Shown here: positions 1 to 64,000 of the stretch, piece after piece
Numbering within the stretch: the stretch's first letter is position 1
Layout of the letters: the number at the start of each line of letters is the position of its first letter
Assembly: GCF_001434115.1 (NCBI RefSeq)
Contig: NZ_AZDW01000013.1
Location: 124,001-188,000, forward strand
Length of the DNA stretch: 64,000 nucleotides
Direction of reading: 5' to 3'
Source of the DNA: Levilactobacillus zymae DSM 19395
GTDB lineage: Bacteria > Bacillota > Bacilli > Lactobacillales > Lactobacillaceae
Position numbers and translations under genes: made by a program
The notes under the pieces: model-generated
Told to the model about the DNA's origin: nothing
Databases searched by the model: none
Seen by the model: the letters and a program-made list of their open reading frames with translations, nothing else

Positions 1-79
1 GGTGGTTCAGGTGCTCCAAAAGGGGTACCAATTAAAGGACCGGGTGTTACGGCCAGCCATGGTCGTTGTGGCACAATAA
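1..79 (+). CDS. grpE: GrpE, C-terminal end (partial)
   Basis: Only the last 25 codons and the stop are in the window. In frame 2 they read through the typical GrpE tail (QKGYQLKDRVLRPAMVVVAQ) to a TAA at 77-79. GrpE is the nucleotide exchange factor that releases ADP from DnaK. It lies 35 bp upstream of dnaK, the usual hrcA-grpE-dnaK-dnaJ order, so any HrcA/CIRCE control would lie upstream of the window. The identity rests on the conserved C-terminal beta-domain tail plus position. Confidence 0.9.
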   Translation, partial: VVQVLQKGYQLKDRVLRPAMVVVAQ

Positions 80-114
80 CTAAAAAAATCTAACAATAAA
101 AGAGGGAATTTTTG

Positions 115-2004
115 ATGGCAAGCAACAAAATTATTGGGATTGACTTAGGGACGACGAACTCCGCCGTTGCCGTTTTGGAAGGTAGTACACCAAAGATTAT
201 TGCCAACAAGGAAGGTGCCCGGACGACGCCATCCGTTGTGGCCTTTAAGGACGGGGAAACCCAAGTTGGTGAAGTGGCCAAGCGTCAAGCCATTACCAAC
301 CCGAACACGATTTCATCCATTAAGAGTCACATGGGTGAAGCCGGCTACAAGGTCAGCGTTGACGGCAAGGACTACACGCCAGAACAAATCTCCGCGATGA
401 TTTTGCAACACTTGAAGTCGTTTGCTGAAGACTACATTGGCGATACGGTTTCTCAAGCCGTTATCACGGTGCCAGCCTACTTCAACGATGCCCAACGGCA
501 AGCCACGAAGGATGCTGGGAAGATCGCGGGCTTGGACGTTAAGCGGATCATCAACGAACCAACCGCTGCGGCCTTAGCTTACGGCTTGGACAAGCAAGAT
601 AAAGACGAAAAGATCATGGTCTACGACTTAGGTGGTGGGACGTTTGATGTTTCCATCCTGGACTTAGGGGACGGCGTCTTTGACGTTCTGTCCACTAACG
701 GGGATACCCATTTAGGTGGGGATGACTTTGACCAAAAGATCATGGACTGGTTGATCGCCGGCTTCAAGGAAGAAAACGGTGTTGACTTGTCTAAGGACAA
801 GATGGCCTTACAACGGTTGAAGGATGCGGCTGAAAAGGCTAAGAAGGACCTCTCCGGGGTTACCGAAGCGTCCATCAGCTTGCCATTTATTTCCGCCGGT
901 GCCAACGGTCCATTGCACTTGGAAAAGTCCTTATCCCGGGCTAAGTTCAACGAATTGACCGCTGACTTGGTTGAAAAGACGCGGATTCCAGTGGAAAACG
1001 CCTTGAAGGATGCCGATTTACAAGCCTCCGACGTTGACGTGGTCATCTTAAACGGTGGGTCCACCCGGATTCCAGCCGTGCAAGAAGCCGTTCAAAAGTG
1101 GACCGGTAAGGAACCAAGTCACTCCATCAACCCGGACGAAGCCGTGGCCTTAGGGGCCGCCGTTCAAGGTGGGGTCATCACCGGTGACGTGAAGGACGTT
1201 GTCTTGTTGGATGTCACCCCATTGTCCTTAGGGATTGAAACCATGGGTGGCGTCTTCACCAAGTTGATTGATCGCAACACGACCATTCCAACGAGCAAGT
1301 CGCAAGTCTTCTCCACGGCGGCCGATAACCAACCCGCCGTTGATATCCACGTCTTACAAGGTGAACGGCCAATGGCTGCTGACAACAAGACGTTGGGGAA
1401 CTTCCAACTGACGGACATCCCAGCCGCACCACGTGGGGTTCCTCAAATCCAAGTGACCTTCGATATCGATAAGAACGGGATCGTCAACGTTTCGGCTAAG
1501 GACATGGGGACCAACAAGGAACAAAAGATCACCATCAAGAGTTCCGACGGTCTGTCCGACGACGAAATCGAAAAGATGATGAAGGAAGCCAAGGAAAACG
1601 AAGCGGCCGATAAGCAACGGAAGGAAGAAGTCGACACCAAGAACGAAGTCGACCAACTCCTCTTCCAGACCGACAAGACCTTAAAGGAAGTTAAGGGCAA
1701 GGTTTCCGACGACGAAATCAAGAAGGCTGAAGACGCACGGGATGCTTTAAAGAAGGCCCAAGAAGCCAACAACCTGGACGATATGAAGACCAAGAAGGAT
1801 GACTTAACTAAGATTATCCAAGACCTCTCCGTGAAGTTATACCAACAAGCCCAAAACGCTCAAGGTGGCGCTAACGGAGCCGCTGGTGCGGCCGGTGCTG
1901 CTGGGGCCCAAGGGACTCAAGGCAACGACACGAACAACGGTGGTAAGGATGACAATACCGTTGACGGGGACTTCCACGAGGTTCACGATGACGATAACAA
2001 GTAA
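115..2004 (+). CDS. dnaK: Chaperone protein DnaK (Hsp70)
   Basis: ATP-dependent cytosolic Hsp70 chaperone of 629 residues, usual length. The N-terminal ATPase domain opens with the phosphate-binding [10 protein letters not shown] motif (about residues 6-15) and carries [12 protein letters not shown] near residue 170. The substrate-binding domain follows from about residue 385, then the helical lid. The C-terminal tail is Gly/Ala/Gln/Asn-rich and ends in an acidic [11 protein letters not shown] 115 is preferred over the in-frame TTG at 112 because GAGG at 102-105 then sits 9 nt upstream. DnaK works with the adjacent GrpE and DnaJ. A terminator-like hairpin separates it from dnaJ, which may lower dnaJ expression relative to dnaK. 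Confidence 0.98.
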
Positions 2005-2033
2005 GCCAAGCCAACTTTGAGAATAAGTTAGGG

Positions 2034-2070
2034 CAAAAAGTCAGAGTCCGCGGGGCTTTGGCTTTTTGTT
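2034..2070 (+). terminator. Terminator or attenuator between dnaK and dnaJ
   Basis: A 13-bp stem with two G-U pairs (CAAAAAGTCAGAG at 2034-2046 with CTTTGGCTTTTTG at 2056-2068) ends in a T-rich run. Because dnaJ follows in the same direction, it probably terminates only part of the transcripts. Confidence 0.7.
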
Positions 2071-2131
2071 TCGAGGTATGCTATTCTTACTAGTAGTTTT
2101 TTAATATCGGGATTTGATTGGGAGGAAAACG

Positions 2132-3280
2132 ATGGCGCAAAAGGACTTATATGGTGTACTTGGTGTCTCTAAGGACGCCAGTCAAGACGAAATCAAGAAG
2201 GCCTACCGGAAATTATCCAAGAAGTATCACCCAGACCTTAATAAGGCCCCTGATGCGGCGGAAAAGTTCAAGGAAGTCCAGGACGCTTACGACGTCTTGG
2301 GCGATAAGCAAAAACGGCAAAACTACGACCAATACGGGTCAGCAGACGGTGCGCAAGGCGGCTTCGGTGGCTTTGGCGGCGGTCAAGCTGGCGGTTTTGG
2401 TGGCGGCGGCTTCGGCGGCGGTGGCGGTTTCGACGACATCTTCAACCAATTCTTTGGTGGAGGCGGTCAACGGAACCCGAACGCCCCACGGCCGGGTCGG
2501 GACCTGCAGTACCAGATGAACTTGACCTTTGAAGAAGCCATCTTTGGGAAGAAGACCAAGATCACCTACACCCGTGAGGCACAATGTCACACCTGTGGGG
2601 GCAACGGGGCCAAACCCGGCACCTCACCGGTCACCTGTCACCAATGTGGTGGTTCCGGTTACGTGACTACGGTCACCAACACGCCGTTAGGCCGGATGCA
2701 AAGTCAACAGCCTTGCCCGGTTTGTCACGGAACGGGTCAAGAAATCAAGGAAAAGTGCCCAACCTGTGGTGGGTCGGGTCACGAAGAACAACGGCACGAA
2801 GTGGAAGTCACCATTCCCGCTGGGGTGGACGACGGCCAACAAATGCGGTTGCAGGGTCAAGGTGAGTCCGGCACCAATGGTGGTGGCTACGGGGATCTCT
2901 TCATCATCTTCCAAGTCACGCCTAGCAAGGACTTCCGGCGCGATGGCACCGAAATTTACTTTGACCAACCAATTTCGTTCATTCAAGCAGCCTTGGGTGA
3001 CGACGTTCAGGTCAAGACCGTCCACGGCGACGTCAAGTTGAAGGTGCCCGCCGGCACGCAGGGCGGCACCACGTTCCGGTTACGGGGCAAGGGGGCGCCA
3101 CGGTTGCGTGGTAACGGCAACGGGGACGAACACGTCACCGTGAAGGTCGTGACCCCGAAGAACCTGAACAAGGGGCAACGGGACGCCTTACGGGCCTTCG
3201 CTAAGGCCAGTGGCGAGAACGTCTCCGGCACCGGCAAGGGCAACTTGTTTGACAAGATGCGCGACAAATTCAACGAATAA
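2132..3280 (+). CDS. dnaJ: Chaperone protein DnaJ (Hsp40)
   Basis: Co-chaperone of 382 residues that delivers substrates to DnaK and stimulates its ATPase. The N-terminal J domain has the HPD tripeptide (KKYHPDLN, near residue 30). A long Gly/Phe-rich linker covers about residues 70-115. The zinc-binding domain has all four CxxCxGxG repeats ([32 protein letters not shown]), followed by the C-terminal peptide-binding domain. ATG 2132 is chosen because GGAGG at 2121-2125 is 6-7 nt upstream; an in-frame TTG at 2114 has no such site. It is the last gene of the grpE-dnaK-dnaJ cluster. Confidence 0.98.
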
Positions 3281-3321
3281 ATAGTAATTGAGACAGGGAC
3301 TGGTGTGGGTTTTAACCAGTC

Positions 3322-3354
3322 AAGGCTACTGAAAGTGTTCAGTAGCCTTTTTTT
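3322..3354 (+). terminator. Terminator of the dnaK-dnaJ operon
   Basis: Perfect 12-bp stem AAGGCTACTGAA / TTCAGTAGCCTT with a 4-nt loop, followed by a run of T. Confidence 0.95.
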
Positions 3355-3455
3355 GGTCACTCAATTAACTAAAGATTCCAAAATGAAAAGAAACTATTAA
3401 GGTTGAGCGGTGTTATTTGCAATCCGGTTTTGGCAATGATAACCTCAGACTATAA

Positions 3456-3587
3456 GCAATGACCGGAAACTTCGGGATTGCCTGCGCGCCTCTTGCTTCT
3501 CGGGAGAACCAAGAGCGACGTATTTGATCGACACCGACTACGGGGACGTTAGGAATGTTAAGTCGGGAAATTTGGGGGTGAAAACTC
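3456..3587 (+). promoter_or_regulatory. Structured 5' leader of the dlt operon (three hairpins)
   Basis: Three consecutive inverted repeats precede dltX: 3456-3481 (GCAAT/ATTGC, then CCG/CGG); 3490-3515 (CTCTTG/CAAGAG with inner TTCTC/GAGAA); and 3534-3566 (CCGACT/AGTCGG enclosing ACGTT/AATGT). The third ends just before the GGGGGTG ribosome site. No T-box motif and no terminator T-run are visible. TTGGCA at 3430 and TATAAG at 3451 could be a weak promoter, but that would put the first hairpin at the transcription start. I do not recognise this as a known riboswitch class. Confidence 0.5.
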
Positions 3588-3737
3588 ATGCGCACAAAGT
3601 GGCTGGCAATTTGGCATCAGCCAGTGGTCGCCTTCATTGGCTGGACCGTTTTCTACTTTGCGATTTTAATGGCGTTAGTTTATTTGTACGGCTATAGTGG
3701 CCTGAACAGTACGACATTTATCTATAATGAGTTTTAA
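3588..3737 (+). CDS. dltX: DltX, small membrane protein of the D-alanylation operon
   Basis: A 49-residue protein translated directly from the sequence. It has one hydrophobic membrane segment (about residues 13-35) and ends with the family signature TFIYNEF. DltX is the short protein encoded before dltA in many Bacillota. Its C-terminal motif is proposed to take part in handing D-alanine to teichoic acid at the membrane. The ATG at 3588 has GGGGGTG at 3574-3580. It is followed 40 bp later by dltA, giving the standard order dltX-A-B-C-D. The C-terminal motif and the position make the identification secure despite the small size. Confidence 0.93.
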   Translation: MRTKWLAIWHQPVVAFIGWTVFYFAILMALVYLYGYSGLNSTTFIYNEF

Positions 3738-3777
3738 ACGGAGTAATTGAAAATTGAATTCTTTGGGGGGATAAAGA

Positions 3778-5304
3778 TTGATTGAGAACATGATCACGAC
3801 AATCGACCGAATTGCAACACAAGATCCAGATCGACTGGTTTACGATGATTTGGGTCACACGAACACGTACGGGGAATTGAAACAGTATTCCGATGCTTTG
3901 GCGGCGCATTTGGACGCCATGCAATTACCACGTGAAGCCCCCATCTTAGTCTACGGGGGTCAAACTTTTAACATGATGGCGACGTTTCTGGGCATCGTCA
4001 AGAGTGGGCACGCCTACGCGCCGATTGATACCCACTCACCACTAGAACGGATTACCACGATTAACGACATTGCCCATCCGGCAGCCGCCATCGCGGTAGC
4101 GGCCTTACCGACCGACCTACCGGGTACCGCGGTAATCACGCCAGACAATTTACAAACGATTTTTGAAAAACCCGTAACGGACTACCGCGTGGATCACGCG
4201 GTCAGTGGGGATGAGACCTACTACATCATCTTCACGTCCGGGACCACGGGGAAGCCTAAAGGGGTCCAAATTTCACACACCAACTTATTAAGTTACGTGA
4301 ATTGGATGCTGAGTGACGATTTCGACCTGCCACAGCGACCACGGACCTTGTCCCAAGCCCCATACTCGTTTGACCTGTCCGTGATGGACTGGGGACCGAC
4401 CTTAGCGGGTGGCGGGACGCTGGTGGCGTTGCCGAAAAAGGTGACGGATAACTTTAAGGAACTGTTTGAAACGTTACCGCAGATGAACTTGAACGTCTGG
4501 GTCTCCACCCCGTCATTCATGGATATCTGCTTACTGGAACCGACGTTTGACGCCGCACACTATCCGGACCTGCAACGGTTCCTGTTCTGTGGTGAAGAGT
4601 TAACCCACGCCACGGCGCAGGCCCTGCATCAACGGTTCCCGCAAGCGCGAATCTTTAACACTTACGGCCCGACGGAAACCACGGTGGCGGTCACCCAAGT
4701 CGAAATCACGGGTCAAATCCTCGCCGATTATCCGCGGTTACCGATTGGGTACGCCAAGGACGACACCACCATTAAGGTCGTGGACGACCAACTCAACGAG
4801 GTGCCCGCCGGTACGGAAGGCGAGATCCTGATCAGTGGTCCGTCGATGTCGAAGGGTTACCTGAACAACCCCGAAAAGACGGCTAAGGCGTTTATCACCT
4901 GGCACGGCCAACAAGTTTACCGCGCGGGTGACTTAGGGGTACAACTGGAAAACGGCTTGATTATGTACCGTGGGCGAACGGACTTTCAAATCAAGCTCCA
5001 CGGCTACCGAATCGAATTGGAAGAGGTGAACCACTACCTGTCCCAAGAAGAACACATCCAAGTGGGGGTCGCGGTACCGAAGTATAACCGCGACCACAAG
5101 GTTAGCCAGTTGGTCGCCTGGGTCGTTCCGGCCGCTCAAGAGTTGAGTGGCTTGGCGTTGACCAAGGCCATCAAGGAAAATCTGCAGGGTGGCGACATGA
5201 TGGAATACATGATTCCACAACGGTTCGTCTACAAAGAAAGCTTACCGATGACCCCCAACGGCAAGGTTGACATTAAATCTATTATTGCCGAGGTTAATCA
5301 GTAA
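3778..5304 (+). CDS. dltA: D-alanine--D-alanyl carrier protein ligase DltA
   Basis: Cytosolic adenylation enzyme of 508 residues. It activates D-alanine with ATP and loads it onto the phosphopantetheine arm of DltC for teichoic acid D-alanylation. Adenylate-forming motifs are in order: the P-loop FTSGTTGKPKG (about residue 152), NTYGPTETT (about 297), YRAGDLG (about 381) and the C-terminal NGKVDIK with the catalytic lysine (about 494). TTG 3778 is the likely start because the GGGGGG run at 3765-3770 is 7 nt away; the next ATG (3790) would be 19 nt away. The stop overlaps the dltB start (TAATG), indicating translational coupling. Confidence 0.97.
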   Translation: MIENMITTIDRIATQDPDRLVYDDLGHTNTYGELKQYSDALAAHLDAMQLPREAPILVYGGQTFNMMATFLGIVKSGHAYAPIDTHSPLERITTINDIAHPAAAIAVAALPTDLPGTAVITPDNLQTIFEKPVTDYRVDHAVSGDETYYIIFTSGTTGKPKGVQISHTNLLSYVNWMLSDDFDLPQRPRTLSQAPYSFDLSVMDWGPTLAGGGTLVALPKKVTDNFKELFETLPQMNLNVWVSTPSFMDICLLEPTFDAAHYPDLQRFLFCGEELTHATAQALHQRFPQARIFNTYGPTETTVAVTQVEITGQILADYPRLPIGYAKDDTTIKVVDDQLNEVPAGTEGEILISGPSMSKGYLNNPEKTAKAFITWHGQQVYRAGDLGVQLENGLIMYRGRTDFQIKLHGYRIELEEVNHYLSQEEHIQVGVAVPKYNRDHKVSQLVAWVVPAAQELSGLALTKAIKENLQGGDMMEYMIPQRFVYKESLPMTPNGKVDIKSIIAEVNQ

Positions 5305-6515
5305 TGCTGTCATTTGAACCATACGGGAACCCCACTTACTTCGCCTTACTAGGGGTGGCCCTGTTGCCATTGATGATCGGCTTGTTATACGGCAAACGCT
5401 CACGACTATACGAAACGTTGATTTCAATCTTCTTTCTGGTCTTGACCTTTGGGGGACCGAAGTGGACGCAGGGAATTGCCCTGATTATCTACATTTTGTA
5501 TGAAGTGATGTTGACCTGGGGGTACGCCGTTTACCGTAAACAAAAGAATTCGGGACCAGTCTTCTACCTGATGGTGATCCTGGCGATCCTGCCGCTGACC
5601 GTGGTCAAGGTCACGCCGGCCGTGGAAAACGGCCAAGCGTCGTTAATTGGGTTCTTAGGAATCAGTTACCTGACGTTTAGAGCGGTCCAGACCATGATGG
5701 AAACGCGGGATGGCACGTTAAAGGATTACCAAGTCATGACGTTCTTGCAATTTATGCTCTTCTTCCCCACCATTTCATCCGGGCCAATTGACCGTTACCG
5801 GCGCTTCGAAAAGGATTACCGGTCGGTGCCGGACCGGGCGACCTATCTGGGGATGGTGCAAAAAGGGGTCCGTTACATCTTCGTGGGCTTCCTGTACAAG
5901 TTCTTATTGGCGTACTACTTCGGGTCCATTCTGATGCCGAAACTGCAGGTCATGGCAATGCATTCTCGCGGTGGGTTTATGGACCTGTCGTGGCCGGTAC
6001 TGGGGTACATGTATGCGTACAGTGCCGATTTGTTCTTTGACTTCGCCGGGTACAGTTTGTTTGCCGTCGGGACCTCGTATCTGATGGGGATCGCGACGCC
6101 GATGAACTTCAAGCAACCTTGGCGTTCGCCGAACATCAAGGACTTCTGGAACCGGTGGCACATTACCTTGTCCTTCTGGTTCCGGGACTTCATCTATATG
6201 CGGTTGGTCTTCTGGTTCATGAAGCACCGGGTGTTCAAGAGTCCACGGACCACGGCCAACGTGACCTACATTATTAACATGTTGGTCATGGGATTCTGGC
6301 ACGGGGTCACGTGGTACTACATCACCTACGGGCTCTTCCACGGGGTAGCGCTGGTCATCAACGATGCCTGGCTACGCTACAAGAAGAAGCACCGGCAAAG
6401 TGTGCCGCACAACCGCTTTACGCAGCTGTTTGCCATTTTCTTAACGGCGAACTTGGTCTGCTTTAGTTTCCTGATCTTCTCAGGATTCTTAAATACACTC
6501 TGGTTTACCAAATAA
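5304..6515 (+). CDS. dltB: D-alanyl transfer protein DltB (MBOAT family)
   Basis: Polytopic membrane O-acyltransferase of 403 residues with many hydrophobic segments. It moves D-alanine from DltC across the membrane towards DltX/DltD and teichoic acid. The MBOAT signature lies near the C-terminus: FWHGVTWYY with His about residue 333, and GLFHG with His about 346. Upstream are the family motifs FPTISSGPIDRYRRF and FWNRWHITLSFWFRDF. Its ATG overlaps the dltA stop codon. The length is normal and nothing appears truncated. Confidence 0.97.
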   Translation: MLSFEPYGNPTYFALLGVALLPLMIGLLYGKRSRLYETLISIFFLVLTFGGPKWTQGIALIIYILYEVMLTWGYAVYRKQKNSGPVFYLMVILAILPLTVVKVTPAVENGQASLIGFLGISYLTFRAVQTMMETRDGTLKDYQVMTFLQFMLFFPTISSGPIDRYRRFEKDYRSVPDRATYLGMVQKGVRYIFVGFLYKFLLAYYFGSILMPKLQVMAMHSRGGFMDLSWPVLGYMYAYSADLFFDFAGYSLFAVGTSYLMGIATPMNFKQPWRSPNIKDFWNRWHITLSFWFRDFIYMRLVFWFMKHRVFKSPRTTANVTYIINMLVMGFWHGVTWYYITYGLFHGVALVINDAWLRYKKKHRQSVPHNRFTQLFAIFLTANLVCFSFLIFSGFLNTLWFTK

Positions 6516-6557
6516 TAAAAATATGGAGTATTCAATTTCATTTAGGGGGAAATTATC

Positions 6558-6791
6558 ATGGATGTAAAAGAAACTGTTTTGTCAATCTTATCAGATTTAA
6601 CGGGGAACGATGTTAGTGGTGCCATGGACGATAACCTGTTCGATAGCGGGTTATTAGACTCCATGGGTTCCGTGCAACTCTTATTGCAATTACAAAGCCA
6701 ACTGGGCGTTAGCGTGCCAGTTTCCGAATTTGAGCGGTCAGAGTGGGACACGCCCAACAAGATCGTTAAGAAAGTCGAAAGTCTGGCTTAA
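6558..6791 (+). CDS. dltC: D-alanyl carrier protein DltC
   Basis: A 77-residue acidic acyl-carrier protein. The phosphopantetheine attachment serine is Ser35 in [11 protein letters not shown]. DltA loads D-alanine on the arm and DltB receives it. The start follows an AGGGGGAAA ribosome site, 42 bp after dltB. The gene ends three bases before dltD, so the operon is compact. Confidence 0.97.
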
Positions 6792-6794
6792 TCA

Positions 6795-8084
6795 ATGGCG
6801 AAGCGACTGCTACGGATCTTTGGTCCGTTAATTCTCGCGGCGATTCTGGTTCTTGCGATTTTAGTATCACCGGTGACTTTCGGTTTTAAACACGTCAGTG
6901 CGGGTGAGGAACGACAAGCTGCCGTTTCGTTATCACCCAACGTTTTAAAGGGGAAACGCATCAAGGAAGCGGCCTTAAAGGAAAACTATGTCCCGTTCTT
7001 CGGGTCTTCCGAATGGTCCCGAATTGATCCCATGCACCCCTCGGTTCTAGCCCAAAAGTATCATCGGGATTACCGTCCATTTCTCTTGGGGGCGCGGGGG
7101 ACGCAATCGTTAACGCAATTCTTCGTCATGCAAAACATTCAGGGCGAATTGCGTAACAAGAAAGCGGTCTTCGTGGTTTCTCCGCAATGGTTTGTGAAGG
7201 ACGGGACCCGGAAGGATGCTTTTGCCTTCTACTATTCTCAACTGCAGACGGCAGAATGGTTATCCCATTACCGCCACGATGCGATTGACCAGTACGCGGC
7301 GCAACGGCTGTTACAGATGCCGGTTGCCAAGTCTGATCACTTCATCTATGCGGCGCTGCAACGCGTGGCCTCCGGGAAGTCGTTGACCGATTATCAACGC
7401 TTCTATCTGCGGACGAAGATGAACATGCTGACGCAAGAAGATCAATTCTTCTCCGGAATCAACCTCCCATCGCAGAATTGGAACAAGGTTAACCAGCAAG
7501 CAAAGAAGTTACCCACTCAATATTCTTATGCCAAGCTGGATAAACTAGCCGGTCAGATTGGTCAGGAACAGACGGGGAATAACCGGTTCCGGATTAGTGA
7601 TACCTTCTACAACCAAGGTCTGAAGCAAGAACTGAAGACCGGTAAGTTGCAAGGCTTCCAACGGAACTTAAGTTACACGCAGTCGCCGGAATTTGGCGAC
7701 TTCCAGTTAGTCCTTGATCAGTTTGCGCGTTTGAACACCAACGTGATGTTCATCATTCCGCCGGTTAACGACCGGTGGGCGAAGTACACGGGCTTGTCGC
7801 AGAAAATGCTGCGGCAGTTCGACCAAAAGATTCGTTACCAACTGCAGTCACAAGGGTTTAACAACATTTGTGACCTCAGCAGTAAGGGCAACGTGCCGTA
7901 CTTCATGACGGATACCATTCACTTGGGTTGGCGGGGCTGGTTAGCGGTTGACCAAAAGGTTGATCCGTTCTTAACTAAGACCCAGGCACAACCGAAGTAT
8001 CGGATTAATGATAAATTCTACTCGCAGAAGTGGCAGCAACTGGATCCAACGCAGTTAGCGGCTTACGAAGCGACGACGAAGTAA
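6795..8084 (+). CDS. dltD: D-alanyl-lipoteichoic acid biosynthesis protein DltD
   Basis: Membrane-anchored protein of 429 residues with one N-terminal signal-anchor (about residues 8-27) and an extracytoplasmic SGNH-like domain. It completes the outside step of teichoic acid D-alanylation. The nucleophile is probably the first Ser of GSSEWSR (about residue 71), and the catalytic Asp/His lie in TDTIHLGWRGW near the C-terminus; this assignment follows the family. Last gene of dltXABCD, closed by a terminator. A close paralogue stands alone at 44340-45626. Confidence 0.96.
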   Translation: MAKRLLRIFGPLILAAILVLAILVSPVTFGFKHVSAGEERQAAVSLSPNVLKGKRIKEAALKENYVPFFGSSEWSRIDPMHPSVLAQKYHRDYRPFLLGARGTQSLTQFFVMQNIQGELRNKKAVFVVSPQWFVKDGTRKDAFAFYYSQLQTAEWLSHYRHDAIDQYAAQRLLQMPVAKSDHFIYAALQRVASGKSLTDYQRFYLRTKMNMLTQEDQFFSGINLPSQNWNKVNQQAKKLPTQYSYAKLDKLAGQIGQEQTGNNRFRISDTFYNQGLKQELKTGKLQGFQRNLSYTQSPEFGDFQLVLDQFARLNTNVMFIIPPVNDRWAKYTGLSQKMLRQFDQKIRYQLQSQGFNNICDLSSKGNVPYFMTDTIHLGWRGWLAVDQKVDPFLTKTQAQPKYRINDKFYSQKWQQLDPTQLAAYEATTK

Positions 8085-8088
8085 CGTG

Positions 8089-8121
8089 AAGAGAGTTTGG
8101 CGGTGGCCAGACTCTCTTTTG
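8089..8121 (+). terminator. Terminator of the dlt operon
   Basis: 12-bp stem AGAGAGTTTGGC / GCCAGACTCTCT with one G-U pair and a GGTG loop, followed by TTTT. Confidence 0.93.
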
Positions 8122-8139
8122 CTGTCTCGGGCGCGGCGT

Positions 8140-8168
8140 TTGTACTTCCCGACCAGGGTTGGTATAAT
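8140..8168 (+). promoter_or_regulatory. Promoter of lepA
   Basis: TTGTAC (8140-8145) and a perfect TATAAT (8163-8168), 17 bp apart, 36 bp before the start codon. Confidence 0.8.
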
Positions 8169-8204
8169 TATCGAGATATGGTGTTTAGGAAAGTAGGAAA
8201 ATAA

Positions 8205-10037
8205 ATGGACCTGGAAAAATTAAAGCAACATCAAAAATACATTCGGAACTTTTCCATCGTGGCCCACATCGACCACGGGAAATCGACCCTGGCGGACCGG
8301 ATTCTGGAAATGACGGATACGGTCTCGAAGCGCGATATGCAGGATCAGATCCTGGATAACATGGACCTGGAACGCGAACGGGGCATTACGATTAAATTAA
8401 ACGCGGTCGAATTGACTTACCACGCCAAAGACGGGCACGACTACGAGTTTCACCTGATTGACACCCCGGGACACGTGGACTTCTCCTACGAGGTCTCCCG
8501 GAGTTTAGCGGCCTGTGAAGGCGCCGTTTTGGTGGTGGACGCCGCCCAAGGGGTCGAAGCCCAGACGCTCGCCAACGTGTATCTGGCGTTAGACGACAAC
8601 CTAGAAATCGTGCCGGTCATCAATAAGATTGATTTACCATCGGCGGACCCGGACAAGGTCAAAAAAGAAATCGAAGACGTGATCGGGTTAGATGCGTCCG
8701 ACGCCGTCTTGGCCAGTGCCAAGCAGGGCATCGGCATCGAAGACCTCTTGGAACAAATCGTGGCCAAGGTTCCGGCGCCGAGTGGCGACCTGGACGCGCC
8801 GTTAAAGGCGTTGGTTTTCGATTCGGTTTACGATGATTACCGCGGGGTCGTGTTAAGTGTGCGGGTCTATGACGGGACCGTCCAACCGGGTGACAAGATT
8901 CGGATGATGAACAGTGAGACCGAATACGAAGTGACTGAGGTGGGCGTCAACTCGCCCAATCCGCTCAGCCGCGATTACCTGATTGCCGGTGACGTGGGTT
9001 ACATCACGGCCAGCATCAAGGACATTACGGAGACCCGAGTCGGGGATACCGTGACCAACGCGGAAGACCCGGCGGCTAAGGCGTTACCGGGTTACCGGGA
9101 AATGAACCCGATGGTCTACGCCGGGTTGTACCCCACGGACAACGCCAAGCTAAACGATTTACGGGAAGCCTTGGAGAAATTGAAGCTCAACGATGCGGCG
9201 CTGGAATTTGAACCAGAATCCTCGCAGGCCTTGGGCTTCGGGTTTCGATGTGGCTTCTTGGGCATGTTGCACATGGATGTGGTGCAGGAACGGTTGGAAC
9301 GGGAGTTTAACCTCGACCTGATCACCACGGCGCCGTCCGTGACGTACCACGCTTATTTGACCGATGGGACCATGAAAGAGGTCGAAAACCCGGCGGAAAT
9401 GCCGGAAGCCTCGGCCATCAAGAAGATTGAGGAACCCATCGTGAAGGCGACCATCATGGCACCTAACGAGTACGTGGGGGCGGTCATGGAACTCTGCCAA
9501 CACCGGCGGGGCCAATTCTTGACCATGGAATACCTGGACGATTACCGGGTCAACATCATCTACAACATGCCGTTATCCGAAATCATTTTCGACTTTTTCG
9601 ATAAGTTGAAGTCCAGTACGCGGGGTTACGCCTCTCTGGACTACGAAATGAACGGGTATCAGGAAAGTGACCTGGTTAAGATTGACTTACTGCTAAACGG
9701 CGACAAGGTCGATGCGTTGAGCTTTATCGCGCACCGCACGTTCGCGGCGCAACGGGGTCGAGAAATCGCCAGTCGTTTGAAGGGCATCATTCCACGGCAA
9801 AACTTCGAAATTCCGATTCAGGCGGCCATTGGGGCGAAAATCATCGCGCGAACGACCATCAAGGCCTACCGGAAGGACGTCACGGCGCACCTGTATGGTG
9901 GGGACCGTACGCGGCGGATGAAGCTGTTGGAGAAACAGAAAGCCGGGAAGAAACGCATGAAGGCCGTGGGCCGCGTGGATATTCCGCAAGAAGCCTTCAT
10001 GGCAGTTTTGAAGACGGACGAGGACGAAACGAAATAA
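8205..10037 (+). CDS. lepA: Elongation factor 4 (LepA), ribosomal back-translocase GTPase
   Basis: Translation GTPase of 610 residues, full length. G1 is AHIDHGKST (about residues 20-28), the switch is RERGITI, G3 is DTPGH and G4 is NKID. Domain II and the EF-G-like III/V domains follow, and the protein ends in the LepA-specific basic C-terminal domain ([18 protein letters not shown]). EF4 acts on stalled or mistranslocated ribosomes, especially under ionic or pH stress. Single-gene unit with its own promoter and terminator. Confidence 0.98.
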
Positions 10038-10060
10038 GAAACACTATTGTATTAATGTTA

Positions 10061-10107
10061 AGATCCGGATTCTGATGGTAACTTACCATCAGAATCCGGA
10101 TCTTTTT
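10061..10107 (+). terminator. Terminator of lepA
   Basis: A 21-bp perfect inverted repeat (arms 10061-10081 and 10083-10103, starting AGATCCGGATTC) followed by TTTTT. It also marks the boundary to the AT-rich accessory region. Confidence 0.93.
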
Positions 10108-10125
10108 ATCTATTCTCCCACATTC

Positions 10126-10147
10126 TTCCCACGGAAGCTTGTGGGAA
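10126..10147. repeat. Short inverted repeat
   Basis: TTCCCAC at 10126-10132 and GTGGGAA at 10141-10147 flank an 8-nt spacer. There is no T-run that would make it a clear terminator for the minus-strand gene ending at 10280. Otherwise 10148-10279 is AT-rich and I see nothing in it. Confidence 0.5.
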
Positions 10148-10279
10148 AAATAAAGTTCCTTCCTAATTCAAACTTGTATAACTCTGAATTCTCTATTTGA
10201 GTCAAAGATGGCATGGCCTTTGATAATCTTTTGTTCTCTAATTGGACCGAGATAAGTCACCAGACTGAAGTTATTAGTA

Positions 10280-10888
10280 TTAGTCACCAACGTATTCAGT
10301 TGAAATTTTGTGCCAAGAACCGTTTTTGTACCGGTATTCGGTCAAGTAATCATGATGAATCCAATCCCATTCGTGTCTTGTAGGGATTAAATGACTGCCA
10401 TATTCAAAAATAACTTTAGATTTTTGAGTGGGACGGTAGTCAGATAGCGTCGAGTGATATTTTTTATCATAGTTTGTGTTCTCGGTGTAGATATTTTTCC
10501 GTGCCTCGATACGGTATCCATGGAAGGAATTATACTTTTTAGTATTGTGTGTACCAACTTTAAACCAATTAGATCCCTTAGCGCTCACTACGTAGGTGTA
10601 GTAACTATTGGAATTGAAACGTCCTGATTGTAGAACCCATGAAAAATCAGTTCCCCAATTCTCCAATTTGTAATGGCTTCCCTTAGGCGCTGTATAGGTT
10701 GCTACTGAGTAACTGTATGCTCTAGGCACAACATTTTTAATTTTTAAGATTTTTACATCACGAGTCATGGTAACCCAATGACCATATCTCCAAAATGGAG
10801 CACTAGCTTGTGCAGTTTTACTAATTGTAGTAACACCACTAAATGAGAACACTATAAGTGTAAATATTAATAATTTATGTTTTTTCAT
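10280..10888 (-). CDS. Secreted protein of unknown function
   Basis: A 202-residue protein with a clear signal peptide: basic KKHK start, hydrophobic core, and a likely AxA cleavage at TAQASA (about residue 30). The mature part is rich in Tyr, Ser, Lys and Trp, has no cysteine, and resembles the repetitive wall-associated modules of lactobacillar surface proteins (VTMTRDVKILKIK... GSHYKLENWG... KGSNWFKV). I see no enzyme motif. The ATG is preceded by AGAGGTAGA. It is the distal gene of three minus-strand secreted-protein genes and is 16 bp downstream of the 128-residue gene, so co-transcription is likely. Base composition is visibly more AT-rich than the flanking core genes. Confidence 0.8.
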   Translation of the reverse strand: MKKHKLLIFTLIVFSFSGVTTISKTAQASAPFWRYGHWVTMTRDVKILKIKNVVPRAYSYSVATYTAPKGSHYKLENWGTDFSWVLQSGRFNSNSYYTYVVSAKGSNWFKVGTHNTKKYNSFHGYRIEARKNIYTENTNYDKKYHSTLSDYRPTQKSKVIFEYGSHLIPTRHEWDWIHHDYLTEYRYKNGSWHKISTEYVGD

Positions 10889-10904
10889 AATCTACCTCTA
10901 TGAA

Positions 10905-11291
10905 TCAATAGCCGCCGTTAGCGTATCGGTAATAGTGGGATTTAGTAACTTTATGGACGGTTGCCATTCCGACTAAACGAATTTTATGGTATCCCACCTT
11001 TTTTAACTTCAAAGTGGGATAAATAGTATCTCCTAGAGTAAAGGTAGTGTGGAATCGATATGTTTTGCCACTCTTTGAAATACTCCTGATATGGTATGAA
11101 TAAACGTCGGCCTGTGGAGCTCCCTCGTGTAGCGTATGCTTCGTTAACCATAGAAGATGATTATCACCAATGTAGTATCCACGCATACTGTGTGGCGTGG
11201 TAGTAGATGCGGAAGCAATTTGAGAGAGACCGGTGACCGTCCCAAAAGAGGCCACTGCTAAAGCAGCCGCAAAGACTTTACTATTTTTCAT
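10905..11291 (-). CDS. Small secreted protein, P-x-S-(L/M)-R family
   Basis: A 128-residue protein with a signal peptide (KNSKVFAAALAVASFGTV..., likely cleavage after IASAS). The mature protein starts with TTTPHSMRGYYIG, comparable to TLPKALRGNW in the gene at 11466 and GTPKSLRKTW in the gene at 43551. It is then rich in basic and aromatic residues and ends KSHYYRYANGGY. No known domain is recognised. It probably shares a transcript with the 202-residue secreted protein downstream. The common N-terminal motif suggests a lineage-specific family of small exported proteins; the function is unknown. Confidence 0.8.
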   Translation of the reverse strand: MKNSKVFAAALAVASFGTVTGLSQIASASTTTPHSMRGYYIGDNHLLWLTKHTLHEGAPQADVYSYHIRSISKSGKTYRFHTTFTLGDTIYPTLKLKKVGYHKIRLVGMATVHKVTKSHYYRYANGGY

Positions 11292-11465
11292 TATTTCCTC
11301 CCACGGAATATGTACTCAGCTTTTAACGTCTTCGGGTGTGGACAAAGTGAAGGTGCGTTTTGTAATTGTATTTATTTAAGTAAATGGAATAATTAAAATG
11401 TTATCAATAAAGCAGAGAAATGTGATCCGATTAGTGACAAATTAATTTGAAAATATGATTGTTGT

Positions 11466-11873
11466 CTATTCGATAGCCTTATGGTGGCTAGTGAAGGTTA
11501 TATAACCCTTTATTCTAAGCGTATTTTTAGTTCTTTTAAAAGTATCAATGTGATAGTGAATGCCGCCCATGTCTGTTGTTGTGTGGACCTTATAAATTCC
11601 ATGTCCTTTACTTACGACATATCGCACCTTTTCAGGGCATGTATCCTGTTGAGTTCTTCCCGTCCAAAAGCTGTGTTTGGCTCCATGATAAATATCGGCA
11701 TTTTCGTAAGCAAAACTACCATGAATATATACCCAGCTGCGGTGGCGCTTCCAATTTCCCCGAAGGGCCTTGGGCAATGTTGAATAGACCTTTGCATTTG
11801 CGGTAACTGGTGTGGTTACTAGGATTAAACTAAGTGAGAGCATTCCTAAACCGATTGTCAAAATTTTTTTCAT
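11466..11873 (-). CDS. Small secreted protein, P-x-(S/A)-L-R family
   Basis: A 135-residue protein with a signal peptide (MKKILTIGLG..., likely cleavage at ANAKV). The mature start carries STLPKALRGNWKRHRSWVY, then a His/Tyr/Thr-rich region with repeated short strands (IYKVHTT, HYHIDTF, TLRIKGYITF) suggesting a small beta-rich or lipocalin-like fold; the fold is a guess. It lies 174 bp upstream of the next secreted gene on the same strand, so it may have its own transcript. AT-rich like its neighbours. No functional motif recognised. Confidence 0.78.
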   Translation of the reverse strand: MKKILTIGLGMLSLSLILVTTPVTANAKVYSTLPKALRGNWKRHRSWVYIHGSFAYENADIYHGAKHSFWTGRTQQDTCPEKVRYVVSKGHGIYKVHTTTDMGGIHYHIDTFKRTKNTLRIKGYITFTSHHKAIE

Positions 11874-12212
11874 GTTAGTACCTCCAAGTTATGTACAGTT
11901 AAAATATTATCACTACCGGAAATGATATAGTAGATTTAACATTTAAAAAATTGTTTATATTCAGAATTATAAGTTTGACTAGTGGTTCATCAGATCCCCC
12001 GGATTATACTTGAAGTTTTTAAAACAGATAAGAAATCTATTTAACATAACAAAAATTATATCAAGTTAAAATTGAATTTGCTCAGGATAGAGTTCAAGCT
12101 TGCAAGCGTTAGGCGAGCTTAGTAAACTGTACTTAAAAGCGTTGCTCTGATCAAGTTCATGTAAAACCGAGAATTGTGAATTTTGAAATGCCGGTATGAT
12201 GGGATTTCTTTA
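11874..12212 (+). other. AT-rich non-coding region, probable CRISPR leader
   Basis: About 340 bp with no credible gene, strongly AT-rich. The part next to the array contains a possible promoter: TTGTGA at 12174-12179 and TATGAT at 12195-12200 with 15 bp spacing. This would start transcription just before the first repeat at 12213. Its position relative to the degenerate last repeat fits a leader. Confidence 0.5.
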
Positions 12213-12362
12213 GTATTCCCCACATGTGTGGGGGTGATTCCACCTCTATGAAGTGATCTGCGGGTGTGCATACGTATTCCCCACACGTGTGGGGGTGATT
12301 CCGGCCATGAACGCTTCCTGTGGAATATCCACGCGTATTCCCCACACATGTGGGGGGAAACC
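12213..12362 (+). CRISPR. Type I-E-like CRISPR array: 3 repeats, 2 spacers, no cas genes nearby
   Basis: Repeats begin at 12213, 12274 and 12335, an exact 61-bp period. The repeat is 29 bp: GTATTCCCCACAC, then GTGTGGGGGTGATTCC, with a CCCCACAC/GTGTGGGG stem as in lactobacillar type I-E arrays. Repeat 1 differs from repeat 2 by one base (T for C at position 13). Repeat 3 has a changed 3' end (GGGGAAACCC), the usual sign of the leader-distal terminal repeat, so the array reads on the plus strand. The two spacers are 32 bp each (12242-12273 and 12303-12334). No cas1, cas2, cas3 or Cascade gene is present anywhere in the window. Confidence 0.93.
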
Positions 12363-12519
12363 CTAATTGTTATTATCATCCTGCTCGACGCAGATGGTTT
12401 CAGATAATTGAGTGACTGAACCCTCCGAACGGGTTGAGTGTCTAACCATGGCCCACCTTAACTAAGCTCGTTATAATGATCCTAATGTAACGGCGAACTT
12501 AGATTAGGGGGGAGAGCCT
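12363..12519 (+). other. Non-coding stretch with inverted repeat and possible -10
   Basis: Between the array and the next gene lie nested arms: ATGGTT..AGA with TCTAACCAT (about 12392-12450) enclosing AACCC/GGGTT. TATAAT at 12472-12477 is a probable -10 for the 90-residue gene, with no good -35. Confidence 0.4.
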
Positions 12520-12792
12520 ATGCTGGGGTATGTTCTAGGTCGTGATGGGGATATTCACGACTTTATTGAAACCTTAAAACGGGTGCACGGTGAGCTAGAG
12601 TACGATGAGATTCGACTAATGCGCGAGTTGATCGAGCTAACGGCCCATCCGGGAAACGTTGTTAACATGGCCGAGAAGCTCAATCTAACCTCCGTCGAGT
12701 TGAGTGACTATCTGCAACATCTCCGAGCCTGTGGGTTAATTGACTATTGGTCCGAAAAGTCTTCCAAACCGTTAAGTAAGTCTGTTATCTGA
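12520..12792 (+). CDS. Small putative winged-helix protein
   Basis: A 90-residue protein with no firm family match. The centre (residues about 27-78) looks like a winged-helix DNA-binding unit: a helical EIRLMRELIELTAHPG, then NMAEKLNLTSVELSDYLQHLRACGLI, which has the helix-turn-helix spacing of MarR/ArsR-type folds. It could be a small transcription factor, but this is inference from pattern. ATG 12520 follows AGGGGGGAGAG. Single-gene unit with a shared downstream hairpin. The surrounding genes are also small and uncharacterised. Confidence 0.65.
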   Translation: MLGYVLGRDGDIHDFIETLKRVHGELEYDEIRLMRELIELTAHPGNVVNMAEKLNLTSVELSDYLQHLRACGLIDYWSEKSSKPLSKSVI

Positions 12793-12796
12793 ATAG

Positions 12797-12834
12797 AAAA
12801 AGGGCCGCCGTTCGCGTGAACAGCGGCCCTTTGT
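12797..12834. terminator. Bidirectional terminator between convergent small genes
   Basis: Stem AAAGGGCCGC.GTTC / GAAC.GCGGCCCTTT with a GCGT loop. The T-run is better on the minus strand (read after the stem as TTTTTC), so it probably mainly serves the gene at 12841-13047, while also ending the 90-residue gene. Confidence 0.85.
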
Positions 12835-12840
12835 GGCCTT

Positions 12841-13047
12841 TCAATGTCGATGAATTTCTAGTGTTAACGACCGAGGAGCGTGCCCGCGGACTTTGTAGGT
12901 AGCGAGATTTTCGGTGTCCGCCTGAGCCAACTGTTTGGCAAAATCCTTGGCTTGATCGTCCTCGATGCCTTCCAAACTATAAGTCCGGGTCCAGCGAGCC
13001 GAAATTTGACGGACTTTGGTTAAGACAGGTTGAATTAAATTATCCAT
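12841..13047 (-). CDS. Small hypothetical protein
   Basis: A 68-residue soluble protein: ARWTRTYSLEGIEDDQAKDFAKQLAQADTENLATYKVRGH. I do not recognise a family. It has mixed alpha/beta character and no signal peptide or membrane segment. The ATG has a GGAGG ribosome site 8 nt upstream. It follows the 121-residue gene on the same strand by 44 bp, so the two may be co-transcribed. Confidence 0.7.
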   Translation of the reverse strand: MDNLIQPVLTKVRQISARWTRTYSLEGIEDDQAKDFAKQLAQADTENLATYKVRGHAPRSLTLEIHRH

Positions 13048-13091
13048 TAATTAAGCCTCCTGAGTACCCTTTAAGAATAATATGCTAGGGA

Positions 13092-13457
13092 CTAACCCTC
13101 GCGGTTGGCGTCTTCTTCCAGTTCCAGCCAGATGGTCAGCGGGGACGGAATGTAGTCGGGCCACGCCTCCATTTTTTTCGCGCAACGGTCCAAAATATGA
13201 CTTTGACCGTCGGCGTCCATGTCGGCAAAGACCGCTAAGGCGACCGGATTATCACTAAGATCGGTCATTAACGTTGGGACAGCATGCTTCCATTCCTCGA
13301 GGAGGTCTTGGTAAATGACGATACGGCGCGCTTGTGCGATAGCGGCATCCACCCCGGCGAGGTGTAATTGCTTGATCAGCCGGTCGTATTCGTTAAAAAC
13401 GGCCGTTTGGGCCCGTTGCCAATCGGTTTTGGTGAAGGTTACTTTCTCTTCTCTCAT
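13092..13457 (-). CDS. Hypothetical soluble protein
   Basis: A 121-residue, Trp- and Asp-rich, probably helical protein: TKTDWQRAQTAVFNEYDRL, then VIYQDLLEEWKHAVPTLM. No family recognised. The ATG is preceded by AGAGGGA at 9 nt spacing. It is upstream of the 68-residue gene on the minus strand. There is no signal peptide or membrane segment, so a cytosolic role is likely. Confidence 0.75.
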   Translation of the reverse strand: MREEKVTFTKTDWQRAQTAVFNEYDRLIKQLHLAGVDAAIAQARRIVIYQDLLEEWKHAVPTLMTDLSDNPVALAVFADMDADGQSHILDRCAKKMEAWPDYIPSPLTIWLELEEDANREG

Positions 13458-13589
13458 GGTCGAATTCCCTCTTTAACAGTTATGTAGCGTTTTGGTAAAA
13501 CCCGTAAAGTTCCAAGTCCTACAATAGTATAGCATTTTAGCGCGAAATAGATAGCGTTGATTGGGAGTGGCCGTGCGGGGTGTTGTCGA

Positions 13590-13967
13590 CTAGTGCTCGT
13601 CTTTCTTTAGCAGGTCGACGATTTCCTTGAGGTACTTTTCTTCGGCAGAAGGTTCATCGGCCGCCTCGTCGTCCTTGGGAGCGGGCAACAAGTGGTTCAA
13701 GAACTTGACCAGTAAAAATACCACGAAGGCGATGATCAGGAAGTTGATCACGGAGTTAATGAAGGCCCCGTAACGAAAATGCGCGTCACCGACCGTGAAG
13801 ACCAGGTTGGAAAAGTCGATACTGCCCACGAAGATTCCCAACAGCGGGTTGATCAGGTTCTTGACCAGCGAATTCACGATGGCGGTGAAGGCAGCCCCGA
13901 CGATAACCCCGACGGCTAAGTCCATCACGTTACCCCGGGCGATAAATTCTTTAAATTCTTTGAGCAT
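13590..13967 (-). CDS. mscL: Large-conductance mechanosensitive channel MscL
   Basis: Membrane channel of 125 residues that opens under hypo-osmotic shock to release solutes. The N-terminus [23 protein letters not shown] is the amphipathic helix plus the first, gating transmembrane helix. The second helix is [16 protein letters not shown] (about residues 72-90). The tail is acidic and ends with the cytoplasmic helical bundle [12 protein letters not shown]. The length is usual for Gram-positive MscL. Monocistronic on the minus strand; I see no strong terminator after it. Confidence 0.97.
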
Positions 13968-14196
13968 AAAGTGAAACCTCCCTTATTAATAACTTAATTC
14001 TTAACGATTTAGCGCGAAAATGCAACCTAAACGCAAGGAAGATGGGGATTGGTGCTTAGAAATTGGGCGGTCGAACGGTGACAAGCGACGATCATTTAAC
14101 GTGGCAATGACTAAACGATTAGGTACGAAAAGACTAGAGAGCCACGAGACGTTCCCGTATAGTAAAGGTAACCTTTCAAAACAGGAGTGACCAACT

Positions 14197-14463
14197 ATGG
14201 CAGTGGATAAATGGCCCATTGATCCCGAACTGATTGACGACGACTTGGAAAATATTTTAGACTTTGAGGCGCGCCTATTGTGCATCATCGGCAGCCCCTT
14301 GACCGACCAGGAGATTGCGGAAGCCGCTACGATTCCGGTGGCCATCATTACGGCCATTCGGCAGCAGGAAGTGGATTACCACGACATGAAATTGACCGAT
14401 GCGCTGGCCCTAGACGAAGTGTACGAACTGGCCCAGGAAGCCTACGATGAACCGACGTCTTAA
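14197..14463 (+). CDS. Small acidic hypothetical protein
   Basis: An 88-residue, very acidic protein (DPELIDDDLENILDFEARLL) with a possible helix-turn-helix-like stretch GSPLTDQEIAEAATIPVAIITAIRQQ. It is a lactobacillar hypothetical of unknown role, perhaps a small DNA-binding or adaptor protein; this is weak inference. The ATG has CAGGAG upstream, and TATAGT at about 14158 may be its -10. A strong hairpin follows. Confidence 0.7.
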   Translation: MAVDKWPIDPELIDDDLENILDFEARLLCIIGSPLTDQEIAEAATIPVAIITAIRQQEVDYHDMKLTDALALDEVYELAQEAYDEPTS

Positions 14464-14837
14464 TGAAAGAAAATAGTCGTCAGCTTGCGAAGTAAAAGCT
14501 TAGCCTAAACCGGGTCGCTACGATTAATTTCATAGCGACCCGGTTTCATCGACGCTGCTCACGTCATATTTTTAGTTTCTTGCAGTCACGGTATTTTGAG
14601 TAATTATGGATTCCTAATTTCATCCAACGGTGGTATAATGTAAGTGGTTTCACAAACTGAAATTAACGGTAAAACTCGCTTTCAGCGGGGCTACTGGGGA
14701 ATCTCTAGTCAGATTGCTTGCATTTTAGGGTGAAATCTATTATTATAGTGAATTGATACATTTTCAAGCGGTTAGACAACCGAAACGGCACTCACCGTTA
14801 ACCAAACCGAGTAGATTGTCATTAGGAGGTGATTACC
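14464..14837 (+). other. Long intergenic region: hairpin, promoters and leader
   Basis: This holds a hairpin ending the previous gene (AAACCGGGTCGCTA / TAGCGACCCGGTTT, 14507-14546, no T-run). It then has TATAAT at 14634 with a poor -35, a CTGAAA/TTTCAG dyad (14657-14685), and a better promoter, TTGCAT (14718-14723) with TATTAT (14741-14746) at 17 bp. Two small hairpins (GGTT/AACC, AACGG/CCGTT) follow near 14770-14805. No gene is seen inside. Confidence 0.5.
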
Positions 14838-15155
14838 ATGCTGAGTCGAACTAAGGAATATTTACGGCAACATAATTATCGTTATGAAAAGTCGTACATT
14901 CGGCCATTGATGGCGCCAGAGAGCGTCTACGTCTTTAAATTTGGCCGTCATTCGCTCAATAATCGGGTAATCATTCGCTATGGTCATACGTGGACTGGGC
15001 GTCAGCGAATTAACGAGATTGATTTGCGACTGCACAAACAAAAGCATCCCCGGGTGTTCCAAAATGAAGCGGATATGCTCGATTATTTAGAGACGCATCT
15101 TGCCCGCCGGGAGCAAAAACAGGCTGACCATCCGACCGATACCGAAAAGGTCTAA
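14838..15155 (+). CDS. Hypothetical basic protein
   Basis: A 105-residue, basic, aromatic-rich soluble protein: REYLRQHNYRYEKSY is approximated by its opening, followed by VYVFKFGRHSLNNRVIIRYGHTW. No family recognised. The ATG at 14838 is the start because TAGGAGGTGA lies 5-8 nt upstream; the in-frame GTG at 14829 overlaps that ribosome site. It has an unusually long upstream region with two promoter candidates, suggesting regulated expression, and is closed by a strong terminator before prmA. Confidence 0.75.
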   Translation: MLSRTKEYLRQHNYRYEKSYIRPLMAPESVYVFKFGRHSLNNRVIIRYGHTWTGRQRINEIDLRLHKQKHPRVFQNEADMLDYLETHLARREQKQADHPTDTEKV

Positions 15156-15187
15156 GGTTGGTTCCATTAATTTTAAGGGCTAATGGG

Positions 15188-15225
15188 AAGCCGGCGACAA
15201 CGTTACATTGTCGCTGGCTTTTTTC
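15188..15225 (+). terminator. Terminator before prmA
   Basis: 13-bp stem AAGCCGGCGACAA / TTGTCGCTGGCTT, 7-nt loop, T-run after it. Confidence 0.93.
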
Positions 15226-15247
15226 AGTTTAAGGAGGAAATTTTACG

Positions 15248-16198
15248 ATGCAATGGACAGAAGTGAGCGTCATTACCACCAACGAAGCGGTGGAAGCCGT
15301 CAGCAACATCCTACAAGAGGCGGGGGCCAGCGGCGTTAAGATCGACGACGCGGCCGATTACGAACACCTGAAGCCGGGCAAATACGGTGAAATCGTGGAC
15401 CTGAAAACGATCCCACACCGGACCAGTGGGGCGGAGATTACCGCCTACTATCCGGAAACCGTCTTTATCCCCGAGATCTTGCCGACCATTAAGCAGCGGG
15501 TCAGTGGGCTGAGCCAATTCGGCTTGGACCCGTCGCCGGCCACGGTCACCTCGCAGGCGGTCGCTGATGAAAGTTGGGCTACGGCCTGGCAGAAATACTA
15601 CCATCCGGTCCGGGTCACCCGCTATCTGACGGTGACGCCCAGCTGGGAAAACTACCAACCGGTACAGGCCGACGAACACGTGATTCGTTTGGATCCGGGG
15701 ATGGCCTTCGGGACCGGGACACACCCGACCACGGTCTTATCGTTGACCGAACTGGAAATGGTGGTTCGCGGTGGCGAGAGCATGTACGACGTGGGGACCG
15801 GTTCCGGTGTCCTGAGCATCGCGGCTAAGTATCTGGGGGTCGATCAAATCAAGGCTTTTGACCTCGACGACGTGGCGGTCCGGTCGGCGAAGACCAACCT
15901 GGATCTCAACCCCATCGCCCAAGACGTGGTGGCCGCACCGAACGATCTGTTGAACGGGATTCACCAACCGGTCGATTTAGTGGTGGCCAACATTTTAGCG
16001 GAAATCATCGTGCCGCTGGTACCGCAAGCCTGGGAGAACCTCCAACCCGGGGGCCACTTCCTAACGTCGGGCATCATCGCCGACAAATTAGACACGGTGG
16101 TTGCCGCCCAAGAAAAGCAGGGCTTCATCATCGATAACGTCTTACAGATGAAGGATTGGCGCGGCGTCATTGCCCACAAGCCCACGGAGGACGAATAA
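15248..16198 (+). CDS. prmA: Ribosomal protein L11 methyltransferase PrmA
   Basis: SAM-dependent enzyme of 316 residues that methylates ribosomal protein L11. An N-terminal L11-recognition domain covers about residues 1-110. The class I methyltransferase core has the SAM loop [14 protein letters not shown] (about residues 179-192), the acidic loop DLDDVAV, and [13 protein letters not shown]. The start follows AAGGAGG at 8-11 nt. First gene of a cluster with rsmE (3 bp gap), typical of the prmA-rsmE-rel-dtd order in lactobacilli. Confidence 0.96.
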
Positions 16199-16201
16199 GC
16201 C

Positions 16202-16942
16202 ATGCAACGATATTTCTTAGACGTCACCGGGCAAGACGGCCAAACGGTGACCCTGCCGGAAACCGTCACGCACCACTGGGTCACGGTGTTACGCGCGCAG
16301 GTCGGGGACACGGCCGAGTTCGTGGATCACACGGCACACCTGTTTCACGGTCAGCTGCTGGCCGTAACCGACCGGCAAGCCACGGTGCAACTCACGGCCG
16401 TGGCCACGCCCGCCGTGGAGCTCCCGGTCCATACGGTGATTGCCTGTGGCTTACCAAAACAGGAAAAAGCGGAATGGATCACCCAGAAGGCCACCGAAAT
16501 GGGCGTCGATCAGATCATCTTCTACGCGGGAGATTGGTCGGTCGCCAAGTGGCAGGGCAACAAGGTCGCTAAAAAGTTGGCCCGGTTGACTAAGGTGGCA
16601 AACGGGGCGGCCGAACAGTCGCACCGGTTAGTGCGGCCCACGGTCAGTTACCTGCCTAACTTAGCGGCGGTCTTAAAGACCTCGAACGACTGTCCGTTAC
16701 TGGCCTACGAGGAATCCGCCAAGCAGGGCGAACACAGTGCGTTAACACAGCGATTAACGGCCATGACGCCCGGACAGACGGTTTTGGCCATCTTCGGGCC
16801 CGAGGGCGGCATCAGTCCGGCCGAGGTCCAGACCGCCCAGGCGGCTGGGGCCACATTGGTGGGGTTGGGGCCCCGCATTTTACGGACCGAAACGGCACCG
16901 TTGTACTTTTTGGCAGCCGCATCGACCCTTTGGGAGTTGTAA
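16202..16942 (+). CDS. rsmE: 16S rRNA (uracil1498-N3)-methyltransferase RsmE
   Basis: SPOUT-class methyltransferase of 246 residues that methylates U1498 in the 30S decoding region. An N-terminal PUA-like domain starts MQRYFLD. The C-terminal trefoil-knot motifs are FGPEGGISPAEV and LGPRILRTETAPLY, the SAM-binding signature of the family. The ATG follows the prmA stop by 3 bp, so translation is probably coupled. Confidence 0.96.
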   Translation: MQRYFLDVTGQDGQTVTLPETVTHHWVTVLRAQVGDTAEFVDHTAHLFHGQLLAVTDRQATVQLTAVATPAVELPVHTVIACGLPKQEKAEWITQKATEMGVDQIIFYAGDWSVAKWQGNKVAKKLARLTKVANGAAEQSHRLVRPTVSYLPNLAAVLKTSNDCPLLAYEESAKQGEHSALTQRLTAMTPGQTVLAIFGPEGGISPAEVQTAQAAGATLVGLGPRILRTETAPLYFLAAASTLWEL

Positions 16943-17021
16943 CCCGCGCGGAGCAGATGAAATCCCCGTGAAAACATGCTAAAATGGTTGCAATCATAAA
17001 GAGAGTAAAGGTGAAGGTTGG

Positions 17022-17369
17022 ATGGCATTTTTGGAAAAGATGGGTTGGCGCTACTGGCTCACGGGGCTGATCATGGGCATCGTGTTGCCGGCACTGGCGA
17101 CCCTGCTGAATATTAGTACGGTCATGCGGTTTGGGGGCCTGCTGTTAGTGATTAACGGGGGCGTCGCCATTGCCGTGGGCCGGTTGGTCGCGTTAAAGGC
17201 GCGGCCAATGTGGCTGTTATTAGTGCTCCCCGCGTTGTACTTAGTGGGGGCGTACGGCTTTTTACCCGCGTATACGCGGTACTTTGCGTTAGTCTACCTG
17301 TGTGTGTCCTATCTGGCGTACGGCTTGACAGCAACCACGCAAACAACACAATCAGAATCTAAAAATTAA
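17022..17369 (+). CDS. Small integral membrane protein of unknown function
   Basis: A 115-residue protein with four hydrophobic segments (about residues 12-30, 35-55, 60-78 and 85-103) and a short polar Thr/Ser-rich tail. No named family recognised. It sits between rsmE and rel and ends about 17 bp before the rel start, so it is probably co-transcribed with rel. Its position in a translation/stringent-response cluster does not by itself suggest a function. Confidence 0.8.
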   Translation: MAFLEKMGWRYWLTGLIMGIVLPALATLLNISTVMRFGGLLLVINGGVAIAVGRLVALKARPMWLLLVLPALYLVGAYGFLPAYTRYFALVYLCVSYLAYGLTATTQTTQSESKN

Positions 17370-17386
17370 GGGTGGTGGCGTCCAAT

Positions 17387-19615
17387 ATGACCAAAGAACG
17401 TGTCTGGACGGCTGAAGAAGTAATTGCCAGAGTCGGTAAATATATGAACGCGCAACACGTCGAAATGGTGGTCAAGGCCTGTCATTTCGCGACGGTCGCG
17501 CACCGCGATCAAACGCGGCAATCTGGCGAACCCTACATTATGCACCCGATTCAGGTGGCCGGCATTTTGGCCGACCTCAATATGGATCCCGAAACCGTTT
17601 CGGCGGGGTTTTTGCACGATATCGTGGAAGACACGGGGGTGACGCTAAGTGATGTCCAAGAACTGTTCGGGGACGACGTGGCGCTCATCGTGGATGGGGT
17701 CACTAAGTTAGGGAAAATCAAATACAAATCTAATAAAGAACAGTTAGCGGAAAATCACCGGAAGCTTTTATTAGCCATGTCCAAGGACATTCGGGTCATG
17801 ATTGTGAAGTTAGCCGATCGCCTGCACAACATGCGGACCTTACAGCACTTACGGCCGGACAAGCAACGGCGCATCGCCAATGAAACGTTGGAAATCTACG
17901 CGCCGTTAGCCGACCGGTTGGGGATCAGTACCATCAAGTGGGAACTGGAAGACATTTCGCTGCGGTATTTGAACCCCCAACAGTATTACCGGATCGTCCA
18001 CCTGATGAATTCACGGCGCGATCAACGGGAACAGTACATTGCGGCGGCCATCAAGGTCATCCAAAGTTCCATCAAGGACTTGCATCTACACCCCGAAATC
18101 TACGGCCGGCCGAAGCACATCTACTCGGTCTACCGGAAGATGAAGGACCAACACAAGCAATTTAGTCAAATTTACGACCTGTTGGCCATTCGGGTCATCG
18201 TGGATACCATTAAGGACTGTTACGCGGTCTTAGGCGCCATTCATTCACAGTGGAAGCCAATGCCCGGGCGGTTCAAAGACTACATCGCGATGCCGAAAGC
18301 CAACATGTACCAATCCCTGCACACCACGGTGATTGGTCCCGAGGGCAAGCCGTTGGAGGTGCAGATTCGGACCAAGGAAATGCACGCCGTGGCTGAATAC
18401 GGGGTCGCGGCCCACTGGGCGTACAAGGAAGGCGTCAAGGACAAGGTTCAGGCCACCAATACCGGTGAAAAATTGAACCTCTTCAAGCACATCATTGAAC
18501 TGCAAGAAGACACCGACGATGCCGCCGACTTCATGGACAGCGTCAAGGGGGAACTTTTTGGCGACCACGTTTACGCATTTACGCCTAAGGGCGACGTCCT
18601 CGAACTGCCTAAGGGGGCTGGGCCGTTGGATATGGCCTACGCCATCCACACGGAGGTCGGCCACCACACCACCGGAGCCACCATCAACGGGAAAATCGTG
18701 CCATTGAACTATGAAATCAAGAACGGGGACATCGTCGATATCCGGACGTCCAGTAGTTCGGCCGGCCCGAGTCGTGACTGGTTAAAGCTGGTCTCGACGC
18801 GGCGGGCGCGCAACAAGATCAAGCAGTTCTTCCGGCTTCGCGACCGGGAACAAAACATCACCCAGGGGCAAGAAATGGTGGAGCGCTTGATTCGCGATGC
18901 CGGTTACGACCCGAAGGCCATCATGACCAAGGAAAACGTCGACAAGGTCACGGCCAAGTTGCACTACCAACACGTCGATGATTTGTTGGCGGCCATCGGG
19001 TTTGGGGACCTCCAACCCCAAGGCGTGGTCAACCGCTTGACCGACGACGTGCGGCAGGCCGCCGAAGACAAGCGGCGCCGGCAAGAGGAACGCGAGATCT
19101 TGGAGGAACACCAATCCATCAAGAACGATTCCGACACCGATAAGAAGGACCGCAAGAAGCAACCCGACGGCGTGGTCATCGAGGGTGTCGACAATCTCCT
19201 GGTCCGGTTGAGCCACTGTTGCGCACCGGTGCCCGGTGACCAGATCACCGGCTACATCACCAAGGGCCGCGGGGTGTCCGTCCACCGGGTAGATTGCCCG
19301 AACGTGCGGCACGCCGAGGAAAGTGGCGAACGGATCGTCCCAGTGCGCTGGGGTGACGAGCACGGCGACCGAACCAACTATCACGCCGATATCGAGGTCC
19401 AAGGCTACAACCGCAACGGGCTGTTGAACGACGTGTTGCGGACGATTAATAATTCGACGAAGGACTTAACGTCCATTAACGGAAAGGTCGACCACAACAA
19501 GATGGTCATCATTTCGGTGAGCCTGGGTATTCGTAACCGCTGGGAACTGCAACGAATCGTGGACAACATCAAGAACATTCCCGACGTTTACGTGGTCAAG
19601 CGGCCGTTCCGCTAG
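17387..19615 (+). CDS. rel: Bifunctional (p)ppGpp synthetase/hydrolase Rel
   Basis: Stringent-response enzyme of 742 residues that makes and degrades (p)ppGpp. The N-terminal HD hydrolase domain has HPIQVAGIL and [10 protein letters not shown] (about residues 50-85). The synthetase domain (about 230-345) has [22 protein letters not shown] domain ([23 protein letters not shown]) and a zinc-finger-like [12 protein letters not shown] segment follow, and an ACT domain ends the protein. Both catalytic halves look intact. ATG 17387 is preferred over GTG 17372 because GGGTGGTGG lies 8-9 nt before it. Followed by dtd after 17 bp. Confidence 0.97.
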
Positions 19616-19632
19616 AAAGGAAGTTAACGCAT

Positions 19633-20076
19633 ATGCGTGTTTTGTTACAACGGGTCCAGCAGGCCAGCGTCGTCATTGACAAACGGGTCGTGGGCGCCAT
19701 TGCGCAGGGCTACTGCCTATTGGTGGCGGCCGAAGATAGCGACACCAGTGAACAGGTCGATTACTTGGTCCACAAGATCAGTCACCTGCGGGTCTTTAGC
19801 GATGAGGCCGGTAAGATGAACTTGAGCATTGCCGACGTGGGGGGCAGTATCTTGTCCGTGTCGCAGTTCACCCTGTACGCCAACACCAAGAAGGGTAACC
19901 GGCCGAGCTTCGTGGCGGCCGGCGATCCCGCTCACGCGCGGGCATTGTATGAGGAGTTCAACCAAAAACTAGCGGCGACGGGCATCCCGGTGGAGACCGG
20001 TGAATTCGGCGCCGACATGCACGTGGCGCTGATCAACGACGGGCCGTGCACGATTTGGTTCGATACCGACGATTAA
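19633..20076 (+). CDS. dtd: D-aminoacyl-tRNA deacylase Dtd
   Basis: Enzyme of 147 residues that removes D-amino acids wrongly loaded on tRNA. Family motifs are the [13 protein letters not shown] start, [11 protein letters not shown] and the Gly-Pro motif [10 protein letters not shown] near the C-terminus. Cys replaces the more common Val after the Gly-Pro pair, which should be tolerated. It follows rel directly and ends the operon. A D-amino-acid-proofreading enzyme fits a cell that produces D-alanine for its wall. Confidence 0.96.
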
Positions 20077-20091
20077 ATTGAGAAAACGAAG

Positions 20092-20121
20092 GAGTCGGGA
20101 TCGGTTTCCCGGCTCTTTTTT
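20092..20121 (+). terminator. Terminator after dtd
   Basis: 9-bp stem GAGTCGGGA / TCCCGGCTC with one G-U pair, followed by TTTTTT. Confidence 0.9.
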
Positions 20122-20135
20122 AGGAGGACGATGGG

Positions 20136-20783
20136 ATGCGTTATCAGCAATTATTTTGGGATTTTGACGGCACGTTAGTCGACACCTACCCGGGGATGGT
20201 GGCGGCCTTTGCCACGGCGCTGACCCAGTTGGGCGTCAACGACTTTGAAATCGACCAGTCGGCCATCTATAAGGCCATGCGCCAACACAGTTTGGGCACG
20301 GCCCTGCAACAGTTTAGCGCCGAATACACGCTGAACCGCGACAGTTTAAATGACCGGTACCAACGGTTGGCGGCGCCTAAATTAGATCAGGCGGTGGCCT
20401 TCGCCGGGGCGGCCGAACTTCTCGCTACCGTGACCAGCGCGGGTGGCCGTAACTTTCTTTTGACGCACCGGGATGCCCGGGCATTAGACCGGTTAGCGGC
20501 GCTGGGACTGAAGGGCTACTTCAGTGGGGCCATAACGGCCGCGGACGATTATCCGCGTAAACCGGATCCCGCCAGCCTGAACGCCCTGTGTCGGCAGTAC
20601 CAAGTGGACCCGCACACCGCCATCATGATTGGCGACCGGAACTTGGACGTCCAGGCGGGCCACCGAGCGGGGATGGCCGGCGCGTTGTTCGACCCGGAAC
20701 ACCTGATCGTCGAGGAGAGTCAACCGGAAGTCCGGGTGACCCGCTTAGCCGAGTTACAAGACTGGTTGACCAGTGAAGATTAA
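20136..20783 (+). CDS. HAD-superfamily phosphatase (phosphoglycolate phosphatase-like)
   Basis: Cytosolic phosphatase of 215 residues. Motif I is FWDFDGTLVDT with the nucleophile Asp (about residue 9). Motif II is LLTHRD, and motif III plus the acidic loop is KPDPASL and MIGDRNLDVQAG. The helical cap between motifs I and II is class IA. The exact substrate cannot be read from the sequence. The ATG has AGGAGG 8 nt upstream. Monocistronic between two terminators. Confidence 0.9.
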   Translation: MRYQQLFWDFDGTLVDTYPGMVAAFATALTQLGVNDFEIDQSAIYKAMRQHSLGTALQQFSAEYTLNRDSLNDRYQRLAAPKLDQAVAFAGAAELLATVTSAGGRNFLLTHRDARALDRLAALGLKGYFSGAITAADDYPRKPDPASLNALCRQYQVDPHTAIMIGDRNLDVQAGHRAGMAGALFDPEHLIVEESQPEVRVTRLAELQDWLTSED

Positions 20784-20786
20784 TCA

Positions 20787-20846
20787 CAAAAAACGCGTTG
20801 AACGAGTACTCCTAGGGTTTAGGAGCAATCGTTCAACGCGTTTTTG
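20787..20846. terminator. Bidirectional terminator, HAD phosphatase / kinase-like gene
   Basis: 17-bp stem AAAAACGCGTTGAACGA / TCGTTCAACGCGTTTTT enclosing a second stem CTCCTA/TAGGAG. T-runs are present on both strands between convergent genes. Confidence 0.95.
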
Positions 20847-20874
20847 CTGAGTTGGGTTAAGGGTGGTTAAGTGG

Positions 20875-21717
20875 TCAGCCCCGGGCGAGCAGGTCGTCGA
20901 CGGCCCCGCCGTAGGTCTCCCCGAAAAGGTTCAGGTGGGCTAACAGGTAATAAAGCTGATAGTGGGGCAAGCGCTGTGCGTAACCGGCCGTTAACGGATA
21001 GGCCGCGTTGTAGCCCTTGTAGAAGTCCTGGGTAAACCCACCGAAGATGGTGGTCATGGCCAGGTCGAACTCGCGGTCCCCGTAGAGGGTGTCCGGGTCG
21101 ATCAGCGTCGGGGTGCCGTCAGCGGTGAACAGGTAGTTGCCCGCCCACAGATCGCCGTGTAATAGTGACGGGGTGATCTGGCGGCCGCGGTTCTCGGCTA
21201 CGATGTGTTGGCGGACCCGGGCGTAACCGGTCGCCCGTTGGTCATTCCAGAGACCGTGTTGTTGGGCGCGCTGGACCAGTGGGTCGAGTCGTTGCTGCAG
21301 GTAAAAGGTGGTCCAATCGCTTTGCCAGTGGTTGTTTTTGGGTAATTTGGCCACCAGGTTATCCTGGTCAAAACCGAACTGTGGTGCGGTCACCCGGTGG
21401 ACCCGGGCGACGGCCTGGCCCAGGTCATATTGACTGCCGTGACCGGTCGCGAGAAATTCTAATAACAGGTAGGCGTCGCCAGCGATGTTGCCGGTCCCAA
21501 ACACCTCCGGAACGTTGACGGCCTGACTGAGGGCCCGTAAGCCGGCGACCTCGTGGCTGTAAAAACTGGCCGGGGTCTGCGGTTGCACCAATAAGAAGTA
21601 GGGCCCCTCGTCAGTTTCTAGACGGTAGGCCTGATTGATATCGCCACCGGAGACTGGCGTGGCGGTCGTGACTGGGGGAATGGGTAACTGCGCCAGCCAA
21701 GTTGTTGATAATGCCAT
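20875..21717 (-). CDS. Fructosamine-3-kinase family protein
   Basis: A 280-residue protein with an aminoglycoside-phosphotransferase/kinase fold. The catalytic loop is LLHGDLWAGN (about residue 186) and the metal-binding Asp is in LIDPDTLYGDREFDLA. The N-terminal SGGDINQAYRL resembles the nucleotide loop of fructosamine kinases. Such enzymes phosphorylate ketosamines on glycated molecules for repair or salvage; the real substrate here is unknown. Upstream is the amidase gene on the same strand (19 bp gap), so the two may be co-transcribed, with this gene second. Confidence 0.9.
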   Translation of the reverse strand: MALSTTWLAQLPIPPVTTATPVSGGDINQAYRLETDEGPYFLLVQPQTPASFYSHEVAGLRALSQAVNVPEVFGTGNIAGDAYLLLEFLATGHGSQYDLGQAVARVHRVTAPQFGFDQDNLVAKLPKNNHWQSDWTTFYLQQRLDPLVQRAQQHGLWNDQRATGYARVRQHIVAENRGRQITPSLLHGDLWAGNYLFTADGTPTLIDPDTLYGDREFDLAMTTIFGGFTQDFYKGYNAAYPLTAGYAQRLPHYQLYYLLAHLNLFGETYGGAVDDLLARG

Positions 21718-21736
21718 TAAAATCGCGCTTCTTTCG

Positions 21737-22588
21737 TTAATGTTGCGTCTTAAAATATTGGGATAAGCCCTTGACCACCCGGTTAGCCACGGCCTGTTGG
21801 TACCCGGCGCTACGAATGTCGTTGAAATCCTTCTTGGTGTTGATGTAGCCCATTTCGAGTAGTAAGGCGGGGCGACTATTGTCCCGAATGACCTCGAAGT
21901 TACCGAAACGAATTCCCCGGTTGGTCAAGGGCAGGTCGTTCATCTCCCCGTTGACGGCCTGGGCCAAGGCGTAGGAGGACTTACGGTGGTAATAGTAGGT
22001 CGTGGCCCCCGAAGCCAGGTTGTCCGTGGGGGAGGAATCAAAGTGAAAACTGATAAAGGCGTCGGCCTGGTGGTCATTGGCGAGTGCCGGACGATCGGCC
22101 AGGCTGACGGTCTTATCAGTTGATCGGGTCATGATCACGTGGGTTCCTTTGGCGCGTAACGCCTTGGCTACGCGCTGGGCTAACGCTAAGGTGTAGGTCT
22201 TTTCGTCGTGTTTCTGATCGATGGACAGGGCACCGGAGTCGCTGCCCCCGTGGCCCGGATCCAGCACGATGGTGGCTTCCGCCAGGTTCGTCGCCGTCTT
22301 GAGGTTGCCGGGATGGTCCACTAACCAACTGGCGACCCAACCAAAGTGGTTTTGACTGTCCCGCACGTGGTACCAGTTGTCCTTCTCGCCTAAGATGGTC
22401 AGGCGACTGTTCTTTTTGACCTTGTGGGTCGCGGTGTAATTCAGCCCCGGGCCCTGCCGTAAGTTCAGATTGCTAACGGTCGCGGTAACGGCATTGCGTT
22501 GCGTGAAGGTCCAAAGTAGACTTCCGGCGATCAACAGGATGATGAGGCCGGCAACGAGACCGGTCCAGTTCTTGGGTTTAAGCTGCAT
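21737..22588 (-). CDS. Exported N-acetylmuramoyl-L-alanine amidase with SH3b domain
   Basis: A 283-residue cell-wall hydrolase. An N-terminal membrane anchor (about residues 9-29) is followed by a bacterial SH3 domain (about 35-90: NLRQGPGLNYTATHKVKKNS) and a zinc-dependent Amidase_3 domain. The catalytic signatures are VLDPGHGGSDSGA, FISFHFDSS and LLLEMGYINTKKD. It cleaves the bond between MurNAc and L-alanine in peptidoglycan. The ATG at 22586-22588 has AAGGAG 8 nt upstream; an in-frame TTG further up overlaps that site and is rejected. Confidence 0.95.
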   Translation of the reverse strand: MQLKPKNWTGLVAGLIILLIAGSLLWTFTQRNAVTATVSNLNLRQGPGLNYTATHKVKKNSRLTILGEKDNWYHVRDSQNHFGWVASWLVDHPGNLKTATNLAEATIVLDPGHGGSDSGALSIDQKHDEKTYTLALAQRVAKALRAKGTHVIMTRSTDKTVSLADRPALANDHQADAFISFHFDSSPTDNLASGATTYYYHRKSSYALAQAVNGEMNDLPLTNRGIRFGNFEVIRDNSRPALLLEMGYINTKKDFNDIRSAGYQQAVANRVVKGLSQYFKTQH

Positions 22589-22618
22589 GGGCGTTACTCC
22601 TTGTGTCAAATTGGGTCA

Positions 22619-22624
22619 ATTATA
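22619..22624 (-). promoter_or_regulatory. Extended -10 of the amidase gene
   Basis: On the minus strand this reads TGGTATAAT, an extended -10, 31 bp before the ATG. The -35 at the expected spacing is poor (TTCTCC). Confidence 0.6.
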
Positions 22625-22662
22625 CCACGTTAGTAGACCCCGGAGAACTTCCGGGCGAGTCC

Positions 22663-22691
22663 TTGACTTTTACGGGGCGATTCAGTATTCT
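22663..22691 (+). promoter_or_regulatory. Promoter of the hisS-aspS T-box leader
   Basis: TTGACT (22663-22668) and TATTCT (22686-22691) with 17 bp spacing. Confidence 0.8.
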
Positions 22692-22697
22692 AAAGAA

Positions 22698-22920
22698 GAC
22701 TATTATATAGAAGCCGATGAGAAAGAATAGTAGCTAAATACCCGTTTTTAGAGAGGTCGCGTGGCTGGGAGCGGCTAACTCGGTATTGGCGAAGACACTT
22801 TTGAGGCTAATGGCGGTCATCGTCATTCGTTTGCAACGTTATCCTGCTGAGAAAAAATAAAAGGTGGTACCGTGCATACCTGCGCCCTTGTCAATTTGAC
22901 AGGGGCGTTTTTTATTTTGC
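22698..22920 (+). promoter_or_regulatory. T-box riboswitch controlling hisS-aspS
   Basis: A tRNA-sensing leader. Visible elements are GATGAGAAAGAATAGTAG (start of stem I), AGAGAG near 22750, a specifier-loop candidate GAAGACAC (22791-22798), the T-box sequence AAGGTGGTACCGTG (22861-22874), and a terminator CGCCCTTGTCAA / TTGACAGGGGCG with TTTTTT (22883-22917). The specifier region holds GAC (Asp, 22794-22796) overlapping CAC (His, 22796-22798), matching the two synthetases encoded. Uncharged tRNA binding should favour the antiterminator and raise expression. Confidence 0.93.
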
Positions 22921-22946
22921 AGCGGTAGAGGAAGGGAAGACTGTTT

Positions 22947-24242
22947 ATGCGCTACCAACGACCTAAAGGCACGGCGGACATCTTACCAGGCACGTCTGAG
23001 ACCTGGCAGTTCGTGGAACAAACGGCGCGGGACTTATTTGCCCGTTACCGGTTCGACGAAATCCGCACGCCGATGTTTGAAAACTTCGAGGTATTCTCCC
23101 GCACATCTGGGGATACTTCCGATATTGTGACCAAGGAAATGTACGACTTCAAGGATAAGGGCGATCGGCACCTCTCCTTGCGGCCAGAAGGCACGGCCGG
23201 AGTAGTTCGGGCCTTCGTCGAAAACAAGTTGTACGGTCCGGAAACGCAAAAGCCGTACAAGGTCTACTACATGGGCCCGATGTTCCGGTACGAACGGCCC
23301 CAATCCGGCCGGCAACGGGAATTTCACCAGATCGGGGTGGAAGCCTTCGGCAGTAATGCGCCCGAATTAGACGTCGAAGTCATTGCGCTGGGGATGAACC
23401 TGCTGAGCAAGTTAGGCTTAAAGCACCTGCGGTTAGCCCTCAACACGTTGGGCGACCAAGAGACGCGAGCGGCTTACCGACAAGCGCTGATCGACTTTTT
23501 GGAACCGCACTTTGACGAATTAAGTGACGATTCCAAGGTCCGGTTACACAAGAACCCGCTGCGGGTCTTAGATAGTAAGGACGCCCACGACCAAGAAATC
23601 GTGGCCAACGCACCGTCGATTCTCGACTTCTTGACGCCCGACGCCACGACCCACTTTAACCAGGTCAAGGCCAGCTTAGACGCCTTAGGGATTGATTATG
23701 ACGTCGATGCCACCATGGTGCGGGGGTTGGATTACTACAACCACACGATTTTCGAGATCATGGCCGATTCACCGGCACTGGGTGAAGGCTACACCACGGT
23801 CTTGGCCGGAGGGCGTTACAACGGCCTGGTCGAAGAACTCGGCGGTCCCGAAATGCCCGGTGTGGGCTTCGGCATGGGCGTGGAACGGTTGGTCCTGTTG
23901 ATGCAGGCCGAACAAGTTCCCGTGCCGAACGATCACCCGTTAGACGTTTACGTCGTGGGCATCGGGGACGACACCTCAATTGAAACGCTTAAGCTGGTTC
24001 AGGCCATCCGCCGTGCCGGTTTAACGGCCGACCGCGACTACCTGGGGCGCAAACCGAAGGCCCAGTTCAAGACGGCTAACCGCCTAGACGCCCACTACAC
24101 GTTGACCATTGGGGACCAGGAACTGGCAAACCAAACGGCCAACCTGAAGGCCATGGCAACGGGAGAAGAAGTCAGTGTCCCGTTAGCCGACATTTATCAA
24201 GATTTCCAAGCTGTGGTGGCCCAAAAGTTCACCACGAAATAA
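22947..24242 (+). CDS. hisS: Histidyl-tRNA synthetase
   Basis: Class II aminoacyl-tRNA synthetase of 431 residues that charges tRNA-His. It has the [10 protein letters not shown] start, motif 2 with [12 protein letters not shown], the HisRS-specific [11 protein letters not shown] and [14 protein letters not shown], motif 3 [12 protein letters not shown], and a C-terminal anticodon-binding domain with [14 protein letters not shown]. First gene after the T-box; aspS follows 14 bp later. Confidence 0.98.
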
Positions 24243-24256
24243 GAGGGGATAGTTAG

Positions 24257-26062
24257 ATGGAAAAGAATTTGAAACGCACCACGTACGCCGGCTTAGTCGA
24301 CGAACAATATCTCGACCAAACCGTCGTGTTAAAGGGTTGGGTGCAAAAGCGCCGGAACCTCGGGGGCTTGATCTTCGTTGATCTGCGGGACCGCGAAGGA
24401 CTAGTTCAATTAGTCTTCAGTGAAGAATACGGCAAAGACGCCTTGGCTGTGGCGGAACAACTCCGGAGCGAATACGTCATTGAGATCCAAGGGAAGGTCG
24501 TCGCGCGGGTCGCTAAGGAAATCAACCCCGACATGCGGACCGGGAAGGTCGAAGTCCGGGTCACGGGCATCAACCTGTTGAACAAGGCTAAGACGCCACC
24601 GTTCGACATCAAGGATGGGATCACGGCTTCCGACGACCTGCGGTTACAGTACCGCTACCTCGACTTACGCCGGCCAGAAATGCAACAAGGTATCATGTTG
24701 CGTAACCGGATCATCCAATCCGTGCACAGCTACTTTGACAACAACGGCTTCGTCGATATCGAAACGCCGGATCTGACCAAGTCTACGCCGGAAGGGGCCC
24801 GCGATTACCTGGTGCCTTCACGGATCTACCACGGCCACTTCTACGCGTTACCGCAGTCGCCGCAACTGTTCAAGCAGTTACTGATGGGCGCCGGGTTCGA
24901 CCGGTACTACCAAATCGCACGTTGTTTCCGGGATGAAGACTTGCGGGGCGACCGGCAACCAGAATTCACCCAGATCGACTTGGAAACGTCCTTCTTGACG
25001 GCCGAAGAGATCCAAGACATTACCGAAGGCTTAATCGCTAAGGTCATGAAGGATACCTTAAACGTCGACGTGCCGTTACCGTTCCCTCGCATGGACTGGG
25101 ACGACTCCATGGCCCGTTTCGGGACCGACCAACCAGACGTGCGGTTTGGTATGGAATTAAAGGACTTGTCGGCGATTATGAAGGATACCGACTTCAAGGT
25201 CTTCTCCGGTGCCGTGGCGAACGGCGGGCAAGTCAAGGCCATCGCCGTACCAGGTGGGGCCGACCTGTACAGCCGTAAGGACCTCGACAAGTACGCCAAG
25301 TACATCGAACGCTTCGGGGCTAAGGGCTTAGCCTGGATGAAGGTCACCGACGACGGCTTTAGCGGACCAATCGCCAAGTTCTTCAAGGAAGGCGACTATT
25401 TCGACCAGATCACCAAGGCCACTGGCGCCAAGACCGGCGACCTGTTGCTGTTCGCGGCCGACTCCAAGCGCGTAGTGGCCCAGACGTTGGGTTACCTGCG
25501 GGTGGCCATCGCTAAGGAACAGGACATGATCGACCAGAACAAGTGGGCCTTCTTATGGATCGTTAACTGGCCACTGTTCGATTACGACGTGGACTTGAAG
25601 CGGTGGGTTCCCGCCCATCACCCGTTCACCATGCCAGCCGAAGGCGATGCGCACTACTTGAACGACGGCGAAGACCCACACAAGGCCTACGCCCAGAGTT
25701 ACGACATCATCTTAAACGGGTTGGAACTCGGGGGCGGCTCCATCCGGATTCACACCCGCGAGTTACAGATGAAGATGCTCAAGGCCTTGGGCTTCACGCC
25801 AGAACGGGCCGAAAAGCAATTTGGCTTCCTGTTGAAGGCCTTAGATTACGGGTTCCCGCCTCACGGTGGTCTGGCCATCGGGCTCGACCGGTTTGCCCGC
25901 TTGTTAGCTAAGCGCGACAACATTCGTGACGTGATCGCCTTCCCGAAGAACTCGAAGGCCACGGAACCGATGACCCAAGCCCCAAGTACCGTTGCCCAAA
26001 AGCAACTGGACGACTTGGACTTAGCGGTCACCGAACTCGACGACGATCCGGCCCAGAAATAG
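24257..26062 (+). CDS. aspS: Aspartyl-tRNA synthetase
   Basis: Class II synthetase of 601 residues, bacterial type. It has an N-terminal OB-fold anticodon-binding domain ([22 protein letters not shown]), the catalytic core with FLVP-like YLVPSR and [12 protein letters not shown], the bacterial insertion (GAD) domain around residues 300-420, and motif 3 [15 protein letters not shown]. It may be discriminating or non-discriminating for Asp/Asn; this cannot be decided by eye. Co-transcribed with hisS under the same T-box. Confidence 0.98.
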
Positions 26063-26093
26063 GCGCGGCGTTTTCAAATAAAATAGTGTTTTG

Positions 26094-26123
26094 GAGTCTG
26101 GGACAAGGGTCTCAGGCTCTTTT
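26094..26123 (+). terminator. Terminator of hisS-aspS
   Basis: Stem GAGTCTGGGA / TCTCAGGCTC with two G-U pairs, then TTTT. Confidence 0.88.
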
Positions 26124-26153
26124 CGTCTCCGAATATCTAGTGTCGAAACGTGC

Positions 26154-26261
26154 GCCAAAAGGCAGCTGGTTCCGCTTAACCCCGTAAACCAGCTAATCCA
26201 AACCCAGGATTATCCGCCTTACGAACCGTCGTTCATGCTCACCAGCTAACCGCCTTTTGGC
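26154..26261. repeat. 108-bp inverted-repeat element of unknown nature
   Basis: Outer arms GCCAAAAGGC (26154-26163) and GCCTTTTGGC (26252-26261) are perfect. Inside them AGCTGGT (26164-26170) can pair with ACCAGCT at 26241-26247 or with a second ACCAGCT at 26188-26194, so two alternative folds exist. It lies between the aspS terminator and msrA, has no open reading frame and no T-run. It could be a small RNA, a mobile palindromic repeat or part of a leader. Confidence 0.6.
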
Positions 26262-26333
26262 CCACTCTTTGATGCAAGGGCCTTGAAGTTGCGAGCCAAA
26301 AGTCGTTTAATTAAAATTAAATGAGAATTACGG

Positions 26334-26351
26334 GGCGCCAAGCGTGGCGCC
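26334..26351 (+). promoter_or_regulatory. Hairpin just before the msrA ribosome site
   Basis: Perfect 7-bp stem GGCGCCA / TGGCGCC with an AGCG loop, ending 6 bp before the GTGGGG ribosome site. The AT-rich upstream sequence (26305-26330) may hold the promoter. Confidence 0.5.
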
Positions 26352-26368
26352 AGAAAGTGGGGATGTTG

Positions 26369-26902
26369 ATGACTTTAGAGACCGCAACGTTTGCTGGTGG
26401 CTGTTTTTGGTGCATGGTGCAACCATTTGAAGAGCACCCAGGAATTCAGAAGGTTTTATCGGGCTACACCGGCGGGACCGTGCCGAACCCGACCTATGAG
26501 CAGGTTAAAGCGCACACGACGGGCCATACCGAGGCCGTGAAAATTTGGTTCGACCCGGCGGTGGTCAGTTACGCGCAGCTAGTCGAGTTGTACTGGCAAC
26601 AGACCGACCCTACCGATGCGGGCGGGCAGTTTCAGGACCGCGGGGACAATTACCGGCCGGTGATCTTTGTGGCCGATGCCACCCAGCGCAAGATTGCCGA
26701 AGCTTCGAAGCAAGCCTTGCAAGCCAGAGAACAGTTTGACCGGCCCATCGTCACGCAGATTCAACCCGTCCAGCCGTTTTATTCGGCCGAAGAGCGCCAC
26801 CAACAGTTCTATAAGAAGAACCCGCGGCGCATGGCGGAACAGGAAGCCGGCGGGCGGGCTGCTTTCGTGGCGCAACATTGGACTAAGGAAACTAATCATT
26901 AG
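26369..26902 (+). CDS. msrA: Peptide methionine sulfoxide reductase MsrA
   Basis: A 177-residue cytosolic repair enzyme that reduces S-epimer methionine sulfoxide. The catalytic Cys is in FAGGCFWCM (about residue 10). Family motifs are [19 protein letters not shown] and [11 protein letters not shown]. There is no fused MsrB domain. ATG 26369 is chosen over ATG 26363 because the GTGGGG site (26357-26362) then has 6-7 nt spacing. A stress-repair role fits the chaperone content of the window. Confidence 0.95.
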
Positions 26903-27001
26903 AACTCCCGAAAAGATGGCCATTTCCATGGTCGCTGCGGCCGATAAATGCTATACTAAGCGAGCGCTATAGCAATGAAAAGTGAGGTCAATTTTTAAAT
27001 C

Positions 27002-27877
27002 ATGGATGATGTGCAGCAGCTTTTTAAACGGCATACCTATACCGCCAAGTTTTCCGTGGCCTTTTTCTACGGGGTCTTAGTGTCCATCGCGGTGAACTTC
27101 TTCTGGACGCCCGGACACATTTACTCGTCTGGGGCCACCGGGTTGGCACAGCTGATTAACACGTTAACGGGACGCTACGCCCCGTTTCAAATCACAACGG
27201 CCCTGGGGCTGTTTCTGATCAACGTTCCGCTGTTCGTCCTGGCCTGGAAGCAAATTGGGAAATCCTTTACCGTCTTTACCTTTATCTGTGTATTGTTTGC
27301 ATCGATCATGATCCGGGTGATCCAACCCGTGCATTTGACCACCGATCCGATCATCTGTGCGATCTTTGGGGGCGCGGTCAACGGGTACGGGACCGGGTTT
27401 GCGTTGAAGAACAGTATCTCGACCGGGGGCTTAGACATCATCGGCATCGTGGTGCGGCGCAAGACCGGCCGGAGCATGGGGTCGATCAACATGGCCTTCA
27501 ACAGCCTGATCGTCATCAGTGCCGGTTTCGTTTACGGGTGGCCGTACGCGTTTTATTCCGCGTTAGGGCTCTTCGTGAACGCTAAGGTCATCGACATGAC
27601 GTTCACCCGCCAGCAGCGGATGCAGGTCATGGTGATCACCAACCGGCCCAAGACCGTGATCGACAGTATCCAAAACCACATGCGTCGGGGCATTACCATC
27701 GTCCACGGGGCCGAGGGCGCGTACCATCACGACGAAAAGACGATTCTGTTCACCGTGATCACGCGCTACGAAATGGACGCCTTAGAGGTGGCCATGAACG
27801 AGGCCGATCCCAAGGCCTTCGTGAGCATCTCCGATACCGTCAAGGTGCTGGGGCACTTCTACGAACCCAAGTGGTGA
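27002..27877 (+). CDS. YitT-family membrane protein (DUF161/DUF2179)
   Basis: A 291-residue protein with five or six membrane segments over residues 20-205, including GVLVSIAVNFFW, GLFLINVPLFVLAW and YAFYSALGLFVNAKVID. The signature NSISTGGLDIIGIVVRRKTG is typical of the family. The C-terminal cytosolic DUF2179 domain (about 212-285) has IVHGAEGAYHHDEKTILFTVI. The function of the family is unknown. Ribosome-site spacing is long (GTGAGG about 14 nt away), so the start is less sure. Confidence 0.93.
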   Translation: MDDVQQLFKRHTYTAKFSVAFFYGVLVSIAVNFFWTPGHIYSSGATGLAQLINTLTGRYAPFQITTALGLFLINVPLFVLAWKQIGKSFTVFTFICVLFASIMIRVIQPVHLTTDPIICAIFGGAVNGYGTGFALKNSISTGGLDIIGIVVRRKTGRSMGSINMAFNSLIVISAGFVYGWPYAFYSALGLFVNAKVIDMTFTRQQRMQVMVITNRPKTVIDSIQNHMRRGITIVHGAEGAYHHDEKTILFTVITRYEMDALEVAMNEADPKAFVSISDTVKVLGHFYEPKW

Positions 27878-27881
27878 AGCG

Positions 27882-27914
27882 ACAGCGAGACCGGCAACGG
27901 CTCGCTGTTTTTTC
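27882..27914 (+). terminator. Terminator of the YitT-family gene
   Basis: 8-bp stem ACAGCGAG / CTCGCTGT with an 11-nt loop followed by TTTTT. Confidence 0.9.
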
Positions 27915-27962
27915 GAGGTTTCTTAAAGCTTCCTAAATTTCTCTGGGTTCTGAAGGGGAATG

Positions 27963-27971
27963 TGGTATAAT
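27963..27971 (+). promoter_or_regulatory. Extended -10 of the teichoic acid cluster
   Basis: TGG followed by TATAAT (27966-27971), 40 bp before the likely start; the -35 is weak. Confidence 0.6.
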
Positions 27972-28010
27972 TTTCGATGTTGTGGGCTGTAAAAACAAGA
28001 CAGATTGGTG

Positions 28011-29171
28011 ATGAACGTGAAAGAAATCTATCTCTGGTTAGTCCGTCTGATGTCGCGGCTGTGCGGCCATCGGCGTTTGACCGACGTGGTGTACCTGATG
28101 AGCTTTGGGGACAATCTGCCCTTCATTCGAGCAGTGGCCCAAGCGCTGCGGCCCACCCAGCGGCTGACCGTATTTTACCGACCGCAGCAAGCCGCTGCGG
28201 CCGCTCAGCTCGCGCAACAAGGGATTGACGTCGTGCCGTTTCGGGATGATCTTCGGTTTGTGGCAACCGGGATTCCCCGAATCATGCGCGCACAGATCCT
28301 GTATTGCGACAACTACTACGCCTTTCTGGGCGGTTTAGCGCACCCTCGAGGCATGCGGATCGTCCAGCTCTGGCACGCGGCCGGGGCCATCAAGGCCTTC
28401 GGGTGGGATGATCCCACCACGGCCCAACGGTCGGCCAGTGACCAACGGCGGTTTCAGGCCGTCTACGATCACTTCGACGAGTACGTGGTCGGGGCTCCGG
28501 CGATGGGCGACGTGTTTGCCCACGCTTATCGGGTTCCCGTAAGTCGCATGCAACTCTTAGGGTACCCGCGTTCGGATCGGTTACGAAACGCGGATTGGGT
28601 GACCCAAACGCGGGCCAAGGTCGCGCGGTTAGCGCCGGCATTGACCGGTCACCGGGTGATCTTATACGCGCCGACCTACCGCGAGGGCGTGACTTTCACG
28701 CCGCCTAAGGGCCTAGCCGAAGCGTTAACGGCCGACCCGACTGCGCGCGTGGTGGTCAAGCTCCACCCCGTCTTGGCCGAACAGGCCACGGCGTTGCAAC
28801 GTCAGTTGGGCGACCAAGTTGTGGTGGCCCAACAACTGAGTACCACGGAATTGCTGACGGTGACGGAAACGTTGGTGACGGACTATTCGTCGGTCGCCTT
28901 CGATTACAGTCTGTTGCCCAACGCACACAGTTTATTGTTCTACCTGTTTGATCTGCCGACCTATCAACAAGAACCCGGGTTGCAGGCGGACTTTTTGGAC
29001 TGGCTGCCCGATCGTGCCTTACGGGATAGCCAAGACTTGGCAGCGGCCATCGTGGCCGACCGGTCGACCGATTTGACCCAGTTCAATCAGCGGTGGAACA
29101 CGTTTAACGACGGCTTGGCCACACAACGGGTCGTCGCACGTTATCACGGGACAACCGGGACTAACGATTAA
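28011..29171 (+). CDS. CDP-glycerol glycerophosphotransferase family protein (TagB/TagF-like)
   Basis: A 386-residue peripheral membrane glycosyl-phosphotransferase that uses CDP-glycerol (or CDP-ribitol) to build teichoic acid or a polymer primer. Family landmarks are IVQLWHAAGAIKAFGW (near residue 115), LYAPTYREG (about 221) and TDYSSVAFDYSLL (about 290) with the nucleotide-binding residues. Start choice is uncertain: TTG 28005, GTG 28008, ATG 28011 and GTG 28017 are all in frame and no clear ribosome site exists; ATG is used. It is followed by a TagG-type permease and a second member of the same family. Confidence 0.88.
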   Translation: MNVKEIYLWLVRLMSRLCGHRRLTDVVYLMSFGDNLPFIRAVAQALRPTQRLTVFYRPQQAAAAAQLAQQGIDVVPFRDDLRFVATGIPRIMRAQILYCDNYYAFLGGLAHPRGMRIVQLWHAAGAIKAFGWDDPTTAQRSASDQRRFQAVYDHFDEYVVGAPAMGDVFAHAYRVPVSRMQLLGYPRSDRLRNADWVTQTRAKVARLAPALTGHRVILYAPTYREGVTFTPPKGLAEALTADPTARVVVKLHPVLAEQATALQRQLGDQVVVAQQLSTTELLTVTETLVTDYSSVAFDYSLLPNAHSLLFYLFDLPTYQQEPGLQADFLDWLPDRALRDSQDLAAAIVADRSTDLTQFNQRWNTFNDGLATQRVVARYHGTTGTND

Positions 29172-29192
29172 AATTTAAAGGAGTGCAGTGCC

Positions 29193-30002
29193 TTGAAAGA
29201 GGTCATGACCTTATTCAAAGAACAGGTCTCAAGTCTGGGAATTATTTTCCGGATCTCCCGTTACGAAGATCAAGCGAGTTACCAAAGCCATTATTTAGGG
29301 CTGATGTGGGAGTACCTGTATCCATTGATTCAAATCGCCATTTATTGGTTAGTGTTCGGGGTTGGCTTGAAACACGGTCAACCGTTGAACGGCGTGAGTT
29401 ATCTGCCGTGGATGGTGATTGGGATTTCACCGTGGTTCTTCATGAACCGCTCGACGCTAGATGCCTCGAAGAGTATCTACCAGCGTGTCAACATGGTCGC
29501 CAAGATGAAGTTTCCGGTCTCGGCGTTGCCCACGATTAAAGTGGTCAGCAACTTAAGTTCGTTTTGGACCATGATGGTATTCTCCATCTTTATCGGGTTA
29601 CTCAACGGGGTCTACCCTAAGGTGGCCTGGTTCCAGTGGCTCTACTATTTCTTTGCCATGATCTGTTTGTTGGTGGCGTTAGGGATCTTTAATTCGTGTA
29701 TCAGTGTGTTGGTGCGGGATTACCACATTCTGTTACAATCCGTGATGCGGATGTTGTTCTACGTGTCCGGCGTGCTGTTTAACTTTGTGACCCCGTCGTT
29801 CCCGGCACCGTTCGTGCACTTGTTGGAACTCAACCCGTACTACTACATCGTCAACGGTTTTCGGGAATCCTTCCTGGGGACCGGGTGGTTCTGGCAACAC
29901 CCACTGTTGACCCTGGAATTCTGGGCGTTCGTGTTCTTTGTCCTGTTACTGGGTTCCCACCTGCACTACAAGTTCCGGTCACGGTTTGTGGATTTAATCT
30001 AA
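29193..30002 (+). CDS. tagG: Teichoic acid ABC transporter permease, TagG-like
   Basis: ABC-2-type permease of 269 residues with about six membrane helices (for example LYPLIQIAIYWLVFGVGL, FWTMMVFSIFIGLLNGV and HPLLTLEFWAFVFFVLLLG) and an N-terminal amphipathic stretch YQSHYLGLMWEYL typical of polysaccharide and teichoic acid exporters. It would move undecaprenol-linked teichoic acid across the membrane. TTG 29193 is the start, with AAAGGAG 9 nt upstream. No TagH ATPase gene is next to it or elsewhere in the window, so its ATPase must be encoded elsewhere. Confidence 0.9.
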   Translation: MKEVMTLFKEQVSSLGIIFRISRYEDQASYQSHYLGLMWEYLYPLIQIAIYWLVFGVGLKHGQPLNGVSYLPWMVIGISPWFFMNRSTLDASKSIYQRVNMVAKMKFPVSALPTIKVVSNLSSFWTMMVFSIFIGLLNGVYPKVAWFQWLYYFFAMICLLVALGIFNSCISVLVRDYHILLQSVMRMLFYVSGVLFNFVTPSFPAPFVHLLELNPYYYIVNGFRESFLGTGWFWQHPLLTLEFWAFVFFVLLLGSHLHYKFRSRFVDLI

Positions 30003-30020
30003 TTGAAAGGAGCAACTCAA

Positions 30021-31250
30021 ATGACGAACAGTCGACAACGCCTTGTCCAGTCATTGAAGCTGGTTGCTCGCTATGGGCTCATCGTGTTGAACGGTGGGCT
30101 TATTTGTTTACCAATCAAGCGACGACAAGTGCTATTTGAAAGTTTTAACGGTAAGGACGTCAACGATAACCCGGCGGCCATCTACCGGGCGTTGGTCCAA
30201 GCCGACCCCCGTTACCAAAAGACGGCCTACTTTAGCGTGAAGCCCAGCGAGTACGCCACTTTGCACCAGGCCTACCCGGAGATTCAGCTGGTCAAACGCT
30301 TCACGCCCCGGTGGGTCCGATTAATGGCTCGCGCCGAGTTTTGGGTCTTAAACTCCCGGTTGCCCAACTGGTGGCACGCTAACCGGCACACCACGACCAT
30401 CCAGACCTGGCACGGCACGCCCCTCAAGAAGTTGGGGGCCGACATCGCCCACGTGGCGATGAAGGGGACCACGACCGCCAAGTACCATGCCGACTTCGTG
30501 ACGGCGGCCAATCGTTGGGACTACCTGATTGCGCCCAACCAGTATTCGCAGGATATTTTTCGCCGGGCGTTTGGCTACCAGGGAAAGTTTTTGCCCATTG
30601 GTTATCCCCGTAACGATGTGCTGTATACGGCCAATCAGCCGGCCCAGGTGGCCGCCATTAAGCGCCGGCTACTGGGGGCGGTGACGGGACCGGTGGTGAC
30701 CTACGCGCCGACCTGGCGAGACGACACCGCCGTGCGCCCCGGGGTCTACCAATTCGACCTGCCGTTTAAGTTAGCCGAGTTCTTTCGCCACGTGCCAGCG
30801 GACACCCACCTGGTGATTCGGCCCCACTATCTGGTGAAAGATCAGATCGACATTCGTGGCTACGAGGACCGGGTGACCATTCTGGCCGAGGCCGACATTG
30901 CCGAGATTTATCTCATCACCGATCTGCTGATCACGGACTATTCGTCGGTGATGTTTGATTTTGCCAACTTGCGGCGACCCCAGTTGTTTTTTGCGTACGA
31001 CTTGGCGCACTACCGCGACCAGCTTCGGGGCTTTTACTTCGACTACACGGCCAAGGATTTACCGGGACCGCTCGTCACCGATGCCCCGGCGTTTTACGCG
31101 CAACTGACTGCCTGGTCGCAAGCCGGGGATTTCCCGGCTTACGCCCAACAACAAGCCGCCTTTTACCGGCGGTTCTGTGACTGGGAGACCGGGACGGCCA
31201 GCCAACAGGTCGCGCAGCTGATTATCACGGGAGAGGAGCAGACGAAATGA
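30021..31250 (+). CDS. CDP-glycerol glycerophosphotransferase family protein (TagB/TagF-like)
   Basis: A 409-residue enzyme of the same family as the one at 28011. The N-terminus has a hydrophobic membrane-association stretch ([16 protein letters not shown]). Landmarks are [43 protein letters not shown] and [13 protein letters not shown]. It acts on CDP-glycerol or CDP-ribitol and an undecaprenol-linked acceptor at the inner membrane face. ATG 30021 has AAAGGAG 9 nt before it; an upstream in-frame TTG overlaps the permease end and is rejected. Its stop overlaps the nfo ATG (ATGA). Confidence 0.9.
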
Positions 31251-32179
31251 CGGAATTATTGATTGGGTCTCACGTCAGTATGAAGGGCAAGGCCATGTTA
31301 CTGGGTTCCGCACAGGAGGCGGCCCAAGACGGCGAGAACGTCTTCATGGTCTACACGGGGGCCCCGCAAAACACGCGGCGGAAACCCATCGCAGAATTGA
31401 ACGCGGCGGCCGGTAAGGCCTTCATGGCCGCTCACGACCAGCGCGCCGTGGTGGTTCACGCGCCCTACGTGGTCAACCTGGGCAACACGAAGAAACCGGA
31501 AAACTTTGACTTTGCCGTGCAGTTTTTGACGGCCGAGGTCACCCGGGCGGCCGCAATCGGGGCTCACCAGATTGTGTTGCATCCGGGGGCTCACGTGGGG
31601 GCCGGCGCGCCAGCCGCCATTACCCAGATTGCCAAGGGGCTGGACCAGATTTTGGCCGCAACGCCGGATGCGCCCGTGCAGATTGCCCTGGAAACCATGG
31701 CGGGCAAGGGCACCGAAGTTGGCCGGACCTTCGAGGAACTGGCCAGTATCATGGCGCAAACGGCGCACAACGACCGTCTGTCGGTCTGCTTTGACACCTG
31801 TCATACCAGTGATGCCGGTTACGCCATCGCCGACGACTTCGACGGGGTGTTGCGGGAATTCGAGCAGGTCATTGGGCTCGACCGGCTTAAGGTGGTGCAC
31901 TTGAACGATTCTAAGAATCCCCAAGGCAGTCACAAGGACCGGCACACCAACATCGGGTTCGGGACCCTGGGCTTTGACGCCCTCAACGCGGTGGCCCATC
32001 ACCCGCTGCTGACGGCCGTACCGAAGATCATGGAGACGCCGCCGGTCGGTCCCGACCGCAAGACCGGCGCCGACCCACACGGCTACGAGGTCGCCATGCT
32101 CCAACATCAGCAATTTAATCCCGACTTGACGGCCGATGCGTTGGCGGGCCAGCCGGTCGATGCGTACTTAACGCGCTAA
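31247..32179 (+). CDS. nfo: Endonuclease IV (apurinic/apyrimidinic site repair)
   Basis: DNA-repair nuclease of 310 residues that cuts 5' of abasic sites and has a zinc-binding TIM barrel. Metal and active-site motifs are [66 protein letters not shown] and HTNIGFG. All three standard AP-endonuclease-2 signatures are present. Its ATG overlaps the stop of the preceding teichoic acid gene, so it is translationally coupled to an unrelated pathway. It is a little longer than E. coli Nfo (285 residues). Confidence 0.97.
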
Positions 32180-32214
32180 AACCACGGGTGACTTTCCGCC
32201 TGCGCCGACTAAAA

Positions 32215-32260
32215 AAATAAAAACGGCCCCACCAGAAAAATTCCGGTGGGGCCGTTAAGT
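32215..32260 (-). terminator. Terminator of the PDRP-like gene (also ends nfo)
   Basis: 12-bp stem AACGGCCCCACC / GGTGGGGCCGTT. On the minus strand it is followed by a long T-run (the AAAAAAATAAAA on the plus strand), so it mainly serves the gene at 32268-33095. Confidence 0.92.
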
Positions 32261-32267
32261 TTAGATT

Positions 32268-33095
32268 TTAATCTTCCAGGGGATGCGGAATCAAATCGTA
32301 ATCCACGCTCTCCATGATCAAGGTTGCCGTTTCTTCGATGGACTTGTTGGAAACGTCGATGACCAAGCAGCCAATTTTCTTGTAGATCTTTTGGGCGTAG
32401 TCCAGTTCCTCTTGAATCTTACGGGTATCCGAGTAGGCACTGTCGGCGGGTAAGCCGTAGGAGATCATGCGTTCCTGACGAATCTTACGCAGAATCTCGG
32501 GTCGGTTGGTCAGACCGAAAATGCGCTTGGGGTCGACCTGCCAGAGCTGGTCGGGCAACTGGGTCTTGGGTGAGAGGGGCAGGTTAGCCACCCGTAGATT
32601 CCGGTTGGCTAAGAAAAGGGACAGCGGTGTCTTGGAGGTCCGGGAGACCCCCAGGATCACGATGTCGGCCTTGAGCAGGCCGGTGGGGTCCTTACCATCG
32701 TCGTAGGCCACGGCAAATTCCATGGCGGCGATACGGTCGAAGTAGGTGTCGGTCAGGTTGTGGACCAGCCCGGGAACCCCTTCTGGTTTGAGACCGGTAG
32801 CGGATTCCATCACGCGCATGGCGGGTTGGATGCAATCAAAGTGCTGTAAATTATTTTTTTGAGCAAATTCCCGAACGTGCTGACTGAGCTGCGGATTAAC
32901 TAACGTGTGAAACAACATGGCTTTTTGCTTCTTGGCCAGGTTTAAGATCCCCTCTAAAATGGAATCGGTCTGGATGAACGGGAAGCGTTGGTAACTGACG
33001 TGAACGGACGGGAACTGCGACACGGCGGTCTGGGCCACGGTTAACGCGGTTTCGCCGGAGGAATCGGAAATGACAAAAATTGTGATCGGTGACAT
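32268..33095 (-). CDS. Bifunctional kinase/pyrophosphorylase, DUF299 (PDRP/PpsR) family
   Basis: A 275-residue protein of the family that phosphorylates and dephosphorylates pyruvate phosphate dikinase or PEP synthase to control them. The start has FVISDSSGETA. The P-loop ILGVSRTSKTPLSLFLA (about residues 147-163) binds ADP. The C-terminal half has RIFGLTNRPEILRKIR and DVSNKSIEETA. The target enzyme is not in this window and may be a different one in lactobacilli. The ATG at 33093-33095 has AGGAGC 7-8 nt upstream; the upstream in-frame extension lacks a site. Confidence 0.93.
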   Translation of the reverse strand: MSPITIFVISDSSGETALTVAQTAVSQFPSVHVSYQRFPFIQTDSILEGILNLAKKQKAMLFHTLVNPQLSQHVREFAQKNNLQHFDCIQPAMRVMESATGLKPEGVPGLVHNLTDTYFDRIAAMEFAVAYDDGKDPTGLLKADIVILGVSRTSKTPLSLFLANRNLRVANLPLSPKTQLPDQLWQVDPKRIFGLTNRPEILRKIRQERMISYGLPADSAYSDTRKIQEELDYAQKIYKKIGCLVIDVSNKSIEETATLIMESVDYDLIPHPLED

Positions 33096-33123
33096 CGGCT
33101 TAGCTCCTCTACGGTTTTTCTTT

Positions 33124-33152
33124 AGTTTACTCCCTGCCGGAAAACGGTTCAA
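33124..33152 (-). promoter_or_regulatory. Promoter of the PDRP-like gene
   Basis: On the minus strand: TTGAAC (33152-33147), 17 bp, TAAACT (33129-33124). It is divergent from the rpsU promoter. Confidence 0.7.
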
Positions 33153-33171
33153 ATTTTATTTAAAAGCATTA

Positions 33172-33200
33172 TTGACGCCGTTTGGGTGTTTATGTATAAT
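33172..33200 (+). promoter_or_regulatory. Promoter of rpsU
   Basis: TTGACG (33172-33177) and TATAAT (33195-33200), spacing 17 bp. Confidence 0.9.
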
Positions 33201-33274
33201 GGTTAAGAACCGTAACGCTGGTAGGAAGATTCCAACCGGCGTCATTACTTGTGCTCGGAGGGAGGGAATTTCAA

Positions 33275-33463
33275 ATGGCAAAGACAGTCGTTCGCAAAAA
33301 CGAGTCTTTTGACGACGCTCTTCGGCGCTTCAAACGTACGGTTTCCCGTAACGGTACTTTACAAGAATACCGGAAACGTGAATTTTACGAAAAACCAAGT
33401 GTGAAGAAAAAGTTAAAGTCAGAAGCAGCGCGTAAGCGTAAAGCTAAGAAGCGTCGTTTCTAA
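33275..33463 (+). CDS. rpsU: 30S ribosomal protein S21
   Basis: A 62-residue basic ribosomal protein. It starts [21 protein letters not shown] in form and has the Lys/Arg-rich tail [11 protein letters not shown]. It binds the 30S platform and helps initiation. ATG 33275 has GGAGGGAGGGAA 6-14 nt upstream; an in-frame TTG at 33251 is rejected. It has its own strong promoter and terminator and is not linked to dnaG-rpoD, which lie 15 kb away. Confidence 0.98.
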
Positions 33464-33464
33464 T

Positions 33465-33501
33465 AAAAAATCTCTGATGTTTAGGCATCAGGGATTTTTT
33501 T
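33465..33501 (+). terminator. Terminator of rpsU
   Basis: Stem AAAAAATCTCTGATG / CATCAGGGATTTTTT (one G-U) followed by T; 6-nt loop. Confidence 0.95.
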
Positions 33502-33506
33502 GTACG

Positions 33507-34520
33507 CTATTTTTGTAAAACGACCTTGCCCATCATGTGATGACTGCCGACTAACTTATGCGCGGCCATCAGGTTTTCGGCGTTAATGGGTTGAATGGTT
33601 TGGGTCAGGGTGGACCGTAACGTCCCGTCGTCGAGCAGTTGCCGGATCTCCTCGAGAATCTGGTGTTGACTGATCATGTCCGGCGTCTCGAAGTACGATT
33701 TGGTGTACATCCACTCCCAGGCAAACGTGGCCCGCTTGTCCTTTAACGCCCGTAAGTCGATGGGGGTGTCGCTGCCCGTGATCGACACGATATGGCCGCT
33801 GGGTTTGATCAGGTCGACGATTTCGTCCCAATGCTGGTTGAGGTTACTGAGTTCTAAGACGTAGTCGACGTATTGGTGGCCCAATTCCCGAACCTGGGGC
33901 ACCAGGTCCTCACGGTGGTTGACCACGGCGTCGCTACCGTGGTCTTGGGTCCACGCGCTGGTTTCCGGCCGGGACGCCGTGGCGATAACGGTCAGCCCCG
34001 CCCAATGAGCCAGCTGGGTGGCCACGGAGCCGACGCCCCCGGCCCCGTTGATCACCAATAACGTTTGGCCGTGGTTGTCGGCGTGCGGGTCGATGCCCAG
34101 TTGTTCAAACAGCGCCTCCCAAGCGGTCAATGAGGTAAGGGGCATGGCCGCACTCTGCGCCGGCGTCAACTTGGTGGGAGCGTGCCCCACGAGCCGTTCG
34201 TCGACCAGTTGGTACTCGCTGTTACTGCCGGGGCGTTTGAACGATCCGGCGTAAAAAACGAGATCGCCGGGGTGAAACAGCGTGACGGCGTTGCCCACGG
34301 CCGCGACGGTCCCGTAAGCGTCCCAGCCAATCACGGTGGGGTGCTGCGGGTCTAAGGGGTCGTGGTTGCCCCGGACGGCCAGGTCCACGGGATTGACGGA
34401 AACGGCCGTGACCTGAACCAGCAGGTCATGGGCGTGCGGGGTGGGCTGGGGTAACTCGAAGTCCACCAAGCCGTGCGGATCGTCTAACGGTAAATGTTGC
34501 GTATAACCAATTGCGTGCAT
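33507..34520 (-). CDS. Zinc-independent alcohol dehydrogenase / quinone oxidoreductase family
   Basis: A 337-residue medium-chain dehydrogenase/reductase. The N-terminal GroES-like domain has VSVNPVDLAVRG and VIGWDAYGTVAAVG. The NAD(P)-binding Rossmann fold has LLVINGAGGVGSVATQLAHWAG (near residue 152). The cysteine ligands of zinc ADHs are absent, so it belongs to the zeta-crystallin/QOR-like group, often annotated as zinc-type ADH-like. The substrate is unknown. Divergent from the yqeY gene. Confidence 0.9.
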   Translation of the reverse strand: MHAIGYTQHLPLDDPHGLVDFELPQPTPHAHDLLVQVTAVSVNPVDLAVRGNHDPLDPQHPTVIGWDAYGTVAAVGNAVTLFHPGDLVFYAGSFKRPGSNSEYQLVDERLVGHAPTKLTPAQSAAMPLTSLTAWEALFEQLGIDPHADNHGQTLLVINGAGGVGSVATQLAHWAGLTVIATASRPETSAWTQDHGSDAVVNHREDLVPQVRELGHQYVDYVLELSNLNQHWDEIVDLIKPSGHIVSITGSDTPIDLRALKDKRATFAWEWMYTKSYFETPDMISQHQILEEIRQLLDDGTLRSTLTQTIQPINAENLMAAHKLVGSHHMMGKVVLQK

Positions 34521-34671
34521 ACCAAGTAAGTCCTTTCTATTTGTAAGGATACCGAACCGTTTTTAGCGTACTCAGTTTACGGGGAAAACGCAAGTCTCGC
34601 GGGTCGAAACCTGACGGACTGGGGAATAAGTAGTAAACTAATAAAGTAACTTAATTTAGGAGGAATTCAAC

Positions 34672-35118
34672 ATGAGTTTAGAAGCCCAACTGAACACGGA
34701 TTTAAAGACGGCCATGAAGGCCCACGATAAATTGACCTTAAACGTGGTCCGGATGATGAAGGCGGCCCTGACCAACGAAAAGATCAAGCAGGGCCACGAC
34801 TTGACCCCCGACGAGGAATTAACGGTGGTTTCCCGGGAACTCAAGCAACGCAAGGAATCCCTGGACGAATTCCAAAAGGGCAACCGGGACGACTTGGTCG
34901 CCGGTGTCAAGGCCGAAATCGCCATCGTGGAAAAGTACGCGCCTAAGCAATTGAGCGCTGACGAAATCACAAAGATCGTCACCGACAGTATTGCCAAGGT
35001 CGGGGCGACCGGCATGGGCGACTTCGGGAAGGTCATGGGCGCCGTGATGCCGCAAGTTAAGGGCAAGGCCGACGGTAGCCTGGTCAACCAGACCGTTAAG
35101 GCACAACTTAACAAATAA
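34672..35118 (+). CDS. GatB/YqeY domain protein
   Basis: A 148-residue, mostly helical cytosolic protein. It is homologous to the C-terminal helical domain of the GatB amidotransferase subunit, which contacts tRNA: LKTAMKAHDKLTLNVVRMMKAALTNEKI and MGDFGKVMGAVMPQVKGKADGS. The physiological role is not established. It is usually found near rpsU, as here. The start follows AGGAGG. Confidence 0.95.
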   Translation: MSLEAQLNTDLKTAMKAHDKLTLNVVRMMKAALTNEKIKQGHDLTPDEELTVVSRELKQRKESLDEFQKGNRDDLVAGVKAEIAIVEKYAPKQLSADEITKIVTDSIAKVGATGMGDFGKVMGAVMPQVKGKADGSLVNQTVKAQLNK

Positions 35119-35124
35119 ATCGTG

Positions 35125-35161
35125 AAGCCACTGCCGGGCCCGTTGCCCGGGGTGGCTTTTC
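35125..35161 (+). terminator. Terminator of the yqeY-type gene
   Basis: Stem AAGCCACTGCCGGGC / GCCCGGGGTGGCTT with a short loop, then TTTT. Confidence 0.88.
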
Positions 35162-35179
35162 TGGTGAGGAGGGTGACGA

Positions 35180-35659
35180 ATGGCGTTACAGTACGAACGT
35201 TTTCAGACGGTCAGCCCGGCGATTCGGGCCCTGCTCTTGCAGGCCGACCCCGAGTGGGACCAGGTGATGACCTATTTGCCCCAAAGTACCGGGTTGACCC
35301 TATTTTGGCAGCGAGAACTTGTCGGCGTGTTGGTCCTCACGGTGCGGGCCCACCGCGTCTTAGAAATCACCAATCTGTCCGTGGTACCCGCGAAACAACG
35401 GCGCGGGATCGGCCAAGCCGCCATCCGGTTTGCCCAACAATGGGGCAGCGAACACGGGCAAACCACGTTACGGGTGGCGACCGGCAGTACCAGCCTGGGG
35501 CAACTCTACCTGTACCAAAAGTGTGGCCTGCGGATCGTGACCGTCGAACCGGATTACTTTACCCGCCATTATGCACTGCCCATCTGGGAGAACGGGTTAC
35601 GCCTCCGCAACCGGCTCATTTTAACGCAAGCGTTGTCCCCGGAGAATCAGGGCAGCTAA
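35180..35659 (+). CDS. GNAT-family N-acetyltransferase
   Basis: A 159-residue protein with a GNAT fold. The acetyl-CoA motif is VVPAKQRRGIGQAAIRFAQQW (about residues 73-93), preceded by the beta strand VLEITNLS and followed by LYLYQKCGLRIV. The acceptor substrate cannot be predicted. The GAGGAGGG ribosome site is 6-10 nt before ATG 35180. It lies between yqeY and phoH. Confidence 0.9.
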   Translation: MALQYERFQTVSPAIRALLLQADPEWDQVMTYLPQSTGLTLFWQRELVGVLVLTVRAHRVLEITNLSVVPAKQRRGIGQAAIRFAQQWGSEHGQTTLRVATGSTSLGQLYLYQKCGLRIVTVEPDYFTRHYALPIWENGLRLRNRLILTQALSPENQGS

Positions 35660-35762
35660 CTCCCGGCGGATTTTAACGGTCAATCCTTTTACAATCCCCG
35701 GTGGTATGCTAAAATTCAAGTATCAGTACACTTAATTTTTTAAGACAAAGGAGCAACTGTAT

Positions 35763-36749
35763 TTGACTGAAAACGCGATGATTGAAAAAGAATATATCTT
35801 GGAGCATCCGGCCGACGAAGCGGCCCTGTTGGGTGCACAAGATCAATTTGTCACTTTACTAGAAGAGGGGCTCGCCGTCACGATTCGGCCCTTCGGCAAT
35901 TCAATCAAAGTTGCGGGTGACGCCACCGCGGTTGACCGCACGCTCAACATCTTACGGAACATGAGCGCGCTTTTGGCCAAGGGCATTCGGTTGAACAGTG
36001 CCGATGTCGTGAGTGCCATGAAGATGGCCGAACGGGGGACGCTGGAGTACTTCCAGGATCTGTACACCGAAACCTTGATTCACGATGCGAAGGGCCGCCC
36101 GGTGCGGGTCAAGAACTTCGGGCAACGGCAGTACATCGACGCCATCAAGCACAACGACATCACCTTTGGCATCGGCCCAGCCGGGACCGGGAAGACCTAT
36201 CTGGCCGTGGTCATGGCGATTGCGGCGCTCAAACACGGTGACGTCGAAAAAATCATTTTGACGCGGCCCGCCGTGGAAGCCGGCGAGAGCCTGGGTTTCT
36301 TACCGGGGGACCTAAAGGAAAAGGTCGATCCGTACTTGCGGCCCATCTACGATGCGTTATACGCCATCCTCGGCGCCGAACACACCACCCGGTTGATGGA
36401 CCGTGGGGTGATCGAGATCGCGCCGCTAGCCTACATGCGGGGGCGGACGTTAGAATCGGCCTTCGTCATCTTGGATGAAGCGCAAAACACAACGAATTCC
36501 CAGATGAAGATGTTCCTGACGCGGTTGGGCTTCGGTTCGAAGATGATCGTGAACGGGGACATCTCGCAGATCGACTTGCCCCACAACGCCCAGTCCGGGT
36601 TGGTGCAAGCCCAACACATTTTACAAAACGTGGGTCACATCTCGTTTGTGACCTTCAGTGCCGATGATGTGGTCCGGCATCCCGTCGTGGCCAGCATCAT
36701 TAACGCTTACGAAGCCAACGATACTAAACCAAATGGAGCTAAGAAATAA
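35763..36749 (+). CDS. phoH: PhoH-like ATPase
   Basis: A 328-residue cytosolic P-loop ATPase. A KH-like N-terminal segment precedes the Walker A FGIGPAGTGKTYLA (about residues 136-149) and the Walker B FVILDEAQNTT (about 235-245). The precise role is unknown but it is linked to RNA metabolism by its constant neighbour ybeY. TTG 35763 is the likely start because AAGGAG (35747-35752) is 10 nt away and ATG 35778 would be 25 nt away. Its stop overlaps the ybeY start (TAATG). Start of phoH-ybeY-dgkA-era-recO. Confidence 0.95.
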   Translation: MTENAMIEKEYILEHPADEAALLGAQDQFVTLLEEGLAVTIRPFGNSIKVAGDATAVDRTLNILRNMSALLAKGIRLNSADVVSAMKMAERGTLEYFQDLYTETLIHDAKGRPVRVKNFGQRQYIDAIKHNDITFGIGPAGTGKTYLAVVMAIAALKHGDVEKIILTRPAVEAGESLGFLPGDLKEKVDPYLRPIYDALYAILGAEHTTRLMDRGVIEIAPLAYMRGRTLESAFVILDEAQNTTNSQMKMFLTRLGFGSKMIVNGDISQIDLPHNAQSGLVQAQHILQNVGHISFVTFSADDVVRHPVVASIINAYEANDTKPNGAKK

Positions 36750-37237
36750 TGGATTTAGAGATTTACGACAAGACCCAAGCCGGCGTACCGGCCAAGCACG
36801 TGCAGATGATTCAAGACGTGTTACAGTTTGCGGGGGATTACCTGAAACTGGCGGACAATACCGAAATGTCGGTCACGCTGATGAATAACGAAGACATCCA
36901 CCGGATCAATAAGCAGTACCGGGGCGTCGACCGGGCGACCGACGTGATCAGTTTTGCCATTGAAGACGACGAGGCCGCCGATGACGACTTCCCGTTGGTC
37001 ATGGACGACGAACTGGCGGCCGAGATCCCCGAAAACATCGGCGACATCTTCGTGTCGATGGACAAGGTCAGTGAGCAGGCCGAGTACCTGGGCCACTCCT
37101 ACGAACGGGAGCTCGGGTTCTTAGTGGTCCACGGGTTCTTACACCTGAACGGCTACGATCACATGGAACCGGCGGACGAAAAGGTCATGTTCAAGCTGCA
37201 AGCGGACATCTTAGATGCCTATGGCCTCAAGCGATAA
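36749..37237 (+). CDS. ybeY: Endoribonuclease YbeY (rRNA maturation)
   Basis: A 162-residue zinc-dependent single-strand RNase that takes part in 16S rRNA 3'-end maturation and ribosome quality control. The metal-binding motif HGFLHLNGYDH (His-x3-His-x5-His) is near residues 130-140. ATDVISF is the other family signature. Overlaps phoH upstream by one base and dgkA downstream by about 20 bp, so translation is coupled. Confidence 0.97.
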   Translation: MDLEIYDKTQAGVPAKHVQMIQDVLQFAGDYLKLADNTEMSVTLMNNEDIHRINKQYRGVDRATDVISFAIEDDEAADDDFPLVMDDELAAEIPENIGDIFVSMDKVSEQAEYLGHSYERELGFLVVHGFLHLNGYDHMEPADEKVMFKLQADILDAYGLKR

Positions 37238-37619
37238 GCCGACCCGTCAGACGGGCAAGAACCGGGCATTTCGCCAATCCCTCGGGCACGCCGTTGACGG
37301 GTTAAAAGCCCTGTACCGTTACGAACGCAATTTTCGGAAGCACCTGCTGGTGGGGAGCCTGGCCATCGTTGCCGGGGTCATTTTACGGTTGACGCTCAAC
37401 GAATGGCTGTGGTTGACGCTGGCCATCTTCTTGGTGCTGATTGCCGAGACGCTCAACACCATCGTGGAGGCCGTGGTCGACCTCGTGGTGGGCCAGACCT
37501 ACCACGACCTGGCTAAACGGGCCAAGGACGTGGCGGCGGGTGGCGTCTTACTGGCGGCACTATTTGCCGTGGTCGTCGGCTGCTTAGTGATGTTACCGGC
37601 GCTCAGTCGCTGGTTTTAA
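37215..37619 (+). CDS. dgkA: Diacylglycerol/undecaprenol kinase family protein
   Basis: A 134-residue integral membrane kinase with three membrane helices (about residues 44-62, 63-85 and 108-130). The catalytic motif is AETLNTIVEAVVDLV (about residues 77-91). Gram-positive members mainly phosphorylate undecaprenol, the carrier for wall and teichoic acid synthesis. Either ATG 37215 or 37221 could be the start; AGCGGA at 37201 favours 37215. The start lies inside the end of ybeY. Confidence 0.94.
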   Translation: MPMASSDKPTRQTGKNRAFRQSLGHAVDGLKALYRYERNFRKHLLVGSLAIVAGVILRLTLNEWLWLTLAIFLVLIAETLNTIVEAVVDLVVGQTYHDLAKRAKDVAAGGVLLAALFAVVVGCLVMLPALSRWF

Positions 37620-37631
37620 GGAGAAAAAGTT

Positions 37632-38537
37632 ATGGATAATCCAAATTACAAATCGGGCTTCGTGGCCATCGTGGGTCGGCCTAACGTGGGGAAGTCCACG
37701 TTTTTAAACCGGGTCATCGGCCAAAAGATCGCCATCATGTCGAATACGGCGCAGACCACCCGGAACAAGATCCAGGGGATCTACACCACCGATGATGCGC
37801 AGATCGTGTTCATCGATACGCCGGGGGTCCACAAGCCCAAGACGGAGCTGGGCGATTACATGGTCAAGTCGGCGCTGTCCGCGTTGAACGAAGTCGACGC
37901 CATTTTGTTCATGATCAACGCCGCCGAAAAGCGCGGGGCCGGGGATAACTTCATCATCGACCGTTTGAAGAACGCTAAGGCGCCGGTCTACCTGTTGATC
38001 AACAAGATTGACCAGATCCACCCCGACGACTTATTAAAGGTCATGGACCAATACAAAAAGGCCTTGCCTTGGAAGGCCGTTTACCCGATCTCGGCGCTGG
38101 AAGGCAATAACGTCGACGAATTTCTGGGTGACTTGGTGGACCAGATGCCACACGGCCCCCAGTATTACCCCGAAGACCAACTGACGGACCACCCCGAACG
38201 GTTCGTGGTCAGTGAACTGATTCGCGAAAAGATCTTCATGTTGACCAGAGAAGAAGTGCCACACTCTGTGGCCGTTGAAATCGAAAGCATGAAGACCCAA
38301 AAGAACGACCAGGTCCGCATCGAAGCCACGATCATCGTGGAACGGCCGACCCAAAAGGGCATCATGATCGGTAAGGGGGGCAGCATGCTCAAGAAGATTG
38401 GGACGCTGGCCCGGCAAGACATCGAACACCTGTTGGGGAGTTCGGTCTACCTGCAACTGTTCGTGAAGGTCCAACCCGGTTGGCGCGACAAGTCCAGCCT
38501 GTTGAAGTCTTACGGTTACCGCAAGAGTGATATTTAA
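37632..38537 (+). CDS. era: GTPase Era
   Basis: A 301-residue essential GTPase that assists 16S rRNA processing and 30S assembly. G1 is GRPNVGKST (about residues 14-22), G3 is DTPGVH, G4 is NKID and G5 is SALEG. The C-terminal KH domain has [15 protein letters not shown]. Follows dgkA after 12 bp with an AGGAG ribosome site. Its partner YbeY is encoded in the same operon. Confidence 0.98.
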
Positions 38538-38551
38538 AACTAATCGTTAAA

Positions 38552-38590
38552 AAACGGTGCTCGCGGGTCTGACCGGTGAGCACCGTTTCG
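38552..38590 (+). terminator. Hairpin between era and recO
   Basis: AAACGGTGCTC / GAGCACCGTTT stem with an extended GC-rich loop region and a weak T-rich tail (TTTCGTTTG). Probably partial termination. Confidence 0.7.
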
Positions 38591-38607
38591 TTTGAGGGAG
38601 GGATTCC

Positions 38608-39396
38608 ATGGCCCATCACGTCGCCGATTTTCACGGCATCCTGCTGTTTCGGCGAGATTACGCCGAACGGGACTACCTGGTTAAATTTTTGACCCAGGAG
38701 TTTGGCAAAAAGATGTTTTTGGTCCGCGGGGCCAAGAAACGCGGGTTCAAGATGACCGCCGATATCCTGCCGTTTACCGTGGGCAGTTACATGGGCGACA
38801 TTGCCGACACGGGGTTGTCCTACATCCGCACGCCCCGGGAAACCAGCCAGTTTCAGGGCATCGGCGAAGACATCTTTAAGAACGCCTACGCCACCTACAT
38901 CATGAGTCTGGTGGACGTGGCCTTTCCGGATAGCCAACCGCTACCGGACTGGTACCACCGGGTGTACCGGGCACTGGAACTGATCGACGAGGGCCAGAAC
39001 CCGGCCATCGTGACCAACATCATGGAGATTCAATTGATGCCCGCCTTTGGGGTGGCGCCGCAGTTACAGGGCTGTGCCATTTGCGGTCGCACGGACCTGC
39101 CGTTCGATTATTCGGAAAGCTACGGGGGCCTGTTATGTCAACAGCACTGGGCAGCCGACCCGCACCGGTTACACCTGAGTCCGCGCACGGTCTACTACCT
39201 GCGCCAATTCTCGGTGATCGACCTGGATAAGGTCCACCAGATCAAGGTCAAGCCCAGCACCGAACACGCCCTACGGCAGCTGATGGATGAAATCTACGCG
39301 AGTCAAATCGGGGTGCACCCTAAGAGTAAACGCTTCTTGGACCAGATGCAGTCCTGGGCGCCACGGTTACAAAAGCCATCGGTCAATGATGATTGA
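38608..39396 (+). CDS. recO: DNA repair protein RecO
   Basis: A 262-residue recombination mediator that helps load RecA on SSB-coated DNA. An N-terminal OB fold (DFHGILLFRRDYAERDYLVKFL in form) is followed by the helical domain. A zinc-finger-like CAICGRTD and CQQHW segment is near residues 152-180. The stop TGA overlaps the -35 of the glyQS leader promoter. Last gene of the phoH-to-recO set. Confidence 0.96.
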   Translation: MAHHVADFHGILLFRRDYAERDYLVKFLTQEFGKKMFLVRGAKKRGFKMTADILPFTVGSYMGDIADTGLSYIRTPRETSQFQGIGEDIFKNAYATYIMSLVDVAFPDSQPLPDWYHRVYRALELIDEGQNPAIVTNIMEIQLMPAFGVAPQLQGCAICGRTDLPFDYSESYGGLLCQQHWAADPHRLHLSPRTVYYLRQFSVIDLDKVHQIKVKPSTEHALRQLMDEIYASQIGVHPKSKRFLDQMQSWAPRLQKPSVNDD

Positions 39397-39421
39397 CAAG
39401 ACTGGTTGAGACGCTTATGAT
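39393..39421 (+). promoter_or_regulatory. Promoter of the glyQS T-box leader
   Basis: Consensus TTGACA (39393-39398) overlapping the recO stop codon, 17 bp, TATGAT (39416-39421). Confidence 0.88.
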
Positions 39422-39427
39422 TAATCA

Positions 39428-39647
39428 CAGTTAAATAAGTCGGCAAAGATGAATGAATAAGTGTCAGAATTAACGACCTAGCGACTTCGGGACGGTGCAA
39501 GCCGAAGCGTGATTCTGAGACGTTGGCGCATTCGGAGTCGTTTCCAAGTAAGCTGCTAGTCGGTGACTAGAAGTAGGGTGGAACCGCGAAATTAATTCGT
39601 CCCTACGTGAATCTTTTTAGTGTAGATTCGCGTGGGGACTTTTTTGT
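39428..39647 (+). promoter_or_regulatory. T-box riboswitch controlling glyQ-glyS
   Basis: A tRNA-Gly-sensing leader. Stem I includes TCAGAAT / ATTCTGA and the distal CTTCGGGACGGTG / AAGCCGAAG part. The likely specifier is GGC (Gly) at 39525-39527. The T-box motif AGGGTGGAACCGCG is at 39575-39588. The terminator is GTCCCTACGTGAATC / GATTCGCGTGGGGAC followed by TTTTTT (39599-39645). Uncharged tRNA-Gly should favour readthrough. Confidence 0.94.
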
Positions 39648-39681
39648 GTGCTTATTTAGATCAATAAGGAGGAACGCATCC

Positions 39682-40608
39682 ATGACAGAAAAACTGTCCA
39701 TGCAAGCGATTATTTTAAAGTTACAGCAGTACTGGTCCGCACAGGGCTGCATGCTGATGCAAGCTTACGATACCGAAAAAGGGGCCGGAACCATGAGTCC
39801 GTACACGTTCTTACGGGCCATTGGACCAGAACCCTGGAACGCGGCGTACGTGGAACCTTCTCGGCGGCCTGCCGATGGCCGTTACGGGGAAAACCCTAAC
39901 CGGTTATACCAACACCACCAGTTCCAAGTGGTCATGAAGCCGTCTCCCGATAACATTCAGGAACTCTACCTGAACAGTTTGAAGGAACTGGGCATCAACC
40001 CCCTCGAACACGATATTCGGTTCGTCGAAGATAACTGGGAAAACCCATCCATGGGTTGTGCCGGGGTTGGTTGGGAAGTCTGGCTCGACGGGATGGAAGT
40101 CACCCAGTTCACCTACTTCCAAGTCGTTGGGGGCCAAACGGTGGATCCCGTGACCTCCGAAGTCACCTACGGGTTGGAACGGTTAGCGTCCTACATTCAA
40201 GACGTGAACTCCGTGTTCGACCTGGAATGGGGCGACGGGGTGAAGTACGGGGACATCTTCAAGGAACCCGAATACGAACACTCTAAGTACAGTTTTGAAG
40301 AAAGCGACCAAGCCATGTTATCGCGGCACTTCGACGAATACGAAGCGGAAGCCAAGAAGCAAATCGCTAACGGTCTGGTGCACCCGGCCTACGATTACGT
40401 GCTCAAGTGTAGCCACACCTTTAACCTGTTGGACGCTCGCGGCGCCGTTTCCGTAACGGAACGGGCCGGCTACCTGTCCCGGATTCGGAACATGGCCCGG
40501 TCAATCGCCAAGGCGTTCGTGGCCGAACGGAAGAAGCGCGGCTTCCCGTTGATCAAGGACGACGCCTTACGGCAAAAATTATTAGCGGATTCTGAGGAGG
40601 CAAAATAA
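39682..40608 (+). CDS. glyQ: Glycyl-tRNA synthetase alpha subunit
   Basis: A 308-residue class II catalytic subunit of the alpha2beta2 enzyme. Typical stretches are [23 protein letters not shown] in form, [34 protein letters not shown] and [26 protein letters not shown] 39682 has AAGGAGGAA 8 nt upstream; the longer upstream frame runs through the T-box terminator and is not coding. The stop overlaps glyS (TAATG). Confidence 0.98.
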
Positions 40609-42683
40609 TGGCACACACATTTTTACTAGAAATTGGGTTAGAAGAAATGCCAGCCCACGTGGTAACGCCAGCCATCCGGCAACTTCAGAAGCGCGTTGCC
40701 GATTACTTGAAGGACGAACGGATCAGCTATGACACCATCAAGCCGTTCTCGACGCCCCGGCGGTTAGCGTTAGAAATCACGGGCTTGGCCGACAAGCAAG
40801 ACGACATCAGCGAATCCGTTAAGGGTCCGGCCAAGAAGATTGCCCAGGACGCCGACGGTAACTGGACGAAACCGGCCATCGGGTTTACCCGCGGTCAGGG
40901 CCTGACGCCCGACGACATCGTCTTCAAGGAATTTAAGGGGACCGAATACGTTTACGTCGATAAGTTTATCGCCGGTAAGCCGGTCGCCGAAGTCTTGGCC
41001 GGCTTACGCGAGATCATCATGGCGATGACCTTCCCGACCATGATGAAGTGGGGGACTCACCACTTCGAATACATCCGGCCGATTCGTTGGCTGGTGGCGT
41101 TACTGGATAGCGACGTGATTCCGTTTAGCATCTTAGACGTTACGACCGACCGCTTGACGCGCGGCCACCGGTTCTTGGGTAAGGAAATCTCCTTAGCCAC
41201 GGCGGCCGATTATGAAGAAGCGTTGACCAGTGAATTCGTGATCGCCGACGCGGACAAGCGTAAGGAACTCATCAAGAAGCAGATTGCGAAGATCGCGGCG
41301 GACCACGACTGGACCATTAACGTTGACGCCGGTCTTCTCGAAGAAGTCAACAACTTAGTCGAATGGCCGACCGCCTTTGCCGGCAGCTTCGACGAAAAGT
41401 ACCTGACGATCCCCGAAGAAGTCCTGATCACGTCCATGCGGGACCACCAACGGTTCTTCTACGCCCGGAACCAGGCCGGCAAGTTGTTGCCGAACTTCAT
41501 CTCCGTGCGGAACGGCACCGACCACGACCTCCAAAACGTGGTGGCGGGGAACGAAAAGGTCTTAACGGCCCGCCTGGAAGACGCGATGTTCTTCTACAAG
41601 GAAGACCAGAAGAAGACCATTGCCGACTACGTGGAACGGCTGAAGAGTGTCAGCTTCCACGATAAGATCAGTACCATGGCCGAAAAGATGACCCGCGTTG
41701 AGGCCATCGTGACCGTCTTAGCCACCCGGTTAGGCTTGAACGACGCGCAGACCAAGGCCGCCGTTCGGGCTAGTCAAATCTATAAGTTTGACTTAGTTAC
41801 CGGGATGGTCGGTGAATTTGCCGAACTCCAAGGGGTCATGGGTGAAAAGTACGCCTTACTGAACGGCGAGGATCCCGCGGTGGCCCAGGCCATTCGCGAA
41901 CACTACGAACCAATCTCGGCCGACGGGGCCTTACCGACTTCCGTGCCGGGCGCGGTCTTAGCCTTGGCCGACAAGTTCGACAGCATCCTGACGTTCTTTG
42001 CGGCGGGGATGATCCCGAGTGGGTCCAACGACCCGTATGCCTTACGGCGGCAAGCCACGGGGATCGTGCGGATTGCAACGGACCAGAACTGGTCCTTACC
42101 GGTGGCCAACCTGGCCACGGCCTTCATTGCGGCGGAAGAAACGGCTCACGTGGCTCCACAACTGGACCAAGCCAGCCAGATCGACGCGGTCGTGGACTTC
42201 ATCAAGGAACGGGTGCGGAAGATGCTGCGTGGTACCAAGGTGCGTCACGACATCATCGACGCCGTCTTAGGTGGTAGTAGCAGTGACATTACCGACCTCT
42301 TCACCGCAGCGGACATTTTGACGACCCACGCGGCTGACGAAAACTTCAAGGCGGTCATCGAATCGTTGACGCGGGTCATCCGGTTGTCACAAAAGGCACC
42401 GAAGGACATCGCCAGCGTGACGATCGACGCGAACAAGTTCGAAAACGCCAGTGAAGGGGCCTTACACCAAGGGATTGACGACGTGGCTCAGGCAGCGCCG
42501 CAAGGCTTAACGGCCCTGTATGCCGCCTTAGTCGCCGTTCAACCGGCCATCGCGGACTACTTCGAAGCCACGATGGTCATGGCCGACGACGAGGCCGTGC
42601 GGAACAACCGCTTGGCCGAATTGACGCGTTTAGCTCAATTGGCCTTAGAATTAGGCGATTTGGACCAATTAGTGGTGAAGTAA
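40608..42683 (+). CDS. glyS: Glycyl-tRNA synthetase beta subunit
   Basis: A 691-residue subunit that binds tRNA-Gly, with an HD-like domain ([20 protein letters not shown]) and a C-terminal anticodon-binding domain similar to ArgRS ([15 protein letters not shown]). The N-terminus [15 protein letters not shown] is characteristic. Translationally coupled to glyQ. Normal length. Confidence 0.98.
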
Positions 42684-42701
42684 GTTAAACTGAATGCAGT
42701 T

Positions 42702-42749
42702 AAAAATCGGACCGTGACCCGGCTAGACTGGGTCACGGTCCGATTTTTG
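42702..42749. terminator. Bidirectional terminator, glyS / TetR gene
   Basis: A perfect 19-bp stem (AAAAATCGGACCGTGACCC with its complement), 9-nt loop, flanked by A-run and T-run so that it works on both strands. Confidence 0.95.
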
Positions 42750-42757
42750 TGTTGAGA

Positions 42758-43294
42758 TTAAGGTTGTGTTGGGAGTTGCGGCAGTTCTCGCAGCAAAGTT
42801 TGGGCGACCGTGGCGGGCGGTTCGGGCGTTGCTTGGGCCAGCCACGTGTTGAGGGTGGTCCACAGCCCCCCGATGAGAAAATTGGTGAGGTAGGGAGTTG
42901 CCGCCGGGTTTAGCCCCAAGTCCTGCGGGGTTAGAGTGACCCGTGACTGGGTCAAAAGCCCCATAAAGAGATTTTGCTGGATGAGTAAACGCAACCGGTG
43001 GCGTTCGGGCCACCAGAATTGGAAGAAAAAGGTCATGGCGGTCTGGAGATCGGCGGTGGCGGTGAGCTTTTCTCGGCGGACAACTTGGTACCGGCGCAGA
43101 CTTCGGTTGCCGTAGAAGGCCAACAAGTCATCCTTATTGGCGAAGGACCGGTAAAAGGTGCGCCGGGCGAGTTGGGCCTGGGTGGTCAAATCCGTGACCG
43201 TGATTTCACCGTAATGGTTGTCGGCAAGCAAGGTAAATAACGCCTCGACCAGTAGCTGACGCGATTGTTCGGCTAAACGTTCTTGTCCGTTCAT
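42758..43294 (-). CDS. TetR-family transcriptional regulator
   Basis: A 178-residue DNA-binding regulator. The N-terminal HTH (about residues 10-60) contains GEITVTDLTTQAQLARRTFYRSFANKDDLLAF, typical of TetR/AcrR. The C-terminal ligand domain has a Phe/Trp-rich stretch (FFFQFWWPERH) and is probably of the TetR_C_33 or DhaS type; this is a guess. The ATG at 43292-43294 has an AGGAGG site 7-8 nt upstream; the longer in-frame start is rejected. No obvious adjacent target gene, so it may control itself or a distant gene. Confidence 0.9.
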   Translation of the reverse strand: MNGQERLAEQSRQLLVEALFTLLADNHYGEITVTDLTTQAQLARRTFYRSFANKDDLLAFYGNRSLRRYQVVRREKLTATADLQTAMTFFFQFWWPERHRLRLLIQQNLFMGLLTQSRVTLTPQDLGLNPAATPYLTNFLIGGLWTTLNTWLAQATPEPPATVAQTLLRELPQLPTQP

Positions 43295-43310
43295 GAGGGG
43301 ACCTCCTGTC

Positions 43311-43325
43311 ACAGGTGTTACCTGT
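43311..43325. promoter_or_regulatory. Candidate operator of the TetR-type regulator
   Basis: Perfect dyad ACAGGT-GTT-ACCTGT, 16 bp upstream of the regulator start codon, consistent with autorepression. Confidence 0.55.
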
Positions 43326-43363
43326 TAGCGTTTAAGATTAGTATACCCGAAAAGCTGGCAAGT

Positions 43364-43396
43364 GTCACAGATGCGTCACGAGGACGCATTTGTGAC
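43364..43396. repeat. 14-bp inverted repeat upstream of the TetR gene
   Basis: GTCACAGATGCGTC (43364-43377) and GACGCATTTGTGAC (43383-43396), one mismatch, 5-nt spacer. It has no T-run. It could be an extended operator or a hairpin. The rest of 43397-43512 is AT-rich with no gene. Confidence 0.55.
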
Positions 43397-43512
43397 CGGT
43401 TAACGGTAGCTCGTCACGTGATCAATGATGGAATGGTTAAAATATTAATTATTAAATAAAATACTTTAACTAAAAAATTAATATCAACCCAGTGGTTCAA
43501 GGGCCACCAAGC

Positions 43513-43545
43513 GAAAAAAGCGCCCCCCAACGAGGGTGAGCGCTC
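43513..43545 (-). terminator. Terminator of the small secreted protein gene
   Basis: On the minus strand AGCGC...GCGCT with G/C-rich inner pairs (ACCC/GGGG) is followed by TTTTTTCGC. Confidence 0.75.
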
Positions 43546-43550
43546 CGAAT

Positions 43551-44021
43551 TTAGCGGGTCAGTTGCTTGAGGGCGACGACTTTGAAGGCGGGTTTCGTCA
43601 CGTATTTGGCATAGCCCTTGTAGAAGTGTAGCTGGTGCTTGGAGACGACCTTGACTTGGTAGGTCAGCCGTTGACCGTCGAATTGGACCGTAGATCCCTT
43701 AGGCGAATATTGGATGCCACTTAACCGGTAAACGTGATGACCCAGGGCTTGGTACTTTAACTTTTTTAAGCCGTACCCCGGTAGTTTGGCGTAGGTGGCT
43801 TTAGCGTTAGTGGCCTGTAATAAGTTCCCCGTACTCTTAGTCGCCGAATAAGTGATGTAGGCCTTGTTGTCGCCGGCCCCGTTATGGTACCAAGTTTTGC
43901 GTAGACTCTTGGGCGTCCCCGCATGCCAGGTCAGCGTCTTCGCGTTGGCTTGTAGCGTGGTTCCCGTCCACACGGCAGTGCCGAGCAGGAGGGTTACCCC
44001 TAGTCCGTTGATTAATTTCAT
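43551..44021 (-). CDS. Small secreted protein, P-x-S-L-R family
   Basis: A 156-residue exported protein. The signal peptide MKLINGLGVTLLLGTAVW... has a likely cleavage at ANAKT. The mature start has the HAGTPKSLRKTWYHN motif shared with the small secreted genes near 11 kb. The rest is rich in Lys, Tyr, Gly and Thr with many short strands (KLKYQALGHHVYRLSGIQY, LTYQVKVVSKHQLHFYKGYAKY) and no cysteine. No catalytic motif seen. It is divergent from the stand-alone dltD, sharing a 318-bp intergenic region. Confidence 0.82.
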   Translation of the reverse strand: MKLINGLGVTLLLGTAVWTGTTLQANAKTLTWHAGTPKSLRKTWYHNGAGDNKAYITYSATKSTGNLLQATNAKATYAKLPGYGLKKLKYQALGHHVYRLSGIQYSPKGSTVQFDGQRLTYQVKVVSKHQLHFYKGYAKYVTKPAFKVVALKQLTR

Positions 44022-44339
44022 GATGAAAAACTCCCCGTAGATTAGCAGCTTTTTCGGTCGTCAGGATTTGGACCCCGTTAAGTATACCAGGAATACCGAC
44101 CACGCGATAGGCGCTAACTAGCGGGCTGACGGGGGACCGACCGAAAACTGAAAAAAGATTTAAGGTTAGGTGGGTGACTTTGCAAACCACATGCCCCGTG
44201 CTAACCTTAGAAAGGGAATTCGCCTAGGACCGATAACCGTGAGATGTGGGGGAACGGGGACCTGGGCACGAGGGGGAGTTAGCAAGTTGAAGCAATTACA
44301 AAGCAAGCTAGTCGCGACCAAATCAGGGGGGCGGGACTA
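44022..44339 (+). other. Intergenic region between secreted-protein gene and second dltD
   Basis: No gene seen. TATACT on the minus strand (44086-44081) may be the -10 of the secreted-protein gene. A 9-bp inverted repeat TAAGGTTAG (44161-44169) / CTAACCTTA (44201-44209) surrounds GTGG..CCAC. TTGCAA (44180) and TAACCT (44202), 16 bp apart, are a weak plus-strand promoter candidate. Confidence 0.4.
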
Positions 44340-45626
44340 ATGGGTAAACGATTACTACAGGTTCTGGGTCCCGTCTTATTGGCGGGAATTTTAGTGTTGG
44401 TCGTGCTATTTTCACCGGGAAACTTTGGCCTCAAACACGTGGGGGCGGGCACCGAAAAACGAGCGGCGGTATCGTTGTCCGCCAACGTTTTAAAGGGCGA
44501 GCACATCAAGCAGGCCGCCTTTCAGGGAAACTACGTGCCCTTCATGGGGTCGTCCGAATGGTCGCGGTTTGAACCGACCCACCCGGCGGTCTTGGCCCAG
44601 AAGTATCACCGCAACTACCGGCCCTTTTTACTCGGGGCGCGGGGCACGCAGTCGTTGACCCAGTTTTTGGTGATGCAAAACCTGCAGGGCACCCTGAAAA
44701 ATGGCCGGGCGGTCTTCGTAATCTCGCCGCAGTGGTTCGTCAAGGACGGGATGCGCCCGGACGCCTTTGCCTTCTACTACTCTCAGCTGCAGACCGTGGA
44801 ATGGTTACTCAAGGACCGGCACAGCGCCATGGACCGCTACGCCGCCCAACGGCTGTTACACCTACCGGGAGCCAAATCAGATCAGCTGTTAAAGGCGGCG
44901 CTCCACCGTACGGCGACCGGCCGGGCACTGACGGCACATCAGTTATTCTACTTAAAACTTAAACGGCAGTTACTGACGCGTGAAGACCAGTTCTTCTCGA
45001 GCGTCAACCTCCCGTCGCTTAACTCGGCGCACGTGGCGCAGCAGGCGGCGTTGTTACCCCGTCACGAGTCGTATCGGGCCTTGGATCGGTTGAGTGTGCG
45101 CTTGGGGCGCGAACAGACTAGCAATAACCGGTTTGGGATTCGGAATCAATTCTATAATCAAGGGTTGAAGAAGCCGGTTCGGCAGGGCAAATTGCGCGGT
45201 TTTCAACGCGACCTCGACTACACGCGTTCGCCCGAGTTTGCGGATTTTCAGTTAGTCTTGGATCAGTTTGCCCGCTTACACACTAATGTTTTATTCGTGA
45301 TCCCGCCGGTCAACGCCAAGTGGGCCCGTTACACGGGGCTTTCGACGACGATGCTCCGGCAGTTTGACCGCAAGATTCGGTACCAGTTGCAATCGCAGGG
45401 GTTCACCCACGTCTGTGACCTGAGTCGTCAAGGCAACGTGCCGTACTTCATGGCCGACACGATTCATTTGGGCTGGCGGGGGTGGCTGGCCATGGACCAA
45501 CGGGTGAAGCCGTTTTTGACCCAACCGCAGGCGCGCCCGCACTACCAACTGAATGATCAATTCTACACGCAGGCGTGGCAACAGCTACCACCGAACCGAC
45601 TAACCCAATACGCAACACAACGTTAA
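44340..45626 (+). CDS. Second DltD-like protein (stand-alone paralogue)
   Basis: A 428-residue DltD-family protein, closely similar along its full length to the operon copy at 6795. The first 76 residues align without gaps. The signal-anchor is at about residues 8-27. The GSSEWSR nucleophile motif and ADTIHLGWRGW with the catalytic Asp/His are kept, as is SPQWFVKDGMRPDAFAFYYSQLQT. It should therefore be active. No dltA, dltB, dltC or dltX is next to it; it has its own terminator. The duplication suggests a distinct acceptor or different regulation, but this cannot be told from sequence. Confidence 0.93.
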   Translation: MGKRLLQVLGPVLLAGILVLVVLFSPGNFGLKHVGAGTEKRAAVSLSANVLKGEHIKQAAFQGNYVPFMGSSEWSRFEPTHPAVLAQKYHRNYRPFLLGARGTQSLTQFLVMQNLQGTLKNGRAVFVISPQWFVKDGMRPDAFAFYYSQLQTVEWLLKDRHSAMDRYAAQRLLHLPGAKSDQLLKAALHRTATGRALTAHQLFYLKLKRQLLTREDQFFSSVNLPSLNSAHVAQQAALLPRHESYRALDRLSVRLGREQTSNNRFGIRNQFYNQGLKKPVRQGKLRGFQRDLDYTRSPEFADFQLVLDQFARLHTNVLFVIPPVNAKWARYTGLSTTMLRQFDRKIRYQLQSQGFTHVCDLSRQGNVPYFMADTIHLGWRGWLAMDQRVKPFLTQPQARPHYQLNDQFYTQAWQQLPPNRLTQYATQR

Positions 45627-45632
45627 TTAGTG

Positions 45633-45666
45633 AGGCACCCGGATCGTTTAGCCGGATGCCTTTTTA
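45633..45666 (+). terminator. Terminator of the second dltD
   Basis: Stem AGGCACCCGG / CCGGATGCCT with one internal mismatch, followed by TTTTT. Confidence 0.88.
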
Positions 45667-45691
45667 GGTGGATAAGAGTCGCGGAATCTGG

Positions 45692-45709
45692 CACTCTTTT
45701 GATAGAGTG
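45692..45709. promoter_or_regulatory. Dyad at the promoter of the Rgg-like regulator
   Basis: CACTCT-TTTGAT-AGAGTG. Its right half overlaps a possible -10 TAGAGT (45703-45708). A TAGAGTG...GAGCC string recurs in front of the next gene (46585-46596). It may be an autoregulatory site. Confidence 0.45.
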
Positions 45710-45729
45710 AGCCTTAGGAGATGAAGCGA

Positions 45730-46560
45730 ATGTCACTAGGAGCAACGCTAAAAATGGTACGACAACAGCACGGCTGGACCCAAAAGCGGGTCGCTACGGG
45801 CCTATGTTCCCAGTCGCTATTGTCGGCCATCGAACACGACCACTACCGACCCAACGCCCAACTGTTCATGGCCTTGTGCCGTCGGTTGGAGATTTCGCTG
45901 GACCAGGTGAGTTTGGCCCAAGGAGTTACGGTGAGTCCGACAGCGGCGGTCGATCAGCGCTTGGAACAACTATGTAACCGCCACGAATACGCGGCGCTGA
46001 AGGCTGATTTACTCGCGCCGACAACCGTGGCACAGGTGGTCACCGACGCGCAAACCCAGGCCTACTATTATTACCTGGGCGTGGCGGAGTTTCAGATAGA
46101 CCCCTCATTGACGGCGGCCGGGGATCATCTCAGACTGGCGGTTAATTTGGGGCGTCAATACCACCCCCTAACGACGATGACACGGTTGAGTTGGGCGGCG
46201 TTTGCCTTGGTGACGCGGCGTCAGGGCCGCCCGCAAGCCGCTAAGCGGGCGTTGAGGCAGGCAATCACGGGGATTGAACGCGCCGCTTACGAAAAAAATT
46301 TAAACATTGTGTTTTACCTGGCGGCACTGATGACTTGCGACCAGCCCGTTACGGCGACGCAGTGGCTCCAACGGGGCATCGCCTTTGCGACCCAGCACGA
46401 TACGCACTATTTGTTGGCGAATGATTATTACTTATTGGCACAGTTAGCGGCCCGTCAGTCTGATCCAACCGGTCAACGGGATGCCCAGCAAAAGTCCCAA
46501 TTTTTGACCGACCTGTTTCACGAAAAAGTCTATCGGCCGACCGGATTATCAGAATTCTGA
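45730..46560 (+). CDS. Rgg/MutR-type transcriptional regulator (XRE HTH plus TPR-like domain)
   Basis: A 276-residue regulator. The N-terminal XRE helix-turn-helix (about residues 3-60) has GATLKMVRQQHGWTQKRVATG and LLSAIEHDHYRPNAQLFMALCRRL. The remaining residues form a helical, TPR-like repeat domain as in Rgg, MutR and PlcR proteins, which often bind peptide pheromones. Peptide sensing is inference; no classic short pheromone gene is obvious beside it. ATG 45730 is used because TAGGAG (45715-45720) is 9 nt away, while ATG 45721 touches that site. Confidence 0.88.
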   Translation: MSLGATLKMVRQQHGWTQKRVATGLCSQSLLSAIEHDHYRPNAQLFMALCRRLEISLDQVSLAQGVTVSPTAAVDQRLEQLCNRHEYAALKADLLAPTTVAQVVTDAQTQAYYYYLGVAEFQIDPSLTAAGDHLRLAVNLGRQYHPLTTMTRLSWAAFALVTRRQGRPQAAKRALRQAITGIERAAYEKNLNIVFYLAALMTCDQPVTATQWLQRGIAFATQHDTHYLLANDYYLLAQLAARQSDPTGQRDAQQKSQFLTDLFHEKVYRPTGLSEF

Positions 46561-46562
46561 TT

Positions 46563-46590
46563 TTGATTGGCGCGGCGTGACGCGTAGAGT
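46563..46590 (+). promoter_or_regulatory. Promoter of the SRPBCC gene
   Basis: TTGATT (46563-46568) and TAGAGT (46585-46590), 16 bp spacing. The -35 begins just 3 bp after the regulator stop codon. Confidence 0.6.
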
Positions 46591-46619
46591 GGAGCCATCA
46601 TTAAAGGAGGTTGCTTTCA

Positions 46620-47039
46620 ATGACAAATCGTTTATTCCGTCTGACAATCATGGTGCCCGCGACAGTGACACAGGTGCGTCAGCTATTACTCACGCCTGAA
46701 CGACTACCACAATGGAATCCGGGGATTGGGACCCTGACGGTGCGCCCCAACGGGTGGGCAATTACGCGTTCGGTTCCCGCCCTGAACCGGTACGAAATTC
46801 TGACCGTAACCGCTACGACGCGGCAGGTCGTGTACCACAGCACCGCAGGCCGCTTGACCTACCAACTGCGGTTCGATTTAACCCCACGGGGGACCCGGAC
46901 GCAAATCACCGAAGAACTAGTGCCAACGACTTCGGCCGTCAGGGGATTACCTCTGACGCTCTTAATGGCCAACGCTAGATCCGCTTTTCAGGCAAACCTG
47001 CAGAATTTAGCGGCGTTGATGACCAGGACGGCGCGCTAA
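46620..47039 (+). CDS. SRPBCC (START-like) family protein
   Basis: A 139-residue protein with the polyketide cyclase/START-like lipid-binding fold pattern: N-terminal strand RLFRLTIMVPATVTQVRQLL, the PERLPQWNPGI motif typical of the family, alternating beta strands, and a long C-terminal helix (RSAFQANLQNLAALM). Ligand unknown. ATG 46620 has AAAGGAGG 8 nt upstream. Its stop overlaps the start of a 41-residue membrane ORF (TAATG), implying co-translation. Confidence 0.82.
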   Translation: MTNRLFRLTIMVPATVTQVRQLLLTPERLPQWNPGIGTLTVRPNGWAITRSVPALNRYEILTVTATTRQVVYHSTAGRLTYQLRFDLTPRGTRTQITEELVPTTSAVRGLPLTLLMANARSAFQANLQNLAALMTRTAR

Positions 47040-47164
47040 TGAAGTTAACGTTAACGTCTCTTTTGCGCGTCATGGTTAGCTTGTGGGTGCTGGGCTGGGG
47101 ATTACGGGTCCTGCTGCTAATGATTGGCTTGGGGATGGGCTACTGGTGGTGGCATCGCCGGTAA
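47039..47164 (+). CDS. 41-residue single-span membrane microprotein
   Basis: Translated directly: it begins MKLTLTSLLRVMV, has a strongly hydrophobic centre (SLWVLGWGLRVLLLMIGLGMGYWWW) and ends in a basic HRR. The ATG overlaps the stop of the SRPBCC gene as TAATG, the same coupling seen for true operon pairs in this window. It resembles no family I know. It could anchor the START-like protein at the membrane, act as a toxin-like or signalling peptide, or be chance; only the coupling and the regular hydrophobic profile support it. Confidence 0.6.
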   Translation: MKLTLTSLLRVMVSLWVLGWGLRVLLLMIGLGMGYWWWHRR

Positions 47165-47210
47165 CCGGAGAAATTTTGGCGAGACCGCATCGTTGATTAA
47201 TCACCGAGAC

Positions 47211-47239
47211 TTGAAATTATCGATGAATTATGAAATGAT
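47211..47239 (+). promoter_or_regulatory. Probable promoter of pepI
   Basis: TTGAAA (47211-47216), 17 bp, AATGAT (47234-47239). Confidence 0.5.
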
Positions 47240-47245
47240 TAAAAA

Positions 47246-47263
47246 TAAATGAGAATTCATTTA
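47246..47263. promoter_or_regulatory. Dyad near the pepI transcription start
   Basis: Perfect 7-4-7 dyad TAAATGA-GAAT-TCATTTA directly before the GAGGGG ribosome site. It may be a repressor operator or an mRNA hairpin hiding the ribosome site. Confidence 0.5.
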
Positions 47264-47279
47264 GAGGGGAAGTCATTAG

Positions 47280-48158
47280 ATGAAGATTCAAGAAGGCTAC
47301 ATGCCGTTCCACGGATTTAAGACGTACTACCGGATTGTGGGGGAACCCAATCCCGATAAGGCGCCACTATTACTGCTTCACGGTGGGCCGGGGTCGTCGC
47401 ACAACTACTTCGAACTGCTGGACGATTACGCCAACACCGGTCGCCAATTGATTATGTACGATCAAGTTGGTTGCGGAAAATCCTCATTGCCAGAGGATGA
47501 GGGCGTCTACGTCAAGGAAACCTGGGCCGAAGAGTTAGTGGCGTTACGCCAATACCTGCATCTGGACCAGGTTCACATGTTGGGCCAGTCCTGGGGCGGG
47601 ATGCTCGAAATGCTCTATCTGACCAACTACAGCCAGGCGGGGGTCAAGAGCGTCATGATCGACGGCTCGCCCGCGTCCATCAAGTTGTGGACCCAAGAAC
47701 AACACCGGTTGATTTCCTACCTGAGTTACGAAGACCGCGAAGCCATCGCTGAGGCCGAACGGACCGGCCACTTCGACGGGCCCAAGTATTTAGCGGCCAA
47801 CGACCGTTACATGGAACGGTACTGTTGGGACGATCCCGATGAAAACTCACCGGAACCCCTCCGGCGGCCGACGAACGGTCAGCGGGCCAGTCGCATTGCC
47901 GAGGGTCCCAACGAGTTTACCGAAAACGGAACTATCAGCGACTTCGAACTGACCGACCAGCTGCATAAGATTCACGTGCCGGTGCTGGTGACCAACGGGA
48001 CCGACGACCTGTGCACGCCGCTGATTGCCAAGTCCGTGTATGACCACATTCCGGGCGCCAAGTGGCACCTTTTTGCCAACAGTCGGCACCTGGCGTTACT
48101 GGACCAACACGACGAATTTATTCAAGTTTTGGACCAGTGGCTGACCGCTAACGATTAA
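47280..48158 (+). CDS. pepI: Proline iminopeptidase (alpha/beta hydrolase)
   Basis: A 292-residue cytosolic peptidase of family S33 that releases N-terminal proline from peptides. The oxyanion motif is LLHGGPGSSHNYF (about residue 34), the nucleophile Ser is in GQSWGGM (about residue 105), and the late Asp and His lie in VTNGTDDLCTP and NSRHLALLD. Such peptidases help lactobacilli use proline-rich peptides. The start follows AGAGGGG at about 9 nt. Monocistronic. Confidence 0.94.
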   Translation: MKIQEGYMPFHGFKTYYRIVGEPNPDKAPLLLLHGGPGSSHNYFELLDDYANTGRQLIMYDQVGCGKSSLPEDEGVYVKETWAEELVALRQYLHLDQVHMLGQSWGGMLEMLYLTNYSQAGVKSVMIDGSPASIKLWTQEQHRLISYLSYEDREAIAEAERTGHFDGPKYLAANDRYMERYCWDDPDENSPEPLRRPTNGQRASRIAEGPNEFTENGTISDFELTDQLHKIHVPVLVTNGTDDLCTPLIAKSVYDHIPGAKWHLFANSRHLALLDQHDEFIQVLDQWLTAND

Positions 48159-48162
48159 CGTT

Positions 48163-48200
48163 AAAGCTGGGACTAGCGACTGGCTAGCCCCGGCTTTTTT
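48163..48200 (+). terminator. Terminator of pepI
   Basis: AAAGCTGGGACTAGC / GCTAGCCCCGGCTTT stem with G-U and one mismatch, 5-nt loop, T-run. Confidence 0.9.
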
Positions 48201-48295
48201 GACGGGAAGCAACTTAATTGCAATTTAGCGACGAGCGATTATAATGAGTAATCCATCAATTTAACAGGAACCAAGTGAAAAGTTAAGCGTTTTGC

Positions 48296-48324
48296 TTGGC
48301 CGATTTTCGGCTTCGTGGTATTAT
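48296..48324 (+). promoter_or_regulatory. Promoter of dnaG-rpoD
   Basis: TTGGCC (48296-48301) and TATTAT (48319-48324), 17 bp spacing, 113 bp before the dnaG start. Confidence 0.7.
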
Positions 48325-48360
48325 ATATTATGTATTTCTACGCACGAATTCCAATCAAAG

Positions 48361-48396
48361 AGTCGCACTTTTCGGGTTTCCGGGGTGCGACTTTTC
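48361..48396 (+). terminator. Terminator-like hairpin in the dnaG leader
   Basis: AGTCGCAC (48361-48368) / GTGCGACT (48385-48392) followed by TTTC. It lies after the probable promoter and 40 bp before dnaG, so it would act as an attenuator. Confidence 0.7.
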
Positions 48397-48436
48397 AAGG
48401 CTAGGGTGCGGGACTGAATGCGGAAGGGGGCTAACG

Positions 48437-50281
48437 ATGGCGAAGATTCCGGAAGACGTGATCGAAACCGTCCGCACAGCGACCAATATCGCCGATGTGG
48501 TCGGTCAGTATGTTCAGTTAAAGAAATCTGGGAAAAACCTCTTTGGGTTATGTCCCTTTCACGAGGAACGCACGCCGTCATTTTCTGTCTCGGAAGATAA
48601 GCAGATCTTTCACTGCTTCAGTTGTGGTCGGGGCGGCAACGTCTTTAAGTTTCTGATGGAACTGGAACACGTCAGCTTTCGTGAAGCCGTGGTCAAGGTG
48701 GCCGATTTTAGTCACGTCGACCTGGATACCGAGTACCGCGAGGAAGCCAATGCGCCGGCCGTGGATTCCAAGACCGGGCAACTGATCGACCTCCACGAAC
48801 AAGCGGCAAAGTTGTACCACCATATCCTGGTGAATACGGAAATGGGTCAGCCGGCCTTGGATTACCTGCATCAGCGGGGACTGACCGACGCCACGATTGA
48901 GCAGTATCAGTTAGGGTTTGCGCCGGGCCAACGGTTACTCAAACCGTTTTTTGACCAACGGCAGGCGGATTATCAGCTTTTGCGGCAAAGTGGCCTGTTC
49001 ATCGAAAATACGCAGGGGGAACTGCGCGACCGCTTTACCGAGCGGGTCATGTTTCCGCTGCGCAATGCGAGCGGCCACGTGGCGGCCTTTTCCGGACGGG
49101 TGTTGAAGAAGACCGAGGACCAACCCAAGTACCTCAACAGTCCCGAAACGGCGCTCTTTACCAAGAGTCGGTTACTCTTTAACTTTGACCTGGCCCGACC
49201 GGCGATTCGGCAGGCGGGTGAGGTCACGTTGTTTGAAGGGTATATGGACGTGATTTCGGCGGCGCAGGCGGGGGTGCTCAACGGGATTGCCTCGATGGGG
49301 ACCAGCTTGACCACCGAACAGATTTACGCCATCGAACGCACCACGGATAAGATCAACGTCTGTTACGACGGGGATACGCCGGGGCAACGCGCTACGCAAC
49401 GGGCCATTGGTCTGTTGCAGCAGCATAGTCATTTGCAAGTCAGCGTGATCCAGCTGCCGGAGGGGCAAGACCCCGACGAGTACCGGCGTGCACACGGCGA
49501 CGAGGCGTTTCAACAGGTCATGCAAAGTGCCAAGGAAACGCCCATCCGCTTTCAACTACGGTATTTGCGGCGCGACCGGGCCTTGGACACCGACAGTGAA
49601 CGGTTGGCCTACCTCAACGACGTGATGCCGTTGTTGGCTCAGGTCAGCGAACCCGTCGCGTTGGACCTATATCTAAACCAGCTAGCCAACGAATTCCAGC
49701 TGGATAAGTCGGCCCTGGTAGCGCAACTCAAGCAGGTGCGGCAAAGCACGGCGGCTCAACAGGAACGCCAACACGTTCCCGCGCCGACCCCGGTGCCCCT
49801 GACGGCGCCGGTTGAAACGGTTCACCAACAACGGCGGCCGTTGACGCGCCTGGAACGCGCGGAACGCCAACTGTTGTATTGGCTGTTGCATGATCGCAAC
49901 GTCTGGGCCAAAGTGACTCAGGTCCCCGACTTTTGTTTCGTGCACGACGATTATCAAGTGATTTATACCCTGGCCCAGGGTTATTTTCAAACACACCAAG
50001 CGTACCAAAGTGCCCAGTTCACCGATTTCATTCAGGAAGAACGACTCCAGCAACTGGTAATTGAATTGGAGTCGACCATTTCTCTGACGGCGGTCACCCC
50101 GCGAGAAATTGACGACTATCTGAAGGTCATCATGGATGAGGCCCCGTTAGACGCGCAGCTTCGCGCGAAGAAGCGCGCCTTAACGGAGGCATCGCGACTG
50201 GGCGATGCGGCCCAACAGCGCCAACTCGTCATCGAGATTGTGCAGTTGGAGCAACAACGACAGGCAAACAAACAAGTTTAG
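48437..50281 (+). CDS. dnaG: DNA primase DnaG
   Basis: A 614-residue primase that makes RNA primers at the replication fork. The N-terminal CHC2 zinc finger has [11 protein letters not shown] and [10 protein letters not shown]. The catalytic TOPRIM domain has [11 protein letters not shown] and CYDGDTPGQ. The C-terminal helicase-interaction domain is preceded by a Gln/Pro-rich linker around residue 440-480. ATG 48437 has GGAAGGGGG upstream; the longer open frame includes the promoter and attenuator and is rejected. Followed by rpoD after 16 bp. Confidence 0.97.
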
Positions 50282-50297
50282 TCTAGGGGGTATTTTA

Positions 50298-51422
50298 ATG
50301 GCAAAAAAGACCACGGATCAACCAATGTTTGATCAAAAGGCATACAACAAAACGGTGCGGGCATTAATTAAGAACACCAAAAAAGCCGGCCACATGACGT
50401 ACGATGAACTCACTGATAAGGTGGCTTCACCTTACTCGCTGGATGCCAAGCAGATGGATAAGTTATTAGAGACGATTTCCGATGCCGGGATTAGCGTGGT
50501 CGACGCAAAGGGTGAACCAGACCCACGGGCCGTTAAAGCTCAAAAAGCCGTTTCAAAGAAAGAATTAAAGGAAGCTTCAACCACCACCGGGGTCAAGATC
50601 AACGATCCCGTGCGGATGTATCTGAAGGAAATTGGGCGGGTCAGCCTGTTAACGGCGGACCAAGAAGTCGCCTTAGCCTTACGGATCGAAAAGGGCGACG
50701 AGGCGGCCAAGCAAGAACTGGCCGAAGCCAACTTACGGTTGGTGGTCTCTATCGCTAAGCGTTACGTGGGCCGGGGGATGCAATTCCTGGACCTGATTCA
50801 AGAAGGGAACATGGGGCTGATGAAGGCCGTCGAAAAGTTCGACTACCGGAAAGGGTTCAAGTTCTCCACGTACGCCACTTGGTGGATTCGGCAGGCGATT
50901 ACGCGGGCAATCGCGGACCAAGCGCGGACCATTCGGATTCCGGTCCACATGGTCGAAACCATCAACAAGTTGATCCGGATCCAACGGCAACTGCTCCAAG
51001 ACTTGGGCCGGGAACCAACACCCGAAGAAATCGGGGCCGAAATGGATATGCCGACCGAAAAGGTGCGGGAAATCTTGAAAATCGCCCAAGAACCCGTTTC
51101 GTTGGAAACCCCAATTGGGGAAGAAGACGATTCGCACTTGGGAGACTTCATTGAAGACCAAGACGCCACGAGTCCGGCCGATCACGCGGCTTACGAACTG
51201 CTCAAGGAACAGCTCGAAAGCGTGCTGGATACCTTGACCGACCGGGAAGAAAACGTCTTGCGGTTACGGTTCGGTTTAGACGACGGGCGGACGCGGACCT
51301 TGGAAGAAGTCGGAAAGGTCTTCGGGGTGACCCGGGAACGAATCCGGCAAATCGAAGCCAAGGCGCTCCGGAAGTTACGCCACCCATCTCGGAGTAAGCA
51401 ATTAAAGGACTTCTTAGAATAA
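50298..51422 (+). CDS. rpoD: RNA polymerase primary sigma factor RpoD (SigA)
   Basis: A 374-residue housekeeping sigma factor. Region 1.1 is short (about 1-80). Region 1.2 is [13 protein letters not shown]. Region 2 has [15 protein letters not shown] and the -10-binding [13 protein letters not shown]. Region 3 follows, and region 4.2 has [30 protein letters not shown] for -35 recognition. The ATG has CTAGGGGG upstream. Forms the dnaG-rpoD operon and is closed by a terminator. The TTGACA/TATAAT promoters in the window fit its class. Confidence 0.98.
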
Positions 51423-51428
51423 TTCCGT

Positions 51429-51468
51429 AAAAAATGACGATTAGCGCGAGCTGATCGTCATTTTTTTG
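51429..51468 (+). terminator. Terminator of dnaG-rpoD
   Basis: Stem AAATGACGAT / ATCGTCATTT with flanking A and T runs. Confidence 0.93.
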
Positions 51469-51517
51469 TGCCGTTTTTAAATTTTCGCTTAAGGCCCCCG
51501 CCACGCACAACTTTTAA

Positions 51518-51546
51518 TTGACAAGTCGCGTGAAGTTCGATATTCT
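51518..51546 (+). promoter_or_regulatory. Promoter of the YxeA-like gene
   Basis: TTGACA (51518-51523), 17 bp, TATTCT (51541-51546). Tandem AGTC copies (51552-51565) follow at the probable transcription start. Confidence 0.88.
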
Positions 51547-51603
51547 ATGATAGTCAGTCAGTCAGTTAGTTGAGTAATTAACCAATAAAGAGGAGCGAAC
51601 AAC

Positions 51604-52008
51604 ATGAAAATTTTGGGGAAATTAATCACCACGGGAATCGTCTTAGGTGTGATTTTAATTGGTGGCGCGGTGGTTTTACCGGGGCTCACCAAGAATCGCA
51701 GTTCCGAGGTGGCCATGGCCATCGACAACGTGAATCCGTTAGTTCAGACCGAGACCGTGTACGCCTCGACCAGCGTGCAACCGGTACGGCAGTTTATTGG
51801 CGGTGGGGGCGAAAAGGAATACGAGTATCGACTGGTCACCTATAACGCGACCGGGCAAGCCCGGACTATCACCTTCGACACCCAATGGCGCCTCAAACGG
51901 GGAAAGTACTTGGCCATTCGTACCAAGGGTCAAAACGTGGAATCTTGGCAGGCCGTCACCCGGGAGAAGGTCCCGAGCGGCGTCCGCCAAAACATCTTAA
52001 TGGCGTAA
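51604..52008 (+). CDS. YxeA-family (DUF1093) exported protein
   Basis: A 134-residue protein with an N-terminal membrane anchor (LITTGIVLGVILIGGAVVLPG) and a small extracytoplasmic OB-like domain: YEYRLVTYNATGQARTITFDTQWRLKRGKYLAIRTKG is the family core, with the typical VESWQAVTREKVP. Function unknown; members often sit near transport genes in lactobacilli. Own promoter and terminator. It precedes an Rrf2-type regulator and an MMPL transporter, so a stress-related envelope role is possible but inferred. Confidence 0.88.
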   Translation: MKILGKLITTGIVLGVILIGGAVVLPGLTKNRSSEVAMAIDNVNPLVQTETVYASTSVQPVRQFIGGGGEKEYEYRLVTYNATGQARTITFDTQWRLKRGKYLAIRTKGQNVESWQAVTREKVPSGVRQNILMA

Positions 52009-52013
52009 TTACG

Positions 52014-52053
52014 AAGCGAGTCTAGCGTCGAAAGCGGCTAAACTCGCTTTTTA
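52014..52053 (+). terminator. Terminator of the YxeA-like gene
   Basis: AAGCGAGT / ACTCGCTT outer stem with TAGC/GCTA inner stem, followed by TTTT. Confidence 0.92.
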
Positions 52054-52088
52054 GGTTGGTTGTTGCCACTAAATCAGGTGATGTTTGG

Positions 52089-52104
52089 TTGCAATCGTTT
52101 ACAT
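52089..52104 (+). promoter_or_regulatory. cre site candidate (CcpA binding)
   Basis: TTGCAATCGTTTACAT fits the WTGNAANCGNWWNCAW consensus at every position. It lies 45 bp upstream of the -35 of the Rrf2-type gene. Confidence 0.6.
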
Positions 52105-52148
52105 GAAAAATCAATTCCCAATAATGGTGTTTTATTGAGTAAATGGTC

Positions 52149-52176
52149 TTGAAATTTGCGGTAAAGGGGATATAAT
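52149..52176 (+). promoter_or_regulatory. Promoter of the Rrf2-type gene
   Basis: TTGAAA (52149-52154), 16 bp, TATAAT (52171-52176). Confidence 0.85.
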
Positions 52177-52182
52177 GTATCT

Positions 52183-52192
52183 CGTTTAAACG
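52183..52192. promoter_or_regulatory. Palindrome at the transcription start of the Rrf2-type gene
   Basis: Perfect CGTTTAAACG, 6 bp after the -10. A plausible autorepression operator. Confidence 0.5.
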
Positions 52193-52225
52193 TGACTTGA
52201 CTTGGGGTGAAAGGAGGACTTTTCG

Positions 52226-52732
52226 GTGAAAGCTAAACCGAGTTTAGAGCAGGCCCTGTGTATCGTGGCCTTGTTAGGGATTCAGGACCGGCAGATTCCG
52301 CTGCAGAGCCGACTGGTGGCCGAACGCCTGGGGATTTCAACCAGTTACTTGAAGAAAATCGTCCAGAAGTTAGCCGGGGCGCAGATCGTACGGACCGTCT
52401 CGGGGCGCGACGGGGGCATCGTTTTGACCAAGGACCCGCAGCAGATCACCCTGCTAGACGTGTTCGATGCGATTGAGGGGCAACAGTCATTTATCACCAA
52501 TACGGGATTGGTCAACAAGGTGTTTGGGCTGGATCACAAGGCCGAATTCATGCGGACCTTTCAGTTAAAAAACTTCCGGGATCAACGCCCGGTGGCCAAC
52601 GTCCTCGCCGTGTTTGACCAGGCCGAGGCGCTTTACCGTAAGCAGTTGGCCTCCCTGACGATTGGCGCGGTCTTACCGACGGATGGGCGTCAGGCCCTCC
52701 AGCTCGACTGGACGCGCTGGCTAAAGCGGTAA
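52226..52732 (+). CDS. Rrf2-family transcriptional regulator
   Basis: A 168-residue regulator. The N-terminal winged helix has SLEQALCIVALLG, PLQSRLVAERLGISTSYLKKIVQKL and the wing VRTVSGRDGGIVL, matching Rrf2. The cluster-binding cysteines of IscR/NsrR are missing; the only Cys is near residue 12. It is therefore unlikely to hold an Fe-S cluster. GTG 52226 is the start with AAGGAGG 8 nt upstream. The MMPL gene follows 57 bp later without a terminator, so it is likely controlled together. Confidence 0.88.
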   Translation: MKAKPSLEQALCIVALLGIQDRQIPLQSRLVAERLGISTSYLKKIVQKLAGAQIVRTVSGRDGGIVLTKDPQQITLLDVFDAIEGQQSFITNTGLVNKVFGLDHKAEFMRTFQLKNFRDQRPVANVLAVFDQAEALYRKQLASLTIGAVLPTDGRQALQLDWTRWLKR

Positions 52733-52789
52733 GGTCAAACAAGTGCAACAGCAACGAGAGAATTGAATTTTTAGGAGGTTTTTCACGTT

Positions 52790-55700
52790 TTGCGCTGGAT
52801 GAACAAACACTACATCTGGAACGTGATCGGCTGGCTAGTCATTGTCCTACTGGCCGTCCTCACGATTCCCAATATGAGTAAATTAGTAGCCGATAAGGGA
52901 CAAATCACCGTACCGAGCAGTTATCAAAGTACCCGGGCCACCAACATGCAAAAGCAATGGGGGCGTTCGCAACGGGGCACCACGGCCGTGGTCGTGGTCT
53001 TCAATAACGGCGACTCGGCCTTAACGAGTCAGCAAAATACGGCGATCGATAACACGATTCAACGGATTAAAAATCATGAGGATCAGTATCAGATCCGGTC
53101 GATCACGGCGGCCAGTGATAGTTCCACGGCCGCTTCGCAACTGATTTCGAAGGATAAGAGTACCCAGCTGCTCCAACTGAACGTCCATAAGTCGTCGAGT
53201 CATTCCATCACGACGATTCGCTCGCAGATTACCAAGCTGGCCAAGACCAGTGGCGTGACCACCTACGTCACCGGGGCGGACGTCTTGAACCAAGACTTTT
53301 CGGACGCCACGCAGGCCGGGGTCCAGAAGACCGAAATTATTGCCGCCATTTTTATTTTCTTAGTTCTTTGGTTGGTCTTCCGGTCACCGATTACGCCGCT
53401 GTTCTCATTATTGACCGTGGCCGTTTCGGTGATCACCTCGATCTCCGTGGTCGCCAACCTGGTCGACCGCTTCAACTTCCCGTTCTCCAACTTCACGGAA
53501 GTCTTCATCGTCATCGTGTTGTTTGGGATTGGAACCGACTACAACATCCTCCTGTATAACGAGTTCCGTGAGCGGTTAGCCAACGGAAAGGACCGCTATA
53601 CCGCAACTAGAGAAGCCATCCGTATCGGGGGCCGCACGGTATTGTATTCCGGGCTGTCCGTGTTGATTGGGATGAGTGTGTTGGGCTTTGCCAACTTCTC
53701 ACTTTACCGCTCCGCCGTGGGGATTGCCGTCGGGGTCGTCGTGTTACTGGCGGTCTTACTGACGCTGAACCCGTTTTTCATGGCGATTTGCGGACCGAAG
53801 ATGTTCTGGCCGGTTAAGAAGTTCCAGGGTGAAGGCGATAGCCGGCTCTGGCATAACATGGCCAAGCACTCGATGATTCGCCCGGTGATCACGTTACTGC
53901 TGGTCGGGATCATCTTTATTCCGCTGGCCCTGACGTCCCACGGTACGCTGGACTACGATAACTTGGTTGAAATTGGCGACAACGTGCCCGCCAAGCAAGG
54001 CTTCAAGGTCGTTCAACAACACTTCTCCAAGGGGACGGCCGAGCCGACGACGATTTATATCCAGAGTACTCATAAGTTAGATAACGAAAAATCGTTACTG
54101 CTGATTGACCGGTTGACCAAGCAACTGCAGCAATCTGACGGGGTCAAGACCGTGGCGTCCGTCACCCAACCCGGTGGTAAGGCCATCAAGAAACTGTACG
54201 TCCGGAACCAGATGAGTTCGGTCACCACCGGTTTGGTCCAAGCCCAAAAAGGGGTCAACAAGATCAACAAGGGCCTCAAGTCCGCCAACAGTAAGCTGGG
54301 CAAGCAAAACGTTTCCGGCTCCGTGAGTCAGGCCAAAAAACTCGCCAGCGGGGCCCAACAGGTCAGCAGTGGGACTAAGCAACTGCAATCGGCGATCTCC
54401 CAGGTCTCGACCGGGGTCAACTCGTTGAATAGCCAGGTCTCCTCGGCCTCGGGCGGGCAACAAGCGGCCCAACTGGCTCAATTAGAGTCGGCACTACCAC
54501 AGCTGAACGCCGCGATTCAACAGTTGAACACCCAAGTTTCCGGGAGTTCGACCAGTGCTAGTGGCGTCACCGGTTCACTGACCACCATTGGGAGTCAAAC
54601 GCAAGACATTGCGACCCAGTTGCGCAACATTCAAAGCGCGATGGGTAACCTGCCATCCGTTTCGGCGTCGAGCGTCGCCGCGGCCTTTACCGCCGCCGGG
54701 GCCCCGTTGTCCGCGACGCAACAACAGGTCTTGGCCGGCGTCTTAGCCAAGCAGGCGGCCGCCCAACAACAATTGAAGTCGACGCTGTCGAGTTCCCTGA
54801 CCAAGATCGGTAGCGACGCGACGGCCATTGGTAACGCGGACCAAAGCGTTGCCAGTCAGTTACAAACGCTGCAAGGCTCGACGAGTCAGCTGCAAAGTGC
54901 CGTGGCCACGCTGGCCCAGAAGTCTAACGTGGTTCTGCCGGGGGCGGCGACGGCCTTACAAACGGCTAGTTCGCAGTCTAGCCAGTTAGCCAGTGCGACG
55001 AGTCAGCTGCAAAGTGCTATGACCACGATCAACGGGCAGATGCCGACGTTGGTTTCCGGTGCCAGTCAGGTCGCCAGTGGCAACCAAACCATGGCGACCA
55101 AGCTAGCATCGATGAGTAAACAACTGGCGACGTTGAAGGCCGGCTTAGGGTCGGCAACGACCGGACTGTCCAGCGTATCGAGCGGGGTCGGGTCGGCGAA
55201 CGGCTACCTCAAGGGCTTGCAAAAGTCCGCGGCGTCGCAAACCTTCTACATTCCGGCCAAGCAATTACACGGCAAGTCGTTTGCCCCGGCCTTGAAGACC
55301 TACTTGTCACCGAACAAGAAGTTGACCAAGCTGACGGTGGTCTTAAACGACGACCCGAGTTCCGCGGCCGCCATGGCGCGCCTGCCTAAACTGGAAAAGG
55401 TCGTCACCGGTTCACTGAAGGGCACGAGCTTGGGGAATGCCAAGGTGGCCTTCGGGGGCAACACGTCCCAGACCAACGACATCAACGAGATGGCGTCCGG
55501 GGACTTCACCCGCACGGTGATCATCATGTTAGCCGGAATCTTTATCGCCTTGATGGTAGTTACGCGTTCGTTGGTTCAACCGATCGTGATCGAAGGCATC
55601 TTGATCCTGGCTTACTCCGGGGCCTTAACGCTGGTTCACTGGTTGGCTAAGCCAATTTTGGGCACCAACATGCTGACCTGGAACACGCCGTTCTTCACGT

Positions 55701-56056
55701 TCGTCATGTTGATCTCGCTGGGGGTCGATTACTCGATCTTCCTGATGCGCAAGTACCGGGAATACCTGCACGAACCGGGGGCCACGAGTACCAAGATGCT
55801 CCAGGCCGCTACGGTCATTGGGACCGTGGTCATCTCGGCCGGGATCATCTTGAGCGGGACGTTTGCCGCGTTGATTCCATCCGGCGTCATGACGTTGATC
55901 CAGATTGCGTTGGCCGTGATCTTAGGGATCGTCTTATTGATCATCCTGTTGCCAATCGTAATGCCTGCGGTCATGAAGATTACCTACCCGTACCCGTATT
56001 CCGGGATTGCTCGGCACGCAAATGCCGAAGCCCGCGAGACGGAGAAAAAAGAGTAA
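52790..56056 (+). CDS. MMPL/RND-family membrane transporter with large central coiled-coil domain
   Basis: A 1088-residue membrane protein. An N-terminal helix (about residues 9-26), an extracytoplasmic domain, then a first block of helices (about 182-345, LFGIGTDYNILLYNEFRERL). A second block (about 909-1058) has SLGVDYSIFLMRKYREYL. Between them a Ser/Gln/Ala-rich helical domain (about 484-805; AQQVSSGTKQLQSAISQ pattern) resembles the extracellular stalk of YhgE/Pip-like proteins. The paired DYxIxL motifs mark MMPL transporters; substrate unknown. TTG 52790 is likely the start: AGGAGG is 11 nt away versus 20 nt for ATG 52799. Confidence 0.92.
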   Translation: MRWMNKHYIWNVIGWLVIVLLAVLTIPNMSKLVADKGQITVPSSYQSTRATNMQKQWGRSQRGTTAVVVVFNNGDSALTSQQNTAIDNTIQRIKNHEDQYQIRSITAASDSSTAASQLISKDKSTQLLQLNVHKSSSHSITTIRSQITKLAKTSGVTTYVTGADVLNQDFSDATQAGVQKTEIIAAIFIFLVLWLVFRSPITPLFSLLTVAVSVITSISVVANLVDRFNFPFSNFTEVFIVIVLFGIGTDYNILLYNEFRERLANGKDRYTATREAIRIGGRTVLYSGLSVLIGMSVLGFANFSLYRSAVGIAVGVVVLLAVLLTLNPFFMAICGPKMFWPVKKFQGEGDSRLWHNMAKHSMIRPVITLLLVGIIFIPLALTSHGTLDYDNLVEIGDNVPAKQGFKVVQQHFSKGTAEPTTIYIQSTHKLDNEKSLLLIDRLTKQLQQSDGVKTVASVTQPGGKAIKKLYVRNQMSSVTTGLVQAQKGVNKINKGLKSANSKLGKQNVSGSVSQAKKLASGAQQVSSGTKQLQSAISQVSTGVNSLNSQVSSASGGQQAAQLAQLESALPQLNAAIQQLNTQVSGSSTSASGVTGSLTTIGSQTQDIATQLRNIQSAMGNLPSVSASSVAAAFTAAGAPLSATQQQVLAGVLAKQAAAQQQLKSTLSSSLTKIGSDATAIGNADQSVASQLQTLQGSTSQLQSAVATLAQKSNVVLPGAATALQTASSQSSQLASATSQLQSAMTTINGQMPTLVSGASQVASGNQTMATKLASMSKQLATLKAGLGSATTGLSSVSSGVGSANGYLKGLQKSAASQTFYIPAKQLHGKSFAPALKTYLSPNKKLTKLTVVLNDDPSSAAAMARLPKLEKVVTGSLKGTSLGNAKVAFGGNTSQTNDINEMASGDFTRTVIIMLAGIFIALMVVTRSLVQPIVIEGILILAYSGALTLVHWLAKPILGTNMLTWNTPFFTFVMLISLGVDYSIFLMRKYREYLHEPGATSTKMLQAATVIGTVVISAGIILSGTFAALIPSGVMTLIQIALAVILGIVLLIILLPIVMPAVMKITYPYPYSGIARHANAEARETEKKE

Positions 56057-56103
56057 TTGCGTTAAAAAATAACGGGAGTGCCTAAAAATTGGGCGCCCCC
56101 TTG

Positions 56104-56153
56104 AAGGTAGCGGGTCCTGCGACTGAAATGGTCGGGGGACCCGCTACCTTTTT
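56104..56153 (+). terminator. Terminator of the MMPL gene
   Basis: Long stem AAGGTAGCGGGTCC / GGACCCGCTACCTT with inner CGAC/GTCG, followed by TTTT. Confidence 0.95.
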
Positions 56154-56256
56154 GCTAACCGTTAGTTGGGCGGACCCCGTCAGTGGTGGGTATCTAAAAC
56201 GCGGGACTTAGCTTATACTAAGAGGTAAGCAGTCAATTTAGAGAGGAAGTTACGAC

Positions 56257-56964
56257 ATGGATGCAGACCATTTATCACGGCGCCTAGCGACCGTAGCCCA
56301 CTATATTCCCCAGGGAAGCCGGTTGGCCGACATCGGGACCGACCACGCCTACCTCCCCGTGAATCTCTTGAAACGGGGCGTGATCCAAGGCGGCGTGGCC
56401 GGCGAGGTGGTGCGCGGCCCGTTTGAAAACGCCCAACACGAGATTCAACGCGAGGGCTTTAGCGACCGGCTGACCGCCAGATTGGCCAACGGGTTACGGG
56501 CCATCGAACCGGCCGACCACATCGATACCGTCGCCATTGCGGGGATGGGTGGCACGTTGATCACCAATATTTTGACCCAGGACTTTGACCGTCTCACGGG
56601 CGTCAACCGCCTGGTGCTTCAGCCCAACGTGAGTGCCAATCAGATTCGCCAATTCCTGATGACCCACGGCTTTAAGTTGGTGGCCGAAGAGATTTTGGCC
56701 GAAGACGGTCACATCTACGAAGTCCTGGTCGCCGACCGGACCACGGAAGCGGTCAGCTACACGGCCGACGAGTTACGGTTCGGCCCGTTCCTGTTGGCGG
56801 CGCCTAACGCGGCCTTTATCGCCAAGTGGCAACACGAGGCGTCACGCACCCGTGAGGTCTTACAGCAGATGCAGGGGGCCAAGCAGGTGCCCACGGAGAA
56901 GGTGGCGGCGTTGACCGCCGAATTACACCAAATTGAGGAGGTCTTGGCCCATGCGCGCGCGTGA
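56257..56964 (+). CDS. trmK: tRNA (adenine22-N1)-methyltransferase TrmK
   Basis: A 235-residue SAM-dependent enzyme that methylates A22 of bacterial tRNAs. The SAM motif is LADIGTDHAYLPV (about residues 23-35); the family-specific IAGMGGTLITNIL and LQPNVSANQIRQFL follow, with a helical C-terminal domain. Starts after GAGAGGAAG. Overlaps the Nif3-like gene by 14 bp, the usual trmK-nif3 pairing in Bacillota. Confidence 0.96.
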   Translation: MDADHLSRRLATVAHYIPQGSRLADIGTDHAYLPVNLLKRGVIQGGVAGEVVRGPFENAQHEIQREGFSDRLTARLANGLRAIEPADHIDTVAIAGMGGTLITNILTQDFDRLTGVNRLVLQPNVSANQIRQFLMTHGFKLVAEEILAEDGHIYEVLVADRTTEAVSYTADELRFGPFLLAAPNAAFIAKWQHEASRTREVLQQMQGAKQVPTEKVAALTAELHQIEEVLAHARA

Positions 56965-57757
56965 GTTAGTGGAACGCTTCGAACAGTTTGCCCCGAAATC
57001 CTGGGCGGAACCCTGGGATGTCCCGGGCTTACAATTGGGGGACCTAGACGCCCCCGTGCATAAGGTCCTGGTAACGCTAGACGTCCGGCCGGAAACGGTC
57101 CAAGAGGCCATCGACGTAGGCGCCGACTTCATCTTTGCGCACCACCCGGCGATGTTTCATCCGGCCAAGACGCTGGACTTGAGTGTGCCGCAAAACCAGA
57201 TGTACGCCACGATTTTAGCGCACCACATCACGGTTTACGCGGCCCACACCAACCTGGACAGCGCCCCGGGGGGGATGAACGATTGGCTGGCCGCCGCGTT
57301 AGGCCTGCAAAACTGTGAGGGCCTGGTTCCCAGCAACGGTCAGGGTGCCACGCCGGCGGTGACCATGGGCCGGGTGGGCGAGCTAGCGCAGCCCACCACG
57401 GTCCGGGCCTTTGCCGAACACTGTAAAACGGTCTTCGGCTTGACCGGCTTGCGATTGATCAGTCACACCCCGGCGGCCCCCGTTCAGCGGGTCGCCGTCT
57501 TGGGCGGCAGTGGCAGTGAATTTTATCCCGCAGCGCTGCAACACCATGCCGACGTGTACGTGACCGGTGACGTGTCCTACCACCCGGCCCACGACATGTT
57601 GGCGGCGGGGCTGAGCGTGATCGATCCCGGCCACCACATCGAAAGTATCTGTCAGCCCCACCTGACCCAGATATTTACCACCTGGGCCAGCGAAAACAAT
57701 TGGGACGTCGCCATTCAGGCCACGGCCCTGAACACCGACCCGTTTACTTTTCTTTGA
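56951..57757 (+). CDS. Nif3-like dinuclear metal centre protein
   Basis: A 268-residue protein of the NIF3/DUF34 family. Metal-ligand motifs are FAHHPAMFHPAK (about residue 62), AAHTNLDSAPGG and the C-terminal DPGHHIESIC. It is a compact form without the large central insertion of B. subtilis YqfO. Biochemical function is unsettled. ATG 56951 has GAGGAGG 9 nt upstream and lies within the end of trmK. Confidence 0.94.
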   Translation: MRARELVERFEQFAPKSWAEPWDVPGLQLGDLDAPVHKVLVTLDVRPETVQEAIDVGADFIFAHHPAMFHPAKTLDLSVPQNQMYATILAHHITVYAAHTNLDSAPGGMNDWLAAALGLQNCEGLVPSNGQGATPAVTMGRVGELAQPTTVRAFAEHCKTVFGLTGLRLISHTPAAPVQRVAVLGGSGSEFYPAALQHHADVYVTGDVSYHPAHDMLAAGLSVIDPGHHIESICQPHLTQIFTTWASENNWDVAIQATALNTDPFTFL

Positions 57758-57812
57758 CCGGACCGGCGTGTAAACTAACCATGAGATTAAATTAAGCTGA
57801 GGAGTGATTTTT

Positions 57813-59054
57813 TTGGCAAAGTATGCAAACCTGATTCCCCGTTTCCTGGACTACGTGAAGGTCAACACCCGTTCGGACCCGCACTCGACGACGATTCCGT
57901 CGACGCCGCGCCTGACCGAATTTGCTCATCGGTTGGTGCAGGACCTGACTGCGATTGGCTTACAAAACGTGCACATCAACCCGCAATCATCCTACGTGTA
58001 CGCGACGCTGCCGGCGAACACCGACAAGGACGTGACTAAGATCGGGTTCATTTCCCACTTCGATACCGCGGACTTTAACAGTGAACACATCCAACCGCAA
58101 ATCGTGGAAAACTACGATGGGCATTCTGTGATCAAGCTAGACGCCGCTGGCAAGTACACGCTGGACCCGGCGGTCTTCCCGAACCTGAAGAACTACCAGG
58201 GCGACACGTTGATCACGACCGACGGCACGACCCTCTTAGGGGCCGATGACAAGTCCGGGGTCGCCGAAATCATGGCGGCCGCGGAGTACCTGTTGGCGCA
58301 CCCGGAGATCAAACACGGCGAGATTGAAATCGGCTTGGGCCCCGACGAAGAAATCGGGACCGGGGCGGACCACTTCGACGTGGCCGACTTTGGGGCCGAT
58401 ATCGCCTACACGGTCGACGGCGGGCCTCTGGGGCAATTGGAATACGAGACCTTTAACGCGGCGGACGCCCAGGTGGAAATTACCGGGACCAACGTGCACC
58501 CCGCCGAAGCCAAGGGCGTGATGGTCAACGCCTCGCAGGTCGCCATGGACTTTCACGCGAAGCTACCGGCCCACGACCGGCCGGAAAACACGGCGGGCCG
58601 TGAAGGGTTCTTCCACCTGTACAGCATGACCGGTGACGTGGATTCGGCGCATCTGAGCTACATTATCCGCGACCACGACCGGCAGATTTTCGAAGACCGT
58701 AAGCAACTTTTCCGGGGCGTGGCCGATCAACTAAACCAAGCCTTCGGACAGGACCGCGTTCAGGTCACCATCAAGGACCAGTACTACAACATGCGCGAGG
58801 TCCTCGAAAAGGACATGCACGTGGTGGACCTGGCCAAGCAAGCCCTAGAAGACCTCGACATCCAACCGCTGATCTTCCCGGTTCGGGGCGGGACCGATGG
58901 TTCGAAGATCTCCTTTATGGGGCTGCCAACGCCGAACCTGTTTGCCGGGGGCGAAAACATGCACGGCCGGTTCGAGTACGTTTCCGAACAGACCATGGAA
59001 AAGGCCACCGACGTCTTGATCAAGATCGTCTCTTTGGCGGAACAGCAGGCTTAA
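57813..59054 (+). CDS. pepT: Peptidase T (tripeptide aminopeptidase)
   Basis: A 413-residue zinc metallopeptidase of family M20 that cleaves N-terminal residues from tripeptides. Metal and catalytic motifs are ISHFDTADF (about residue 77), [11 protein letters not shown] (about 140), [13 protein letters not shown] (about 175) and [11 protein letters not shown] near the end. TTG 57813 is used: CTGAGGAG is 9 nt upstream and the GTG at 57804 touches it. Together with PepI it forms part of the peptide-use enzymes. Confidence 0.96.
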
Positions 59055-59061
59055 ATTAATT

Positions 59062-59078
59062 AGTCAAAATTGGTCAAA
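59062..59078 (+). promoter_or_regulatory. CtsR operator upstream of clpB
   Basis: Direct heptad repeat AGTCAAA-ATT-GGTCAAA, an exact match to the CtsR box, 5 bp before the -35. It indicates class III heat-shock repression. Confidence 0.9.
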
Positions 59079-59083
59079 TTATT

Positions 59084-59111
59084 TTGAATTTGGCCTAAAA
59101 TCAGTTAGAAT
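59084..59111 (+). promoter_or_regulatory. Promoter of clpB
   Basis: TTGAAT (59084-59089), 16 bp, TAGAAT (59106-59111). A weak GAGG/CCTC hairpin with a T-run (59125-59152) follows in the leader. Confidence 0.75.
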
Positions 59112-59193
59112 ATGAATGAAAATTGAGGTTGACCGTGGGTTGCCTCTTTTTTAGTCCTAACATTTAACCTAAATTTGAAACGGAGGAATCCTC

Positions 59194-61803
59194 ATGGACC
59201 CAGAAAAAATGACTCAAGCTTTGACCGATGCACTGGGCGAAGCGCAACGCATCGCCGTGACCCGCAAGCACCAGGCCGTCACGGTCGCGCACCTATTCAA
59301 GTTTCTCGTCCAACCCGGGGAATTGGCCCGACAATTGTTTCAGGATGCGGGCGTCGACGTCGGACAACTGGACGCCGAGCTGGACCGGGAGTTAGACGGA
59401 ATCAGTCAGGTGACCGGTAGCGGCGTCCAGTACGGTCAAACCTTCTCCAATAATTTAACCGAACTCCTACAACAAGCGGATCAACTCCGCGAAAAGTACC
59501 ACGACGACTACCTGGCCATCGACACGGTGGTCTTAGCCGTGATGCACTTGACTGGTGAAAGCCTGACCGACTACTTGAAGCAGCGGGGGTTGACCACGAG
59601 TCGCCTCAAGCAGGCCGTCGACCAACTTCGCGGGGGCGAGCGGGTGACCTCGAAGAACCAAGAAGACCAGTATAAGGCCTTAGAAAAGTACGGGACCGAC
59701 CTGGTCAAGGCCATGCGTAGCGGCAAGATCGATCCGATCATCGGTCGCGACGACGAAATTTTGGCCGTGATCCGGATTCTATCGCGCAAGACCAAGAACA
59801 ACCCGGTCCTGATTGGGGAACCCGGGGTCGGCAAGACCGCCATCGTGGAGGGCTTAGCCCAACGAATCGTGCGCGGGGACGTGCCCGATAACCTGAAGGA
59901 CAAGACCATCTTCTCCCTGGATATGGGATCCCTGATTGCCGGGGCCAAGTACCGGGGGGAATTCGAGGAACGGTTGAAGGCCGTCTTGAAGGAAGTCACC
60001 AAGAGTGACGGCCAGATCATCATGTTTATCGACGAAATCCACAACATCGTGGGCGCCGGCAAGGCCGAGGGCAGCATGGACGCCGGTAACCTGTTGAAAC
60101 CCATGCTAGCCCGTGGTGAGTTGCACCTGATTGGGGCCACGACGCTCGACGAATACCGCCAGTACATGGAACAGGACAAGGCGCTCGAGCGGCGGTTCCA
60201 ACGCGTGGTGGTTAACGAACCCAGCGTGGAGGACACCGTCACCATCCTGCGGGGGATTCGCGAACGCTTCGAGATCCACCACGGGGTGCGGATTCACGAT
60301 AACGCGCTGGTGGCCGCGGCCAAGCTGTCCGACCGTTACCTGACCGACCGCTTCTTGCCCGATAAGGCCATCGACCTGGTCGACGAGGCCTCGGCGTCCA
60401 TCCGGGTGGAAATGAATTCGGCGCCCACGGAACTGGACCAGGCCCGGCGCCAAATGATGCGGATGCAGGTCGAACAGACCGCGCTGAAACAAGAGACCGA
60501 TGCGGCGTCGCAGGCGCGGTTGCAGGAGCTGAAGAAGCAACTGGCCGATACCAAGGAAAAGGTCGATCGGTTGAGCGCGCAGTGGAACGACGAAAAGTCG
60601 GCCATTCACCGGTTAGGCGACAAGAAGACCGAGCTGGATCAGGCCAAGCGCGACCTGACCACCGCCGAGAGCCAGTACGACCTGACCAAGGCCGCCGAGT
60701 TGCAACACGGGACGATTCCCCGTTTGGAAAAGGAACTAGCCGACCTAGAAGCCCAGGACCAACAGAAACACTGGTTGGTATCCGAGTCCGTCACGGCCAA
60801 CGAAATCGCGGCCGTGGTCAGTCGGATGACCGGCATCCCGGTCACCAAGCTGGTTCAGGGCGAACGGGAGAAACTGTTGAAGCTCGCCGACCGGTTGCAC
60901 GACCGGGTCGTGGGTCAGGACCAGGCCGTGACTGCCGTGGCCGACGCCGTTTTACGGTCGCGGGCCGGTCTGCAGGATCCGACTAAACCGTTGGGGTCCT
61001 TTCTCTTCTTGGGGCCGACCGGGGTCGGGAAGACCGAGTTAGCCAAGGCGCTAGCCGCCAACCTGTTTGACAGCGAAGACCATATGGTACGGATCGATAT
61101 GAGTGAGTACATGGAAAAGGAATCCGTGTCACGCTTGGTCGGGGCGGCCCCCGGTTACGTGGGCTACGAAGAAGGCGGCCAATTGACCGAGGCCGTGCGG
61201 CGCAACCCGTACACCATCGTGTTGTTTGACGAAGTGGAGAAGGCCCACCCCGACGTCTTCAACCTGTTACTGCAGGTCCTAGACGACGGGCGGTTGACCG
61301 ACAGTCAGGGCCGGACCGTGGACTTCAAGAACACGATTCTGATTATGACGTCGAATCTGGGGTCGGATATCTTGTTACAGGGGACCGACGATCAGGGGCA
61401 CATCACCCCCGAGGCGCAACAACAGGTGGCACGGCTCTTGCAGACGCACTTCCGGCCGGAATTTTTGAACCGGATCGACGACACCATCATGTTCACGCCG
61501 TTAACGTTGGCCGACGTGCAACAAATTGTAGTCAAGTTGATTGGCCATCTGGCGACCCGCTTGCACGACCAACAATTGGATCTGACGATTACGCCGGCCG
61601 CTCAAGCCTGGATCGCCAAGGCGGGTTACCTGCCGGCGTACGGGGCCCGGCCACTGCAACGCTTTATCACGATGCACGTGGAAACACCGCTGGCTAAGGA
61701 ACTGATTGCCGGGAAGATTCCCGCGCACAGTCTGATTACCATTGACGTGGCAAATGACCAGTTGACTTTTACGCACGCCGCCCAGGCAACAACTAAAAAT
61801 TAA
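59194..61803 (+). CDS. clpB: ATP-dependent disaggregase ClpB
   Basis: An 869-residue Hsp100 AAA+ chaperone that resolves protein aggregates together with DnaK. The Clp N-domain covers about 1-145. NBD1 has Walker [10 protein letters not shown] (about 208). The middle coiled-coil domain (about 400-530) has the ClpB-type long M domain. NBD2 has Walker [10 protein letters not shown] (about 608). There is no IGF/L ClpP loop, in line with a disaggregase. The CtsR box upstream gives heat-shock control. Confidence 0.97.
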
Positions 61804-61820
61804 GGCTAATGCTTTTGCGT

Positions 61821-61856
61821 ATCCCGGGATAACCAGTCGGTGTCCCGGGATTTTTG
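61821..61856 (+). terminator. Terminator of clpB
   Basis: ATCCCGGGA / TCCCGGGAT stem, 13-nt loop, TTTTT. Confidence 0.93.
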
Positions 61857-61907
61857 GGATTTAAGACTGGAACGTGCGTTCGTCACCCCGGAACTTTCGG
61901 CATTTTC

Positions 61908-61916
61908 TGGTATAAT
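61908..61916 (+). promoter_or_regulatory. Extended -10 of dnaE
   Basis: TGG followed by TATAAT (61911-61916), 30 bp before the start codon; no good -35. Confidence 0.65.
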
Positions 61917-61945
61917 AAGAACCAGCAAGAAAGGGGAGAAACGAC

Positions 61946-64000
61946 GTGTTTGTGCCATTACAAGTCTTCAGCACCTACAGTCTCTTACAAAGTACGAATC
62001 GACTCACCGAACTGGTGCAGACGGCCAAACAGCGGGGCTACACGGCGTTGGCCCTGACGGATCAAAACGTGATGTACGGCACGGTGGCCTTCTATAACGC
62101 CTGTCAACAGGCCGGCATCAAGCCGTTACTGGGGCTGACCCTCAGCACCCAGGGGATAGTGGTCACGGGGGAGACCGCCAAGGACTGGGTCTTCATTGCC
62201 CGCGACTTCACGGGCTATCAGCATTTGATGCAACTCAGTACGGCCTACCAGGTCGCGCAGGCCCCGGTCGATTTGATCCAGGAAACGGCGCTGCTGAGCC
62301 ACCTCGCCGTGATCGCGCCACTGACCAGTGAGGTCCACCAACTCCTCGCGGCGGGGGATGTGACCGCCGCCACGCAGGTCGTGACCCGCTTACAGCAATG
62401 GGTGCCCACCGACTGCCTGTATCTGGGGGTCGCTGCGGATACGTCTTCGACCGTTCGAACGGGACTCACCCGCGTGGCCCAGCAGACGGGGGCCACGGTG
62501 ACTGCCCTCAGTCCGGTGCGTTACCTTAACCGTGAAGACCAGTTTGCGGTCAACGTGTTACGGGCCATCGACGCCGGCGCGACCATCGACGATCCCGTCA
62601 CGGCCCAACGGCAACTGGGGCAACACTGGCTGGTGCCGGCCGCCGAACAGGTCGACCGGTACCAAGACCTGCCGGACGCCGCGGCGGCGACCGAACGGTT
62701 GGCCGCCACGACCGACGTGACGTTGCGGTTTCAACAACCCCAACTGCCCCAATTTCCGACGCCCCAGCAGGTCTCGTCGCAGGACTATCTGCGGCAGCTG
62801 TGTGAACGGGGACTGACCACCCGGCTGCGGGCCCAACCCGGAGCGGATGCCCAGGGCTATCACGACCGGCTGTCCCGCGAGTTAGGCGTGATCCACCGGA
62901 TGGGGTTTGACGACTATTTCTTGATCGTGTGGGACGTGATGAACTTCGCTCACCGGGCCCACATTCAGACGGGACCGGGCCGAGGCTCGGCGGCCGGGTC
63001 GCTGGTGGCCTATGCCCTGGCCATCACCGAGGTCGACCCGCTGCAGTACCACCTCCTATTCGAACGATTCTTAAGCGAAGAACGGGCGCAGATGCCCGAT
63101 ATCGACCTGGACATTCCCGATGACCGCCGGCAGGAAGTCTTGCAGTACGTTCACGACAAATACGGGCATTTACGGGTGGCTCAAATCATCACCTTCGGGA
63201 CCCTGGCGGCTAAGGCGGCGTTGCGGGACGTGGGCCGGGTCCTCGGGGTCAGTTCCTACGAGATGAGCGACTGGAGTGCGGCGATCCCCAACCAGTTGCA
63301 CATTACCTTAAAGGACGCCTACCAACAGTCGCAGCGACTGCGGAACTTGGTGGCCGATAGCGACCGCAACCGGTTACTGTTTGCAACCGCCCAACGGTTG
63401 GAAGGGTTACCTCGCAACTATTCGACTCACGCGGCCGGAATCGTGTTGAGTCAGGGCCAACTGACCGATTTGGTCCCGCTACAACCCGGCAGTGAGGGCC
63501 TCTTAATGACCCAATACCCCAAGGATACCGTGGAAGCCGTTGGCCTCTTAAAGATGGACTTCTTGGGGTTACGCAACCTCAGTATCCTGGCGAACGCCCT
63601 ACGGTTGGTCCAGAAACAGACCGGCCAAAAACTTGACCTCAATCGGATCGATTTCAACGACCCGGCGACCCTCAAGCTCTTCGCCCAGGGGGAAACCAAC
63701 GGGGTCTTCCAATTCGAATCCGCGGGGATCAAGCGGGTTTTGCGGCAACTTCAACCGGACAGCTTTGAACTGGTCGCGGCGGTCAACGCCTTGTACCGGC
63801 CCGGCCCGATGGAAAATATCGATACCTTTATCCGACGTAAACGCGGCCAGGAACCCGTGACCTACGCGGCCGAGGCGTTAAAGCCCATTCTCGGGCCGAC
63901 CTACGGGGTGCTGGTCTACCAGGAACAGGTCATGCAGGTCGCCTCGACCATGGGGGGCTTTACCCTGGGACAAGCCGACCTGTTACGGCGCGCCATGAGT
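61946..64000 (+). CDS. dnaE: DNA polymerase III alpha subunit DnaE (5' part, runs off the window)
   Basis: The first 685 codons are open to the end of the window. An N-terminal PHP domain begins FVPLQVFSTYSLL. The polymerase part has GPGRGSAAGSLVAY (about residue 344) and the catalytic aspartates in MPDIDLDIPDDRR (Asp about 385 and 387), followed by INALYRPGPM-like VNALYRPGPMENI. It is the DnaE (not PolC) type, which extends primers on the lagging strand in Bacillota. GTG 61946 has AAAGGGGAG 8-10 nt upstream. The rest lies beyond 64000. Confidence 0.96.
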   Translation, partial: MFVPLQVFSTYSLLQSTNRLTELVQTAKQRGYTALALTDQNVMYGTVAFYNACQQAGIKPLLGLTLSTQGIVVTGETAKDWVFIARDFTGYQHLMQLSTAYQVAQAPVDLIQETALLSHLAVIAPLTSEVHQLLAAGDVTAATQVVTRLQQWVPTDCLYLGVAADTSSTVRTGLTRVAQQTGATVTALSPVRYLNREDQFAVNVLRAIDAGATIDDPVTAQRQLGQHWLVPAAEQVDRYQDLPDAAAATERLAATTDVTLRFQQPQLPQFPTPQQVSSQDYLRQLCERGLTTRLRAQPGADAQGYHDRLSRELGVIHRMGFDDYFLIVWDVMNFAHRAHIQTGPGRGSAAGSLVAYALAITEVDPLQYHLLFERFLSEERAQMPDIDLDIPDDRRQEVLQYVHDKYGHLRVAQIITFGTLAAKAALRDVGRVLGVSSYEMSDWSAAIPNQLHITLKDAYQQSQRLRNLVADSDRNRLLFATAQRLEGLPRNYSTHAAGIVLSQGQLTDLVPLQPGSEGLLMTQYPKDTVEAVGLLKMDFLGLRNLSILANALRLVQKQTGQKLDLNRIDFNDPATLKLFAQGETNGVFQFESAGIKRVLRQLQPDSFELVAAVNALYRPGPMENIDTFIRRKRGQEPVTYAAEALKPILGPTYGVLVYQEQVMQVASTMGGFTLGQADLLRRAMS

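Follow-up and report, generated by a model that had tools for sequence, protein, structure and literature searches.

A short CRISPR array was found on the plus strand of the window, that is, the 64-kb stretch of Levilactobacillus zymae DNA analysed here (its genome is referred to as G000, and G001 and G034 are two sister species of Levilactobacillus). The array is genuine, and comprises three 29-nt repeats starting at 12213, 12274 and 12335 (start-to-start distances of 61 and 61) and two 32-nt spacers, with a period of exactly 61 bp. Repeat 1 (12213-12241), whose position 29 (C) was read as a PAM-derived base, is followed by spacer 1 (12242-12273), for which no source was found, by repeat 2 (12274-12302; 97% identity to repeat 1), by spacer 2 (12303-12334), which matches the 3′ end of lepA, and by the terminal repeat 3 (12335-12363), which is 79% identical to repeat 1 and has an intact stem and an altered 3′ end, its last seven bases being changed. 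These coordinates, together with the excess of the 21-nt core pattern of the repeat (3 matches in the window vs 0.02 expected from shuffling), bear out the first-pass annotation, which had described three repeats with this period, two spacers and a degenerate last repeat. Chance repetition was ruled out by the same period and core-pattern count, and chance membership in an unrelated repeat family by copies elsewhere that carry both the period and the leader; moreover, the sister species retain the period, the stem and the site. Each of the three repeats, folded alone, gave a 7-bp stem with a 4-nt loop, as did the repeat of the array on contig C43, in agreement with the type I-E-like stem proposed earlier, with folding energies just modestly better than those of shuffled sequences (z from -0.6 to -1.6). 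Palindromic 29-nt repeats, spacers of about 32 nt, a 61-nt period, a central stem, a common leader, a PAM-derived last repeat base and I-E effector genes in the genome all place the array in type I-E.

The leader (12150-12212, plus strand) is common to the orthologous arrays and to others, with about 60-65 bases conserved among arrays. A leader promoter had been suggested at 12174-12200, a stretch that does fall in this common leader, although a consensus scan lent it no support (0 sigma-70-like sites in 12000-12560). At the trailer end, a weak terminator-like hairpin (12351-12365, plus strand) was indicated by consensus scan only. At the leader-repeat junction (TTTAGT followed by GTATTCC), one GT is absent in the window array and present in both orthologues, those of G001 and G034. 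Among the genus arrays described below, those with a leader ending in TTTAGT had a median of 10 repeats (n=70) and the others a median of 3 (n=24, altered junctions that include leaderless arrays and one-base variants), one of 95 arrays being left out because its upstream DNA was short. The absence of GT at the window junction could be either a cause or a consequence of shrinkage.

Searches with Cse1 and Cas1 gave no I-E cas gene within the 64-kb window, in agreement with what had been reported for the surroundings of the array. A genome-wide search, which the first-pass annotation had recommended for cas genes and for a second array, placed the sole Cse1 match of G000 on C43 and the sole Cas1 match on C17, and recovered further arrays with the same repeat. 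The C43 effector operon (cas3-cse1-cse2-cas7-cas5-cas6e, by Pfam names) lies between dnaD and the start of an array at the contig end, which rules out a cas-less genome. It sits at the ancestral cas site, where G001 and G034 also have their I-E operons. Its neighbours dinG, aspB and dnaD show 95-98% identity to those of G001 and G034, whereas the Cas proteins show just 46-58%, indicating that the operon was swapped; a close donor was not found in 397 family genomes, where the best Cse1 identity was 57%. This swapped cassette (L038:5771-13324) has no cas1 adjoining. The Cas1 on C17 belongs to a type II locus (L034:4183-10297), in which a cas9 of 1351 aa adjoins a cas1 whose reading frame is broken by a TAG. 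Cas1e was not found in G000, whose assembly is a draft in 59 contigs, one of them ending within the C43 array. An effector operon elsewhere in the genome, together with the lack of a detected Cas1e, makes interference in trans plausible and adaptation not. The earlier suggestion that the array is served by cas genes elsewhere is therefore retained for interference, through the C43 genes from cas3 to cas6e, and dropped for adaptation. Judging from these gene contents, the window array may act in trans, and should not gain spacers; the Cas6e of the distant C43 operon, whose repeat has the same stem, could still cut its crRNAs. In the other genomes, Cse1 is in two pieces in G034 (C1:1710684-1713874) and contains a TAA in G024 (C34:18249-19790), so that some sister systems look damaged too.

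Repeat matches with up to 3 mismatches numbered 69 in G000, and nine multi-repeat arrays, each with at least 2 repeats, were found in the fetched stretches, with the following repeat numbers: 2 on C1, 2 on C12, 3 on C16 (the window array), 7 on C18, 3 and 6 on C27, 4 on C28, 6 on C46 and 39 on C49. Flank comparison revealed an orthologous array in G001 and/or G034 for eight of the nine, the exception being C49; this orthology refers to the trailer side only for the C1 array and to the leader side only for the C12 array. The site beside lepA carries 3 repeats in G000, 18 in G001 and 56 in G034. Similar differences between G000 and sister species were observed for C12 (2 vs 14), C18 (7 vs 24), C1 (2 vs 28 and 57), the C27 array at 73 kb (6 vs 28 and 33) and C46 (6 vs 15 and 14), whereas at C28 the G000 array is the longer one (4 vs 2). 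The C27 array at 77 kb has 3 repeats in G000 vs 39 in G034, and in G001 the leader-repeat junction alone was found there. Few spacers were common to two arrays: three pairs linked different species, and a fourth lay within G034. Given the 18 and 56 repeats at the same site in the sister species, the window array is best read as the shrunken leftover of a once long array. It belongs to a known kind, the type I-E array stump, and its import is in itself modest. The first reading of the locus as an I-E-like, locally orphan array, possibly a remnant, was thus sound as far as it went, and too narrow in that the array is one of nine and the stump of a long one.

The gene matched by spacer 2, lepA (8205-10037, plus strand; LepA_C and elongation-factor domains), lies in the same window. 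The matched stretch (9973-10004, minus strand) has the PAM AAC at 10005-10007, and its match starts 65 nt before the lepA end. Spacer 2 differs from the lepA 3′ end by 1 mismatch in G001 and in G034 and by 4 in G000, the AAC PAM preceding the match in all three genomes. The protospacer lies 2.2 kb from the array in G000 and 0.3 kb from it in G001 and G034, and spacer 2 is absent from the orthologous arrays of these species. Against its own lepA, the spacer is mismatched at position 1 and clean at positions 2-9, with one of the four differences in the seed, and all four are synonymous in lepA. Since 30% of the 32-nt windows of lepA differ from G001 at 4 or more sites, four mismatches in G000 are unremarkable, and no signal of selection was detected on lepA at the protospacer. 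Three small ORFs lie between lepA and the array (10280-11873), with signal-like starts judged by eye; the ORF at 10280-10888 had no Pfam match. Elsewhere in the window, a DltD-family gene (6795-8084) recurs 37.5 kb away as a diverged copy (44339-45485), with stretches 69-74% identical.

Searching both spacers against phages and plasmids, as had been proposed, returned no match for either, spacer 2 proving to match lepA instead. No match to spacer 1 was found in genus genomes, phage or plasmid searches, nor did 25 joined mini-array spacers match phages or plasmids. Exact matches in viral contigs were likewise lacking for two 19-nt stretches taken from spacer 1 and for one of 24 nt from spacer 2. 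For lack of a match, viruses and plasmids were set aside as the source of the mini-array spacers, with a weak contrast, since phage matches were also few in the long C49 array: of its 38 spacers, just s34 clearly matches phage records (L. brevis phages), and two more match portal-protein and antirepressor genes in other Levilactobacillus genomes. Spacer 2 would appear to have been captured from the chromosome adjoining the array.

The relationship between spacers and neighbouring DNA was analysed in 95 arrays from 25 of 35 genomes of the genus, identified with a repeat pattern that allowed 7 mismatches and therefore missed diverged arrays. Four of 1053 gaps between repeats were left out for their odd length, as was, during spacer extraction, one further repeat pair with a 19-nt gap; two spacers shorter than 30 nt were dropped from flank matching, and the last spacers counted were 93 instead of 95, one being lost to each of the two length exclusions. 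Repeat position 29 was C or T in 1027 of 1049 spacers. The targets searched were the array flanks and a 400-kb control from one genome chosen free of arrays, rather than whole genomes; a whole-genome search was made with G000 spacers only, and of its candidates 8 of 18 were scored in G000 and 8 of 9 in each of G001 and G034. At 6 mismatches or fewer, 22 of 1047 spacers matched array-flank DNA of the genus, and reversed spacers gave 0 matches. These matches were concentrated in the last, trailer-most spacers (18 of 93 vs 4 of 954 others, p = 1.3e-16). The corresponding figures for arrays of 3 or more spacers, in which the bias persists, were 10 of 66 and 4 of 945, with an AAY PAM in 7 and 2 cases, respectively; one-spacer arrays, in which the last spacer is also the first, made up 19 of the 95. 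One of the four non-last matches (G006 C7) was an artefact of an array that runs on at a contig end, which leaves 21. An AAY PAM accompanied at least one listed target in 15 of these 21 and the first-listed target in 12, and a tally compiled by hand assigned AAY-bearing local matches to 13 last spacers vs 2 others. In G034, 7 spacers matched the 105 kb of array flanks and 0 matched the 400-kb control. At 8 mismatches chance matches appear (17 with reversed spacers and 6 in the G034 control); at this threshold, 6 of 1049 spacers (one an artefact) matched the flank of their own array, vs 1 match among 4045 pairings of a spacer with the flank of another array of the same genome. For E. coli K-12, where three array pieces were covered with 19 of their 20 spacers, the best local match within 45 kb had 10 mismatches. 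Spacer 1 of C12 was rejected as a local case, its target being an integrase-family gene that in G001 lies some 45 kb away from the orthologous array.

For 20 of the 21 matches, the array carrying the spacer has flank DNA in common with the array beside the matched site (on the same side in 18), which indicates that the match is to the same neighbourhood. The flank match ran from leader side to trailer side only for G015 C5 and G017 C1, and there was none for G011. In 15 of the 21, the target neighbourhood was missing from the fetched flanks of the host itself or too diverged to align there, missing meaning no blastn match in the fetched stretches and, for C27 s2 and C1 s1, in the whole own genome. 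The targets include cas3 (G000 C1 and G024), cas1 (G015 C5, G017 C1 and G019) and cas6e (G007 and G031), as well as a LicD-family gene, an NADH:flavin oxidoreductase gene and lepA. Five hosts with cas-matching spacers are cas-less; three of them have the trailer flanks of cas-adjacent arrays, and two the leader-to-trailer correspondence only. Six of the 21 lack AAY. Among these six, G011 and both C46-locus cases are situated no more than 200 bp from an array, on that array's own strand, and may represent old array units or duplications of local origin. Local spacers in a non-last position were G000 C28 s1 (of 3), G017 C32 s2 (of 3) and G019 s4 (of 5). In G019 the own target persists, with seed changes at positions 3, 5 and 7, one of them shared with a sister, in a host without Cse1 or Cas1e.

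We propose that the window array is a shrunken I-E satellite array whose spacer 2 derives from neighbouring lepA, as one instance of a genus-wide pattern of local origin of the oldest spacer, and we assign to this reading a probability of roughly 0.6. The local terminal spacers are read as fossils of local self-acquisition, for which we infer the following mechanism. DNA around CRISPR loci would be the preferred self source for Cas1-Cas2, as the CRISPR locus is described as an acquisition hotspot in E. coli in the available part of one study (PMC12539621). Most self-spacers would be lethal, or deleted again via recombination between repeats. A self-spacer captured while the array had collapsed to one repeat would, on the other hand, become the terminal spacer, and would seldom be removed by recombination; terminal spacers are stable in this respect according to excerpts of PMC8047081. 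The way out of the conflict would then be for the target (or cas) to be lost, replaced or mutated, leaving the spacer behind as a fossil. The G000 C28 case provides a possible trace of this last step: the own target of s1 differs from the spacer solely at the PAM (AGC) and at positions 2 and 5, and a changed PAM with two seed changes, in a spacer otherwise identical to its own genome, argues for self-origin. The lepA case, in which a single difference of the four is in the seed, and the C46 cases show no such pattern. Points against the proposal are that the spacers could derive from incoming sister-strain DNA, that the lepA differences are ordinary and that the collapsed array is a hypothetical stage, to which are added the exceptions given above, namely the three non-last local spacers, the six matches lacking AAY, the G019 host without Cse1 or Cas1e, the one-spacer arrays and the want of a local match in E. 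coli K-12. A more far-reaching version, which we put forward tentatively and consider somewhat improbable as it stands, is that arrays were repeatedly reset and that each reset was sealed by autoimmunity, the first neighbour-derived spacer being locked in and its target, cas included, being lost or replaced.

The strongest competitor of local self-acquisition, which we regard as unlikely, is that chromosomal-type spacers came from transferred DNA of sister Levilactobacillus strains, the window array being an unremarkable leftover of a former defence against that DNA. Spacer 2 is indeed closer to the sister lepA than to its own, and the 15 targets not in the fetched flanks of their hosts are nevertheless present in another species. 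At the C27 locus, moreover, G000 and G034 hold alternative segments, each matched by the spacer of the other: a 2.1-kb segment of G034 (C1:1147514-1149658) holds the target of a G000 terminal spacer, and a 107-bp segment of G000 (C27:78461-78567) holds that of the G034 terminal spacer. A similar reading appears in the consulted sections of a paper on Gardnerella type I-E spacers (PMC3559282), although the same sections describe chromosome-type spacers there as spread almost uniformly in arrays. An origin in incoming DNA leaves unexplained both the proximity to arrays, evident in the contrast between flanks and control in G034, and the terminal position, and G000 C28 s1 sides with its own genome over G001 at positions 14, 26 and 29.

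A second possibility, to which we give still less credence, is that the cas-matching spacers of cas-less or cas-swapped hosts were selected to bar the cognate cas operon, the other local matches being incidental. Among the 21 local spacers, seven have cas3, cas1 or cas6e as their target, five of the seven hosts (G007, G015, G017, G019 and G031) yielded neither a Cse1 match nor a Cas1e above the cut-off, and the principle has been published for E. coli I-F orphan arrays, as portions of PMC5972030 and PMC2886076 indicate. As far as seen, however, the remaining 14 matches are not to cas genes, and they include the window array, where spacer 2 matches lepA and spacer 1 nothing, even though another array of G000, that on C1, matches cas3 of the sister species. 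Finally, nothing found requires the non-immune role that had been raised for the array, and a regulatory RNA, for example one that directs the effector to repress lepA, is very improbable: the AAC PAM and the mismatch-free positions 2-9 would suit it, but the match begins so close to the lepA end, position 1 is mismatched and orthologous arrays lack the spacer.

Since self-spacers are regarded as lethal and soon eliminated, natural evidence of their origin and of the outcome of the conflict is scarce. If the oldest spacer in many arrays is indeed a local self-spacer that has outlived its target, traces of former CRISPR autoimmunity could be read from ordinary genome collections, and a testable cause would be at hand for why cas operons are patchily lost and swapped; if arrays were also reset in this way, terminal spacers would be readable fossils of self-targeting and would themselves drive the loss of cas and the turnover of the surrounding genome. 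Beyond anti-cas work, the terminal-spacer pattern was unreported in the titles and abstract openings of the literature searched, in which subscription journals were thinly covered. As far as these searches show, the genus-wide pattern is apparently new and deserves a whole-genome test.

Among the closest known systems are the orphan arrays of L. brevis (PMC9204096). In the excerpts of that paper, there are likewise several arrays per genome, most of which have no cas genes beside them (31 of 127 had cas), type I-E is also among the systems, and the I-E PAMs differ from the AAY of the present arrays; shared leaders, positional orthology and a local chromosomal origin of terminal spacers, all observed or proposed here, are unreported in those passages. 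The short orphan I-F arrays of E. coli likewise lack cognate cas genes and, in the sections available (PMC5972030, PMC2886076), have spacers matching those genes; in contrast, the present arrays are I-E, their targets include ordinary neighbour genes such as lepA, and what links them is terminal position and proximity. The I-E spacers of Gardnerella vaginalis resemble those described here, in the portion of PMC3559282 consulted, in having AA upstream of protospacers, a first base of C or T in 97.5% of cases and many matches to the chromosomes of other strains, whereas chromosome spacers are almost uniform along the arrays there and mostly terminal and local here. The E. coli locus hotspot also yields self-spacers from around the CRISPR locus, and the part of PMC12539621 seen describes a laboratory setting with Cas1-Cas2 expressed, whereas the arrays of Levilactobacillus would preserve a natural record at the oldest position.
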